42,594 nt of DNA from Candidatus Woesearchaeota archaeon. GTDB taxonomy: Archaea > Nanobdellota > Nanobdellia > Woesearchaeales > JAGVZT01. Location of the stretch: positions 1 through 42,594 of the forward strand of contig JAGVZT010000065.1 in NCBI GenBank assembly GCA_018302335.1. The letters are read 5' to 3'. Within the stretch, counting starts at the first letter, position 1. Every line of letters starts with the position of its first letter. The position numbers and the translations under genes are program-made. The notes below the pieces were generated by a model, which was given only the letters and a program-made list of their open reading frames with translations, ran no database searches and was not told the DNA's origin. Shown here piece by piece: positions 1 to 42,594 of the stretch.

Positions 1-169
1 TTTTACAGTTGAACGGTATTCGGAATTCAAGAAGAGATACGTATCAAGGACCGGCTTCAAGTTGGTGCCGCGCGAAAATTTCGAGATGATTGAACTGGTC
101 GATTCCCGGTTCAATGTGAGGGCATATTTCTCAAACCCCCCTTTGAACGAACAATGGAGGATTGAATAA
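1..169 (+). CDS. 3' end of a truncated gene, function unknown
   Basis: An open frame enters from the window edge (frame starting at base 2) and runs 55 codons to TAA at 167-169. The tail is hydrophilic and mixed in charge, ending LNEQWRIE. No motif is recognisable. Codon use is clearly more AT-rich than in the genes to the right, and the following 120 bp are also AT-rich, so this may be the edge of a region of different origin. That is inference from base composition only. Confidence 0.5.
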   Translation, partial: FTVERYSEFKKRYVSRTGFKLVPRENFEMIELVDSRFNVRAYFSNPPLNEQWRIE

Positions 170-262
170 TCATCCTGCACTACATAACGCGTCGGCTCTC
201 ATACGGGTCCAACTCCCAAAAGGGATAAATGGATTATATATACCTCTTTACTGTAGTAAAAT

Positions 263-272
263 ATATTAAATA
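263..272 (+). promoter_or_regulatory. TATA box for the M16 peptidase gene
   Basis: ATATTAAATA lies 21-30 bp before the ATG at 293, in a very AT-rich stretch. No Shine-Dalgarno sequence precedes the ATG, which suggests a leaderless mRNA. Confidence 0.55.
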
Positions 273-292
273 TTTTATGGATACGTTCGCCT

Positions 293-1570
293 ATGGATAT
301 GCAATTGACCTCCCTACATGGCCTCGCGGATGGCGTCAACATGCTGACCCTTCCCAATGGCCTTCGGGTCGCCTGGGAGCGGACGCCGACGGAGACGGTC
401 GCGGCAATGCTGCGCACGCGTTTCGGCTCCGGGCATGAGCGGGCGGGCCAGGAGGGATGGGCCCACCTGCTCGAGCACATAATCATGAGCGGGGGCTCCA
501 GGCGCTTCCCTCGCGAGGAAAGCGCCGCGGTGCGCAGGAAGCTCGGCACGTACAACATGCAGACGGGATGGAACGACACCACCTTCACGGCGGATTTTCT
601 TGCGGAGCGCACCCCTCTTTTCCTGGAATTTCTCTCCGACCTGGCGTTCCACCCCCTGTTGAGGGAACAGGACCTCGTCACAGAACGGACAGTCGCGGAG
701 CGCGAGATTGCGGAATCAATCTCTCAGCCCGGCTTCCAGGATTACTCTGAATTCACGCGCGCCTGCTTCGGAGAGGGCCAGTACACCTATGCCAAGCTCG
801 GCAGGCCGGAAACGCTGGCGCTCGCCTCCGTGGGCGACATGAGGTCGCTTCACGCGCGTGGCTACGGTGCGAGCAACATGGACCTCATCCTCGTGGGCGG
901 GCTTCCCGAAGGGATTGAGGACCTTGTACGTGCGTCATTTGAGCACGCTCCGGCTGGCGAGCCCACGCCGGCCCCGTTCCAGTCGGCAGCGCCGATACGG
1001 GATGTCACCACTCTCGTGCGGCCGGCTCCTGAGCGCGCCAATGGGGATGAAGAGACGAGCGCAGAGTTCTACCTGGCGCTCTCCGCCCCTCCTTCCTGGC
1101 ATCAGGACTCCGTGTCGATAAACATGCTCGCCTACCTGCTCGGCGGCGACCCTGACTCTCTCCTCTTCAGGAAAGTCCGGGAGGAGAAGGGGCTGGCCTA
1201 CCGTATCCAGGCAGTGTACGACGGAACGGACGACGGACTCGCCCAGGTCCAGGCGTTCGTCCCGCCCTCCCGCTGGGAAGAGGTGCTGTCGGCAGTCTTT
1301 GATGAATTCCAGAACCTGAAAGCAAGACCCATCGATGAGGATGAGTTTCACGCCTTCAAGGACATCCTGCGGTACAGCATGGCAAAATCTTCCGAGCGCA
1401 ATGAGTCCAGGCTGCAGCGGGTGAGGCACATGCTGGACGGCGAACTTGCGCTGGAAACCATGGCGGAGGTCATGGAGGAGATGACACCCCTGGACCTGCA
1501 GGACGCAGCCAGGAACTACCTCTCCACCGAGGACTACGTGCTCCTGGTGCGCGACCCTTCGGTAAGGTAG
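293..1570 (+). CDS. M16 family zinc metallopeptidase
   Basis: A 425-residue protein of the M16 (pitrilysin / mitochondrial processing peptidase-like) family. The inverted zinc motif HxxEH is intact (H58-L-L-E61-H62), and a downstream Glu-rich stretch (TVAEREIAES) supplies the third ligand. The C-terminal half has the family hallmark FRKVREEKGLAY, used in substrate binding. Known family role: degradation of peptides inside a closed two-domain chamber. At about 425 residues this is a single two-domain unit, so it would have to dimerise. Bacterial relatives often come as an active/inactive pair, but no partner gene is adjacent. The start at 293 fits the TATA spacing. No signal peptide is seen, so it is probably cytoplasmic. 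Confidence 0.9.
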   Translation: MDMQLTSLHGLADGVNMLTLPNGLRVAWERTPTETVAAMLRTRFGSGHERAGQEGWAHLLEHIIMSGGSRRFPREESAAVRRKLGTYNMQTGWNDTTFTADFLAERTPLFLEFLSDLAFHPLLREQDLVTERTVAEREIAESISQPGFQDYSEFTRACFGEGQYTYAKLGRPETLALASVGDMRSLHARGYGASNMDLILVGGLPEGIEDLVRASFEHAPAGEPTPAPFQSAAPIRDVTTLVRPAPERANGDEETSAEFYLALSAPPSWHQDSVSINMLAYLLGGDPDSLLFRKVREEKGLAYRIQAVYDGTDDGLAQVQAFVPPSRWEEVLSAVFDEFQNLKARPIDEDEFHAFKDILRYSMAKSSERNESRLQRVRHMLDGELALETMAEVMEEMTPLDLQDAARNYLSTEDYVLLVRDPSVR

Positions 1571-1615
1571 AGACCAGCCTGCTTGCCAAGACCCCGTTGA
1601 AAGACTCCATTTCTC

Positions 1616-1681
1616 GGCCGCATTGCCGCGTGCTTTCCGCGTTGTCTCGCAGTGGCTCCGATGATTCTCAGCAACGCGGCC
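1616..1681 (-). repeat. Dispersed GGCC-bounded palindromic repeat, copy 1
   Basis: A 66-bp element starting and ending with GGCC. Its reverse complement aligns without gaps to the copies at 30714 and 29286. It lies between the M16 stop and the TATA box of the ABC transporter gene. Shared blocks on the reverse strand include GGCCGCGTTGCTGAGAAT at the left and CGGCAATGCGGCC at the right. Confidence 0.8.
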
Positions 1682-1722
1682 GACGGTCCCCCGCTTCTGC
1701 TGCACGCCTGAGACGGGAAAGC

Positions 1723-1728
1723 CTTAAG
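1723..1728 (+). promoter_or_regulatory. TATA-like box for the ABC transporter operon
   Basis: CTTAAG lies 24-29 bp before the GTG at 1752. This is the usual spacing in this window and supports 1752, rather than the ATG at 1733, as the start of translation. Confidence 0.4.
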
Positions 1729-1751
1729 AACCATGGCGGCGCACCGCCTGC

Positions 1752-2659
1752 GTGCCTCCTGTCCTCGAAGTCAGCGGCCTGAGCAAGCGCTTCGGCGGGC
1801 TGTCGACGGGCTGTCCTTCTCCCTCGAAGAGGGCGAGGTCCTCGGGCTGCTCGGCCCGAACGGCGCGGGGAAGACGACGAGCATCAACATGCTCCTCGGC
1901 CTCACCATCCCGGACGCGGGCGTCATCAGCTATTTTGGCAGGGCCTTCCCGCGTGAGAGGGAATACTGCCTGTCGAGGCTCAACATGGCATCGGCGTACA
2001 GCAAGGTGCAGGGCCGCCTGTCCGTGAGGCAGAATCTGGAGGTCTACGCGGGATTGTACGGCGTACGGCCGGAGGAGCGCATCGCCGAGCTTGCGGCCCT
2101 GCTCCGCATGGAGCGCCACCTGGACACGCCCTACCGGAATCTCTCCTCGGGGGAGCGCACGAGGGTCCATCTCATGAAGGCGCTGCTCAACTCGCCAAGC
2201 GTGCTGCTGCTGGACGAGCCCACGGCGAGCCTCGACCCGGACATCCGCAACGAGGTGCTCGACCTCATCCGCGAGCTGCAGCACTCGCAGAAGGTCTCCA
2301 TTCTCTATACGAGCCATGACATGGAGGAGGTGATGCGCATCTGCGACCGCGTGCTCTTCCTCTCCCAGGGCAAACTGGTCGCGAGCGGCACTCCCCTGGA
2401 GCTCGCGAAGCAGGTGCGGGATGCCCGGCTGCGCGTCACCTTTGACGGCAAGGACGCAGAGGCAACGAAGTACCTCACCGGGAAGAAGCTTCCCTTCCGC
2501 TTCCCCCGCGCGCATGTCGTGGAGGTGGAGCTCCCCGAAGAGCAGATTCCCGGGGTGCTGTTCGGGCTCGCCGAGCGCGGCCTGTGGCTCACCCGCATCG
2601 AGGTGGAGAAGCCCCATCTGGAGGACGTGTTCCTGGCCATCGCGCGGAGGGGACGATGA
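1752..2659 (+). CDS. ABC transporter ATP-binding protein (apparent frameshift near codon 16)
   Basis: ATP-binding subunit of an ABC-2 type exporter, similar in layout to DrrA/NodI drug or lipid export ATPases. Walker A (GPNGAGKTT), signature LSSGE, Walker B (LLLDEP) and the H-loop (YTSHDMEE) are all present. The expected N-terminus (PPVLEVSGLSKRFGG) is read from GTG 1752, but the rest (AVDGLSFSLEEGEVLG) is in the frame that opens at ATG 1733. Continuity would be restored by one extra G in the run at 1797-1799. This is either a one-base deletion (real or a sequencing/assembly error) or the gene starts at 1733 with an atypical N-terminus. The stop overlaps the permease start (ATGA at 2656-2659). 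Confidence 0.85.
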
Positions 2660-3432
2660 ACGTCATCCGCATCCGCGCGGTGCTGCTGCACTCCTGGTAC
2701 CATTTCACCAAGAGCAGAGAGACCTGGGTGGACATCATCTGGTTCCCGCTGGTGAGCGTGCTCGTCTTCGGCTTCATGAGCCAGTATCTGGGAGAGGGGT
2801 CCAAGGTGCGCTTCCTCCTGCTGGGCTTCCTGCTCTGGCAGGTCATCACCGCAGCGCAGTACTCCGTGACGATGAGTGCGCTCTGGGAGATCTGGGGCGG
2901 GAGCCTCAGCTCGCTCTTCATCACCCCGCTGACGCTGGGAGAGTTCGTGCTTGCGCAGATGCTGTCCGCATCTTTCAAGGCCCTGGCTGTGTTCGCCTTC
3001 ACCTCGGGCCTCGCATGGCTGCTCTATGGCACGAATATTCTCACCCTCGGCCCCATGCTCGCGCTCTACCTGCTGGAGCTGATGGTCTTCGGATGGAGCG
3101 CAGGCATGTTCATCCTGGGGCTCATCCTCAGGTACGGGACCAACATCCAGAGCCTCGCGTGGGGTCTCATCTTCGTGGTGGAGCCCCTCGCGGGGGTCTT
3201 CTACCCCGTGGACGCCCTTCCTGCGGCTCTTCGCTGGCTCGCTCTCCTGCTCCCGCCCACCTCTGTCTTCGAAGCGGCACGCAGCCAGTTCACGGCAGGA
3301 ATCGTCCCATGGGGGCTGCTGCTCGTCGGGACTGCGCTCAACGCGGCGTGCTTCCTCCTCGCGGCGCTGTTCCTCTGGAGGATGTTCCACCGCGCGAAGG
3401 AGAGCGGGATGTTCGCGAAACTCGAGGGGTGA
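2656..3432 (+). CDS. ABC-2 type transporter permease
   Basis: A 258-residue polytopic membrane protein with about six hydrophobic segments, for example residues around WFPLVSVLVFGFM, FLLLGFLLWQVITAA and LLVGTALNAACFLLAALFL near the end. Size, topology and position after the ATPase gene (ATGA overlap) mark it as the membrane subunit of an ABC-2 exporter. The segment GTNIQSLAWGLIFVVEPLAGVFYPV resembles the conserved ABC-2 permease region. The substrate cannot be inferred. The final TGA overlaps the ATG of the peroxiredoxin gene by one base, so the three genes form one operon. Confidence 0.85.
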   Translation: MNVIRIRAVLLHSWYHFTKSRETWVDIIWFPLVSVLVFGFMSQYLGEGSKVRFLLLGFLLWQVITAAQYSVTMSALWEIWGGSLSSLFITPLTLGEFVLAQMLSASFKALAVFAFTSGLAWLLYGTNILTLGPMLALYLLELMVFGWSAGMFILGLILRYGTNIQSLAWGLIFVVEPLAGVFYPVDALPAALRWLALLLPPTSVFEAARSQFTAGIVPWGLLLVGTALNAACFLLAALFLWRMFHRAKESGMFAKLEG

Positions 3433-3881
3433 TGTCCATGAAAGAGGGAGAGATGGCACCGGATTTCAGCCTGCAGGACCAGGACGGCAAGGTTCACAAG
3501 CTGAGCGAGTACCGCGGGAAGAGGGTGGTGCTGTACTTCTACCCGAAGGACGACACCCCAGGCTGCACGAAAGAGGCCTGCGCCTTCCGGGACGACATCG
3601 GCACTTTCCTGAAGAAGGGCGCGGTCGTGCTCGGGGTGAGCAAGGACAGCGCCGCATCGCACCAGAAGTTCCGGGCGAAGTATTCCCTGCCGTTTGCGCT
3701 GCTCTCCGACTCCGACGCTGCGGTGCAGAAGCTTTACGGCGTCTGGCAGCCGAAGAAGTTCCTCGGCCGCGAGTTCCTCGGGACCGTGCGCAGCACCTTC
3801 CTCATCGACGCGAAGGGGCGCATCGCGAAGGCGTGGTCGCCTGTCACCGTGGACGGGCACAGCGTGGAGATACTGGCCGCG

Positions 3882-3893
<12 letters not shown>
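3432..3893 (+). CDS. bcp: Peroxiredoxin, Bcp/PrxQ type
   Basis: A 153-residue thiol peroxidase that reduces hydrogen peroxide and organic hydroperoxides. The active-site region [11 protein letters not shown] carries the peroxidatic Cys45 and a second Cys five residues later (C50), the arrangement of atypical two-Cys PrxQ/Bcp enzymes. The thioredoxin-fold strands VVLYFYPKD and [11 protein letters not shown] are present, and the length is normal for the family. It starts at ATG 3432, overlapping the permease stop (TGATG). ATG 3438 is an alternative. The 3' end overlaps the convergent superoxide dismutase gene by 12 bp, pairing two antioxidant functions. Confidence 0.92.
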
Positions 3894-4502
<609 letters not shown>

Positions 4503-4536
4503 AGGTATCACCTCGTAACCATGGTGAAGCCACCGC

Positions 4537-4544
4537 ATATAAAT
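4537..4544 (-). promoter_or_regulatory. TATA box for sod
   Basis: ATTTATAT on the minus strand, 35-42 bp before the sod start. This leaves room for a short leader containing the Shine-Dalgarno sequence GAGGTGAT. Confidence 0.55.
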
Positions 4545-4587
4545 CTGACGGTGGACCCGGCTCCGAAGCAAAGTTCAGGGAAGGTTC

Positions 4588-4649
4588 GGTCGCCTTGCTG
4601 ATGATTTCCTGCCTACCGGTGAGCCCGGAACTCGTGCGGCAGTGCGACC
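4588..4649 (+). repeat. Dispersed GGCC-type palindromic repeat, copy 2
   Basis: A 62-bp element in forward orientation, beginning GGTCGCCTTGCTGATGAT and ending GTGCGGCAGTGCGACC. Both outer GGCC ends carry compensating changes (GGTC at the left, GACC at the right), so the outer base pairing is kept. It lies between the divergent promoters of sod and the next gene. Confidence 0.75.
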
Positions 4650-4680
4650 GGGAGGGTCCTGCGGGCCCGACAGGAAAGCC

Positions 4681-4687
4681 ATTTAAG
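4681..4687 (+). promoter_or_regulatory. TATA box
   Basis: ATTTAAG lies 22-28 bp before the ATG at 4709. Confidence 0.5.
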
Positions 4688-4708
4688 CCCATCCGCATTC
4701 CCTCTTCC

Positions 4709-5053
4709 ATGGACCTCGAAGAGACCATCTCCAGCCTTTCGCCGTTTGAGGAGCTGGACGCATTCTATGCATTCCACACAGGAAGCCGCAGCGAGCTCAC
4801 GGAGTTCAGCAAAGGGAAAGGCATCGAGGACCCGCTGGCGCGTGCGCACATCTACACGCTCGGCGTCTACGCGCTCTGCAGCGCGGTGGCCGTGCTGTCC
4901 CCGCCGGAGACCGGGGTCGCTCTGGGTCTCGGCCTCATCGCGTCCTGGCTGAACTGCTATCTCCCTCGGGTGCTGTCGAAGGACGAGTACCGCTCCGCCG
5001 GACTCATAGGGCTCGCCCGGGGCATCTTCAGGCGCGCTGGCCCCGTATCCTGA
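4709..5053 (+). CDS. Small membrane protein, unknown
   Basis: A 114-residue protein. The N-terminal half is hydrophilic (MDLEETISSLSPFEELDAFY). Residues about 56-95 form one or two hydrophobic segments (YTLGVYALCSAVAVL and VALGLGLIASWLNCYL) around a short PPETG loop, followed by a basic tail. The start is set by the TATA spacing. I recognise no family. The 3' end overlaps the convergent DedA-like gene by 26 bp. Confidence 0.65.
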   Translation: MDLEETISSLSPFEELDAFYAFHTGSRSELTEFSKGKGIEDPLARAHIYTLGVYALCSAVAVLSPPETGVALGLGLIASWLNCYLPRVLSKDEYRSAGLIGLARGIFRRAGPVS

Positions 5054-5753
5054 GCCGCGCGACCCCTCTCTTGATGCGCGTCTTGAGCGCAGGTGCCTTG
5101 CCCTTGAGGTAAGTCCAGGACGTCGCGAGCACCCCGATGACCGAGAGCGCGGTGAGGGCGGCGATGAACGGGAGGACGCGCACAAGACTGACCTCCCCCC
5201 CCGCCTGCTGGATGAGGGCCCCCACATAGGAGAGGGTGAAGAGCGAGACCGTATAGCCTATCAGCGTGGGGAAGAAAAAACTCCAGAAGCTGATGTCCGT
5301 GAAGCCCAGCGCGATGGTGAGGATGTCCTGCGGGAAGAGCGGGGAGAGCCGCACGAAGATGATAGAATACAAGCCCTGGCCGCGCTCGATGAACGTGGTC
5401 ACGATGCGCACTTCGCGCTGGCTCCTCAGGAATCGCTCCAGGAACACCCTGCGGCCGCTCCGCGCGAGCAGGAAGAGCAGGGTGCTCGCGAGCATGGCGG
5501 GCAGCAGCGTGAACAGCGCGCCCAGCACAGGGCCGAAGAGATAGCCGCCGAGCACCGCAGTCACGGGATTTGGCACGGGGGGAATCAGTGTGGCCAGGAA
5601 CTCCGCACTCATGTACGCGAAGGGCAGAGTCAGTTGTTCGTGGGCCTGCAACCAGGTGAGCAGGGGCTCCACCCGGATGCCCGAAGCGTAGAGCAAAGCG
5701 CCAATGACCCCTAAGACAAGGGAAACGGCAAGCAGGACCTTCAGGCGCCGCAT
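5028..5753 (-). CDS. DedA/VTT family membrane protein (TVP38/TMEM64-like)
   Basis: A 241-residue integral membrane protein of the DedA/VTT (SNARE-associated) superfamily. Family marks are the glycine-rich re-entrant region GGYLFGPVLGALFTLLPAML, an Arg-containing FVRLSPLFPQDILTIALG segment, and the closing helix pair. Members act in lipid scrambling or flipping and membrane homeostasis; the role here is inferred only from family. It is the last gene of a three-gene operon, starting 2 bp after the stop of the preceding unknown gene. The basic C-terminal tail (KTRIKRGVARLRIRGQRA) should be cytoplasmic. Confidence 0.85.
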   Translation of the reverse strand: MRRLKVLLAVSLVLGVIGALLYASGIRVEPLLTWLQAHEQLTLPFAYMSAEFLATLIPPVPNPVTAVLGGYLFGPVLGALFTLLPAMLASTLLFLLARSGRRVFLERFLRSQREVRIVTTFIERGQGLYSIIFVRLSPLFPQDILTIALGFTDISFWSFFFPTLIGYTVSLFTLSYVGALIQQAGGEVSLVRVLPFIAALTALSVIGVLATSWTYLKGKAPALKTRIKRGVARLRIRGQRA

Positions 5754-5755
5754 GC

Positions 5756-6256
5756 TCAGAACCTGTAGAGGTTCAGGAAGCTCTTCAGGGTGGTGGTCAG
5801 CTCCTCCACCTCATTCACGAGGGTCCGCTCGAACTCCGAATTGTATCGCTTGTAGACGAACTTGTCGAAGAGCGCGCGGATGAAGACGTACTCGGGCTTC
5901 CCTTCCCAGCGGTTCTCGTAGTCCGTGATGAGGAAGCCGTCGATGATGACCTGCACGTCGCCCTGGTTCATCTTCATCTTGTGCTTCTGCTTTTCGACGA
6001 CGACCTCCTTGAGGTTCTTGATGATGATGTTGATCCGGATGACGAGCTTCGCGTAATCCGTGATCTTCTTGAAGGGCTCGATTTCCATCTCCACGTACTT
6101 CCCCTCCGGGGAGACGAACTCGCTGTTCCTGGTCTCCCGCTTGTCCCAGCCCTTCTCCTTGAAGAAGGAGTCCAGGGTGCGGTAGAAGTCCTGCATGCTG
6201 AACAGCCCTTTGTAGTCTATCTTCAGGTGGTCCACCACCAGCTTTTTCTCGACCAT
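5756..6256 (-). CDS. Conserved-type unknown protein, paralogue of the next gene
   Basis: A 166-residue hydrophilic protein rich in Lys, Glu and aromatic residues. The N-terminal pattern YKGLFSMQDFYRTLDSFFKEKG resembles YKGVWDHEKVYRTMHDWLVARG in the adjacent gene, as does the middle ITDYENRW / ITDYSGRW, so the two are paralogues. Predicted alternation of strands and helices; no membrane segment; ends FLNLYRF. Its ATG overlaps the stop of the upstream paralogue by one base (TGATG at 6254-6258). Function unknown; coupling to a DedA-like gene hints at a membrane-related role. Confidence 0.8.
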   Translation of the reverse strand: MVEKKLVVDHLKIDYKGLFSMQDFYRTLDSFFKEKGWDKRETRNSEFVSPEGKYVEMEIEPFKKITDYAKLVIRINIIIKNLKEVVVEKQKHKMKMNQGDVQVIIDGFLITDYENRWEGKPEYVFIRALFDKFVYKRYNSEFERTLVNEVEELTTTLKSFLNLYRF

Positions 6257-6753
6257 CAGTACACCCCTCCTGCGGTCTCCATCTCCAGCGTCTGCTTGAT
6301 GAGCTCATGGAGCTTGTACAGCACATAATAGAGGTTGTCCATGTGCTTCACTTCGAGGTCGCGCAGCGCGATGTACTTGTTGTACACCCCCTCCAGCCAC
6401 TTCCAGAACGGTGTGGTCTCCCAGCGCCCGGAATAGTCGGTGATGACCGCGGCGGAGAGGGTGATTTTCATGCGGCCCTTCTGCATGACGCGCTTCTCCC
6501 CTCCCTTTGCCACTTCCGCGTCCTCAAGGTCCCAGATGAAGAAATACACCTTGATCTGGTAGGCGACGTACTCGTCCACCTTCTTCTTTGCAATCCACTC
6601 TATCTCCGTCTCGGGGGGCTTGTCCTTGTACAGCGATTCCATCATCCTGTACCCACGGGCCACAAGCCAGTCGTGCATCGTACGGTACACCTTCTCGTGG
6701 TCCCACACGCCCTTGTAGCGGAGATAATCCTCCTGGAGGCTCCAGGTCTGCAT
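6256..6753 (-). CDS. Unknown protein, paralogue of the downstream gene
   Basis: A 165-residue protein starting MQTWSLQEDYLRYKGVWDHE; the start at 6753 fits a TATA box 21-30 bp upstream. Shared features with its neighbour are the YKG...YRT N-terminal block, KVYFFIWDLEDAEV (compare RINIIIKNLKEVVV), the ITDYSGRWE segment and an amphipathic C-terminal helix. The pair may form a heterodimer (inference). First gene of the three-gene operon with the DedA-like gene. Confidence 0.8.
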   Translation of the reverse strand: MQTWSLQEDYLRYKGVWDHEKVYRTMHDWLVARGYRMMESLYKDKPPETEIEWIAKKKVDEYVAYQIKVYFFIWDLEDAEVAKGGEKRVMQKGRMKITLSAAVITDYSGRWETTPFWKWLEGVYNKYIALRDLEVKHMDNLYYVLYKLHELIKQTLEMETAGGVY

Positions 6754-6773
6754 GCTCCCATCGCCGGGAGGTG

Positions 6774-6783
6774 AGTATTTAAA
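6774..6783. promoter_or_regulatory. Palindromic TATA box, possibly serving both directions
   Basis: TATTTAAAGA is centred on the palindrome TTTAAA. It lies 21-30 bp before the leftward start at 6753 and 37-46 bp before the rightward start at 6820, which has its own Shine-Dalgarno sequence. The divergent genes are only 66 bp apart and no second TATA box is obvious. Confidence 0.4.
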
Positions 6784-6819
6784 GATTTGCGCCCCGACGC
6801 CCGGAAGAGGTGGTGTCCA

Positions 6820-7008
6820 ATGGCCATCAAGCTGAGCGATATCGGGCAGCAGGCAACGTACCATGAGTGGGCGCAGCAGAAGCTCCGCCTCGTGCATGTG
6901 GACTACAAGGGCGGCGGGATGTCCAACGAGGAGATACTCCTCAGGACGCTCGTCGAGCTCGTGGGGGCGCTCGCTGACGAGGTCGTCGAGCTCAAGAAAC
7001 AGCGGTAG
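6820..7008 (+). CDS. Small hypothetical protein
   Basis: A 62-residue protein starting MAIKLSDIGQQATYHEWAQQ. ATG 6820 is preceded by GAGGTGG, a fair Shine-Dalgarno sequence about 7 bases upstream. The C-terminal 25 residues (EEILLRTLVELVGALADEVVELKKQR region) form a likely amphipathic or coiled-coil helix. No recognised domain; probably a small helical adaptor (inference). Confidence 0.6.
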   Translation: MAIKLSDIGQQATYHEWAQQKLRLVHVDYKGGGMSNEEILLRTLVELVGALADEVVELKKQR

Positions 7009-7031
7009 GCGGATATATCCAGGGGAAGACC

Positions 7032-7089
7032 GGCCGCGTTGCCAAGAAATTTCCAGCATGCCCACAGGGACGCACGCGTTCTCTCGGCC
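7032..7089 (+). repeat. Dispersed GGCC-bounded repeat, copy 3
   Basis: A 58-bp copy bounded by GGCC at both ends, with the conserved TTTCCAGCATG block. It lies between the convergent ends of the small gene and the CBS-domain gene. Confidence 0.7.
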
Positions 7090-7111
7090 GAGTGTCTGTT
7101 CTGCCTTACCC

Positions 7112-7672
7112 TCAGAAGTCGCCCATGTCGCCGGATTGGCAGTCCTCGCAGACCATGCCGTTCCCTTCCCGGCGGAGCTTCTTGGAAAAGGTGCCGCAGG
7201 CGTCGCACGCCCCGATGCTCGGCGAGAACTGGGTGATGGGCTTGTGCCCCTCCTCGCGCAGCTCGAACTTGTCCACGAGCAGCTCGAAGAGCTGCGGCTC
7301 TATCTTGAGGACGTCCTTCATGGTGAGAAAGCCTACCATCTCGTCCTTGTGCACCACGGGAAGATGCCTGATGTTGTGCTCTCGCATGAGCACCAGCGCA
7401 TCGTACACATCGGAATCCGGCGCGACGGTGACCAGCTCCGTGACCATGATGTCGCCCAGCGGGGTCTTCGCAGGGGACTTGCCTGGCGCGATGACCTTCC
7501 GGACGATGTCCTGCTCGGTGACGATGCCCTTCGCGCGGCCCTTCTCGATGATAATCATCGAGCCGATGTGCTTCTCCGCCATGATGCGGGCGCACTCCTC
7601 CACCGTGATGCTCGGCGGGACGGTGATGGGCTTCTTCGTCATCGCGTCGCCCACCTGATAGCCGGTCTTCAT
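7112..7672 (-). CDS. CBS-domain pair protein with C-terminal zinc ribbon
   Basis: A 186-residue protein. Two CBS domains span roughly residues 8-60 and 72-125 (MTKKPITVPPSITVEECARI and IMVTELVTVAPDSDVYDALV). CBS pairs usually bind adenine nucleotides and act as energy or redox sensors. The tail carries C156-x2-C159 and C175-x2-C178, a rubredoxin-like or zinc-ribbon knuckle. Archaeal CBS plus zinc-ribbon proteins are known, but their targets mostly are not. Alone in its transcription unit with its own TATA box. Confidence 0.88.
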   Translation of the reverse strand: MKTGYQVGDAMTKKPITVPPSITVEECARIMAEKHIGSMIIIEKGRAKGIVTEQDIVRKVIAPGKSPAKTPLGDIMVTELVTVAPDSDVYDALVLMREHNIRHLPVVHKDEMVGFLTMKDVLKIEPQLFELLVDKFELREEGHKPITQFSPSIGACDACGTFSKKLRREGNGMVCEDCQSGDMGDF

Positions 7673-7694
7673 GGAAAAGCAGACAGGCGCGCGG

Positions 7695-7703
7695 CTTTTA
7701 TGC
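7695..7703 (-). promoter_or_regulatory. TATA box for the CBS gene
   Basis: CATAAAAGC on the minus strand, 23-31 bp before the start at 7672; leaderless spacing. Confidence 0.5.
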
Positions 7704-7720
7704 TTTGCGGTCAGAAGGCA

Positions 7721-7727
7721 TATATAC
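7721..7727 (+). promoter_or_regulatory. TATA box for the kinase-like gene
   Basis: TATATAC lies 26-32 bp before ATG 7753, only 18 bp from the divergent TATA box of the CBS gene. Confidence 0.5.
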
Positions 7728-7752
7728 GTGCGACCCGCTGCGTCCGGCGGGG

Positions 7753-8292
7753 ATGTCGTTCACCGGATGGCTCGCTAGAGACTCGCTGGAGCGCTCTCTG
7801 CGCGAGCTCTGCCTCCTGCAGCACGATGAGTCGCTCATCTCTTGCATTGAGCTGTCAGACTGGCGGCGCGGCGGGGCGGAGAGCTTCATCGCCGAGGCGG
7901 AAATCCTGTGCAGTTCGTCCGAGGGCGACCGCAGGAGGCGCTTCGTGGCGAAAGCGGTGCTCCCCCCGTTCGGATGGGCTGTCGTGGACTATCTGGCCGA
8001 GATGATGGGACGCAGGACGATGCTGGCAGAGGCGGGCGTTCCGGTAGTCCAGCAGTACGCCGTGCGCGAAGGGGTGCTCTTCCAGGCGCATCTTCCGTAC
8101 AGTGTTTCCGACCTCTACCGTTCAGGGAACTGGGCGGAGCCGATGATGGCACAGGCGCACGACATAGAGCGCAAGGTGAGGGCCCTCGGGTTCCACCCCC
8201 TCAACGTGCTCGCGGACCTCCGCTCGGACGGGGAGAAGCTGTATTACGTGGACTTCGGGGCGGACCTTGGCGGCCCTAGTTCCGCACCATGA
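7753..8292 (+). CDS. Small kinase-like (phosphotransferase-fold) protein
   Basis: A 179-residue protein starting MSFTGWLARDSLE; the start is chosen by TATA spacing. The middle has FVAKAVLPP, resembling the ATP-binding Lys strand of aminoglycoside-phosphotransferase-like kinases. The C-terminus LGFHPLNVLADLRSD...YYVDFGADLGG resembles the catalytic loop (H-x-N) and DFG segment of that fold, with the usual catalytic Asp replaced. It could be a minimal or degenerate kinase, or a nucleotide-binding protein; the assignment rests on motif resemblance only. The 3' end overlaps the convergent nucleotidyltransferase gene by 17 bp. Confidence 0.6.
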   Translation: MSFTGWLARDSLERSLRELCLLQHDESLISCIELSDWRRGGAESFIAEAEILCSSSEGDRRRRFVAKAVLPPFGWAVVDYLAEMMGRRTMLAEAGVPVVQQYAVREGVLFQAHLPYSVSDLYRSGNWAEPMMAQAHDIERKVRALGFHPLNVLADLRSDGEKLYYVDFGADLGGPSSAP

Positions 8293-10156
8293 TCTCGACG
8301 TTCTTGCCGAAGATGCGCTCGAGGTCACCGAAGATGGGTCCCTTGATGAAGACGCGCACGGGGATGCTCACCTTGGCGAGCGCGGCCTCCATCTCCTCGG
8401 CAGAGCTCTTCTCCTCTGCTCCCAGGGAGCCGTCCTCCTTCACCGCCGCCTTCAGAATCTCCTTCTCCTTCGCGTCGATGTCATGGATGATGAACGCCTC
8501 CTTGTCGAGGAGGGTGACCTCGCCGAACTTCTCGCCGTGCTTCACGCGTATCTTGGCGCGCTCCAGCTCCCGGCCGCGCTTCCGCTGCATGTATTCGACC
8601 AGAATGTGGATGAGCTCCCGCGCGCCCTTCTGGACCTCCTCGACCTCGGTGCGGGAGAGCCTCTTGGCGTCGTAATCCTTCTTCGCCTTCACCACGTTCT
8701 TCAGGACGCGGAGGAACTTCTCGGGGACCTTGCCCGAGTTGATGAGCCGCGACTCGAACACCTTCTCGATGTCCGCATCGTCGAGCGACTCCACGCCCTC
8801 GAGCCTGAGCACATCCCTCACCACGGTGACAATCGTCTCGTAGGTCTCGAGCATGCGCTCCTCTTCCTTCATCTTCTCCAGCTGCTTGAAGAGCTTCTCG
8901 ATGCGCTTCAGGTACTTCTCAGCGTTCGTGAGGTACTTGTCGAGCTCTGCACCCGAGAGGTCCTTCTTGGTGCCGTGCTCGATGTCCTTCCGGAGCTGTA
9001 TCTGCTCCTCGAGTATCTTCACGTACTCCGGCTCCAGGAGCTTCTCTTTCTTCACCAGCAGCTCGTCGAGGACCTGGGGTGTCTCTTTCGGGGTGGGGGG
9101 AGTGACGCCATAGAGCATGAGCGCGGCCTGGCTGGGGGTGAGGATCGCGTAGAAGATGTCCTCCATGCCTATCTCCCGGAGCTTGAAGCGCACGCGCTTG
9201 AGGCTCTGCTCCCCGGTGGACATGAAGAGGTCGATCGCCTCCTGCGAGGGCTTGATCTTCCCCTGCTTCAGGAGCTGCTTCCAGGGAGTGAACATCCCGC
9301 GGTCGTAGAACGGCACGCCATCCCTCAGCAGGGTGAAGATGATGGGGTTCGCCTCCCGCAGCGAGAGCCAGAAATCGCTGAGGATGTAGACCTGGATGTT
9401 GATCTTGTTCCGGATGCCGGTCATCTCCCCGGCCTCGATGCCCATCCCGATGATGATGGCGCGGAGCTTGTCCTTGAGCTCGGCGCGCGTCATCTTCTTC
9501 ACGTCGGTGTCGTCGATGACGATGAAGACGTCGATGTCGCTCTGCGGCGTCGCGCGGCCCTGCACCAGTGAGCCCGCGAGGACGTAGCTCACGATGTAAC
9601 GCTCGAACTTCTTCAGGACCATGTTCTTGTGGACCTCGGCGATCTTGATGGCGGCGAGCATGCCGTTGTCGTGCACCGGCGCTGACAGCGCGACGAGCTG
9701 GAGCATGTCGTATTTCGCGTCGTAGCACATCTGCCAAAGCTCGCTGAGGATGAGGGTGTTCGCCGCGAGGTCTGGCGAGACCTCCCTGCCCATCTTCTCG
9801 ATGATGGCCGTGAGCTTGGTGCGCAGCTCCTCCTTGCTCATCTTCTGGCTGTCGGAGTCGTCCACGAGGACGAGGACATTGATGGTCTTCACGTCCGCGG
9901 CTTCGCCCTCCTTCGGCTTCTTCGGGGGGAGGAGCGCGATGCCCATGACATACTTGTCGAACTTCTCCAGCACGCGGGACTTGAACTTCTCCACCAGCCC
10001 GGTGATTTCCTTGAGGCGCTCTTGGGCCTCCTTGGGCAGCTTGGCCTGGAGCTGTTTCTGTATCTCCTCCATGTGGTGCTGGCCCTCTGCCTTGGGGGTT
10101 GCCGACGGTGAATCTTGCTGCGCAGGGCGCGGAGAAGGCTTTGATTTCTTGGACAT
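8276..10156 (-). CDS. Protein with two nucleotidyltransferase-fold domains and long helical tail
   Basis: A 626-residue protein. Start MSKKSKPSPRPAQQDS at 10156 is fixed by a TATA box 26-34 bp upstream; the open frame extends further but lacks support. After a low-complexity N-terminus, a first domain (around DVKTINVLVLVDDSD) looks like a nucleotidyltransferase fold without the GS motif. The second, around residues 195-215, has the full signature (AGSLVQGRATPQSDIDVFIV), i.e. GS plus D-x-D. The C-terminal half is highly charged and helical or coiled coil. Duplicated domains with one degenerate copy suggest an intramolecular pseudo-dimer. The substrate (RNA, tRNA, protein AMPylation) cannot be inferred. 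Confidence 0.75.
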   Translation of the reverse strand: MSKKSKPSPRPAQQDSPSATPKAEGQHHMEEIQKQLQAKLPKEAQERLKEITGLVEKFKSRVLEKFDKYVMGIALLPPKKPKEGEAADVKTINVLVLVDDSDSQKMSKEELRTKLTAIIEKMGREVSPDLAANTLILSELWQMCYDAKYDMLQLVALSAPVHDNGMLAAIKIAEVHKNMVLKKFERYIVSYVLAGSLVQGRATPQSDIDVFIVIDDTDVKKMTRAELKDKLRAIIIGMGIEAGEMTGIRNKINIQVYILSDFWLSLREANPIIFTLLRDGVPFYDRGMFTPWKQLLKQGKIKPSQEAIDLFMSTGEQSLKRVRFKLREIGMEDIFYAILTPSQAALMLYGVTPPTPKETPQVLDELLVKKEKLLEPEYVKILEEQIQLRKDIEHGTKKDLSGAELDKYLTNAEKYLKRIEKLFKQLEKMKEEERMLETYETIVTVVRDVLRLEGVESLDDADIEKVFESRLINSGKVPEKFLRVLKNVVKAKKDYDAKRLSRTEVEEVQKGARELIHILVEYMQRKRGRELERAKIRVKHGEKFGEVTLLDKEAFIIHDIDAKEKEILKAAVKEDGSLGAEEKSSAEEMEAALAKVSIPVRVFIKGPIFGDLERIFGKNVEIMVRN

Positions 10157-10181
10157 GGTTCTCACTGGAGAGTCAGGCCAT

Positions 10182-10190
10182 CTTTTAAAG
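10182..10190 (-). promoter_or_regulatory. TATA box for the nucleotidyltransferase gene
   Basis: CTTTAAAAG on the minus strand, 26-34 bp before the start at 10156. Confidence 0.55.
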
Positions 10191-10195
10191 GCTTC

Positions 10196-10230
10196 GGCCG
10201 GGCCGTGGAGAAAACTCCCCGTTTTCGGCC
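10196..10230. repeat. Short GGCC-bounded palindrome next to copy 4
   Basis: A 35-bp element from GGCC to GGCC containing a GGAG/CTCC inverted core. It shares its right-hand GGCC with the full-length copy starting at 10227, giving a tandem arrangement. Confidence 0.5.
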
Positions 10231-10297
10231 GGGGTGCCGTGTGATTTCCGCGGTGTCTCGCCGGCATGCGGCAAATCCTCACCCGTGCGACCGGGCC
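10227..10297 (-). repeat. Dispersed GGCC-bounded repeat, copy 4
   Basis: A 71-bp copy. Its reverse complement carries the conserved blocks GCCGCATGCCGGCGAGACA and CGGAAATCACACGGCACC. It lies between the end of the herA-like gene and the promoter of the nucleotidyltransferase gene. Confidence 0.75.
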
Positions 10298-10311
10298 CCG
10301 CTCCTGGCCGC

Positions 10312-11610
10312 TCAGAAGAGGCGCTTCTTCGCCTCCAGAATGCTCGGCGAGGATCCGCCGTGCCAGCTCTTCCGCGGCCGGATGCACATGGGATAGAGGC
10401 GCTCGTTCATGTCATCGAAGACGATGGCCGCGCCGTCCTGCCGCGGCAGATCGTTGACGTATCGGTCGAGGCCCTCGCGCATGTAGCTCTGCATCAGGGC
10501 GCCGAGAGCGTCGATGTCTAACTTCGCGGTGATGCGGTGCGAGATGACGATGTCGCTCTGGGTCATCACGTCCGTGTGTATCTTGCCCGGCTGCTGGCTC
10601 GCGAGCACGAGCGAGATGCCCGGCTGCCGCCCCTCGCGGAGAATCCTGATGAGCGGCTCCGACGCGAGAGTGCTCCCCTCCAGGGGAAGGAACTCGTGCG
10701 CCTCGTCCAGCAACAGCCACACCATGGGGGTCTCGCTCTGGCGGGGCACCTCGAAGATGGACGTCCCCGCTCTGACGTCGGCGTACTCCTCGTTCCTTCT
10801 CGCGAGGAGACGCTCGGCGAACATCCGCTGGGAGAGCAGCCCGATGACCAGGGCGCGGAGCCTGTCGGACGCGGCCATGGTCGCGTAGCAGCTCAGGTCA
10901 AGCACCGCCAGAGAGCCTGGCCGTATCAGCTCCTTGAGTGGCGTGCCCTCCTCGCTGAAGAGCCCCCAGTCCTCGGCTGCGAGGAACCGGTTCTCCACCG
11001 CGCGGCGCACTTCCTCGGTGAAACCCTTTGCCTCCCGTACCTTCTTGAGGACGTCCTTCAGCGAGAATTCGTCCCCGAGGGAAGCGAGCATCCGTTCCAC
11101 CATGACTCCCATGGGCTCGTTCAGGGTGAGGCCGAAGACCTCGCACCACTGGTACGCGTCAAGCTCATTGGCCCGGATGGAGAACGGCCTGTCCGCGGGA
11201 ATGCCCTTCTCCTTGAAATCCTCAAAGTGGCCGGCCGGGGTGTAGATAGTGACGTCCATCCCCTTGGGCTCGAGCCCCCATTCCTGGAGGAGCTTCGCGT
11301 CGTGGTTGTTCGGATACTTCATGGTCCAGAACACCCCCATGGTATCCAGGATGATGACGCTGACGCGCTGGGAGAGCTCTGCCGGAAGGTCGAGAAGCCC
11401 CTCCGCGATGACGCCGAGGGAATAGCTCTTCCCGGAGCCGCGCTTCCCGCATACGAACACCACATGGCTGGTCGAGACGTCCATGTGGACCATGTTCGCC
11501 AGCGAGGTGGTGCGGTCCATCTTCACGTACTGCTTGCCCAGCTGGACCGTCCCTTCGGTGCCGAGCTTCTGCCGCCGGTCCTCCGAGCGCCCGATGACGA
11601 TGTCGAACAT
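10312..11610 (-). CDS. HerA-like ATPase (FtsK/HerA superfamily)
   Basis: A 432-residue P-loop ATPase starting MFDIVIGRSEDRR, with a TATA box 24-30 bp upstream. The short N-terminal beta-barrel-like region is followed by Walker A (GKRGSGKS, K61) and Walker B (VWLLLDEAHEFLP), then the HerA-type segment LVLASQQPGKIHTDVM. HerA ATPases form hexameric DNA translocases, usually with the NurA nuclease in end resection. No NurA is adjacent, so this may be a HerA paralogue with another role. The neighbour downstream on the same strand encodes the double nucleotidyltransferase protein, but it has its own promoter. Confidence 0.88.
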   Translation of the reverse strand: MFDIVIGRSEDRRQKLGTEGTVQLGKQYVKMDRTTSLANMVHMDVSTSHVVFVCGKRGSGKSYSLGVIAEGLLDLPAELSQRVSVIILDTMGVFWTMKYPNNHDAKLLQEWGLEPKGMDVTIYTPAGHFEDFKEKGIPADRPFSIRANELDAYQWCEVFGLTLNEPMGVMVERMLASLGDEFSLKDVLKKVREAKGFTEEVRRAVENRFLAAEDWGLFSEEGTPLKELIRPGSLAVLDLSCYATMAASDRLRALVIGLLSQRMFAERLLARRNEEYADVRAGTSIFEVPRQSETPMVWLLLDEAHEFLPLEGSTLASEPLIRILREGRQPGISLVLASQQPGKIHTDVMTQSDIVISHRITAKLDIDALGALMQSYMREGLDRYVNDLPRQDGAAIVFDDMNERLYPMCIRPRKSWHGGSSPSILEAKKRLF

Positions 11611-11633
11611 CGGTAAAAGCGCGGTCAAGAGAC

Positions 11634-11640
11634 TATTTAA
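11634..11640 (-). promoter_or_regulatory. TATA box for the HerA-like gene
   Basis: TTAAATA on the minus strand, 24-30 bp before the start at 11610. Confidence 0.5.
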
Positions 11641-11691
11641 GCCCTGCGGTTGGCGGCCTGACGGAAAAGTTCGATAATCGGTGCCCAGTCC

Positions 11692-11735
11692 GGCCGCCTT
11701 GCTGGAGAATTTCCGCCCCGACGAAACCTACGGCC
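11692..11735 (+). repeat. Dispersed repeat, truncated copy 5, reaching into endA
   Basis: A forward left half (GGCCGCCTTGCTGGAGAAT, then TTCCGCCCCGACG) followed by GGCC at 11732-11735. The end overlaps the last codons and stop (11728-11730) of endA, so the element contributes the 3' end of that gene. Confidence 0.6.
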
Positions 11736-12303
11736 GCATCCAGCGGACTTCGTAATACGTCACATCGCCCTCGTCATCCACGATGGCGAGCATCAGCCGC
11801 TTCTTGGTGCTGTGGGCGACGCGGTTCTTCGCGGCGAACTCGTGCCAGGTCATCGAGCCGGACTCGTGCACCGGGTACACCACCCACCGCGCGTGGTCGT
11901 CCCCGGGCTTGACGCCGCGGTCGTAGACCCGGAAGTCCGCCCCAAATTTCAGGGCGGTCTTCACCACGTACCCGCGCGCGCGGAGGTTCTTGAAGACGGA
12001 ATAGCGGACCCAGAGCTGGGGCTCCTCGCGGCGCTCCTGCTTCAGCAATGTCTCGAAGGCTATTTCCCTCTCCCGGCCATCGAGGACCTTCAGGCGGCCC
12101 TTCTCCAGGAGGTAGAGCGTGTCCATGAGGGAGAGGTGGACCTTGCCGTCGTCGGTCGGCTTGCCGAAGCCGCTCTGGGAGAAGAGCAGCCGGGCCGCGT
12201 CCGTAGCCTCGGTCACGACGCGGTTCCGGGAGTAATGCGCGACGATACGCTCCACTTCCGGCGCAGGGCTCTCGTCGGGCTTCCGCTCGGTCTTCCGGGG
12301 CAT
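11728..12303 (-). CDS. endA: tRNA-splicing endonuclease
   Basis: A 191-residue archaeal tRNA intron endonuclease, the homotetrameric single-domain size class. It cuts the bulge-helix-bulge at exon-intron junctions of pre-tRNA and pre-rRNA. The catalytic triad is in place: Tyr127 (FRVYDRG), His137 (GDDHARWVVYPV) and Lys168 (HSTKKRL), with the family's usual spacing of 10 and about 31 residues. The N-terminal 20 residues are a charged extension. Start ATG 12303 is fixed by a TATA box 22-30 bp upstream. Confidence 0.93.
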   Translation of the reverse strand: MPRKTERKPDESPAPEVERIVAHYSRNRVVTEATDAARLLFSQSGFGKPTDDGKVHLSLMDTLYLLEKGRLKVLDGREREIAFETLLKQERREEPQLWVRYSVFKNLRARGYVVKTALKFGADFRVYDRGVKPGDDHARWVVYPVHESGSMTWHEFAAKNRVAHSTKKRLMLAIVDDEGDVTYYEVRWMRP

Positions 12304-12324
12304 GGCATGCCGGAGGCTGCCCTG

Positions 12325-12333
12325 CTTTATAAG
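12325..12333 (-). promoter_or_regulatory. TATA box for endA
   Basis: CTTATAAAG on the minus strand, 22-30 bp before the start; leaderless spacing. Confidence 0.6.
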
Positions 12334-12394
12334 CGTTCCCGGATTAATCCACTGGAGGACCACAAAATTTAAATAGAAAGGTACAAATAGTTAC

Positions 12395-12460
12395 TACTAG
12401 CAGATAGAAATTATTACGGGTCGTAGGTGAGCCGCGCGGCGCCCGTCGGGGCGCGGCCGG
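12395..12460 (+). ncRNA. Candidate small RNA or structured leader between two TATA boxes
   Basis: The 196-bp gap between endA and the membrane-protein operon is AT-rich on the left, with a TATA-like AAATTTAAATA at 12364-12374. It then turns abruptly GC-rich. A strong hairpin can form at 12431-12457 (GCCGCGC pairing with GCGCGGC), with a competing inner pairing GCGCCC/GGGCGC. The second TATA box (12469-12478) lies beyond it, so a transcript from the first would be separate. This is structure only; no known RNA family was recognised. Confidence 0.2.
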
Positions 12461-12468
12461 AGCACAAG

Positions 12469-12478
12469 ATTAATAAAG
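12469..12478 (+). promoter_or_regulatory. TATA box for the membrane-protein operon
   Basis: ATTAATAAAG lies 22-31 bp before ATG 12500. Confidence 0.5.
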
Positions 12479-12499
12479 AGCGAATGTGCGGTGAGACCC

Positions 12500-13051
12500 A
12501 TGGTGGAACCATCAAGCTTCAGGGGAGCACTCGACCTTTTCAACCGGCTGGGCCTGTACGATGTGGTGCTGCCGTTCCTGCTCATCTTCACCCTTGTCTT
12601 CGCTCTGCTGGAGAAGACGCGCGTACTCGGCACGGAGGACGTGGACGGGAAGCCATTCCCGAAGCGCAACCTCAACTCCATGATGGCATTCGTCATCGCC
12701 CTCTTCTTCGTGGCGTCGGCCGAGATGGTGCACATCGTCACCGAGGTCAGCACCCTCACGGTGCTCTTCCTCCTTGGCAGCGTGCTTTTCCTGCTGCTCA
12801 TCGGCTCCTTCCACGAGCAGACCGACTCTGGCTTCTTCATTAAGGAGGGCGCCCTGCGGACCTTCTTCATCATCATCATGCTGGTCTCGCTCATCCTCAT
12901 CTTCATGCACGCGGTGGGATGGCTGGGCACCCTGATGAACTTCCTCAGGGATAACTGGCAGAGCAACCTCGTCGCGACGGTGGTGTTCCTGCTGCTCATC
13001 TTCGGCGCGATATGGTTCATCGTGGGGGACAATTCTGGAAAGAAGAAGTAA
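12500..13051 (+). CDS. Polytopic membrane protein, paralogous set member 1
   Basis: A 183-residue protein with about four to five hydrophobic segments: VVLPFLLIFTLVFALLE, MMAFVIALFFVASA, VLFLLGSVLFLLLIGSF, FFIIIMLVSLILIFMHAV and VVFLLLIFGAIWFIV. The N-terminal block LGLYDVVLPFLLIF...ALLEKTRVLG recurs in the next two genes, so the three are tandem paralogues. Similar small multi-spanning proteins are common in DPANN-type genomes, without known function. First gene of a three-gene operon. Confidence 0.8.
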   Translation: MVEPSSFRGALDLFNRLGLYDVVLPFLLIFTLVFALLEKTRVLGTEDVDGKPFPKRNLNSMMAFVIALFFVASAEMVHIVTEVSTLTVLFLLGSVLFLLLIGSFHEQTDSGFFIKEGALRTFFIIIMLVSLILIFMHAVGWLGTLMNFLRDNWQSNLVATVVFLLLIFGAIWFIVGDNSGKKK

Positions 13052-13063
13052 GGAGGAAACAAC

Positions 13064-13624
13064 ATGGCAGTCTATGATTTCAACCAACTGATGGCGGACC
13101 TGAACAACTACGGCCTGAGCGCGGTGTTCCTGCCGTTCCTCCTCGTGTTCGCCCTGGTGTATGCCATTCTGGAGAAGATACGCATCTTCGAGAAGAAGAG
13201 CGTCAATGTCATCATCGCGTTCGTGATGGGATTCCTGGTCGCGTCCAACAGCTATGTGGTGGGCATCATCGCCAGGTCCCTCCCTAACGTGAGCGTGGTG
13301 CTCATCGCCCTGCTCAGCGTCATCCTCATCATAGGCATCTTCGGCTACCGGCTGCATCTCCACGAGTCCGGGGCAGGCGGGCTCATCGCCATGCTCGCCT
13401 TCGTGGTGGTCGCGTATATCTTCGCCCGCGCCGCCAACTGGGGGGTGCCGGGCCTGCCATGGCCGTTCAACATGCTGGACAACCCGGACACTCGCGCCAT
13501 CGTGGTGGTGTTCGCAGTGTTTTTCATCCTCATCTGGTACATCACCAAGGAGGACAAGGCCAGCAGCACCGGAATGGGCATCGGGCGCGTGCTCGACGAG
13601 TTCCGGCACATGCTGAAGCCCTGA
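13064..13624 (+). CDS. Polytopic membrane protein, paralogous set member 2
   Basis: A 186-residue paralogue of its neighbours with YGLSAVFLPFLLVFALVYAI, then EKIRIF near the N-terminus. Further hydrophobic segments are VIIAFVMGFLVASNSYVVG, VSVVLIALLSVILIIGIFGY, GGLIAMLAFVVVAYIFA and IVVVFAVFFILIWYI. ATG 13064 is preceded by AGGAGGAA, one of the best Shine-Dalgarno sequences in the window, as expected for an internal operon gene. The C-terminus is short and cytoplasm-like (RVLDEFRHMLKP). Confidence 0.8.
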   Translation: MAVYDFNQLMADLNNYGLSAVFLPFLLVFALVYAILEKIRIFEKKSVNVIIAFVMGFLVASNSYVVGIIARSLPNVSVVLIALLSVILIIGIFGYRLHLHESGAGGLIAMLAFVVVAYIFARAANWGVPGLPWPFNMLDNPDTRAIVVVFAVFFILIWYITKEDKASSTGMGIGRVLDEFRHMLKP

Positions 13625-13628
13625 GGAG

Positions 13629-14195
13629 ATGGCGACCCTCCTCGAGTCCAGCATCGTGGACCTCGGGATACTGGAGGGCCTGTCCGCCATCTTCATGGTC
13701 ATCCTGGTCTTCGTGCTTATCTACGCACTGCTGCAGAAGACCCAGGCCCTAGGCGGCAAGCCCTCGCTGGACGCGTTCATCGCCATCGCGGTGAGCATGA
13801 TCATGCTCATCTCGTCAACGGTGATGGAAATCATCGCGAAGATGACTCCCATCTTGGTGCTGCTGCTCTTCATGGCGATGTTCCTCCTCATAGCGACGCG
13901 CTTCATAGGCGTCGAGGACAGCAGCATCGTCACCATGCTCGGCGGCCAGAACGCAGCCTGGTGGTTCATCGTGGTGGGCATCCTGGTATTTCTGGGCGCC
14001 GCGGGGCAGGTTGTGGGCCCGCTGCTGGCATCAGGGAGCCCCGCTGAGGCTGTCCAGCCCAGCGAACCGGGCGCCACGGGCACGGGTGACTACAGCACCG
14101 ATTTGCGCAACACCCTGTTCCACCCCACGTTCCTGGGGATGATTGTGCTCCTGCTGATAGGCAGCTTCACCGTGCGCACGCTGGTCATGAAGTAG
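13629..14195 (+). CDS. Polytopic membrane protein, paralogous set member 3
   Basis: A 188-residue paralogue with GILEGLSAIFMVILVFVLIY, then ALLQKTQALG at the N-terminus, and segments AFIAIAVSMIMLISSTVME, ILVLLLFMAMFLLIATRF, WWFIVVGILVFLGAAGQVVG and LGMIVLLLIGSFTVRTLVM. A Pro/Ser/Gly-rich loop (residues about 137-155) before the last helix is unique to this copy. It starts 4 bp after the stop of the previous gene. Possibly a structural ring or platform with its paralogues (inference). Confidence 0.8.
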   Translation: MATLLESSIVDLGILEGLSAIFMVILVFVLIYALLQKTQALGGKPSLDAFIAIAVSMIMLISSTVMEIIAKMTPILVLLLFMAMFLLIATRFIGVEDSSIVTMLGGQNAAWWFIVVGILVFLGAAGQVVGPLLASGSPAEAVQPSEPGATGTGDYSTDLRNTLFHPTFLGMIVLLLIGSFTVRTLVMK

Positions 14196-14209
14196 GCCCA
14201 ACTATATCT

Positions 14210-14273
14210 GGCGGCGCGCCGTATGCGTTCCGGATGGTCCTACCGGCATACCGGGAATCATCAGCATGACCGC
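14210..14273 (-). repeat. Dispersed repeat, copy 6 (diverged ends)
   Basis: A 64-bp copy whose reverse complement has CATGCTGATGATTCCCGG, then TATGCCGG and CCGGAACGCATACGG. The outer ends have drifted from GGCC. It fills the gap between the convergent membrane-protein operon and the coiled-coil gene. Confidence 0.6.
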
Positions 14274-14293
14274 TCCTTCACGAGCCTAAGGAG

Positions 14294-15139
14294 CTACTTC
14301 CTGCGCCTCTCCTTGAGCTCGTCCTTGAGCTTTCCCAACTCCGCGACGCTGGAACTCAGCTCCGGGATAATCTTCTGGAACACCTTCTCCATCCCCTTCA
14401 TCTCGGTGCCCACGTCCCGGATGTTCTGGTCGTACTCGGTTATCTTGCCGAGGACGCTCTCGTGCAGCTTGTCGAACTCATCCTTGAGCTCCTTGAACTG
14501 GCCTTCCATCTCGATGATGCGCTGGTCCACGCGCTGCTTCCACTCGATGATCTTGTTGATGTGCTTCATCAGCTCCTTCCACTTCTCGTCGATAATCGCC
14601 TCGGCAATCTCCTCGATGTGGTCGGTGGAGTCAATCTGCTGACCGGGAGAGGACTGCTGCTCGCCATAGGCCTGCTCTTGATATGGCTGGGCATATGGCT
14701 GCTGGGCTGGGTAGGGCTGCTGCGCGGGATGCGGCCCTGGAAAGACCGGCTGGGTCTCCGAGGTGAAAGGAGTGAAGCTCTCGTCGTGTGCCGGCTCCCG
14801 CACCGCGGGCTGCTCAATCGAAGGCTGCACCATGGGGTTCTGCTGGGGCCACGGACGGAGCGGCTCCTGCTGGTAGTAGGGGGATATCTGAGCCTCTGCA
14901 GGCTGCTGCGGGGGCTGCACATCGTGGCCCACTGGCTGGCCGGTCTGCAGGTCAGCCTGGTTCATGGCATCGAATATCTGGTGGCTCTTGTAGCCGCTCC
15001 TCTGCAGGGCCTGGATGATCTGGTTGCTGCTCAGACCCTGGCGCCGCATGGAAAGGACATCTTGCACTGGCACCGCGGGCGCTGAAGGCTGCGGGAAGAG
15101 GGGTTCCTCCTTCTTCTTGCCCAGGTTGAAGATGGCCAT
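14294..15139 (-). CDS. Pro/Gln-rich linker plus coiled-coil protein
   Basis: A 281-residue cytoplasmic-looking protein. Residues about 25-65 (VQDVLSMRRQGLSSNQIIQALQ, then YKSHQIFDAMNQAD) look like a small UBA-like helical domain. Residues about 68-170 are a Pro/Gln/Tyr-rich disordered linker with AQQPY repeats. Residues about 172-281 are a long charged coiled coil (EWKQRVDQRIIEMEGQFKEL and onwards). This layout resembles archaellum FlaC/D/E or scaffold proteins in general terms, but no family is recognised. It is followed on the same strand by nothing, and lies between the membrane-protein operon and another coiled-coil gene. Confidence 0.75.
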   Translation of the reverse strand: MAIFNLGKKKEEPLFPQPSAPAVPVQDVLSMRRQGLSSNQIIQALQRSGYKSHQIFDAMNQADLQTGQPVGHDVQPPQQPAEAQISPYYQQEPLRPWPQQNPMVQPSIEQPAVREPAHDESFTPFTSETQPVFPGPHPAQQPYPAQQPYAQPYQEQAYGEQQSSPGQQIDSTDHIEEIAEAIIDEKWKELMKHINKIIEWKQRVDQRIIEMEGQFKELKDEFDKLHESVLGKITEYDQNIRDVGTEMKGMEKVFQKIIPELSSSVAELGKLKDELKERRRK

Positions 15140-15160
15140 GCTTCTCTTGGCTCCCCGGCA

Positions 15161-15169
15161 CTTTTTAAA
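15161..15169 (-). promoter_or_regulatory. TATA box for the Pro/Gln-rich gene
   Basis: TTTAAAAAG on the minus strand, 22-30 bp before start 15139, overlapping the last codons of the upstream gene. Confidence 0.55.
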
Positions 15170-15632
15170 CGTTGTGCTTCTTTCCCTGACGGATGCGCTC
15201 CTCGACGGCCTCGCCGATGAGTTTCTCCGCCTCTTTCCTCGTGAGGAACTCCATGGGGTTCCAGAGGGTCACATACTTCTCGAGCACCTGAAGGTCCTCC
15301 TTCCGGGGGACGTTGCGAAACTCCCGGATGATGAGCGTGACCTTCTCTTCAAGCTCATGCAGTTTCTCGCGGACCTCTTGCATCTCCTCCGCGTGGGCAC
15401 GCAGGTCGCCGTGGAGCTTCTGGCTGCTCTCGATGAGGTTGTGGTCGCTCAGCTGGATGCGTTTCGAGAGATTGACGACGCGTTCCTCGGCAATCTTCAC
15501 GCGCCTGCCGAGGGAGCCGAGCTGGTCCAGGAATTCCTGCAGGGAAACCGCTGTCTGTGCCGGCTGCTCCTGCTGGCCGCCCTGCTCGTAGAGCTTCTCC
15601 GAGTTCTCCTGCTCCTTGCTGAAGAGTCCCAT
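15165..15632 (-). CDS. Coiled-coil protein, possibly archaellum/pilus accessory-like
   Basis: A 155-residue, almost entirely helical protein. After a Gln-rich N-terminus, residues about 30-115 form heptad-rich coiled coil (RRVKIAEERVVNLSKRIQLS, LHGDLRAHAEEMQEVREKLH). The C-terminal part (WNPMEFLTRKEAEKLIGEAV) resembles the WNP/LT-like end of archaellar FlaC/FlaD/FlaE accessory proteins; this is an impression only. Its neighbours are an FlaI/TadA-type ATPase and another coiled-coil protein, supporting a role in the same membrane machine. Confidence 0.75.
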   Translation of the reverse strand: MGLFSKEQENSEKLYEQGGQQEQPAQTAVSLQEFLDQLGSLGRRVKIAEERVVNLSKRIQLSDHNLIESSQKLHGDLRAHAEEMQEVREKLHELEEKVTLIIREFRNVPRKEDLQVLEKYVTLWNPMEFLTRKEAEKLIGEAVEERIRQGKKHNV

Positions 15633-15726
15633 CCCGCTTGCGACAGTTTTATAAAGTGGCTTGCCCAGGTCCGCACGAGCGGGGGGACGCCACAGACAGG
15701 CCGCTATACACCTCGCTGGAAAAATT

Positions 15727-15734
15727 CCTATAAG
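15727..15734 (+). promoter_or_regulatory. TATA-like box upstream of the small ORF and ATPase
   Basis: CCTATAAG lies 15-22 bp before ATG 15749 and about 95-100 bp before the ATPase ATG at 15828. It fits transcription starting at or near the small ORF. Confidence 0.4.
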
Positions 15735-15748
15735 AACTTTGCGGTAAG

Positions 15749-15826
15749 ATGGGGTTTGCAGATAAGGTCAAGGGCAGGGTCAGCAGCGCTGCGGCCGAGG
15801 CACGCGATTTTCTAGGGAGTCGGTAA
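15749..15826 (+). CDS. 25-residue ORF directly before the secretion ATPase gene
   Basis: ATG 15749 to TAA 15824-15826 encodes a short peptide, MGFADKVKGRVSSAAAEARD plus FLGSR, with amphipathic-helix character. The stop ends one base before ATG 15828 of the ATPase, a spacing that suggests translational coupling. A TATA-like box precedes it. The frame differs from that of the ATPase, so it is not a simple N-terminal extension. It may be a real small protein, a leader peptide, or chance. Confidence 0.4.
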   Translation: MGFADKVKGRVSSAAAEARDFLGSR

Positions 15827-15827
15827 G

Positions 15828-18116
15828 ATGCTGTTCGAACGTGGTCTCCAGGCGGGGGAGTACGAAATCGTCCATGAGGGGGACGATACCATTCTCAAGG
15901 TGAACTATGAGGGCTCGAACATCGCGCCTTCCCTGGAAGACGACGCGATGTGCATGTCCCGCACCGTCTCCAGGCTTGTGGAGAATCTTGACGTCACCAA
16001 GATCATCTTTCTGGAGAAGCGGGATTTTGAGTACAGTTTCGAGCAGACCCAGCTCCTCCTTGAGTTCGCCGGAATCTTCAAGAAGCTCCTCAAGGAGAAA
16101 GATATGTTCAGCTACCAGCTCCTCGCTGCGGACTACCCCTCGCGCGTCCTCCATCAGAGATACACTGAGCTGCGGAATCTCATCCATAACACCCTCCGCG
16201 CGGACCCCATCGGTGCCTATGTGCAGCTGCGCCGCATCTCCAGGCGGGAGCGCATCGAGCTCGAGAAGGAGATTGACGAGCAGTACATCGAGGCCATCAA
16301 GAAGTACCTGACGCTGGTGGACTATGTTCTCGGGCTGCTGGAGAAGACCAAGCTGGTCGCACAGGTGAAGCCCTACCTTGCAGGCTACCGCACGGGCGAC
16401 CGCACCCTCTACCGGAAGCTCTTCTCTCCCATCATCAAGCCCGACTTCATGTTCACCAAGCTCATGGCATCGTTTCCCGCCCAGGGCGAGGAAATTGACA
16501 GCTACTCGCTTCCCGACGGGACCGAGGTCACCATCTTCCGCGTTCCGGAGACTATCCAGCCGCTGTACCATCTCATCCCTCCCGAGTTCAAGCTGTCCGA
16601 GGAGAAATACGAGATCCTGGACCTCGCCAGGAACATCATCTCGGAGCACAAACCCAGCAGGCAGGAGTTCGTGGAACCGACGAGGATGCGGCAGGTCTTC
16701 CACAATGTGGGTCACGACCTCATCGAGGAGCTTACGTCCTACCGGAACCTCAAGCTCCGGGCGAAGGAGATTGACGAGCTTGCGGCCATCCTGGTGCGCT
16801 ACACCGTCGGCTTCGGCCTCATAGAGGTCATCCTGCAGGACCCGCAGGTCCAGGACATCACGGTCAACTCGCCTCCCGGCCAGATTCCGCTTTTCCTGGT
16901 CCACGGGAAGCATGAGAATTGCTACACCAACATCATCCCCACCAAGACCGAGGCGGAATCCTGGGCCACCAAGCTCCGGCTTGTCTCTGGAAGACCCCTT
17001 GATGAGGCCAATCCCATCCTCGACACCGAACTCCTGCTTCCGGGGGCAAGGGCGAGAGTGGCCGCGGTGGCAGAACCCCTGAATCCGCAGGGCCTCGCCT
17101 TCGCCTTCAGGAGACACAGGGATAAGCCCTGGACGCTACCGCTCTTCATGAGCCAGGGCATGCTCAACGCCCAGGCTGCTGGCATCCTGAGCTTCCTCAT
17201 CGACGGCTCGCGCACCTTCCTGGTCGCGGGCACTCGCTCAGCAGGAAAGACCTCCCTGCTCGGCGCGATGATGGTGGAGATCATGCGCCGCTACCGTATA
17301 ATCACCATCGAGGACACTTTGGAGCTTCCCACCACCTCGCTGCGCAAGATTGGCTTCAACATTCAGCCCCTGAAAGTCCAGGGAGCGCTGACCCACGGCA
17401 CGACCGAGGTGAGCGCGGAGGAGGGCATCCGCACCACTCTCAGGCTGGGTGACAGCGCGCTCATCGTCGGCGAGGTGAGGAGCGACGAGGCCAGGGCCCT
17501 GTATGAGGCGATGCGCGTCGGCGCGCTGGCCAACGTGGTCGCGGGCACCATCCACGGAGACAGTCCGTATGGCGTGTTCGACCGCGTGGTGAACGACCTC
17601 AAGGTGCCCAGGACCAGCTTCAAGGCGACCGACATCGTGGTGGTGGCCAATCCCATCCGCTCCGCGGACGGGCTGCACCGCTGGCGCCGCGTCACCCAAA
17701 TCACCGAAGTCCGGAAAAAATGGGAGGAGGACCCGCTCGCCGAAGGCGGCTTCGTGGACCTCATGCGCTACAACTCCATCACCGACAGCCTTGAGCCAAG
17801 CCACGACCTCATCAACGGGGACAGCGAGATTCTCAAGTCCATAGCAGGCAATATCAAGGAGTACGCGGGCAACTGGGATGCGGTGTGGGACAACATCATG
17901 CTCCGCGCGAAGGTGAAGGAGACCCTTGTTCAGTATGCGACGAAGGCGGCGATGCCGGACCTGCTCGAGGCGGATTTCGTTGTCCTGTCCAATGATGAAT
18001 TCCACCGGAGGAGCGACCAGGTCCGCGAGGAGAGCGGCAACCTGGACTCCAAGAGGATTTTTGTCCAGTGGGAGGAGTGGCTCAAGCGGGAGATACGGAA
18101 GCGCAAGCCGGCCTAG
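15828..18116 (+). CDS. Type II/IV secretion (GspE/TadA/FlaI family) ATPase
   Basis: A 762-residue hexameric-type secretion ATPase that would power assembly of a type IV pilus-like filament or secretion of folded substrates. The N-terminal about 300 residues are a large specific domain rich in charged helices. The core follows: VILQDPQVQDITVNSP, Walker A (GTRSAGKT, residues 468-475), the ITIEDTLELP Asp box, Walker B region (SALIVGEVRS, Glu549) and the His box (AGTIHGDSPYGVFDR). About 120 further residues lie after the core. No platform (TadC/FlaJ) gene is adjacent. Stop overlaps the stop of the next minus-strand gene at CTAG. Confidence 0.9.
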   Translation: MLFERGLQAGEYEIVHEGDDTILKVNYEGSNIAPSLEDDAMCMSRTVSRLVENLDVTKIIFLEKRDFEYSFEQTQLLLEFAGIFKKLLKEKDMFSYQLLAADYPSRVLHQRYTELRNLIHNTLRADPIGAYVQLRRISRRERIELEKEIDEQYIEAIKKYLTLVDYVLGLLEKTKLVAQVKPYLAGYRTGDRTLYRKLFSPIIKPDFMFTKLMASFPAQGEEIDSYSLPDGTEVTIFRVPETIQPLYHLIPPEFKLSEEKYEILDLARNIISEHKPSRQEFVEPTRMRQVFHNVGHDLIEELTSYRNLKLRAKEIDELAAILVRYTVGFGLIEVILQDPQVQDITVNSPPGQIPLFLVHGKHENCYTNIIPTKTEAESWATKLRLVSGRPLDEANPILDTELLLPGARARVAAVAEPLNPQGLAFAFRRHRDKPWTLPLFMSQGMLNAQAAGILSFLIDGSRTFLVAGTRSAGKTSLLGAMMVEIMRRYRIITIEDTLELPTTSLRKIGFNIQPLKVQGALTHGTTEVSAEEGIRTTLRLGDSALIVGEVRSDEARALYEAMRVGALANVVAGTIHGDSPYGVFDRVVNDLKVPRTSFKATDIVVVANPIRSADGLHRWRRVTQITEVRKKWEEDPLAEGGFVDLMRYNSITDSLEPSHDLINGDSEILKSIAGNIKEYAGNWDAVWDNIMLRAKVKETLVQYATKAAMPDLLEADFVVLSNDEFHRRSDQVREESGNLDSKRIFVQWEEWLKREIRKRKPA

Positions 18117-18361
18117 GAGACAGGCTCCAGGAGAAAGCGTAGCAGGAGCGCCGCCCAAAAGCATCCGAGGCCAGCGAGGTAGTACGCGCGACGCACCTCG
18201 TCCGGAAGGGCCGAGAGGCTGGTGGTGAAGGCCAGCAGGGTCCCGAAGGCCCCGAGCGCGAAGATGATGAGGCGCCCGAGGCTGTGCTGCCCGGGCCCTG
18301 CCCCCCTGAGGAGCTGCAGGTCGCTCCTCATGAGCAGCCCGGGAGTGTCATAGGTGCTCAT
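18113..18361 (-). CDS. Small two-helix membrane protein
   Basis: An 82-residue protein with two hydrophobic segments (LIIFALGAFGTLLAFTTSL and AYYLAGLGCFWAALLLRFLL) separated by a short charged loop. It starts 14 bp inside the 3' end of the Hef gene on the same strand; an alternative internal ATG at 18331 would give 72 residues and no overlap. Function unknown. Confidence 0.6.
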   Translation of the reverse strand: MSTYDTPGLLMRSDLQLLRGAGPGQHSLGRLIIFALGAFGTLLAFTTSLSALPDEVRRAYYLAGLGCFWAALLLRFLLEPVS

Positions 18362-20552
18362 AGGGAGAGCCCACCACCCGGCGGATATCCTTCGCCTTCT
18401 TCTCGCCGATGAGTCCTATCTGCCGCAGGCGCTCCTCGGACGCGGTCATCACGCCCTCCACGGAGCCGATGGAGGCAAGGAGGTCTTTTCCGAGGGTTGG
18501 CCCTATTCCCGGAAGCGCGGAGACGATGTACTCCTGCAGCTCCTTCATGGTCGCAGGCTTTCTCGAACCATGGGGGGAGAAGCCTCTGCCGGACTCGTCC
18601 TGCTCTCTCCGTGCGATGAGCAGGATATACTCCGTGGTCTCCTGGCTGTTGCGGGTGAAGATGAGCGGGATGCCGTAGCTCACCGCAATCGTGGCGAACA
18701 TGCCACGTATGGCGTTCGGGTGCACCCTTCTCATGGAGTAGACATCCTCGGTCCCCTCCACGATGACGAGGGGCGCCTCGAAGCTCTGCCGGAGCTGCCG
18801 GACCTGCTCCAGGAGCCTTCCGTCGATGAGAGAGTCCACGAAGTCGGGAACGGTCTTCAGCTCCACCGCGACCCTGCTGCTGAGCACAAAATCAGCGCAG
18901 GCGAGCTGGGAGAGCTCCACTTCGGCGCCGCGCTCCGCGAGCGACCTGAGGATGCCCGACTCGCGCTCCCGGTGGTCGGCGAAGATGCGGATGCCCGCAG
19001 CTTGCCGTTCCTGAAATGAATCGAGCGTTGGCTGCGCTGGGGGCGAGGCCTTGAACTCCTTGCGCAGCTCGGCAAGGATGCGGTGCATCCGCTGCTCCTT
19101 TCTCTGCGCAATCCAGCGCGTGGGTTCGTCCCGCGTCTTCTCAGCGATAAGCACAACCACACGGCCCTGGTGCAGTCTTCCGGTGCGGCCGCGGCGCTGG
19201 ATGGTGCGAATGGCGCTGGGCACCGGCTCGTAGAACACGACCAGGTCCACCTTGGGGATATCGAGGCCCTCTTCCCCTATGGAAGTCGCCACAATGACCT
19301 GGAACGCCCCGTCCCGGAACTCCTCCAGAAGGGCGCGCTGCTCCTTCTGGGACATCCCGGTGCCGGACTTCTTCGCCTGGCCCACGAAGAGCCGCGCCTT
19401 CACCTCCGGGAGCGAGTGGAGATCGTTGACAAGCATCACTCCGGTGTCACGATACTGGGTGAAGATGATGACTTTCCGGTCCCCCTTTACCAGTTCTTCG
19501 GTGACGATACCGCGCAATGCCCCCATCTTTGGGTGCTGCACCCCCTTGGAGATCAGCCCTTCGGTCAGCACGCAGGCAGAGCGGAAGTTGAGGTCCTTGA
19601 CGAGATTCTGGACCGCCTTCACCGCGGAGGTACGGGACTCCTCCACCAGCTTCGTCAGATAGAGATGTAGCGGCTGCACTCCTTGGCTCTCCAGGAGTCC
19701 TACGGCGTGCTCAACCTTGAGAGCCTCCGCAAGCAGGGAGGAGGCCCGCATCAGGGAGAAGTCGCGCTCTCCGTGGGAAAGCCTCGCCTGTATCTGGCCC
19801 TGCAGCTCAAGGAGACTTCCCCGGCGCATGCTGAGCGACTCCAGTGCCATGAGCCTGCGCAGCTCTTCTACCTTCGAGCGCTCGCACGCCTGGAGATAGC
19901 CGTGCACCTTGGAGAAACTTTCCGGAAGCTTCACCGTCACCCACTCGATGCGCACCTCCTGCACATAAGGCTGCACATCGGGGTCCTCGTAGGTTCGCAT
20001 CTCAATCTCCTCGATGCCGAGATTCTTGCACACCTCGCGGACGCGGTCGAGCTGGCTGCCAGGAGAGGCAGTCAGTCCGAGGACTCTTGGGAATCTCGCC
20101 ATCTTGAGGTATTGCTTCACTATCCACACATAAGCGTAGGAGCCGACCGCACGATGCGCCTCATCGACGCCGAGAAGGGTGACCTCCTCCAGCGCAATCT
20201 TCCCCGAGATGATATCGTTCTCCAGCCCCTGCGGCGTCGAGAAGACGACGGCCGCATCCTTCCAGAGCGCGGCGCGTCGTGCCGGAGGGACTTCGCCGGT
20301 GAACACCGCGAGCTTCTCCTCGGGAAGGTCGAAGTGCTCCTTGAAGACCGCATGGTACTGGTCGATGAGCGGCTTCGTCGGCCCAAGGAGAAGGACTTTC
20401 GAGCCAGGATACTGCAGCAGCCGCTGGGCTGCCAGCATGAGAAAGATGAAAGTCTTTCCCATCCCTGTCGGCAGCACCACCAGGGTGTTCTTCAGCGCGG
20501 CAGTGTTGAGGATGGTCTCTTGGTAGAGCCGAGGCCGGAAATCGCGTATCAT
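18348..20552 (-). CDS. hef: Hef helicase/nuclease (XPF/FANCM family)
   Basis: A 734-residue protein with three parts: SF2 helicase (Walker A LPTGMGKT near residue 30, DEAH box in GVDEAHRAVG, motif VI IRTIQRRGRTGRLH), an XPF/ERCC4-type nuclease domain (IRIFADHRERES to the C-terminal third), and a terminal helix-hairpin-helix region (LPGIGPTLGKDLLASIG). Hef resolves stalled replication forks and branched DNA. The nuclease signature normally reads ERKxxxD, but here it is VELKTVPDF, with Leu for the Arg; the preceding GD is AD. The start at 20552 fits a TATA box 26-35 bp upstream. The protein is found mainly in Euryarchaeota and relatives. Confidence 0.92.
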   Translation of the reverse strand: MIRDFRPRLYQETILNTAALKNTLVVLPTGMGKTFIFLMLAAQRLLQYPGSKVLLLGPTKPLIDQYHAVFKEHFDLPEEKLAVFTGEVPPARRAALWKDAAVVFSTPQGLENDIISGKIALEEVTLLGVDEAHRAVGSYAYVWIVKQYLKMARFPRVLGLTASPGSQLDRVREVCKNLGIEEIEMRTYEDPDVQPYVQEVRIEWVTVKLPESFSKVHGYLQACERSKVEELRRLMALESLSMRRGSLLELQGQIQARLSHGERDFSLMRASSLLAEALKVEHAVGLLESQGVQPLHLYLTKLVEESRTSAVKAVQNLVKDLNFRSACVLTEGLISKGVQHPKMGALRGIVTEELVKGDRKVIIFTQYRDTGVMLVNDLHSLPEVKARLFVGQAKKSGTGMSQKEQRALLEEFRDGAFQVIVATSIGEEGLDIPKVDLVVFYEPVPSAIRTIQRRGRTGRLHQGRVVVLIAEKTRDEPTRWIAQRKEQRMHRILAELRKEFKASPPAQPTLDSFQERQAAGIRIFADHRERESGILRSLAERGAEVELSQLACADFVLSSRVAVELKTVPDFVDSLIDGRLLEQVRQLRQSFEAPLVIVEGTEDVYSMRRVHPNAIRGMFATIAVSYGIPLIFTRNSQETTEYILLIARREQDESGRGFSPHGSRKPATMKELQEYIVSALPGIGPTLGKDLLASIGSVEGVMTASEERLRQIGLIGEKKAKDIRRVVGSPYEHL

Positions 20553-20577
20553 CCCCCGACAGCGGACAAGGCGCGAG

Positions 20578-20587
20578 CTATTTATAG
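20578..20587 (-). promoter_or_regulatory. TATA box for hef
   Basis: CTATAAATAG on the minus strand, 26-35 bp before start 20552. It overlaps the last codons of the upstream M14 gene (stop at 20582-20584). Confidence 0.6.
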
Positions 20588-21469
20588 TTTCCCCCGTGAA
20601 TCCCGGAATTTCGCCGCCAGGTCCATGATTCCTTTCGTCCACAACAGGTTGACGCGCATCGCGGTCCGCAGGGGGACCTTACCTGTGGTCTCCACGGTCA
20701 CGCAGTGCCGGGTGCCCATGCGATAGAACAGGTCGGTGATGCCCCCGTCGTGGCGACACACCAGGCCGTAGGCGTCCGTGCAGGGCGTCTCCTCGGACGG
20801 CACGGGCTTGTAGCCGGAATCGATGGGGGAATGCTTGAGGAGCGGGACAAGACGCGATACTCGGCGCGCGATGGGAAAATACTCCTCCCCGCTACCGAAG
20901 ATGTAGGCATAGCTGAGCTTCCTCTCACAGAAATAGTCCTGATGGAGGTCCGCCATACCGAGGATGCGGCTGAAGGGAAGCTTCCTGAAATCCTTATGAA
21001 GCAGCTTCGTCTCCGCGGGAAGGCCGAGGTTGAGCATCGGGTCCGAGCTCCACACCCAGCTGTCGAACCGCGTTGAGTTGCGCAAGTCGCTGACCAGGAC
21101 ATTGTCCCGCACATACCTCATGAAATCGTTGTTGCAGTCCTCGTCCATGGCGTTGTAGCGAGTGCCGCTATCAAATCCCGAGGGGTTCACACAGGGGTAT
21201 ACCACGAGCGACATGCCTCTCTTTTCCGCGTGGAGCTGCATCTCGCGAAGATGGACCAGGACGGAAAGCGGGCCTGCGCGCTCCTCTCCATGGAGGCCGG
21301 CCTCCACCACGATGAGCGAAGCGGCCCGGAGGTTTCCGATGCGGATGAGGGGATACGCTACCTTCGGATAGCGGATGACGCCGTAGGTATGCACCGGCAT
21401 TCCGAGCTTCCTTGCGCGCGCGATGAGCCGTCCATGAAGCTCGTCATAGGGGAGGTCGGCGAAACCCAC
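20582..21469 (-). CDS. M14-type zinc carboxypeptidase-like protein
   Basis: A 295-residue protein. The zinc site of M14 peptidases is visible: GLHGEE (His and Glu ligands), then the third ligand in DLHQDY, and the catalytic Glu in CVTVETTGKVP. CVNPSGF and CNNDF resemble substrate-binding NPxGx and Asn/Arg segments. The family includes carboxypeptidases and aspartoacylase/succinylglutamate desuccinylase-type amidohydrolases; the substrate is open. Start GTG 21469 is preferred to the upstream ATG 21550 because a TATA box (ATTAATAAG) lies 24-31 bp before it, and the longer version would cover that promoter and part of a repeat element. Confidence 0.8.
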   Translation of the reverse strand: MGFADLPYDELHGRLIARARKLGMPVHTYGVIRYPKVAYPLIRIGNLRAASLIVVEAGLHGEERAGPLSVLVHLREMQLHAEKRGMSLVVYPCVNPSGFDSGTRYNAMDEDCNNDFMRYVRDNVLVSDLRNSTRFDSWVWSSDPMLNLGLPAETKLLHKDFRKLPFSRILGMADLHQDYFCERKLSYAYIFGSGEEYFPIARRVSRLVPLLKHSPIDSGYKPVPSEETPCTDAYGLVCRHDGGITDLFYRMGTRHCVTVETTGKVPLRTAMRVNLLWTKGIMDLAAKFRDSRGKL

Positions 21470-21492
21470 GCACTCTAGGGGTAATATCCCCT

Positions 21493-21500
21493 TATTAATG
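21493..21500 (-). promoter_or_regulatory. TATA box for the M14-like gene
   Basis: CATTAATA on the minus strand, 24-31 bp before GTG 21469. Confidence 0.5.
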
Positions 21501-21515
21501 TTGCCACGGGCAATC

Positions 21516-21576
21516 GGCAGCGATGCGGAGCATATCCTGGGTTCCGGCAAAGCGGAACCCGTACGTCATCGCGGCC
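21516..21576 (+). repeat. Dispersed repeat, copy 7
   Basis: A 61-bp forward copy with GATGCGGAGCATATCC on the left and GGAACCCGTACGTCATCGC followed by GGCC at the right end. It lies in the divergent intergenic region between the M14-like and deoxyhypusine synthase genes. Confidence 0.7.
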
Positions 21577-21611
21577 GGGCTCCGTAAGGAATCTGCAGAA
21601 ATCCCGCATAG

Positions 21612-21620
21612 TTTTTTAAG
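21612..21620 (+). promoter_or_regulatory. TATA box upstream of the deoxyhypusine synthase operon
   Basis: TTTTTTAAG lies 23-31 bp before an ATG at 21643 and about 80 bp before the enzyme's ATG at 21699. Confidence 0.5.
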
Positions 21621-21642
21621 GCTCCCCGCGTCTCCCTGCGCC

Positions 21643-21672
21643 ATGTCGGACACAGTCAGGGGCAGCAGCTGA
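21643..21672 (+). other. Possible 9-codon upstream ORF before deoxyhypusine synthase
   Basis: ATG 21643 opens MSDTVRGSS followed by TGA at 21670. It sits at leaderless spacing from the TATA box and ends 26 bp before the ATG of the enzyme gene, in a different frame. This could be a regulatory mini-ORF or chance. Confidence 0.25.
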
Positions 21673-21698
21673 CCTCCGACTAGTTATTTCTCTGGACT

Positions 21699-22634
21699 AT
21701 GGAATACGTAAAGGACATCCTCTGGACTCCGGGCATATCGCTCCAGGATACTGTAAAGGCCCTGGGAAGCGTGGGCTTCCAGAGCGTAGAGCTCCGCCGC
21801 GCAGTTGAGGTCGTGGTCCGCATGCGCAAGGAGGGCGCGAAAGTCTTCCTCACCTTCACCTCCAACATGGCGACTTCCGGGCTGCGCGGCCTCTTCGCCC
21901 AGCTCATCGAGCTCGGCCTTGTCCATGCGGTCGTGACCACAGTGGGCAGTGTCGAGGAGGATATCATGAAGGCTCACGGGGAGCGCTTCCTGGTGGGGAG
22001 TTTCCATAGCGATGACGTCGAACTCCACGAGAAGGGCATGAACAGGGTGGGCAACCTGATGATCACCAACGAGAGCTACGCACGCTTCGAGGACCTCTTG
22101 CTCCCCATGCTGTCGAAGCTCTATGGACGCAAGGCGCGGTGGTCCAGCGTCGAGCTCCTGCGCGAACTCGGCCTGATGCTGAAGGACGAGCGGAGCATCC
22201 TCTTCCAGGCCGCGCGGAAAGGCGTGCCGGTCTTCTGCCCGGCCATCACGGACGGAGCGATGGGCTTCCATCTCTACCTCTTCCAGCAGAAGCACCCGGA
22301 CTTCGTGGTGGATGTGGTGCAGGATTTCAAGGAACTCATCACCTGGACCTCGCACGACGACAAGAAGGGGCTGGTCGCGCTCGGGGGCGGCGTCTCGAAG
22401 CATCATGCCATCCTCGCCGCCCTTCTTACCGGGGGCCTCGATTATGCGCTTTACCTTAGCACCGCGCGCTATACCTCGGGGAGCATGTCCGGGGCGACCA
22501 CCCAGGAGGCGAAGAGCTGGGGGAAAATCAAGGACGACGCGGATGCGGTGACCATCAACGGCGAAGCCAGCGTGTTCTTCCCGCTCATCGCGCTCAGCGC
22601 GCTGGAGCAGCTCCATGAGGAGGGGCTGCTGTGA
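21699..22634 (+). CDS. dys: Deoxyhypusine synthase
   Basis: A 311-residue NAD-dependent enzyme that transfers the aminobutyl group of spermidine to a Lys of archaeal initiation factor aIF5A. The active-site Lys is K276 in TTQEAKSWGKIKDDAD, and the family blocks LTFTSNMATSGLRGL, CPAITDGAMGF, ALGGGVSKHH and YLSTARYTSGSMSGA are all present; length is normal. An in-frame stop (TAG 21681) upstream fixes the start at 21699. The stop overlaps the GTG of a PLP decarboxylase gene (GTGA), tying the enzyme to a polyamine-related step. Confidence 0.95.
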   Translation: MEYVKDILWTPGISLQDTVKALGSVGFQSVELRRAVEVVVRMRKEGAKVFLTFTSNMATSGLRGLFAQLIELGLVHAVVTTVGSVEEDIMKAHGERFLVGSFHSDDVELHEKGMNRVGNLMITNESYARFEDLLLPMLSKLYGRKARWSSVELLRELGLMLKDERSILFQAARKGVPVFCPAITDGAMGFHLYLFQQKHPDFVVDVVQDFKELITWTSHDDKKGLVALGGGVSKHHAILAALLTGGLDYALYLSTARYTSGSMSGATTQEAKSWGKIKDDADAVTINGEASVFFPLIALSALEQLHEEGLL

Positions 22635-23653
22635 GCGCGAGGTTCGTGCTCTCCAGAAGCATTGCGCTCGAGAAGTACAGAAAGCTGCGCGAACTCGGCC
22701 TGACGGTCGCGTACAGCGTGAAGACGAATCCCCTCGTCGCCGAGCTCCTGGAGCGGGAGACGGATGCGCTGTTTGTCATGCACCCGATGGAGGACCTCGG
22801 ACTCATCCGCGACCCGCAGCGGGTGTGGTACTACGGCCAGGGCTGGGATGTGAAGGAGATAGACTCGCTAGTCTCCCGCGGGGTGACGCGCTTCGTGGTG
22901 GACAACACCGCGGACCTCGCCGCCCTGGAAGGCTTTCTCGGAAGCTCTTCCCATCGCATTTCCCTGCTGCTCCGCGCCCGGTTCCGGGAGCACTCGGTCT
23001 TCACCGGCAGGCATTACGTCTTCGGGATGGACTCAGCCACGGTACGGAGGAAGATTGCGGAGCTGCAGGGCCATCCGGCAATCGAGGCGCTCGGGGTCCA
23101 TGTCCACCGCAAGAGCCAGAACATCAGCGAGTGGTCGCTGGTGGAGGAACTCAAGGGCATTCTGGACGACGAGGCAGGCATCCAGCTGCTCAACATCGGC
23201 GGGGGCATCCCGGCGCGCTATGCGAACAGCTCGGATGACGCTCTCGAGGGCATCTTCCGGAAGCTCCGGGAGGTGGTGGCGTTCGCAAAGGAACGCGATA
23301 TCAAGGTCATCGCGGAGCCGGGGCGCTTCATCGCCGCGCCCTCCGTGGTGCTGGAGACGACGGTGAAGCGTGTCGTCGGCGACACGGTCATCCTGGACTG
23401 CTCGGTGTACAACAGCGCGATGGACTCGCTCATCGTCCCGCTGAAGCTTGCCGTCGATGGCGAACTCAGCGAGGGGAAGGCGTACACCCTCAAGGGCTGC
23501 ACTCCCTGCTCCATGGACCTCTTCCGGTATGCGGTGCGGCTCGCGCGGCCCCCAAAAGAGGGGGAGACCATCCGCTTCCTGAACGCCGGAGCGTACAACT
23601 TCGCGAGCGACTTCTGCGGGCTGAGGAAACTGGAAACAGTCATCGTGGGGTGA
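22631..23653 (+). CDS. Fold-III PLP decarboxylase (ornithine/arginine/diaminopimelate type)
   Basis: A 340-residue PLP-dependent decarboxylase of the ornithine/diaminopimelate decarboxylase fold. The PLP Lys is K31 in AYSVKTNP, the phosphate-binding loop is NIGGGIPARY, EPGRFI supplies another cofactor contact, and CTPCSMDLF and NAGAYNFA match the C-terminal active-site Cys and Tyr segments. At 340 residues it is short for the family. Translational coupling to deoxyhypusine synthase suggests it makes a polyamine or precursor used in hypusination; substrate (ornithine, arginine, lysine, carboxynorspermidine) cannot be told from the sequence. Start is GTG. Confidence 0.88.
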   Translation: MSARFVLSRSIALEKYRKLRELGLTVAYSVKTNPLVAELLERETDALFVMHPMEDLGLIRDPQRVWYYGQGWDVKEIDSLVSRGVTRFVVDNTADLAALEGFLGSSSHRISLLLRARFREHSVFTGRHYVFGMDSATVRRKIAELQGHPAIEALGVHVHRKSQNISEWSLVEELKGILDDEAGIQLLNIGGGIPARYANSSDDALEGIFRKLREVVAFAKERDIKVIAEPGRFIAAPSVVLETTVKRVVGDTVILDCSVYNSAMDSLIVPLKLAVDGELSEGKAYTLKGCTPCSMDLFRYAVRLARPPKEGETIRFLNAGAYNFASDFCGLRKLETVIVG

Positions 23654-23696
23654 ACCTGCAAGTGCGGATTGCTCATGCGCATCACAAAAAGAAATC

Positions 23697-23705
23697 GATT
23701 TAAAC
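23697..23705 (+). promoter_or_regulatory. TATA box for the metallophosphoesterase gene
   Basis: GATTTAAAC lies 33-41 bp before ATG 23738, which has a weak Shine-Dalgarno sequence (GGGAAG). Confidence 0.45.
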
Positions 23706-23737
23706 AGACACTAACGAAGGACCACAGGGAAGTAAGC

Positions 23738-24442
23738 ATGCGATACCTCATCATGGGAGACCTGCACGGAGGCGACCTCGGCCCACTCGAAACAGCCATG
23801 GGGCAGATTGCGCCAGACGCGCTCATTTGCCTGAGCGATTTCGACCAGGCGAAGACCATTCGGCAGTTCTTGGCGCTCCAGGAGCGAATGGGAACAAAAC
23901 CGGTCGTCAGCGTGGCGGGAAATCATGACCTGGCAGTCCTCGACGGCACATACATCTACTCAGGCAGCATGGCACGCCAGGGCAAGTCCTTCTGGGAATT
24001 CCACGACGAGCTGCACGCCGATTCCATCGCGAGGGACTATCTCCACCTGCTGGTGCACGAGATGCCCTTCAGAGTTCCGCTGGACATCGGCGGCAGGCAC
24101 GCCTTGGTGATGCATGCCGCGCTTGATGGCAGCCTGGTGAGCTATCCTGCCTGTCCCTCTGCGGAGAGGGACCTATGGCTCCGGCTGCTCTGCGAGGAGG
24201 ATTACCTCCAGAACTTCGCCGCGATGCGCGCAGAGGGCGTCGATATCCTCATCCGTGGCCACGACCACGCGCCAAAACTCGCCTCTCTCAACGAGAAGCT
24301 TCGGATTGAGGAACCTACTGCGGGCAGCCGCTACGCTCTAGGAGAGGGCATGCACGTCATCAATCCCGGAGCGTGGTGCGACAAGTGGTTCGCGACACTG
24401 GACGCAGGCGAGGTGCCGGTCCTACACTACCGGCGGCTGTAG
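23738..24442 (+). CDS. Calcineurin-like metallophosphoesterase
   Basis: A 234-residue phosphoesterase starting MRYLIMGDLHGG. Metal-binding blocks are GDLHGGD, LSDFDQ (in place of the usual GDxxD), VAGNHD, LVMHAA and RGHDHAP, in the proper order. Family members hydrolyse phosphodiesters or phosphomonoesters with two metal ions. The start at 23738 is set by the conserved N-terminal strand. It converges with another metallophosphoesterase gene only 5 bp away, but the two proteins are of different subtypes. No membrane segment. Confidence 0.88.
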   Translation: MRYLIMGDLHGGDLGPLETAMGQIAPDALICLSDFDQAKTIRQFLALQERMGTKPVVSVAGNHDLAVLDGTYIYSGSMARQGKSFWEFHDELHADSIARDYLHLLVHEMPFRVPLDIGGRHALVMHAALDGSLVSYPACPSAERDLWLRLLCEEDYLQNFAAMRAEGVDILIRGHDHAPKLASLNEKLRIEEPTAGSRYALGEGMHVINPGAWCDKWFATLDAGEVPVLHYRRL

Positions 24443-24447
24443 TCCCG

Positions 24448-25041
24448 CTAAATCTCCGTGAGCACTCCGCGCGGTCCGGGGTTGATGACCCTGGTCGGCC
24501 CGATGAAGTCCTCCTTCCCGAAGTTCTCGTGGAAGTGCCCGCAGACGTGCAGCACGGGGTGCTGCTCCTCGATGAATCTGCGGTAGGACTCGTTGCCCCG
24601 GAACTCGCCGTAGAGAGAATCAACCTTGGTGCCATAGGGCGGCGCGTGGGTCACGAACACCACCTTTTCCGCCTTCTTCAGCTCGCCGCGGAGGAACTTC
24701 TCCCAGAAGCGCTCGAAGGCCTCGTCCTTCCGCGCGAATCCCCCGCCGCCGTGGCCCACGAAGGTGACGCCCTCGTGCTCGTACACCCCCTGGTGGAGGA
24801 AGAGGAGCGGGGGATACTTCCCGCACACCGCCTTGATCTCCTCCAGGCTGTCGTGGTTGCCATGCACGACGATGCAGGGCTTTCCCGCCCGCGAGAGGCC
24901 GCGGAGGAGCTTCTCCACGCTGCCCTCGACGGTGTTGATGTCCCCCGCGAAGACAATCGCGTCAGCGGCCCTGGCCTTCTCGAGCACAGAGGCCAGAGCA
25001 GACTCGCTCCCATGGATATCGGTGAAGAGCACCAGGCGCAT
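24448..25041 (-). CDS. YfcE/MJ0936-type phosphodiesterase
   Basis: A 197-residue compact metallophosphoesterase with all blocks: FTDIHG, FAGDIN, VHGNHD, FVTHAPPYGT and HVCGHFHE, ending with the INPGPRG loop. This is the classical small archaeal phosphodiesterase form. Substrate unknown. The TATA box lies 24-31 bp before the start and there is no Shine-Dalgarno sequence. Confidence 0.92.
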   Translation of the reverse strand: MRLVLFTDIHGSESALASVLEKARAADAIVFAGDINTVEGSVEKLLRGLSRAGKPCIVVHGNHDSLEEIKAVCGKYPPLLFLHQGVYEHEGVTFVGHGGGGFARKDEAFERFWEKFLRGELKKAEKVVFVTHAPPYGTKVDSLYGEFRGNESYRRFIEEQHPVLHVCGHFHENFGKEDFIGPTRVINPGPRGVLTEI

Positions 25042-25064
25042 CCGTGGGAGGGAGGCTGATTCCG

Positions 25065-25072
25065 TTTTAAAC
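25065..25072 (-). promoter_or_regulatory. TATA box for the phosphodiesterase gene
   Basis: GTTTAAAA on the minus strand, 24-31 bp before start 25041. Confidence 0.6.
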
Positions 25073-25097
25073 GTGTCGGTCCGTGAGAAGTCCTTTC

Positions 25098-25163
25098 GGC
25101 CGTAATGCCATACGAGTTCCTGGCTGTCTCGCCGTCATGCCGGACATGCTCAGCGGCGCGGCC
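25098..25163 (-). repeat. Dispersed GGCC-bounded repeat, copy 8
   Basis: A 66-bp copy; its reverse complement reads GGCCGCGCCGCTGAGCATG, then TCCGGCATGACGGCGAGACA, then GGAACTCGTATGGCATTACGG. One of the closest copies to the consensus. It lies between the end of gyrB and the promoter of the phosphodiesterase gene. Confidence 0.85.
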
Positions 25164-25188
25164 TACGGTCTGCGGTTCCTGCGGGAGT

Positions 25189-27108
<1,920 letters not shown>

Positions 27109-27177
27109 TCATCTGGATGATGCATTATTAATAAGCCTATCGGCCGAAGATACGGAGGATTTACAAAACTGAGAGTT

Positions 27178-27233
27178 AAAATGGGAAATAAACTTATTTT
27201 TATTTGATAAGCAGGTATACATAATCCCATTTT
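27178..27233. repeat. AT-rich inverted repeat upstream of gyrB
   Basis: A perfect 9-bp inverted repeat, AAAATGGGA (27178-27186) and TCCCATTTT (27225-27233), flanks 38 bp of AT-rich DNA that contains an inner AAATAA/TTATTT palindrome. It lies upstream of the gyrB TATA-like ATTATTAATAAG (27122-27133) and downstream of the aminotransferase stop. It may be a terminator for the aminotransferase gene, an operator for gyrB, or an AT-rich unwinding site. Confidence 0.45.
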
Positions 27234-27251
27234 TGGAGCATGCACTGAGGC

Positions 27252-28469
27252 TCAGGCAGGGTGCTGCAGCGGCTCCCCGTCGAGCTGACGGAGCAAGCCT
27301 TCGTGTCCTTCCCATCGGACCTCGGTGACGAGCTGCTTCTGGAGCCCCTTCAGCGCATCAGGGAGGTCGAGCCCCTGCACAAGGTCAAGGTACGTCCGCT
27401 GGAGCTGCTTCATCTCCTCGGGGACATCAAGCTCGACGCAGCGGTCCGTCTTCGAATCGAACACCAGGCAGATGGGGGTGAGTTCTGCCGCTGTCCCGGT
27501 CATCGCCACCCCCCTGAATTTGCCTGCGAGCAATTCGTCCAGAGGCACATCCCTGAACGCCACCTTGGCGCCCTGCGCATCCAGGATACGGGTGAGCGTC
27601 CACAGGGTCTTCCCGGGAAGGATGGGATGACCCTCCTGCTTGGGGGATATCCAGCGCCCCTTGCCCTCGTAGAAGAGCAGATTCTCGCCAGTTCCCTCCA
27701 GGAGATGGCGCTTCGAAGAGGTGTCCGTCAGGAGCATCTCCGAGAAGTGATTGGACTTCGCGGTGTTCACCGCACGCTGGCCCGTCGCGTAGTTGGAGAC
27801 CAGCTTGTGGTGCCGGTTGAACTCAGCGTTTCCCGTCTCGGCGACAAGGACCGGAGCTCCGCGCTGGAATTCCAGCTCTCCCAGGTACTTCCCCCAGGGG
27901 ATGGCAGCGACCATGAAATGCTTCGGATGGTGGAGGGAGAAGACTCCAAGGGAGCGGTCGGCCCTCGCCCCCACCCACGCGAGCGGCCTGAAATACCCGC
28001 CGGTGTCCGGGCTGATGTTTCCCGACGCGACGTTGAGCAGGATGGTGTTCAGGATGGCCTCGCGAGCCTCGGCCTTGGTGAACGTGAGTCCCTCGGCAGG
28101 CCGGGCAGCCACCTTCTGGCCGGTGCTCTGGAAGAACTCCGCGTACTTCCTGGCCACCGCAGGGTGGCTCTTGGAAAATCGGTCCCAGAGCGGGGCACCT
28201 GCAGGAGGACGGAGCCAGATGTACTCCAAAGAGCCGAAAAGCCTCTCCACGCGGAGGTCGAGTCCGATGACGTTGAGGACGCCCGGTTTCTTCCTGTTGG
28301 GATAGCACCGCCCCCCCTCGAATGCGCCTCCGCCGTAGTGCAGGGTATGGGTGAAGAGAAACTCCTCAAGGGTGAGCCAGTCCGGGAGCGCATTTCCGCG
28401 GTAATACTTCCCGTCCAGAAAGACCACTCGGGAACTCTTGGAGCCTCCTGTTGCTCGCGCCTGGCTCAC
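27252..28469 (-). CDS. Class IV (branched-chain-type) aminotransferase
   Basis: A 405-residue fold-IV PLP aminotransferase related to branched-chain aminotransferases. Family blocks are FLDGKYYRGNALP, HYGGGAFEGGRCY, the PLP-Lys segment HKLVSNYATGQ, LLEGTGENLLF and MTGTAAELTPI. It is longer than typical IlvE (about 300). The preferred start is GTG 28469 (MSQARATGG...), which lies 22-29 bp after a TATA box. The long upstream open frame is not supported, because it runs through a repeat and a divergent gene. Likely role: last step in Ile/Leu/Val synthesis or first in their breakdown. Confidence 0.88.
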   Translation of the reverse strand: MSQARATGGSKSSRVVFLDGKYYRGNALPDWLTLEEFLFTHTLHYGGGAFEGGRCYPNRKKPGVLNVIGLDLRVERLFGSLEYIWLRPPAGAPLWDRFSKSHPAVARKYAEFFQSTGQKVAARPAEGLTFTKAEAREAILNTILLNVASGNISPDTGGYFRPLAWVGARADRSLGVFSLHHPKHFMVAAIPWGKYLGELEFQRGAPVLVAETGNAEFNRHHKLVSNYATGQRAVNTAKSNHFSEMLLTDTSSKRHLLEGTGENLLFYEGKGRWISPKQEGHPILPGKTLWTLTRILDAQGAKVAFRDVPLDELLAGKFRGVAMTGTAAELTPICLVFDSKTDRCVELDVPEEMKQLQRTYLDLVQGLDLPDALKGLQKQLVTEVRWEGHEGLLRQLDGEPLQHPA

Positions 28470-28490
28470 ATCTCCGCAGTGACGCAGCGG

Positions 28491-28498
28491 CTTAAAAG
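28491..28498 (-). promoter_or_regulatory. TATA box for the aminotransferase gene
   Basis: CTTTTAAG on the minus strand, 22-29 bp before GTG 28469. Confidence 0.55.
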
Positions 28499-28538
28499 CT
28501 TTGCCATGCGCCCATCGGAAAAGGCTCGCGACCGCAGC

Positions 28539-28604
28539 GGCCGCATTGCGGACAATGCCGGGCATCACGGTGAGACCACCATGAACTCTCCTGGGTCCGG
28601 GACC
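28539..28604 (+). repeat. Dispersed repeat, copy 9 (right end eroded)
   Basis: The left half is well conserved (GGCCGCATTGCGGACAATG, then CCGGGCATCACGGTGAGAC). The right half has drifted and lacks the terminal GGCC. It lies between the divergent promoters of the aminotransferase and bud32 genes. Confidence 0.65.
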
Positions 28605-28612
28605 TGCCAGCA

Positions 28613-28620
28613 TTTTTAAA
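28613..28620 (+). promoter_or_regulatory. TATA box for bud32
   Basis: TTTTTAAA lies 24-31 bp before ATG 28644. Confidence 0.6.
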
Positions 28621-28643
28621 GGCCGCGCGGTTCCCCTGAAAGG

Positions 28644-29258
28644 ATGGAATCCGTTCTCGGTGACGGCGCCGAGGCAGTTGTCGTTGCCCGGGATGGGGAC
28701 GCCGTGAAGCTCAGGAAGGAGAAGCGCTACCGCCATCCGGACATCGACGTGCGACTCCGTTCCACAAGGACGAGGCAGGAGGCCGGAATCCTTGAGAAGC
28801 TGCATCGCCTGGGCTTCCCGTCTCCGGAGCTGCGGGCAATGGACGACAGGGCGGCCGAGATTCGCATGGAATTGCTCTGCGGCGAGAAGGTCAGGGACTT
28901 GCTCGACGGGAGCTGCGACTGGAACCCCCTCGCGGAACAGCTCGGCGCGCTCGTGGCGCAGCTGCACCAGAACGACATCATCCATGGCGACCTCACCACC
29001 TCGAACATGCTCCTCATCGGGAAGAGGCTGCACCTCATCGACTTCGGCCTGGGATACTACTCTGCGAAGGCCGAGGACAAGGCGGTGGACCTGCACCTCC
29101 TGAGGAGGGCGCTGACATCCCGGCATCCTGCGCTCGCGGAGGATTTCTTCGGCGCGGCGATTTCGGCCTATCGGAAGGCAAGACTGGAGCAGTCCGGCCC
29201 GGTGCTCGAGCGCCTGGCGCTCGTCGAGCGCAGGGGACGATACCAGAAGGGTTCCTGA
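28644..29258 (+). CDS. bud32: Bud32 atypical protein kinase/ATPase of the KEOPS complex
   Basis: A 204-residue stand-alone Bud32. It is a subunit of KEOPS, which makes t6A37 on ANN-decoding tRNAs. Kinase motifs are typical for Bud32: GDGAEAVV, KLRKEKRYRHPDID, catalytic loop IIHGDLTTSNML, IDFGLGYYS and EDKAVDLHLLRRAL. In many archaea it is fused to or next to Kae1, but here Kae1 is not adjacent. TATA box at leaderless spacing. Confidence 0.95.
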   Translation: MESVLGDGAEAVVVARDGDAVKLRKEKRYRHPDIDVRLRSTRTRQEAGILEKLHRLGFPSPELRAMDDRAAEIRMELLCGEKVRDLLDGSCDWNPLAEQLGALVAQLHQNDIIHGDLTTSNMLLIGKRLHLIDFGLGYYSAKAEDKAVDLHLLRRALTSRHPALAEDFFGAAISAYRKARLEQSGPVLERLALVERRGRYQKGS

Positions 29259-29285
29259 CGGCCATGCAGGAAATCTGCTGATTCC

Positions 29286-29351
29286 GGCCAGAGTGTCGTG
29301 CGAGTTCCGGGTTGCATCGCCGGAATGACGGATATTCTCCGCAAAGCGGCC
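29286..29351 (-). repeat. Dispersed GGCC-bounded repeat, copy 10
   Basis: A 66-bp copy; reverse complement begins GGCCGCTTTGCGGAGAATA, continues TCCGTCATTCCGGCGATG and ends CGGAACTCGCACGACACTC before the outer GGCC. It aligns without gaps to the copy at 30714. Lies between bud32 and the TATA box of the rpl21e operon. Confidence 0.85.
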
Positions 29352-29392
29352 GACTCTCTGCGGGCTCTTCCTGCGAGGCCGAGGCCGCAACC

Positions 29393-29400
29393 TTTTTAAA
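29393..29400 (+). promoter_or_regulatory. TATA box for the L21e-RpoF operon
   Basis: TTTTTAAA lies about 40 bp before ATG 29440, so this operon probably has a short leader. Confidence 0.5.
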
Positions 29401-29439
29401 CGCTGGGACTCCTCCCCGCTGAGCCGGAAGGCTGACACC

Positions 29440-29730
29440 ATGACCAATCGCAAGGGCGGATACCGCAGGAAGACCAGGCACAAGATTGCGAAGAAGCCCG
29501 GCACGAACGGGAAGCTGAGCATCGCGAGGTACTTGGCGGAGTTCTCTCCCGGCCAGCGCGTCATGCTCGCCCTTGAGGCGAGTTACCACAAGGGCATGTT
29601 CCACCCGCGCTTCCAGGGCCGGGGCGGGGTTGTCGACAGCAAGACTGGCGACTGCTACCGCGTCACAATCAAGGACCTTTCCAAGAAGAAAACCCTCGTG
29701 GTGCACCCCGTGCACCTTCTCCGCCAATGA
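29440..29730 (+). CDS. rpl21e: 50S ribosomal protein L21e
   Basis: A 96-residue archaeal/eukaryotic large-subunit protein with basic N-terminus (NRKGGYRRKTRHK), FSPGQRVMLALEASYHKGM and HPRFQGRGGVV, then VTIKDLSKKKTLVVHPVHL. Its stop overlaps the start of rpoF (ATGA). The L21e-RpoF-DUF655 order is a widely conserved archaeal cluster. Confidence 0.97.
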   Translation: MTNRKGGYRRKTRHKIAKKPGTNGKLSIARYLAEFSPGQRVMLALEASYHKGMFHPRFQGRGGVVDSKTGDCYRVTIKDLSKKKTLVVHPVHLLRQ

Positions 29731-30083
29731 CCGACGCAAAAATCATCACCGAGGATGCCCTCAGCATGGGAGACCTGCTGCAGGAGTTGAGGAAGGTGAA
29801 GAAGCGCGACGGGGAAGTCGTGAGCTTCCGGGTCACCAAGGTCGAAGAATACCTCTCCCAGTTCCTCAAGCAGAAGAGCCATGTGGAGCTGCTGGAGAAG
29901 CTGCACAAGCTCGAGGTGCCCCGGCTCAAGGACATGCACCTCATCAAGATAGTGGACCTCATGCCCGCTTCGCCCGACGAGGTGAAGATGGTCCTCCAGG
30001 CCTATCCTCTCTCTGTGAGCGCAGAGAACCTGAAAAAGATTGCCGACGTCGTGAGGGAGTTCTCCCCGGCAAAGAAAGAATAG
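29727..30083 (+). CDS. rpoF: DNA-directed RNA polymerase subunit F (Rpb4)
   Basis: A 118-residue Rpb4-family subunit that pairs with RpoE (Rpb7) as the stalk of archaeal RNA polymerase. It is all helical with MGDLLQELRK, the HRDC-like core and the conserved C-terminal IVDLMPASPDEVKMVLQAYP. ATGA overlap with rpl21e; 16 bp before the DUF655 gene. Confidence 0.95.
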   Translation: MTDAKIITEDALSMGDLLQELRKVKKRDGEVVSFRVTKVEEYLSQFLKQKSHVELLEKLHKLEVPRLKDMHLIKIVDLMPASPDEVKMVLQAYPLSVSAENLKKIADVVREFSPAKKE

Positions 30084-30099
30084 AGGGGGATGAGCCGGG

Positions 30100-30693
30100 A
30101 TGACACCTAATGACGAGTTGAGAAAACCACGGGAGGAGGCCGCCATTGTGCTGGACTACCTGCCGAACGGCTACCCCTTCGAGAACAAGCCCGCTCATCT
30201 GAAATCGCCCGTGGCGCAGGCCGTCGGCAAGACGCGATTCGTGCTGCTCGAGCTGGTGCCCCGCACGGGGACCGCGCTGCAGCCCCTCGAGGAAGTCTAC
30301 ATCGGAGAGGGCAAGCGGGACAAGATTCACCACATCCAGGGCAGGCTCGCCTTCGAGCGCCTGACGCACACCGCGCGCGCCGAGCTGGAATTCGTCCTCA
30401 AGGACATCGTGCAGAAGGAGGAGGCCCGCTTCGTGGAGTTCTTCAACAAGGCCCAGCCCCTCTCGACGCGGATGCACTCCCTGGAGCTGCTCCCGGGCAT
30501 GGGCAAGAAGCGCATGTGGGAGATAGTCAATGAGCGGAAGATCCGCCCGTTCTCCAGCTTCCAGGACATGCAGGACCGTATCAAGCTGATGCCGGACCCG
30601 AGGAAGGTCATCATCAGCCGCATCCTGGAGGAGCTCCAGGGCCTCGACAAGCACTCCATCTTCGTGGAGCGGGCCGCTCCGCCCCGCGAATAG
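30100..30693 (+). CDS. DUF655 family nucleic-acid-binding protein
   Basis: A 197-residue DUF655 protein. It has an N-terminal OB-like region (AIVLDYLPNGYPFENKP; FVLLELVPRTG; YIGEGKRDKIHHIQGRL) and a helix-hairpin-helix segment (LELLPGMGKKRMWEIVNERK) typical of the family. The conserved link with L21e and RpoF suggests an RNA- or ribosome-related role, but the biochemistry is unknown. Charged tail ends APPRE. Confidence 0.92.
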   Translation: MTPNDELRKPREEAAIVLDYLPNGYPFENKPAHLKSPVAQAVGKTRFVLLELVPRTGTALQPLEEVYIGEGKRDKIHHIQGRLAFERLTHTARAELEFVLKDIVQKEEARFVEFFNKAQPLSTRMHSLELLPGMGKKRMWEIVNERKIRPFSSFQDMQDRIKLMPDPRKVIISRILEELQGLDKHSIFVERAAPPRE

Positions 30694-30713
30694 GCGAGCC
30701 CGAGGGCGGGATT

Positions 30714-30779
30714 GGCCGCATTGCGGATGATGTCCGGTATGACGGTGCTGCAGCCCGGAAACCGTGCGGCATCGCGGCC
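30714..30779 (+). repeat. Dispersed GGCC-bounded repeat, copy 11
   Basis: A 66-bp forward copy: GGCCGCATTGCGGATGATG, then TCCGGTATGACGGTGCTG, then CGGAAACCGTGCGGCATCGC and GGCC. The terminal GGCCGC/GCGGCC pair and much of the arms are complementary. Lies between the L21e-RpoF-DUF655 operon and the promoter of the Toprim gene. Confidence 0.85.
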
Positions 30780-30814
30780 TAAATCTCGGACTCATCTCCC
30801 TGGTCCGGCGCAAT

Positions 30815-30822
30815 CCTTATAG
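30815..30822 (+). promoter_or_regulatory. TATA-like box for the Toprim-CoaE operon
   Basis: CCTTATAG lies 23-30 bp before ATG 30845. Confidence 0.45.
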
Positions 30823-30844
30823 GCACAACCACGCTTCCCATCGC

Positions 30845-31198
30845 ATGGACCGCATGGAGTCCCTGGAGGACTGGCTCGCGGCGCTGCAGTCAGCGGGTTG
30901 CCCCATCGTCGTCGAGGGGCCAAAGGACCGCGCTGCGCTGGAGCAGTTCGGAATCCTGGATGTGGTCACGCTCAGCCGAGAGCCGCTGCACGAGGTCGTG
31001 GAAGGCATCTCCGCGCGCTCGAAGCGCGTCGTCATCCTCACGGACCTGGACAAGGAGGGAAAGCTGCTGTACAGCAAGCTCCGCCAGGGCTTCTCGCGCC
31101 TCGGCGTCCAGGTGGACAACGTCTTCCGGGAATTTCTTTTCAGCACGCAGCTGTCGCACATCGAAGGCCTCGCGACCTATATCCGGAGGGAACGATGA
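30845..31198 (+). CDS. Small Toprim-domain protein
   Basis: A 117-residue stand-alone Toprim protein. The Toprim Glu is in PIVVEGPKDRAAL and the D-x-D pair in ILTDLDKEGKLL; the rest fits the compact fold, as in UPF0292 proteins and the catalytic part of RNase M5. Known Toprim proteins act in nucleic acid strand cleavage or priming, but this small archaeal form has no firmly established role to my knowledge. Start ATG 30845 by TATA spacing; ATG 30854 is an alternative. Stop overlaps the next start (ATGA). Confidence 0.88.
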   Translation: MDRMESLEDWLAALQSAGCPIVVEGPKDRAALEQFGILDVVTLSREPLHEVVEGISARSKRVVILTDLDKEGKLLYSKLRQGFSRLGVQVDNVFREFLFSTQLSHIEGLATYIRRER

Positions 31199-31815
31199 CA
31201 CTCGAGCGCATCATCGGCCTCACCGGGGGCATCGCCTCCGGCAAGAGCACCGTGGGCGCGTTACTCGCGGAGAAGGACTGCACCGTGCTCGACGCGGACC
31301 GCATCGTGCACGGCCTCTACCGAAGCAACCGTACGCTGCAGGCACGGCTCCTGCTCTCCTTCGGCCCGGGAATCCTCTCCTGGCCCCCTGCGGTGGACCG
31401 GAAGAAGCTCCGGGAGAAGGTCTTCTCCGATGAGAAGATGCTTGCGAAGCTGGAGCGGATTGCCTGGCCCTATGTGCTGCGCGAGATAGAGGAGCGCGTC
31501 AGGGCGGCGGAAGGGAGCGTGGTCATCGAGGCATCGCGGCTCTACGAGTCCGGGTACGCCTCGCGGCTTGACGCGGTCATCCAGGTGGAGTGCCTGCCGG
31601 ACATCCAGCGCTACCGACTGATGCAGAGCCGCGGCTTCTCCCGCGAGGATGCCGAGGCGGTCGTCGAGCTGCAGCGCAGGAGCATGGTACGCTGGCCGTT
31701 CTCCGACTACACCATTTACAACAGCGGCGACGACCCGAAGCTGGAGCTGCTGCGGGCGCAGGTGGACAGGCTATGGGGAAGACTGCACTCGGAGAACTCT
31801 ACCGCGCGCTCCTGA
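31195..31815 (+). CDS. coaE: CoaE-like dephospho-CoA kinase (bacterial type)
   Basis: A 206-residue P-loop kinase. P-loop GGIASGKS (11-18) and LDADRIVHGLY match CoaE, as do RLMQSRGFSREDAEAVV and the C-terminal SDYTIYNSGD. CoaE phosphorylates dephospho-CoA in the last step of CoA synthesis. Many archaea use an unrelated GTP-dependent enzyme instead, so a CoaE-type protein is notable; it could also have another nucleotide-kinase role. Translationally coupled to the Toprim gene upstream; its 3' end overlaps the glycosylase gene by 43 bp. Confidence 0.8.
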   Translation: MTLERIIGLTGGIASGKSTVGALLAEKDCTVLDADRIVHGLYRSNRTLQARLLLSFGPGILSWPPAVDRKKLREKVFSDEKMLAKLERIAWPYVLREIEERVRAAEGSVVIEASRLYESGYASRLDAVIQVECLPDIQRYRLMQSRGFSREDAEAVVELQRRSMVRWPFSDYTIYNSGDDPKLELLRAQVDRLWGRLHSENSTARS

Positions 31816-32441
31816 AGGAGCACGGCCCCCAGGGCTGGTGGCCGCTGCTCGGGGTGAGAGGAACAAATCCCACGAAGACCGGCTCGCTCCGGGGATATCA
31901 TCCGGGAGACTTCACGTATCCCCGCAACGCGGGGCAGCGCTTCGAAATCTGCGTCGGAGCCATCCTGACCCAGAACACCGCGTGGCCGAACGTGGAGAAG
32001 GCGCTCCTGCGGCTGAAGGCGGTGAAGGCCCTCAGCGCGGCCGCGCTGCTGGGGCTTCCCGAGAAGGAGCTCGCGGCGCACATCCGTCCCGCGGGGTACT
32101 TCAACCAGAAGGCGAAAAAGCTCAAAGTGTTCGCGCATTTCTTCCAGGGGCTCCCGGGACGCACTCCTACGCGGGATGAGTTGCTCTCGCTCTGGGGCAT
32201 CGGGCCGGAGACCGCGGACAGCATCCTCCTCTACGCGTACAGGGTGCCCACGTTCGTCGTTGACGCGTACACGAGACGCGTCCTCCTCTCGGCCGGGATG
32301 ACGCGCGAGACCCGCTATGATGCCCTGAAGGCGCTGTTCGAGCGCTCGCTTCCGAGGGATGCCGCGCTCTACCAGGAATTCCACGCATTGCTCGTGGAGC
32401 ACGGGAAGGGCAGCGAGGATTACGGACGGAGCCGCAGGTAA
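31773..32441 (+). CDS. MagIII-like HhH-GPD DNA glycosylase (COG2231-type)
   Basis: A 222-residue glycosylase of the endonuclease III superfamily. It has ILTQNTAWPNVEKAL, RPAGYFNQKAKKLK, and the HhH motif with the catalytic Asp (GIGPETADSILLYAYR, then VVDAYTRR, D164). The Lys used by bifunctional endonuclease III is Glu here (E146), and the C-terminal [4Fe-4S] cysteines are missing. Both features fit monofunctional 3-methyladenine glycosylases of the MagIII type. Likely role: removal of alkylated purines. Start ATG 31773 overlaps coaE by 43 bp; the N-terminus LGELYRALLKEHGPQGWWP is conserved-looking. Confidence 0.85.
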   Translation: MGKTALGELYRALLKEHGPQGWWPLLGVRGTNPTKTGSLRGYHPGDFTYPRNAGQRFEICVGAILTQNTAWPNVEKALLRLKAVKALSAAALLGLPEKELAAHIRPAGYFNQKAKKLKVFAHFFQGLPGRTPTRDELLSLWGIGPETADSILLYAYRVPTFVVDAYTRRVLLSAGMTRETRYDALKALFERSLPRDAALYQEFHALLVEHGKGSEDYGRSRR

Positions 32442-32737
32442 AAGAAGACTGCCGCGGCGACGACCGCGATGAGCGCGCCCACGAAGAGCAGCTTCATGAA
32501 GGTGATGACGACCTGTGACCTCATGCGCACCTGGCTCTCCCGCACCCGGAAGTATGCCCCCATCATCAGGAGGAGTACCGTACCACCGACGATGAGGAGG
32601 GTGTACGCCGGCAGAGCCGACTTGACCGCGGACCATCCGCCCGTGAGGAACTGCATCGCGGTCGCAGCGCTCCCGGTGAGGACGAGGGCTGCGGCGCCGA
32701 GCGCCAGAAGGAGAGGGAGGACCCGCCTGAGTTCCAT
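32420..32737 (-). CDS. Small three-helix membrane protein
   Basis: A 105-residue protein with three hydrophobic segments: VLPLLLALGAAALVLTG, YTLLIVGGTVLLLMMGAYF and LLFVGALIAVVAAAVFFYL, separated by basic loops (RVRESQVRMRSQ). Start ATG 32737 follows a TATA box by 21-31 bp. The 3' end overlaps the convergent glycosylase gene by 22 bp. Function unknown. Confidence 0.65.
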   Translation of the reverse strand: MELRRVLPLLLALGAAALVLTGSAATAMQFLTGGWSAVKSALPAYTLLIVGGTVLLLMMGAYFRVRESQVRMRSQVVITFMKLLFVGALIAVVAAAVFFYLRLRP

Positions 32738-32757
32738 GCGCACACTATGGGAATAGC

Positions 32758-32768
32758 CTCTTAAATAG
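32758..32768 (-). promoter_or_regulatory. TATA box for the small membrane protein gene
   Basis: CTATTTAAGAG on the minus strand, 21-31 bp before start 32737. Confidence 0.55.
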
Positions 32769-32862
32769 TTTGGCACGCGACGTATTGAATCGGCCTCGCG
32801 CTGACAAGCCCGTTTTCAAGCGCGCCGACCCGCGGAACTGTGTGATGGGGCGAAGCAGAGTC

Positions 32863-32920
32863 GGCCGTGCGAGAATATCCGACCGGCGAGACATCCCGAT
32901 ACTTGCCCGTCACTCCGGCC
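32863..32920 (+). repeat. Dispersed GGCC-bounded repeat, copy 12
   Basis: A 58-bp forward copy with GGCC at both ends, containing GCGAGAATATCCGACCGGC and GAGACA. It lies in the 370-bp divergent region 32738-33107, which otherwise holds two promoters and the hairpins described at 32949. Confidence 0.7.
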
Positions 32921-32948
32921 TACAAAAATTTCGGGGCGAGATAAAGGG

Positions 32949-32991
32949 GGAGGGGACCGTGTGCGGCACAGCCCCCTCCTGTGGTGCAGGA
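32949..32991 (+). other. Pair of mutually exclusive hairpins upstream of frdA
   Basis: GGAGGGG (32949-32955) can pair with CCCCTCC (32973-32979), with an inner TGTG/CACA stem (32960-32963 with 32967-32970). TCCTG (32977-32981) can pair with CAGGA (32987-32991). The two stems share bases 32977-32979. No gene frame covers them. They lie upstream of the frdA TATA box, so if transcribed they would belong to a separate RNA or be DNA-level elements. Confidence 0.3.
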
Positions 32992-33073
32992 AACAACTGG
33001 CTCAAGGGGATTATGAACGCATTGTCTGGAATGTATAGGTATCGTACTGCGCATCGAGGCATTCCAAGCAAAG

Positions 33074-33082
33074 GTATTTAAG
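33074..33082 (+). promoter_or_regulatory. TATA box for the fumarate reductase operon
   Basis: GTATTTAAG lies 26-34 bp before ATG 33108; no Shine-Dalgarno sequence. Confidence 0.6.
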
Positions 33083-33107
33083 AGCCGTCGCCCAGGGAGC
33101 GCCTGGG

Positions 33108-34841
33108 ATGCCAGGCCAGAACGTCCGAACGGTTCCTGTCGAAGTTCTCGTCATAGGCTCTGGAGGTGCTGGCCTCCGCGCCGCCATCGCGGCGCACGAC
33201 GCCGGCGCCCAGGTCACGGTTCTCGGACGGACACTGCAGGGAAAGGCCCATACGGTGATGGCAGAAGGCGGAATCAACGCCGCGCTCGGGGACCTGGACC
33301 CTGAAGACAGCTGGATTGTCCACGCAGCCGACACCCTGAAGGAGGGCGAGTTCCTCTCGCATCCGGAGATAGCGGAGCGGCTCGCCAGGGACGCACCGGA
33401 GCGGCTCTTCGAGCTGGAACGCTGGGGAGCGGTCTTCGACCGCACTCCGGATGGCAGGATCATGCAGCGTCCCTTCGGGGCGCACACCTACCGAAGGACG
33501 TGCCACGTGGGGGACCGCACCGGGCTCGAGCTCGTGCAGACGCTCCTCGCCCAGGTACGGAAACGGGGAATCGACATCCAGGAGGAGATTGTCATCACCT
33601 CGCTGCTCACCTCAGGGAGCGGCTCGGGGAAGCGCGCCATCGGCGCCACGGCGGTTGACCTGAAGACAGGAGAATTCTACTGCTATCTCGCCCGCGCGGT
33701 GGTGCTCGCGAGCGGCGGCTACGCTCGCGTCTACAAGATCACCTCGTCGCCCGGAGAGAACTTCGGCCACGGCCCGGCGATGGCCTACCGCGCCGGCGCC
33801 GAATTGATGGACATGGAGATGGTCCAGTTCCATCCGACGGGCATGACGTGGCCCGAGACGGCGATGGGCATCCTGGTCACCGAGGCGGTGCGCGGCGAGG
33901 GGGGCGTCCTCAAGAACAGCAAGGGAGAGCGCTTCATGACGCGCTACGACGCGAAGCGGATGGAACTCTCCGCGCGGGACATCGTCGCGCGAGCCATCTA
34001 CACCGAGGTCAAGGAGGGCCGCGGCACTCCCCGCGGCGCGGTCTATCTCGACATCAGCCACAAGCCCGCTCCGTTCATCCGGAAGAAGCTCGCCAAGATG
34101 GTGAAGATGATGCAGGATTTCCAGGGCGTCGACATCACCAAGGAGCCCATGGAAATCGCCCCCACCGCGCATTACGCCATGGGCGGAATCCGCGTCGAGC
34201 CGGACACCGCCATGACCTCGCTCTCCGGGCTCTTCGCCACGGGCGAAGTCGCGAGCGGGGTCCACGGGGCGAATCGCCTCGGGGGAAACTCGCTGACGGA
34301 CCTCGTGGTCTTCGGGAACATCGCAGGAAAGGCAGCGGCGGAGTACGCGAAGGCCGCTCCGGCGGCAGCTCCGGACAGGGCGGAGATCGATGCCGAGTAC
34401 TCGCGCATCACCACCTCCTTCGGCAGGAAGGACGGCATCTCACCGGCAGTTGTGCAGGAGGAGGTGCGCGAGCTGATGTGGCAGCACGCGGCGATAGAGC
34501 GCAGCGCCGCCGGACTGGAGGAAGGGCTCGCGAAACTGCAGGCCCTCGCAAAGAGGGCCATGGCCGTGAGCGGCGACCTGCGCTTCAACCCCGGCTGGCT
34601 GGACTATCTCGATGCCGGGAACGCGCTGGTGGTGTGCGAGGCCATCCTGCGCAGCGCGCTCATGCGCCAGGAGTCCCGAGGGGCGCACATGCGCACCGAC
34701 TTCCCGGAGATGCGGAAAGACTGGAAACGCAATATTATCTGTGTCAACCGCGGGAGGATGCTGCTGAAGACGCGGCCGCTTCCCGAGATAGGACCAGAGG
34801 TCAGGCAATGGATGCAGTCCAGGAACATGTCACTGCAGTAG
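33108..34841 (+). CDS. frdA: Fumarate reductase / succinate dehydrogenase flavoprotein subunit
   Basis: A 577-residue flavoprotein that carries the FAD and dicarboxylate site. The Rossmann FAD motif is VIGSGGAGLRAA; H48 in KAHTVMAEGGINAAL is the expected covalent FAD attachment; QFHPTG, AVRGEGG, TAHYAMGGI and GANRLGGNSLTDLVVFG complete the family pattern. Direction (fumarate reduction or succinate oxidation) cannot be told. The aspartase/fumarase and malic enzyme genes nearby suggest use of fumarate as an electron sink. First gene of a three-gene operon. Confidence 0.95.
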   Translation: MPGQNVRTVPVEVLVIGSGGAGLRAAIAAHDAGAQVTVLGRTLQGKAHTVMAEGGINAALGDLDPEDSWIVHAADTLKEGEFLSHPEIAERLARDAPERLFELERWGAVFDRTPDGRIMQRPFGAHTYRRTCHVGDRTGLELVQTLLAQVRKRGIDIQEEIVITSLLTSGSGSGKRAIGATAVDLKTGEFYCYLARAVVLASGGYARVYKITSSPGENFGHGPAMAYRAGAELMDMEMVQFHPTGMTWPETAMGILVTEAVRGEGGVLKNSKGERFMTRYDAKRMELSARDIVARAIYTEVKEGRGTPRGAVYLDISHKPAPFIRKKLAKMVKMMQDFQGVDITKEPMEIAPTAHYAMGGIRVEPDTAMTSLSGLFATGEVASGVHGANRLGGNSLTDLVVFGNIAGKAAAEYAKAAPAAAPDRAEIDAEYSRITTSFGRKDGISPAVVQEEVRELMWQHAAIERSAAGLEEGLAKLQALAKRAMAVSGDLRFNPGWLDYLDAGNALVVCEAILRSALMRQESRGAHMRTDFPEMRKDWKRNIICVNRGRMLLKTRPLPEIGPEVRQWMQSRNMSLQ

Positions 34842-35584
34842 TGCGGCGCTTCGACCCCACGAGGGAGAAGACTCCGCGATACGTCGAGTACGAGGTGCCC
34901 TATGTCAAGGGCATGAAAGTCCTCGACGCGGTGCGGTACATCCAGAGGAATCTCGACGGCACGCTGGCGTACCGGTGGAACTGTAGGGAGGGCATCTGCG
35001 GCTCCTGCGCGATGGAGGTGGACGGGAAGCCGGTGCTGACCTGCAAGACCGAGGTGCGCGGGAAGATGCTCATCGAGCCGATGCTCTCCTTCCCGTGCGT
35101 CAAGGACCTGGTCGCCGATGTGCGCGAGGTGCGCGAGAAACTCGCGAAGCTCAGCCCTTGGCTCGCCCCCCGCCCGGAGGAGGACGCGAAGAAGGAGTTC
35201 TGGCGGATAAAGGAGCACGAGCTGCACGAGGCGGAGGAAGCGCGCCTGTGCATCGAGTGCTACATCTGCTATGACGTCTGCCATGTCATCCGGAACCACA
35301 AGGAGCTGCCCTTCCCCGGCCCGGTGAACATCGTCCACGCGGTGGGCCTGGACCGGCACCCCAAGGACAGCATGGACCGCTCGCTATTCATGCACAAGGA
35401 TATCTGGAACTGCAACATGAACCGCTGCTGTTCTTCGTCCTGCCCCCAGGGCATCCGCATCACCGAGAACTTCATCACCTACGCGAAGGAGCGCATCGTG
35501 GAGGAGAACAACATCGTCAACGCGCTCATCCGGAGAGTGAGGAACAAGCCAGGCCCGCTGGACTCCTGGGGTGAGCGAAAGTGA
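34808..35584 (+). CDS. frdB: Fumarate reductase / succinate dehydrogenase iron-sulfur subunit
   Basis: A 258-residue iron-sulfur protein. The [2Fe-2S] site is C59, C64, C67, C79 (CREGICGSC...LTC). The second half has a complete CIECYICYDVC motif and a second Cys set in CNMNRCCSSSCPQG, carrying the [4Fe-4S] and [3Fe-4S] or second [4Fe-4S] clusters. It carries electrons between FrdA and the membrane anchor. Start ATG 34808 overlaps frdA by 34 bp; it is preferred to GTG 34841 because the first beta strand (HVTAVVRRFDP) is needed for the ferredoxin fold. Confidence 0.94.
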   Translation: MDAVQEHVTAVVRRFDPTREKTPRYVEYEVPYVKGMKVLDAVRYIQRNLDGTLAYRWNCREGICGSCAMEVDGKPVLTCKTEVRGKMLIEPMLSFPCVKDLVADVREVREKLAKLSPWLAPRPEEDAKKEFWRIKEHELHEAEEARLCIECYICYDVCHVIRNHKELPFPGPVNIVHAVGLDRHPKDSMDRSLFMHKDIWNCNMNRCCSSSCPQGIRITENFITYAKERIVEENNIVNALIRRVRNKPGPLDSWGERK

Positions 35585-36213
35585 GCCTCGCAGCGGTCGT
35601 CCCGGCGGTCTTCATCGCGGCAATCATCCTCCGCACCGTGACCTGCTACTATGTGCGGTTCCTGCTGCGCAGGTTCGCCTGGCTGCACCCGACGCACTGC
35701 AACACCAAGGACTACCTGTGCGACCCGGAGCCGAAGGGACTCTGGGCGAAGGCGCCGTTCTCCTGGCTGGCGAAGCTGCTCGGCAAGACCCTGTACTTTG
35801 GAGATTCGAAGCTGTTCTACTACCACAAGTACTTCATCTGGGCGACCGTCATCCTGATGCCGTTCCATCTGCGGGAGGTCATCCCGGTCTTCCTCGGGAG
35901 CCTCTCGGCCGGGACGACGTTCGAACTCCTGGATGTCTCGGTGGAGATGCTCTACGTGCTGTTCGGGGTGCTCTTCATCCTCAGCTGCCACAGCATCAAG
36001 TACTTCTTCGACCGCACCGCGGCCAAGTGCGGGGACTGCGCCCTCGCGCACCAGGCGTATCACACCGTGGAGAAAGCGAACGACTGGCACGCGGTCTGGC
36101 TTTGGCTCACCATCGTGTTCATCAACGTCAGGCTGGTGCTGCTGCTCGCGCACGGAACGCCGTTGCTCAGCGCGCTGGTGATGCTCTTCGTGCGGCTGCC
36201 CGAGCACGCGTAG
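35581..36213 (+). CDS. Probable membrane anchor of the fumarate reductase complex, atypical
   Basis: A 210-residue membrane protein coupled to frdB by a GTGA overlap. Hydrophobic segments: VVPAVFIAAIILRTVTCYYV, YFIWATVILMPFHLREVIPV, MLYVLFGVLFILSCHSIKYF and AVWLWLTIVFINVRLVLLLA. It carries several His residues (in or near helices) and Cys clusters (CNTKDYLC; KCGDCALAHQAYH). It does not resemble SdhC/D or FrdC/D b-type anchors as I know them; it may bind haem or quinone. The last 10 codons are repeated almost exactly at 36802-36832, beyond the HicBA genes. Confidence 0.75.
   Translation: MSLAAVVPAVFIAAIILRTVTCYYVRFLLRRFAWLHPTHCNTKDYLCDPEPKGLWAKAPFSWLAKLLGKTLYFGDSKLFYYHKYFIWATVILMPFHLREVIPVFLGSLSAGTTFELLDVSVEMLYVLFGVLFILSCHSIKYFFDRTAAKCGDCALAHQAYHTVEKANDWHAVWLWLTIVFINVRLVLLLAHGTPLLSALVMLFVRLPEHA
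36181..36211 (+). repeat. 31-bp direct repeat, left copy (end of the anchor gene)
   Basis: ATGCTCTTCGTGCGGCTGCC continuing CGAGCACGCGT. It is the coding end (MLFVRLPEHA) of the membrane anchor gene. The right copy at 36802-36832 differs at one base. Confidence 0.85.
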
Positions 36214-36444
36214 TCACAGGAGCTTCAGGAACTCCTCCCTGGACAAACGTACGTCGTGCTTCATGATTTTGTGGAGCAGTCCGCGGTCAAGCTTTTCTCC
36301 TGGATGGTTCGGAATCACGGTCGTCCTGCCATCAGCATGCTTGAAGAACAGGTGGCTCCCCCTCTGTCGCAGGCACCTGAACCCCAGCCTGACGAGAATC
36401 ACAGCTAGGTCCCTAGCGGTCAGCAGCGGCAGGCGCATCTTCAC
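36214..36444 (-). CDS. hicA: HicA family toxin (mRNA interferase)
   Basis: A 76-residue HicA/YcfA-like protein with the double-stranded RNA-binding-like fold: TARDLAVILVRLGFRCLRQR, then GSHLFFKHADG with the catalytic His, then VIPNHPGEKLDRGLLHKIMK. HicA toxins cleave mRNA and are held inactive by HicB. Start GTG 36444 overlaps the hicB stop (GTGA); ATG 36438 is also possible. Order is antitoxin first, toxin second. Located between direct repeats after the fumarate reductase operon, on the opposite strand. Confidence 0.9.
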   Translation of the reverse strand: MKMRLPLLTARDLAVILVRLGFRCLRQRGSHLFFKHADGRTTVIPNHPGEKLDRGLLHKIMKHDVRLSREEFLKLL

Positions 36445-36647
36445 GCTTCGACGTCAATCTGCCGGATGCCGACGAATCTCGTCAACCTCTGCGGTTTCTC
36501 GGCCTCGAGATAGACCAGAATCGCTTTCCTCGTGCGCCTGATGAGCTCCTCATAGGATTTCGCCTGGGAACGGCATCCAGAAAGCTCCACGACCTCGGAG
36601 AGGAGATAGCCGTCCTCTCCTTCTTCGATGATGATGGTGAACTTCAT
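36441..36647 (-). CDS. hicB: HicB family antitoxin (short form)
   Basis: A 68-residue HicB-like protein: MKFTIIIEEGEDGYLLSEVV, ELSGCRSQAKSYEELIRRTR. It has the partial RNase H-like fold but no C-terminal DNA-binding domain, so it may not repress its own promoter by itself. Start ATG 36647 fits a TATA box 24-33 bp upstream. Coupled to hicA by a 4-bp overlap. Confidence 0.88.
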   Translation of the reverse strand: MKFTIIIEEGEDGYLLSEVVELSGCRSQAKSYEELIRRTRKAILVYLEAEKPQRLTRFVGIRQIDVEA

Positions 36648-36670
36648 CGGTTCGAGAGGTGCGCTGTCGC

Positions 36671-36680
36671 GTTTAAATAG
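36671..36680 (-). promoter_or_regulatory. TATA box for hicBA
   Basis: CTATTTAAAC on the minus strand, 24-33 bp before the hicB start. The rest of 36648-36801 shows a possible degenerate trace of the dispersed repeat (around 36727-36785), too weak to list as a copy. Confidence 0.55.
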
Positions 36681-36801
36681 GTTTCTCGCGGATCGCTCGG
36701 CTTCCATGCCATAGCTGACCTTGACCGCCTTGATAAGTCTTTACCAGGAAAATCCGGAAAGTTCACGGCACGAGCGGAGTTCCCCACGGGTCATGCGGGT
36801 C

Positions 36802-36832
36802 ATGCTCTTCGTGCGGCTGCCCGAGCAGGCGT
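36802..36832 (+). repeat. 31-bp direct repeat, right copy
   Basis: Same sequence as 36181-36211 with a single C-to-G change near the end (CGAGCAGGCGT), followed by GA, giving an alternative in-phase stop (TGA). It ends 2 bp before the stop of the convergent small heat-shock gene. Confidence 0.85.
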
Positions 36833-36834
36833 GA

Positions 36835-37182
36835 CTACTCGCGGATGCGAGGCACGAGCGCCTCCAGACGGTCCGCGAGCCGCATCGACACGGCAGCGCC
36901 GCTCTCCGCGTCCAGAGGCAGTATCGTCCTGTGCTGCAATCCCTCGGCGGAGATGACCAGCTCGCCGTCGATGATGTCGAGCTGAATGTTTTCCCTGGGC
37001 GCCCCCTTGGGGAGCGGCAGCGAGTACCGGTAATCAGCGTCCGCAGCCTGCACGTGGAGCATGTACTGACGGCCTTCCACAGTGCCGATGTAGACCATGC
37101 CGGTCCGCTGCATCGTCTCCTCAAGGATGCCTGCGAGTTCCGAAAGGTCAGGCCCCTCGCCGAAATAGTCCCCGAAGGTCAT
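36835..37182 (-). CDS. Divergent small heat-shock (alpha-crystallin-like) protein
   Basis: A 115-residue protein with an alpha-crystallin/p23-like beta-sandwich: MVYIGTVEGRQYMLHVQAAD, YSLPLPKGAPRENIQLDIID, GELVISAEG, RTILPLDAESGA. The GELVISAEG strand resembles the GxL region of Hsp20. The similarity is weaker than for the first gene of the operon. Start overlaps the preceding stop (ATGA). Third gene of a three-gene operon. Confidence 0.7.
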   Translation of the reverse strand: MTFGDYFGEGPDLSELAGILEETMQRTGMVYIGTVEGRQYMLHVQAADADYRYSLPLPKGAPRENIQLDIIDGELVISAEGLQHRTILPLDAESGAAVSMRLADRLEALVPRIRE

Positions 37183-37421
37183 GCGTCGTCACCGTCTGCG
37201 CGGTGCGGCCGCCTATCGTCCAGGGGCAGTTTGCCGCGCTCCTCGAGCCTGCGCCGCACTTCGGCCTCCTGAATGATGTCCTGCAGGGTCTTGCCCTCCC
37301 TGCGGTCGCGCTCGACCTTGTCGAGCAGCTCCTGGGAACCCGCGCACGCGGCCCGGTAGTCGAACGGCGCAGGAGAATCAGGGCCGATATCGTAAGCGAA
37401 ACCGCGCTGGTCGGACATCAT
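37179..37421 (-). CDS. Small hydrophilic protein within the heat-shock operon
   Basis: An 80-residue protein, strongly charged, with a helical middle (SQELLDKVERDRREGKTLQD and QEAEVRRRLEERGKLP). No domain recognised. It starts at ATG 37421 or 37418, both overlapping the previous stop (ATGATG), and its stop overlaps the next start. Tight coupling to two alpha-crystallin-like genes suggests a co-chaperone or regulatory role (inference). Confidence 0.7.
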   Translation of the reverse strand: MMSDQRGFAYDIGPDSPAPFDYRAACAGSQELLDKVERDRREGKTLQDIIQEAEVRRRLEERGKLPLDDRRPHRADGDDA

Positions 37422-37894
37422 TTTTCTGGCCCTGTGAGCATACCCATGTCCCATTTCCGGGGCACGCTCACGGTGAGCAGGCCCTTGTCCACGGACGTCG
37501 TGAGGTTGTCAAGGTCCTCGTGCTCCCGCACCGAAACGCGGTGGAGCATCTGGTACTGCCTGGTCGCGGTGAGACCATCCGTCTCGGTCGTGCTGTCGTA
37601 GGATATCCGGATTTCAAGGGCCCTCTCCAGCGGCGTGACGGTGATGTGCTCCTGCGTGACCCCGCCGGGAAGCTGGAGGCGGTAGAGCGTGCCGTCGTCC
37701 GTCTCCTCGCGGGAGAGATTGCCATATGACCCGGAGAAGGCATCCTTGAGTATGTCCGACATCTTCCGGAAAGAGTCAGACAGGCCGCTGCGGAACTCCT
37801 CCAGCGTCTCGGTCCAGTCGTCCGGCTCTTCCGCCCAGGGGAAGAACTCGCGAATCAGGTCATTGACGCTCCGTTGCACATCATCTGCTCCCAT
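37418..37894 (-). CDS. Small heat-shock protein, Hsp20/alpha-crystallin family
   Basis: A 158-residue protein. The N-terminal 60 residues are a variable helical region (VNDLIREFFPWAEEPDDW). The alpha-crystallin domain runs from about residue 70 (LYRLQLPGGVTQEHITVTPL) to the hallmark strand VDKGLLTVSVPRKW (in place of A-x-x-x-n-G-v-L). Acts as an ATP-independent chaperone. Start ATG 37894; AT-rich promoter with TATA box (37937-37946) about 43 bp upstream and a G-rich Shine-Dalgarno-like GGGGGTGG. Confidence 0.85.
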   Translation of the reverse strand: MGADDVQRSVNDLIREFFPWAEEPDDWTETLEEFRSGLSDSFRKMSDILKDAFSGSYGNLSREETDDGTLYRLQLPGGVTQEHITVTPLERALEIRISYDSTTETDGLTATRQYQMLHRVSVREHEDLDNLTTSVDKGLLTVSVPRKWDMGMLTGPEK

Positions 37895-37936
37895 TCGATG
37901 CCACCCCCGTTGCACGGGGAGCCTGCATGCGTCAGG

Positions 37937-37946
37937 ATATTTAAAT
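37937..37946 (-). promoter_or_regulatory. TATA box of the heat-shock operon
   Basis: ATTTAAATAT on the minus strand within the 171-bp divergent region before the lyase gene. The flanking GATGATTGGATGCGTCAT has ATGA/TCAT symmetry and could be a regulator site; the rest of the gap to 38035 is AT-rich with nothing else recognised. Confidence 0.45.
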
Positions 37947-38035
37947 TTATTTCCAGATGATTGGATGCGTCATTCAATTTGTTCTTCAAAAGACCAAAAA
38001 GACGAAATCTTCTTTGACCGGTCACGCCAAAAACC

Positions 38036-38044
38036 CTTTTATAG
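38036..38044 (+). promoter_or_regulatory. TATA box for the aspartase/fumarase gene
   Basis: CTTTTATAG lies 22-30 bp before ATG 38066. Confidence 0.6.
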
Positions 38045-38065
38045 CAGGCATCCACAAAGAAGGGC

Positions 38066-39529
38066 ATGGCACGCATCGAGAAGGACTCCCTGGGCTCCAG
38101 GGAGGTTCCCGAGGAGGCTTACTACGGCATCTTTACCACCCGCGCGATGGAGAACTTCCAGATCTCCGGCCAGCGCGTCCACCCCGAGCTGACGCGTTCC
38201 ATCGCCCTTATCAAAAAGGCTGCGGCGAAAACTAACGCGGACCTGAAGCTGCTCGACGCAGCGCTCGCGAAAGCCATCATCGCCGCTGCGGACGAGGTCC
38301 TCGCAGGAAAACACGAGAAGGAATTCCCGCTGGACATCTTCCAGGCAGGCGCAGGAACGCCCGCGAACATGAACGTCAATGAGGTCCTCGCGAACCGGGC
38401 GAACGAGCTGCTCGGCGGAAAGAAGGGCGCGTACGACAAGGTGCACCCGAACAACCACGTCAACATGGGACAGAGCTCCAATGATGTCATCCCCACCGCG
38501 ATGCGCATCGCCTGCTGCCTCCGCAGCAGGGCGCTTCTGGCCGAGTTGGATGCGCTCATCGTGTCGTTCCGCAGGAAAGGGAAAGAATTCGACGGAGTCC
38601 TCAAGGCTGGCCGGACGCATCTGGAGGATGCCGTTCCCATCCGCCTGGGCCAGGAGTTCGAGGCGTTCGCGGTCTCGCTGCAGAAGAGCCGGGCTCGCAT
38701 CCTGGAATCCCTCGGCTCCCTGCGGGAGCTCGGCATCGGCGGCACCGCAATCGGAACAGGTATCACCACCGTGCCGCAGTTCCGGCAGAGGCTCGTCAAG
38801 GAACTCGCGACTCTTGCGAAGGAGCCACTTGTCCCGACGAAGAACTTGATTGAGACCACCTCCAGCATGGGGGCTTTCCTGCATTACTCTTCGGCGCTGC
38901 GGTACCTGGCTGTTGAGCTCACCAAGGTGAGCAATGACCTGCGCCTGCTCAACTCTGGACCGAAGACCGGCATCGCGGAGATCACGCTTCCGGATGTGGA
39001 GCCCGGGAGCAGCATCATGCCAGGCAAGGTGAACCCGAGCATCCCGGAGTGCATGAACCTCATCTGCTTCCAGGTCATGGGAGCGGACCACGTCGTCGAG
39101 CTTGCGGCGCAGGCAGGCCAGCTCCAGCTCAACGTCATGACGCCCGTGATGGCCTTCAATCTGCTCTTCGCGGCGGATATCCTCTCCTCGGGAATGCAGA
39201 TGCTCCGCGTGTTCTGCGTTGAGGGCATCAGGGCAGAGAAAGAGCGCTGCAGCGCCCTGCTCGAGGAAAGCTTCTGCATGGCGACGGCGCTCAATCCCTA
39301 TGCGGGCTATGAGGTGGTCGCGGAGCTGGTGAAGCGCGGCCTGAAGAGCGGGAAGAGCATCATCCAGGTCATCAGGGAAGAGGACGTCATCGAGCAGAAG
39401 GACCTGGAGCGCGTCCTCTCAGCCGAGCTGATGACCGCTCCCCAGGAGCTCGATATGGCGCTGCGGGAGCGCATCCAGAAGAATCCAAGATTCCTTGCGT
39501 TCCGGGAACGTGTCCGTAAGGCTGTCTAG
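38066..39529 (+). CDS. Class II fumarase / aspartate ammonia-lyase family enzyme
   Basis: A 487-residue lyase of the aspartase/fumarase superfamily. Signature loop GSSIMPGKVNP (around residues 313-323), active-site blocks FQAGAGTPANMNVNEV and VHPNNHVNMGQSSNDVIPTA, HLEDAVPIRLGQEFEAFA, and TALNPYAGYE near the C-terminus. QAGAGT and AVPIRLGQEF look more like aspartase than fumarase, but NMNVNEV is fumarase-like, so the substrate is open. Either way the product is fumarate, the substrate of the FrdAB complex encoded upstream. Own TATA box, leaderless spacing. Confidence 0.9.
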   Translation: MARIEKDSLGSREVPEEAYYGIFTTRAMENFQISGQRVHPELTRSIALIKKAAAKTNADLKLLDAALAKAIIAAADEVLAGKHEKEFPLDIFQAGAGTPANMNVNEVLANRANELLGGKKGAYDKVHPNNHVNMGQSSNDVIPTAMRIACCLRSRALLAELDALIVSFRRKGKEFDGVLKAGRTHLEDAVPIRLGQEFEAFAVSLQKSRARILESLGSLRELGIGGTAIGTGITTVPQFRQRLVKELATLAKEPLVPTKNLIETTSSMGAFLHYSSALRYLAVELTKVSNDLRLLNSGPKTGIAEITLPDVEPGSSIMPGKVNPSIPECMNLICFQVMGADHVVELAAQAGQLQLNVMTPVMAFNLLFAADILSSGMQMLRVFCVEGIRAEKERCSALLEESFCMATALNPYAGYEVVAELVKRGLKSGKSIIQVIREEDVIEQKDLERVLSAELMTAPQELDMALRERIQKNPRFLAFRERVRKAV

Positions 39530-39537
39530 AGGCAAGG

Positions 39538-39545
39538 CTTATATG
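39538..39545 (+). promoter_or_regulatory. TATA box for the malic enzyme gene
   Basis: CTTATATG lies 24-31 bp before ATG 39569 and supports that start over the upstream TTG at 39563. Confidence 0.5.
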
Positions 39546-39568
39546 CGACGGAATCACGAGAGTTGCGG

Positions 39569-41440
39569 ATGACCACCTTCGCGGAAGTCACCACCACGGC
39601 TTTCGAGCGCTTCCAGGACATCGTCGAGGAGGAGCATGAATTCCCCGACCTCGCGGGGCATATTTACCTTGAGCGGCTTCTTCAGGAGCACCCGCTGGTG
39701 TTCCGCAGGGTGGTGCTGTCCCACGGGCTCATCGGGATGGTCTACACCCCGGTCATCGCCGAGGCGATTCCATTTTCGCACCTCTGGTCCCCTCGCTACC
39801 TGGTCCCCGAGAACAAGGCCCTGGTGCTGAAGGACGAGGAGCTTCTCGGAGGCCATGCCCCCCGGGAGCTCGGCCAGAGGAAGGTGCGTGAGGAGCTCCA
39901 GGAGCGCGTGAGACAGGCGGTGCTCGACTACATGCACAAGAGGTACCAGTACTACCTTCGCTTCAGCGACTTCCACAAGCCGGTGTCCCGCTCGCGGACC
40001 TCCAGCGTGCTGCCGCGCTGCCTCATCGTGCTGAGCGACCATGAGCGCATCCTCGGCATCGGGGACCAGGGCAAGTCCGGCTCGAAGATATGCTCGGGAA
40101 AGCTGAACTGCTACTTCCTCGGCAACGGCATGTTCCCGGGATACGCCCTGCCGCTGGGCATCGACGTCGGCACAGACAACGAGGCGAAGCTGCAAGACCC
40201 TGCGTATGACGGGATGCGGCACCCGCGGCTCAAGGACGACGAGTATTATCCCCTGATGCACGCGGTGCTCGACGCGCTCGCAGGGATGAGGCCGGGCCTG
40301 CTGCAGTTCGAGGATTTTGGCGGAGAACGCGCGTGGGAGACACTTCGCTGGTTCCGGAAGCATCATCCAAAAGTACCCTGCTTCAACGATGATATCGAGG
40401 GGACCGGAGCGGTGGTGGTCTCAGCCCTCATGGCCGCGAACAGGACCGTGCCCGGGCTCAAGAAGCGCAGGGTGCTGTTCCACGGCGCGGGCGGCGCTGC
40501 CCTTGGCATCGCCCAGCAAGCCGCCCATTTCATGGGGAGCGCCTCGTGGTCTCGCATGATATTCACGGACAGTGCCGGGGTGCTCTACGAGGGCAGGACA
40601 GTGAAGACCAAACGCGGCCAGAGAGAGTTCATGCCCTTCCAGCAGAAGATGCGCATCTCGCCCGAGCAGGCCGAGGAACTCAAAGCGGAGGGATGGAAGC
40701 CCGGAGACAGGATTCCCATGGAAGCCGCTGCGAGGACGGGAACCTCGGTGATGATAGGGACCTCGACCCTCCCCGGCCAGTTCACCCCCGAGCTGCTCTC
40801 CGCGGTGCAGCAGGGACTCCGGGAGCGCGGAGAGAACGACTCCCTGCTGGTCTTCTCGCTCTCGAATCCTACCTCAGTGACAGAGTGCATCAGCGCCGAG
40901 GACGGGAAAGCGTACATACAGGCTGATGCCAAAGGCAAGCTCGCCGTGCTCCGCAGCGCGGTGCAGCGGCTTCTCGCCGCAACCCAGGGACGGATGTTCC
41001 TGGCGACGGGCTCTCCCTTCCCTCCGGTGGAGTGGAAGGCACGGCATGTCGAGGTGGGCCAGTGCAATAATTTCTTCGTCTTTCCGGGAGTCGCGCTTGC
41101 GATTGACCTGCTCAAGGGCAAGGCGAAGCTGGACATGGGCAAGGTCCTGCACGCCGCATCGGAGGGAGTCGCCGCTCTCGTGCCCGATGCCGCGCTTGCC
41201 AGCGGCAGGCTCTGCCCTGAGGAGAGCCAGCTCGAGCGCGTCACGGTCAACGTCGCATCGGAGATTCTGCGCGCGACCCGCGGCAGGTCCTCCCTGAGAA
41301 CCGTGGAGACCTCGCGATGGACCGCCCGCCAGCAGCCCGCCAAGGGAGTGTACAGCCATCGCATCGTGGAGCGCGCTGCGGACTTCGACCTTGATGATAT
41401 CCGCGAGGGGCTCCGTGCGTACCGGAAGGCGAGCGGCTAG
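39569..41440 (+). CDS. Malic enzyme, large form
   Basis: A 623-residue malate dehydrogenase (oxaloacetate-decarboxylating), converting malate to pyruvate and CO2 with NAD(P). The family is the large bacterial/eukaryotic form: GMVYTPVIAEA with the catalytic Tyr, RILGIGDQGKSG, FPGYALPLGIDVGTDN, metal site LLQFEDFGGERAWE and PCFNDDIEGTGAVV, Rossmann FHGAGGAALGIAQQ, and LSNPTSVTECI. Most archaea have the short form instead, so horizontal transfer is plausible. An extra C-terminal extension of about 60 residues (RWTARQQPAKGVYSHRIVER) follows the core. Start ATG 39569 by TATA spacing. Confidence 0.93.
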   Translation: MTTFAEVTTTAFERFQDIVEEEHEFPDLAGHIYLERLLQEHPLVFRRVVLSHGLIGMVYTPVIAEAIPFSHLWSPRYLVPENKALVLKDEELLGGHAPRELGQRKVREELQERVRQAVLDYMHKRYQYYLRFSDFHKPVSRSRTSSVLPRCLIVLSDHERILGIGDQGKSGSKICSGKLNCYFLGNGMFPGYALPLGIDVGTDNEAKLQDPAYDGMRHPRLKDDEYYPLMHAVLDALAGMRPGLLQFEDFGGERAWETLRWFRKHHPKVPCFNDDIEGTGAVVVSALMAANRTVPGLKKRRVLFHGAGGAALGIAQQAAHFMGSASWSRMIFTDSAGVLYEGRTVKTKRGQREFMPFQQKMRISPEQAEELKAEGWKPGDRIPMEAAARTGTSVMIGTSTLPGQFTPELLSAVQQGLRERGENDSLLVFSLSNPTSVTECISAEDGKAYIQADAKGKLAVLRSAVQRLLAATQGRMFLATGSPFPPVEWKARHVEVGQCNNFFVFPGVALAIDLLKGKAKLDMGKVLHAASEGVAALVPDAALASGRLCPEESQLERVTVNVASEILRATRGRSSLRTVETSRWTARQQPAKGVYSHRIVERAADFDLDDIREGLRAYRKASG

Positions 41441-41461
41441 CGGCCCGGCAGGCATAATCTC

Positions 41462-41481
41462 GGCCGCACGAAGACGCGGCC
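41462..41481. repeat. Minimal GGCC palindrome, probable deletion derivative of the dispersed repeat
   Basis: GGCCGCACGAAGACGCGGCC keeps only the outer arms GGCCGC/GCGGCC. It lies, like the full copies, between a stop codon and the next TATA box. Confidence 0.5.
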
Positions 41482-41489
41482 ATCGCAAG

Positions 41490-41497
41490 CTTTAAAG
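41490..41497 (+). promoter_or_regulatory. TATA box for the small cysteine-rich gene
   Basis: CTTTAAAG lies 24-31 bp before ATG 41521. Confidence 0.55.
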
Positions 41498-41520
41498 AGG
41501 ACCCCTCATCCCCTTGATGC

Positions 41521-41709
41521 ATGGGTCGAGCCCCCTCTCACAAGAAGACCTACGCCCCAAAGCCAAAGTGGGCCCAGGAGCAGGACCAGTTCATGAAGGG
41601 AAAGAGATACCCCCTGTGCAGGGGGACCTTTCCGGACTGCCCCGAGGAAATCAAGCCCGACGTGGTCGCGTTGGTGTGCACCATGTGCCCGATTTACATG
41701 AAGGGGTAA
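41521..41709 (+). CDS. Small cysteine-containing (probable zinc-binding) protein
   Basis: A 62-residue protein: a basic N-terminal half (HKKTYAPKPKWAQEQ) and a C-terminal part with four Cys, PLCRGTFPDCP and LVCTMCPIYMKG, i.e. C-x6-C-x14-C-x2-C, compatible with a small zinc knuckle. Its own TATA box at leaderless spacing supports expression. I do not recognise the family. Confidence 0.7.
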   Translation: MGRAPSHKKTYAPKPKWAQEQDQFMKGKRYPLCRGTFPDCPEEIKPDVVALVCTMCPIYMKG

Positions 41710-41711
41710 CT

Positions 41712-41761
41712 GCGCGCGCGCATCGTACCTTCGAATCTCGGGCATCCTCTGCGATGCGGCC
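41712..41761 (-). repeat. Dispersed repeat, partial copy
   Basis: The reverse complement begins GGCCGCATCGCAGAGGATG, then CCCGAGATTCG, matching the left arm of the consensus. The other arm is not clear. It lies between the small cysteine-rich gene and the atpD TATA box. Confidence 0.5.
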
Positions 41762-41798
41762 GAAGTCTCATCCGGTACCCCTGTCGGACGGCTAAAAC

Positions 41799-41808
41799 CT
41801 TTTAAACA
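41799..41808 (+). promoter_or_regulatory. TATA box for atpD
   Basis: CCTTTTAAAC lies 21-30 bp before ATG 41829. Confidence 0.6.
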
Positions 41809-41828
41809 CGCTGGGTTCTCGCAGAAGT

Positions 41829-42464
41829 ATGGCGGACGTCAAGCCGACGCGCTCCGAGCTCATCAAGCTCAAGAAGCGCATCAAGATGGCCGTGTCCGGC
41901 CACAAGCTCCTCAAGAAGAAGCGCGACGGCCTCATCCTGGAGTTCTTCGAGGTGCTCAAGAAGGCGAAGACCGCGCGCTCCGACCTCGTCCTCGCGTTCG
42001 GCGTCGCCAGTGAGCGCATCCGTGCGGCGCGCGCGCTGCATATGGACCAGGATCTCTACTCTCTCTCTCTGGCTGTGAAGCCCCAGCAGGAGATTTCCAT
42101 GGCCACTAAGAACATCATGGGCACGGTCGTGCCGAGCATCTCCTCCGGGGGGATGCAGCGCTCTCTGGCGGAGCGCGGGTACGGGCTGCTCACCACGTCC
42201 AGCGCGGTCAACGAGACCGCTGCGTCCTACGAGCAGCTCACCGAGCAGGTCCTTCTCGTCGCTGAGGTGGAGACGACCATCCGCAAGCTCCTGGACGAGA
42301 TTGAGAAGACGAAGAGGCGCGTGAACGCGCTGGAGTTCGAGGTCATCCCGCGGATGGTCCGCACCAGGAACCACATCGCGTTCACTCTCGAGGAGATAGA
42401 GCGCGAGACGACCTTCCGCACCAAGATGATCAAGCGGAAGCTCGCGCGCAAGGCCGCGTCATAG
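41829..42464 (+). CDS. atpD: A/V-type ATP synthase subunit D
   Basis: A 211-residue central-stalk subunit of the archaeal A-type ATP synthase. The family N-terminus (VKPTRSELIKLKKRIKMAVS, HKLLKKKRDGLI) and the C-terminal coiled coil (EIEKTKRRVNALEFEVIPRM) are complete, ending with a basic tail. It is separated here from the main atp operon, and the next gene is on the opposite strand, so atpD seems to be a stand-alone unit in this genome. Confidence 0.96.
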   Translation: MADVKPTRSELIKLKKRIKMAVSGHKLLKKKRDGLILEFFEVLKKAKTARSDLVLAFGVASERIRAARALHMDQDLYSLSLAVKPQQEISMATKNIMGTVVPSISSGGMQRSLAERGYGLLTTSSAVNETAASYEQLTEQVLLVAEVETTIRKLLDEIEKTKRRVNALEFEVIPRMVRTRNHIAFTLEEIERETTFRTKMIKRKLARKAAS

Positions 42465-42594
42465 CACTTCGAAGGCGATGTACCGCTCCTTCCGGCCGAG
42501 CATTGCGCGGTTCTCTGCGATGGCCTCTTCCAGGGAGGCAGCCCGAGGCTCCACTTCCTTCAGCGGGAGGGAGGCGAGCACATCCTCGAGAGCG
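42459..42594 (-). CDS. 3' end of a truncated gene, unknown
   Basis: An open minus-strand frame runs in from the right window edge for 44 codons to TGA (42459-42461), overlapping the end of atpD by 6 bp. The visible end (LEEAIAENRAMLGRKERYIA, then FEVL) is charged and helical. No family recognised. Confidence 0.55.
   Translation of the reverse strand, partial: ALEDVLASLPLKEVEPRAASLEEAIAENRAMLGRKERYIAFEVL

Follow-up and report, generated by a model that had tools for sequence, protein, structure and literature searches.

In cluster 2 DPANN archaea, Hamm et al. 2024 found a pair of conserved loci, each with CpaF, TadC and coiled-coil proteins (NAR1_03220 and NAR1_01690 among the last); the main text lists pilins for locus 1 only, follows locus 2 through Woesearchaeota, Pacearchaeota, Nanoarchaeota, Aenigmarchaeota and others, and likens the coiled-coil proteins to the viral attachment protein sigma-1 (PMC11291902). 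Archaeal pilins are commonly encoded apart from their ATPase (PMC4858521), and ArlX or ArlCDE is thought to form a cytosolic ring or scaffold in the archaellum (PMC8978795). Cultivated Nanobdellota carry large host-attachment organelles whose molecular identity is unknown (PMC11104419; PMC11420986). In content, the locus analyzed here corresponds to locus 2 as given in that main text (a CpaF-type ATPase, a TadC platform, coiled-coil proteins and no pilin), a match made by gene content; its motor and coiled-coil part is therefore not new. It differs in a trio of five-helix membrane proteins, multi-spanning membrane proteins being absent from the main text of PMC11291902. In relatives the CpaF/TadC/coiled-coil set occurs together; in the genome studied here the platform gene is on another contig.

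The window is the whole stretch of 42,594 nucleotides analyzed, from a genome that is archaeal, 1.56 Mb in size and 93% complete. The preliminary description had listed the genes of the locus in the order in which we find them, and all are open frames, spanning positions 12500-18116 (Table 1). It had also counted a two-helix protein among the parts of the machine; on the minus strand, this frame (18113-18361, 82 aa) comes after the Hef gene, with whose 3' end it shares 14 bases. It had no homologue in any relative searched, and for that reason we dropped it from the set. Within the window, no pilin, peptidase or platform gene adjoins the M, CC and ATPase genes.

Table 1. Genes of the locus in their order along the window (three membrane paralogues, two coiled-coil proteins, one T2SSE-family ATPase)
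Feature	Position	Strand	Basis
M1, five-helix membrane protein, ~183 aa, N-out/C-in orientation predicted	12500..13051	+	ORF; 5 TM segments; family presence; AlphaFold model
M2, M1 paralogue, 186 aa	13064..13624	+	ORF; 29% identity to M1; relatives keep the M1-M2-M3 order
M3, more divergent paralogue, 188 aa	13629..14195	+	ORF; profile-profile E 7e-21 against M1/M2
CC1, short conserved helical module at the N-terminus (by eye UBA-like), then a Pro/Gln linker and a C-terminal coiled coil	14294..15139	-	Alignment; hydropathy
CC2, coiled coil with conserved C-terminal LEKYxxxWxPxxFVT motif	15165..15632	-	Alignment; hydropathy
T2SSE/TadA-type secretion ATPase, 762 aa, extra N-terminal region of ~290 aa	15828..18116	+	PF00437; TIGR03819; NF058587; structure matches

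The last gene had been read as a GspE/TadA/FlaI-type ATPase, and this reading holds. The protein matches PF00437 (E 7e-15, 56 bits against a cut-off of 24.9) as well as CpaF and FlaI structures, and the Walker A motif is present in 43/43 ATPase sequences checked. Judged by sequence, it belongs with the T2SSE/VirB11-type ATPases of the type IV filament superfamily and has intact nucleotide-binding motifs. By model cut-offs, it qualifies neither as a TadA equivalog (TIGR03819, 133 bits, under the cut-off of 373) nor as a FlaI/ArlI equivalog (NF058587, 121 bits, far under the cut-off of 550). Its extra N-terminal region has no Pfam match, and its nearest records in a sequence search come from Woesearchaeota and Nanoarchaeota.

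In most relatives, a membrane protein of ~700-760 residues is encoded directly after the ATPase. The orthologue in the genome of the window lies on contig C47 (370-2505, minus strand, 711 aa), which ends ~370 bases beyond the gene, and is 49% identical to the platform adjoining the ATPase in locus L006. The platform profile matches a conventional T2SSF protein of this genome (E 7e-6), and in a profile-profile comparison it aligns with the T2SSF cytoplasmic region at E 2.3e-4 with a probability of only 44%; PF00482 matches occur in 5/20 platform members, all of them below the Pfam cut-off. In the predicted structure (pLDDT 78, pTM 0.73), the GspF layout occurs twice; the Foldseek matches are to OutF and EpsF, in their cytoplasmic domains, with a probability of 0.99-1.0 and a TM-score to target of 0.69-0.72, at weak E-values (0.8-1.3). 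The TadC-like family has no match among PDB sequences. On the strength of the T2SSF profile match, the profile-profile alignment, the sub-threshold PF00482 matches and the two-repeat model, we call the C47 protein, which is polytopic, a TadC/FlaJ-type platform by sequence and predicted structure. The preliminary description had stated that no TadC/FlaJ platform is present, which is true of the window but not of the genome. It had also named a complete TadC/pilin locus for this ATPase elsewhere as evidence that would count against it; the platform was found on C47, and a pilin locus was not.

We propose, with moderate confidence, that these genes supply most parts of a type IV filament-type machine in DPANN archaea, to which a membrane collar of M1-M3 and a cytoplasmic scaffold of CC1 and CC2 have been added, and which perhaps serves host contact. 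An ATPase hexamer would drive the TadC/FlaJ-like platform encoded on C47, and in the membrane M1, M2 and M3 would surround that platform as a hetero-oligomeric collar. CC1 and CC2 would form a cytoplasmic scaffold or ring tying the collar to the ATPase, by analogy with ArlX/ArlCDE; it is gene linkage that suggests the collar and scaffold roles. Powered by ATP, the platform would move and so extract from the membrane prepilin-like substrates whose genes lie elsewhere in the genome. The likeliest role for such a machine may be contact with, or attachment to, a host cell, which is plausible because cultivated relatives attach to their hosts by organelles (PMC11104419; PMC11420986).

The preliminary description had noted that no pilin gene is present at the locus, which proves true in the window and general across the compared loci. 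Across these loci no pilin gene recurs as part of the module, and clear class III-like N-termini occur downstream of the ATPase only in loci L006, L007 and L060. Its companion statement, that there is no prepilin peptidase, stands for the window, where none adjoins the module, but not for the genome, which encodes two (PF01478 on contig C70, 46.6 bits, and on contig C3, 27.5 bits, with a cut-off of 26.5). Outside the module, the genome also carries three more ATPase-platform loci, and class III-signal proteins are encoded at some of them. The module could instead be a machine without a filament, whose motor is pilus-derived but makes no pilus; driven by the ATPase and platform, it would use M1-M3 as a membrane conduit to export cargo other than pilins (proteins or lipids), or to insert it, where the cell meets its host. 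That no pilin is conserved in the module speaks for such a machine, as do the pilins published for locus 1 only in the main text of PMC11291902 and the unidentified makeup of the Nanobdellota attachment organelles (PMC11104419; PMC11420986). We consider it unlikely, though it keeps appreciable weight. Archaeal pilins often lie away from their motors (PMC4858521), and therefore a pilin-free locus does not prove the absence of a pilus; the peptidases and class III-signal proteins of this genome also tell against it. Furthermore, the hydrophobic cores of the M1-M3 helices contain no conserved charged residue, which makes an ion-driven stator or a channel less likely. A related reading makes the module the core of a DPANN host-attachment apparatus, in which a pilus-derived motor lacks a pilin of its own and the five-helix trio is a new membrane conduit or assembly ring at the contact site; this we regard as doubtful.

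The expectation that these genes stay together in related genomes is borne out. M1 lies at most 12 kb from the ATPase in 72/113 genomes compared; in the other 41, the two are on different contigs (38 genomes, many of them fragmented assemblies) or farther apart on the same contig (3 genomes). When the genes of 82 fetched loci were clustered, the ATPase family occurred in 65, CC1 in 61, M in 59, CC2 in 54 and the platform in 53, counts that are biased for ATPase, M and CC1 since the loci were picked around one of these three. The next family occurred in 22, so that only these five exceed 27% recurrence, and neither a pilin nor any other family among the 82 loci comes near them. With minor reshuffling, the gene order M1-M2-M3, CC1, CC2, ATPase, platform is found repeatedly, also in a second DPANN phylum, which we reached through an Aenigmatarchaeota locus in a search centered on genome G260. 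Within the order, an ATPase match is found in 143/145 genomes, with orthologue-level scores in nearly all, and M proteins in 138/145. Across the window's phylum, 189/194 sampled genomes have M proteins, some of these genomes being as small as 0.5-0.6 Mb; the second phylum has M in 56/57 genomes and CC1 in 55/57. The archaea carrying the module, from two phyla, are tiny and probably host-dependent.

These data support a single conserved module of five families comprising M1-M3, CC1, CC2, the ATPase and the platform. It is distinctly unlikely, in our judgment, that M1-M3, CC1 and CC2 belong to a membrane complex of their own that only happens to lie beside a pilus motor. Such a separation is suggested by genome G111, where the M1-M3-CC1-CC2 set lies ~27 kb from the ATPase-platform pair, and by several genomes in which the sets are apart; the close linkage of M1 and ATPase in 72/113 genomes and the recurrence of the pattern in a second phylum point the other way. 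Absences overlap as well: among the 145 genomes, 7 are without M and 8 without an orthologous ATPase, and 5 are shared (P 2e-6, a value inflated partly by incomplete assemblies). In the platform search, genomes G041 (97% complete) and G140 (90%) were also without a platform, and G067 keeps a full one; in G113, the ATPase and platform are present and no M protein was detected.

The two coiled-coil proteins had been correctly described as such. By hydropathy, no transmembrane segment is present in 28/30 CC1 homologues and 32/32 CC2 homologues, which suggests that the proteins are probably cytoplasmic, and neither a signal peptide nor a transmembrane segment was seen in the CC1 of the window. CC1 gives only generic coiled-coil matches in NCBIfam. 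The "FlaC-like" label previously given to CC2 finds no support: none of its listed Pfam matches, the first 25 of 76 weak families, is a FlaC family. The coiled-coil profiles show weak Nup54-type Pfam matches, agreeing with a nucleopore remark in the main text of PMC11291902. The same text's likening to sigma-1 leads to the reading that CC1 and CC2 are secreted adhesins resembling viral attachment proteins, and our profiles, too, match sigma-1 weakly (6gao, 6gaj). However, matches of similar strength go to keratin, tropomyosin and designed coiled coils, and the resemblance to sigma-1 therefore appears generic. With 60/62 homologues free of transmembrane segments, and with the CC genes linked to motor and M genes and not to surface genes, the adhesin reading appears improbable, which argues for CC1 and CC2 as a scaffold of the motor rather than surface adhesins.

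The description of M1-M3 as three related multi-spanning proteins is confirmed. Each has 5 hydrophobic segments, their mutual identity is 29-30% (BLAST E 1e-10 to 1e-15), and M1/M2 match M3 in profile-profile comparison with a probability of 99.3% (E 7e-21); on this sequence evidence, they are genuinely paralogous. M1 orthologues start MVEESIFRG or MVEQSVFRG, and the start of M1 is probably the ATG at 12500 because the orthologues begin at the equivalent residue. A basic loop after helix 1 and a basic C-terminus suggest the orientation given in Table 1. The AlphaFold model of M1 is of moderate confidence only (pLDDT 80, pTM 0.48), and a fold search with it found no PDB or viral match at E < 0.001. 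The M1/M2 family gave weak, inconsistent matches only against Pfam and PHROGs. A search of the window's genome with M1 returned the trio and one truncated M1 copy, and none at the other ATPase-platform loci. Neither the M proteins nor the coiled coils have an informative relative among known proteins.

The preliminary description had suggested that the trio could replace the platform and had called for a profile comparison with TadC/FlaJ, which detected no homology of M1/M2 either to the TadC-like platform of the module (hhalign probability 0.2%) or to conventional T2SSF platforms (hhalign probability 0.6%; no match by hmmsearch); on these results we rejected the M proteins as TadC/FlaJ relatives. 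Although no platform adjoins the ATPase in the window, replacement is scarcely credible given this lack of homology and an orthologous platform in the genome, usually next to the ATPase in relatives. The earlier interpretation is thus partly supported: it was right that the machine is conserved and that its membrane proteins are unknown, and wrong on its central point, a platform absent and replaced.

The proposed filament-type machine with collar and scaffold resembles archaeal type IV and Tad pili (ATPase plus TadB/TadC) in its T2SSE ATPase, its T2SSF-fold platform and, at other places in the genome, a peptidase and candidate class III prepilins. Unlike those systems, its platform is fused into one ~711-aa protein, the ATPase carries an extra N-terminal region and, compared with Tad pili, scores under the TadA cut-off, and the M trio and coiled coils are present with no co-located pilin. 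The archaellum motor (ArlI, ArlJ and the ArlX/ArlCDE ring) offers a functional parallel, not homology, in its combination of ATPase, platform and probable cytoplasmic scaffold. In contrast to the archaellum, the 82 clustered loci have neither a recurrent archaellin gene nor a recurrent ArlH-type gene, the ATPase falls far short of the FlaI/ArlI score, and the five-helix trio is without counterpart.

The trio, for which no known family or fold was matched, may be a hitherto missing component of the machine. It is near-universal, and we could not find a description of it in the literature, the main text of Hamm et al. 2024 included. The five-helix trio, which that main text (PMC11291902) does not mention, is a marker of the module, and a near-universal seven-gene module in two DPANN phyla is a specific, testable candidate.

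The clearest substrate candidates among the loci seen are the products of a consecutive gene run after the TadC/FlaJ-like platform gene in the relative's locus L007, most of which carry prepilin-type class III (KKG/KRG) N-termini. In several relatives, the catalytic region of the secretion ATPase gene is interrupted by an intein with a LAGLIDADG domain, and the same long ATPase open frame occurs in six of the 145 genomes of the order (G007, G038, G052, G062, G103, and G142).

Features located in the window, in its own genome, and in relatives
Feature	Location	Strand
703-aa protein with nucleotidyltransferase domain and upstream HerA-like ATPase	window 8276-11628	minus
Two small adjoining ORFs	window 36214-36707	minus
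Truncated second copy of membrane paralogue M1	own genome, contig C42:40340-40543 (= L071 about 10341-10544)	minus
Consecutive gene run after platform	L007:7895-13380	
Intein-bearing ATPase gene, relative	L085:2888-7111	
Intein-bearing ATPase gene, relative	L106:3051-6836	
Intein-bearing ATPase gene, relative	L112:10537-14280	

Other loci (L039, L048, and L056) also have HerA-like genes within or adjoining the module. The second M1 copy, whose first 72 residues are 65% identical to M1 and are followed by a stop, is perhaps a pseudogene; the small ORF pair looks by eye like a HicA/HicB-type toxin-antitoxin.

At L060, from a genome of the same family as the window's (G086), the ATPase is followed by a 549-aa protein and, farther downstream, by a 1993-aa protein, both with class III-like N-termini. 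The platform gene was not found downstream of this ATPase, and the platform seems to be displaced from the ATPase in the family of G086 also.
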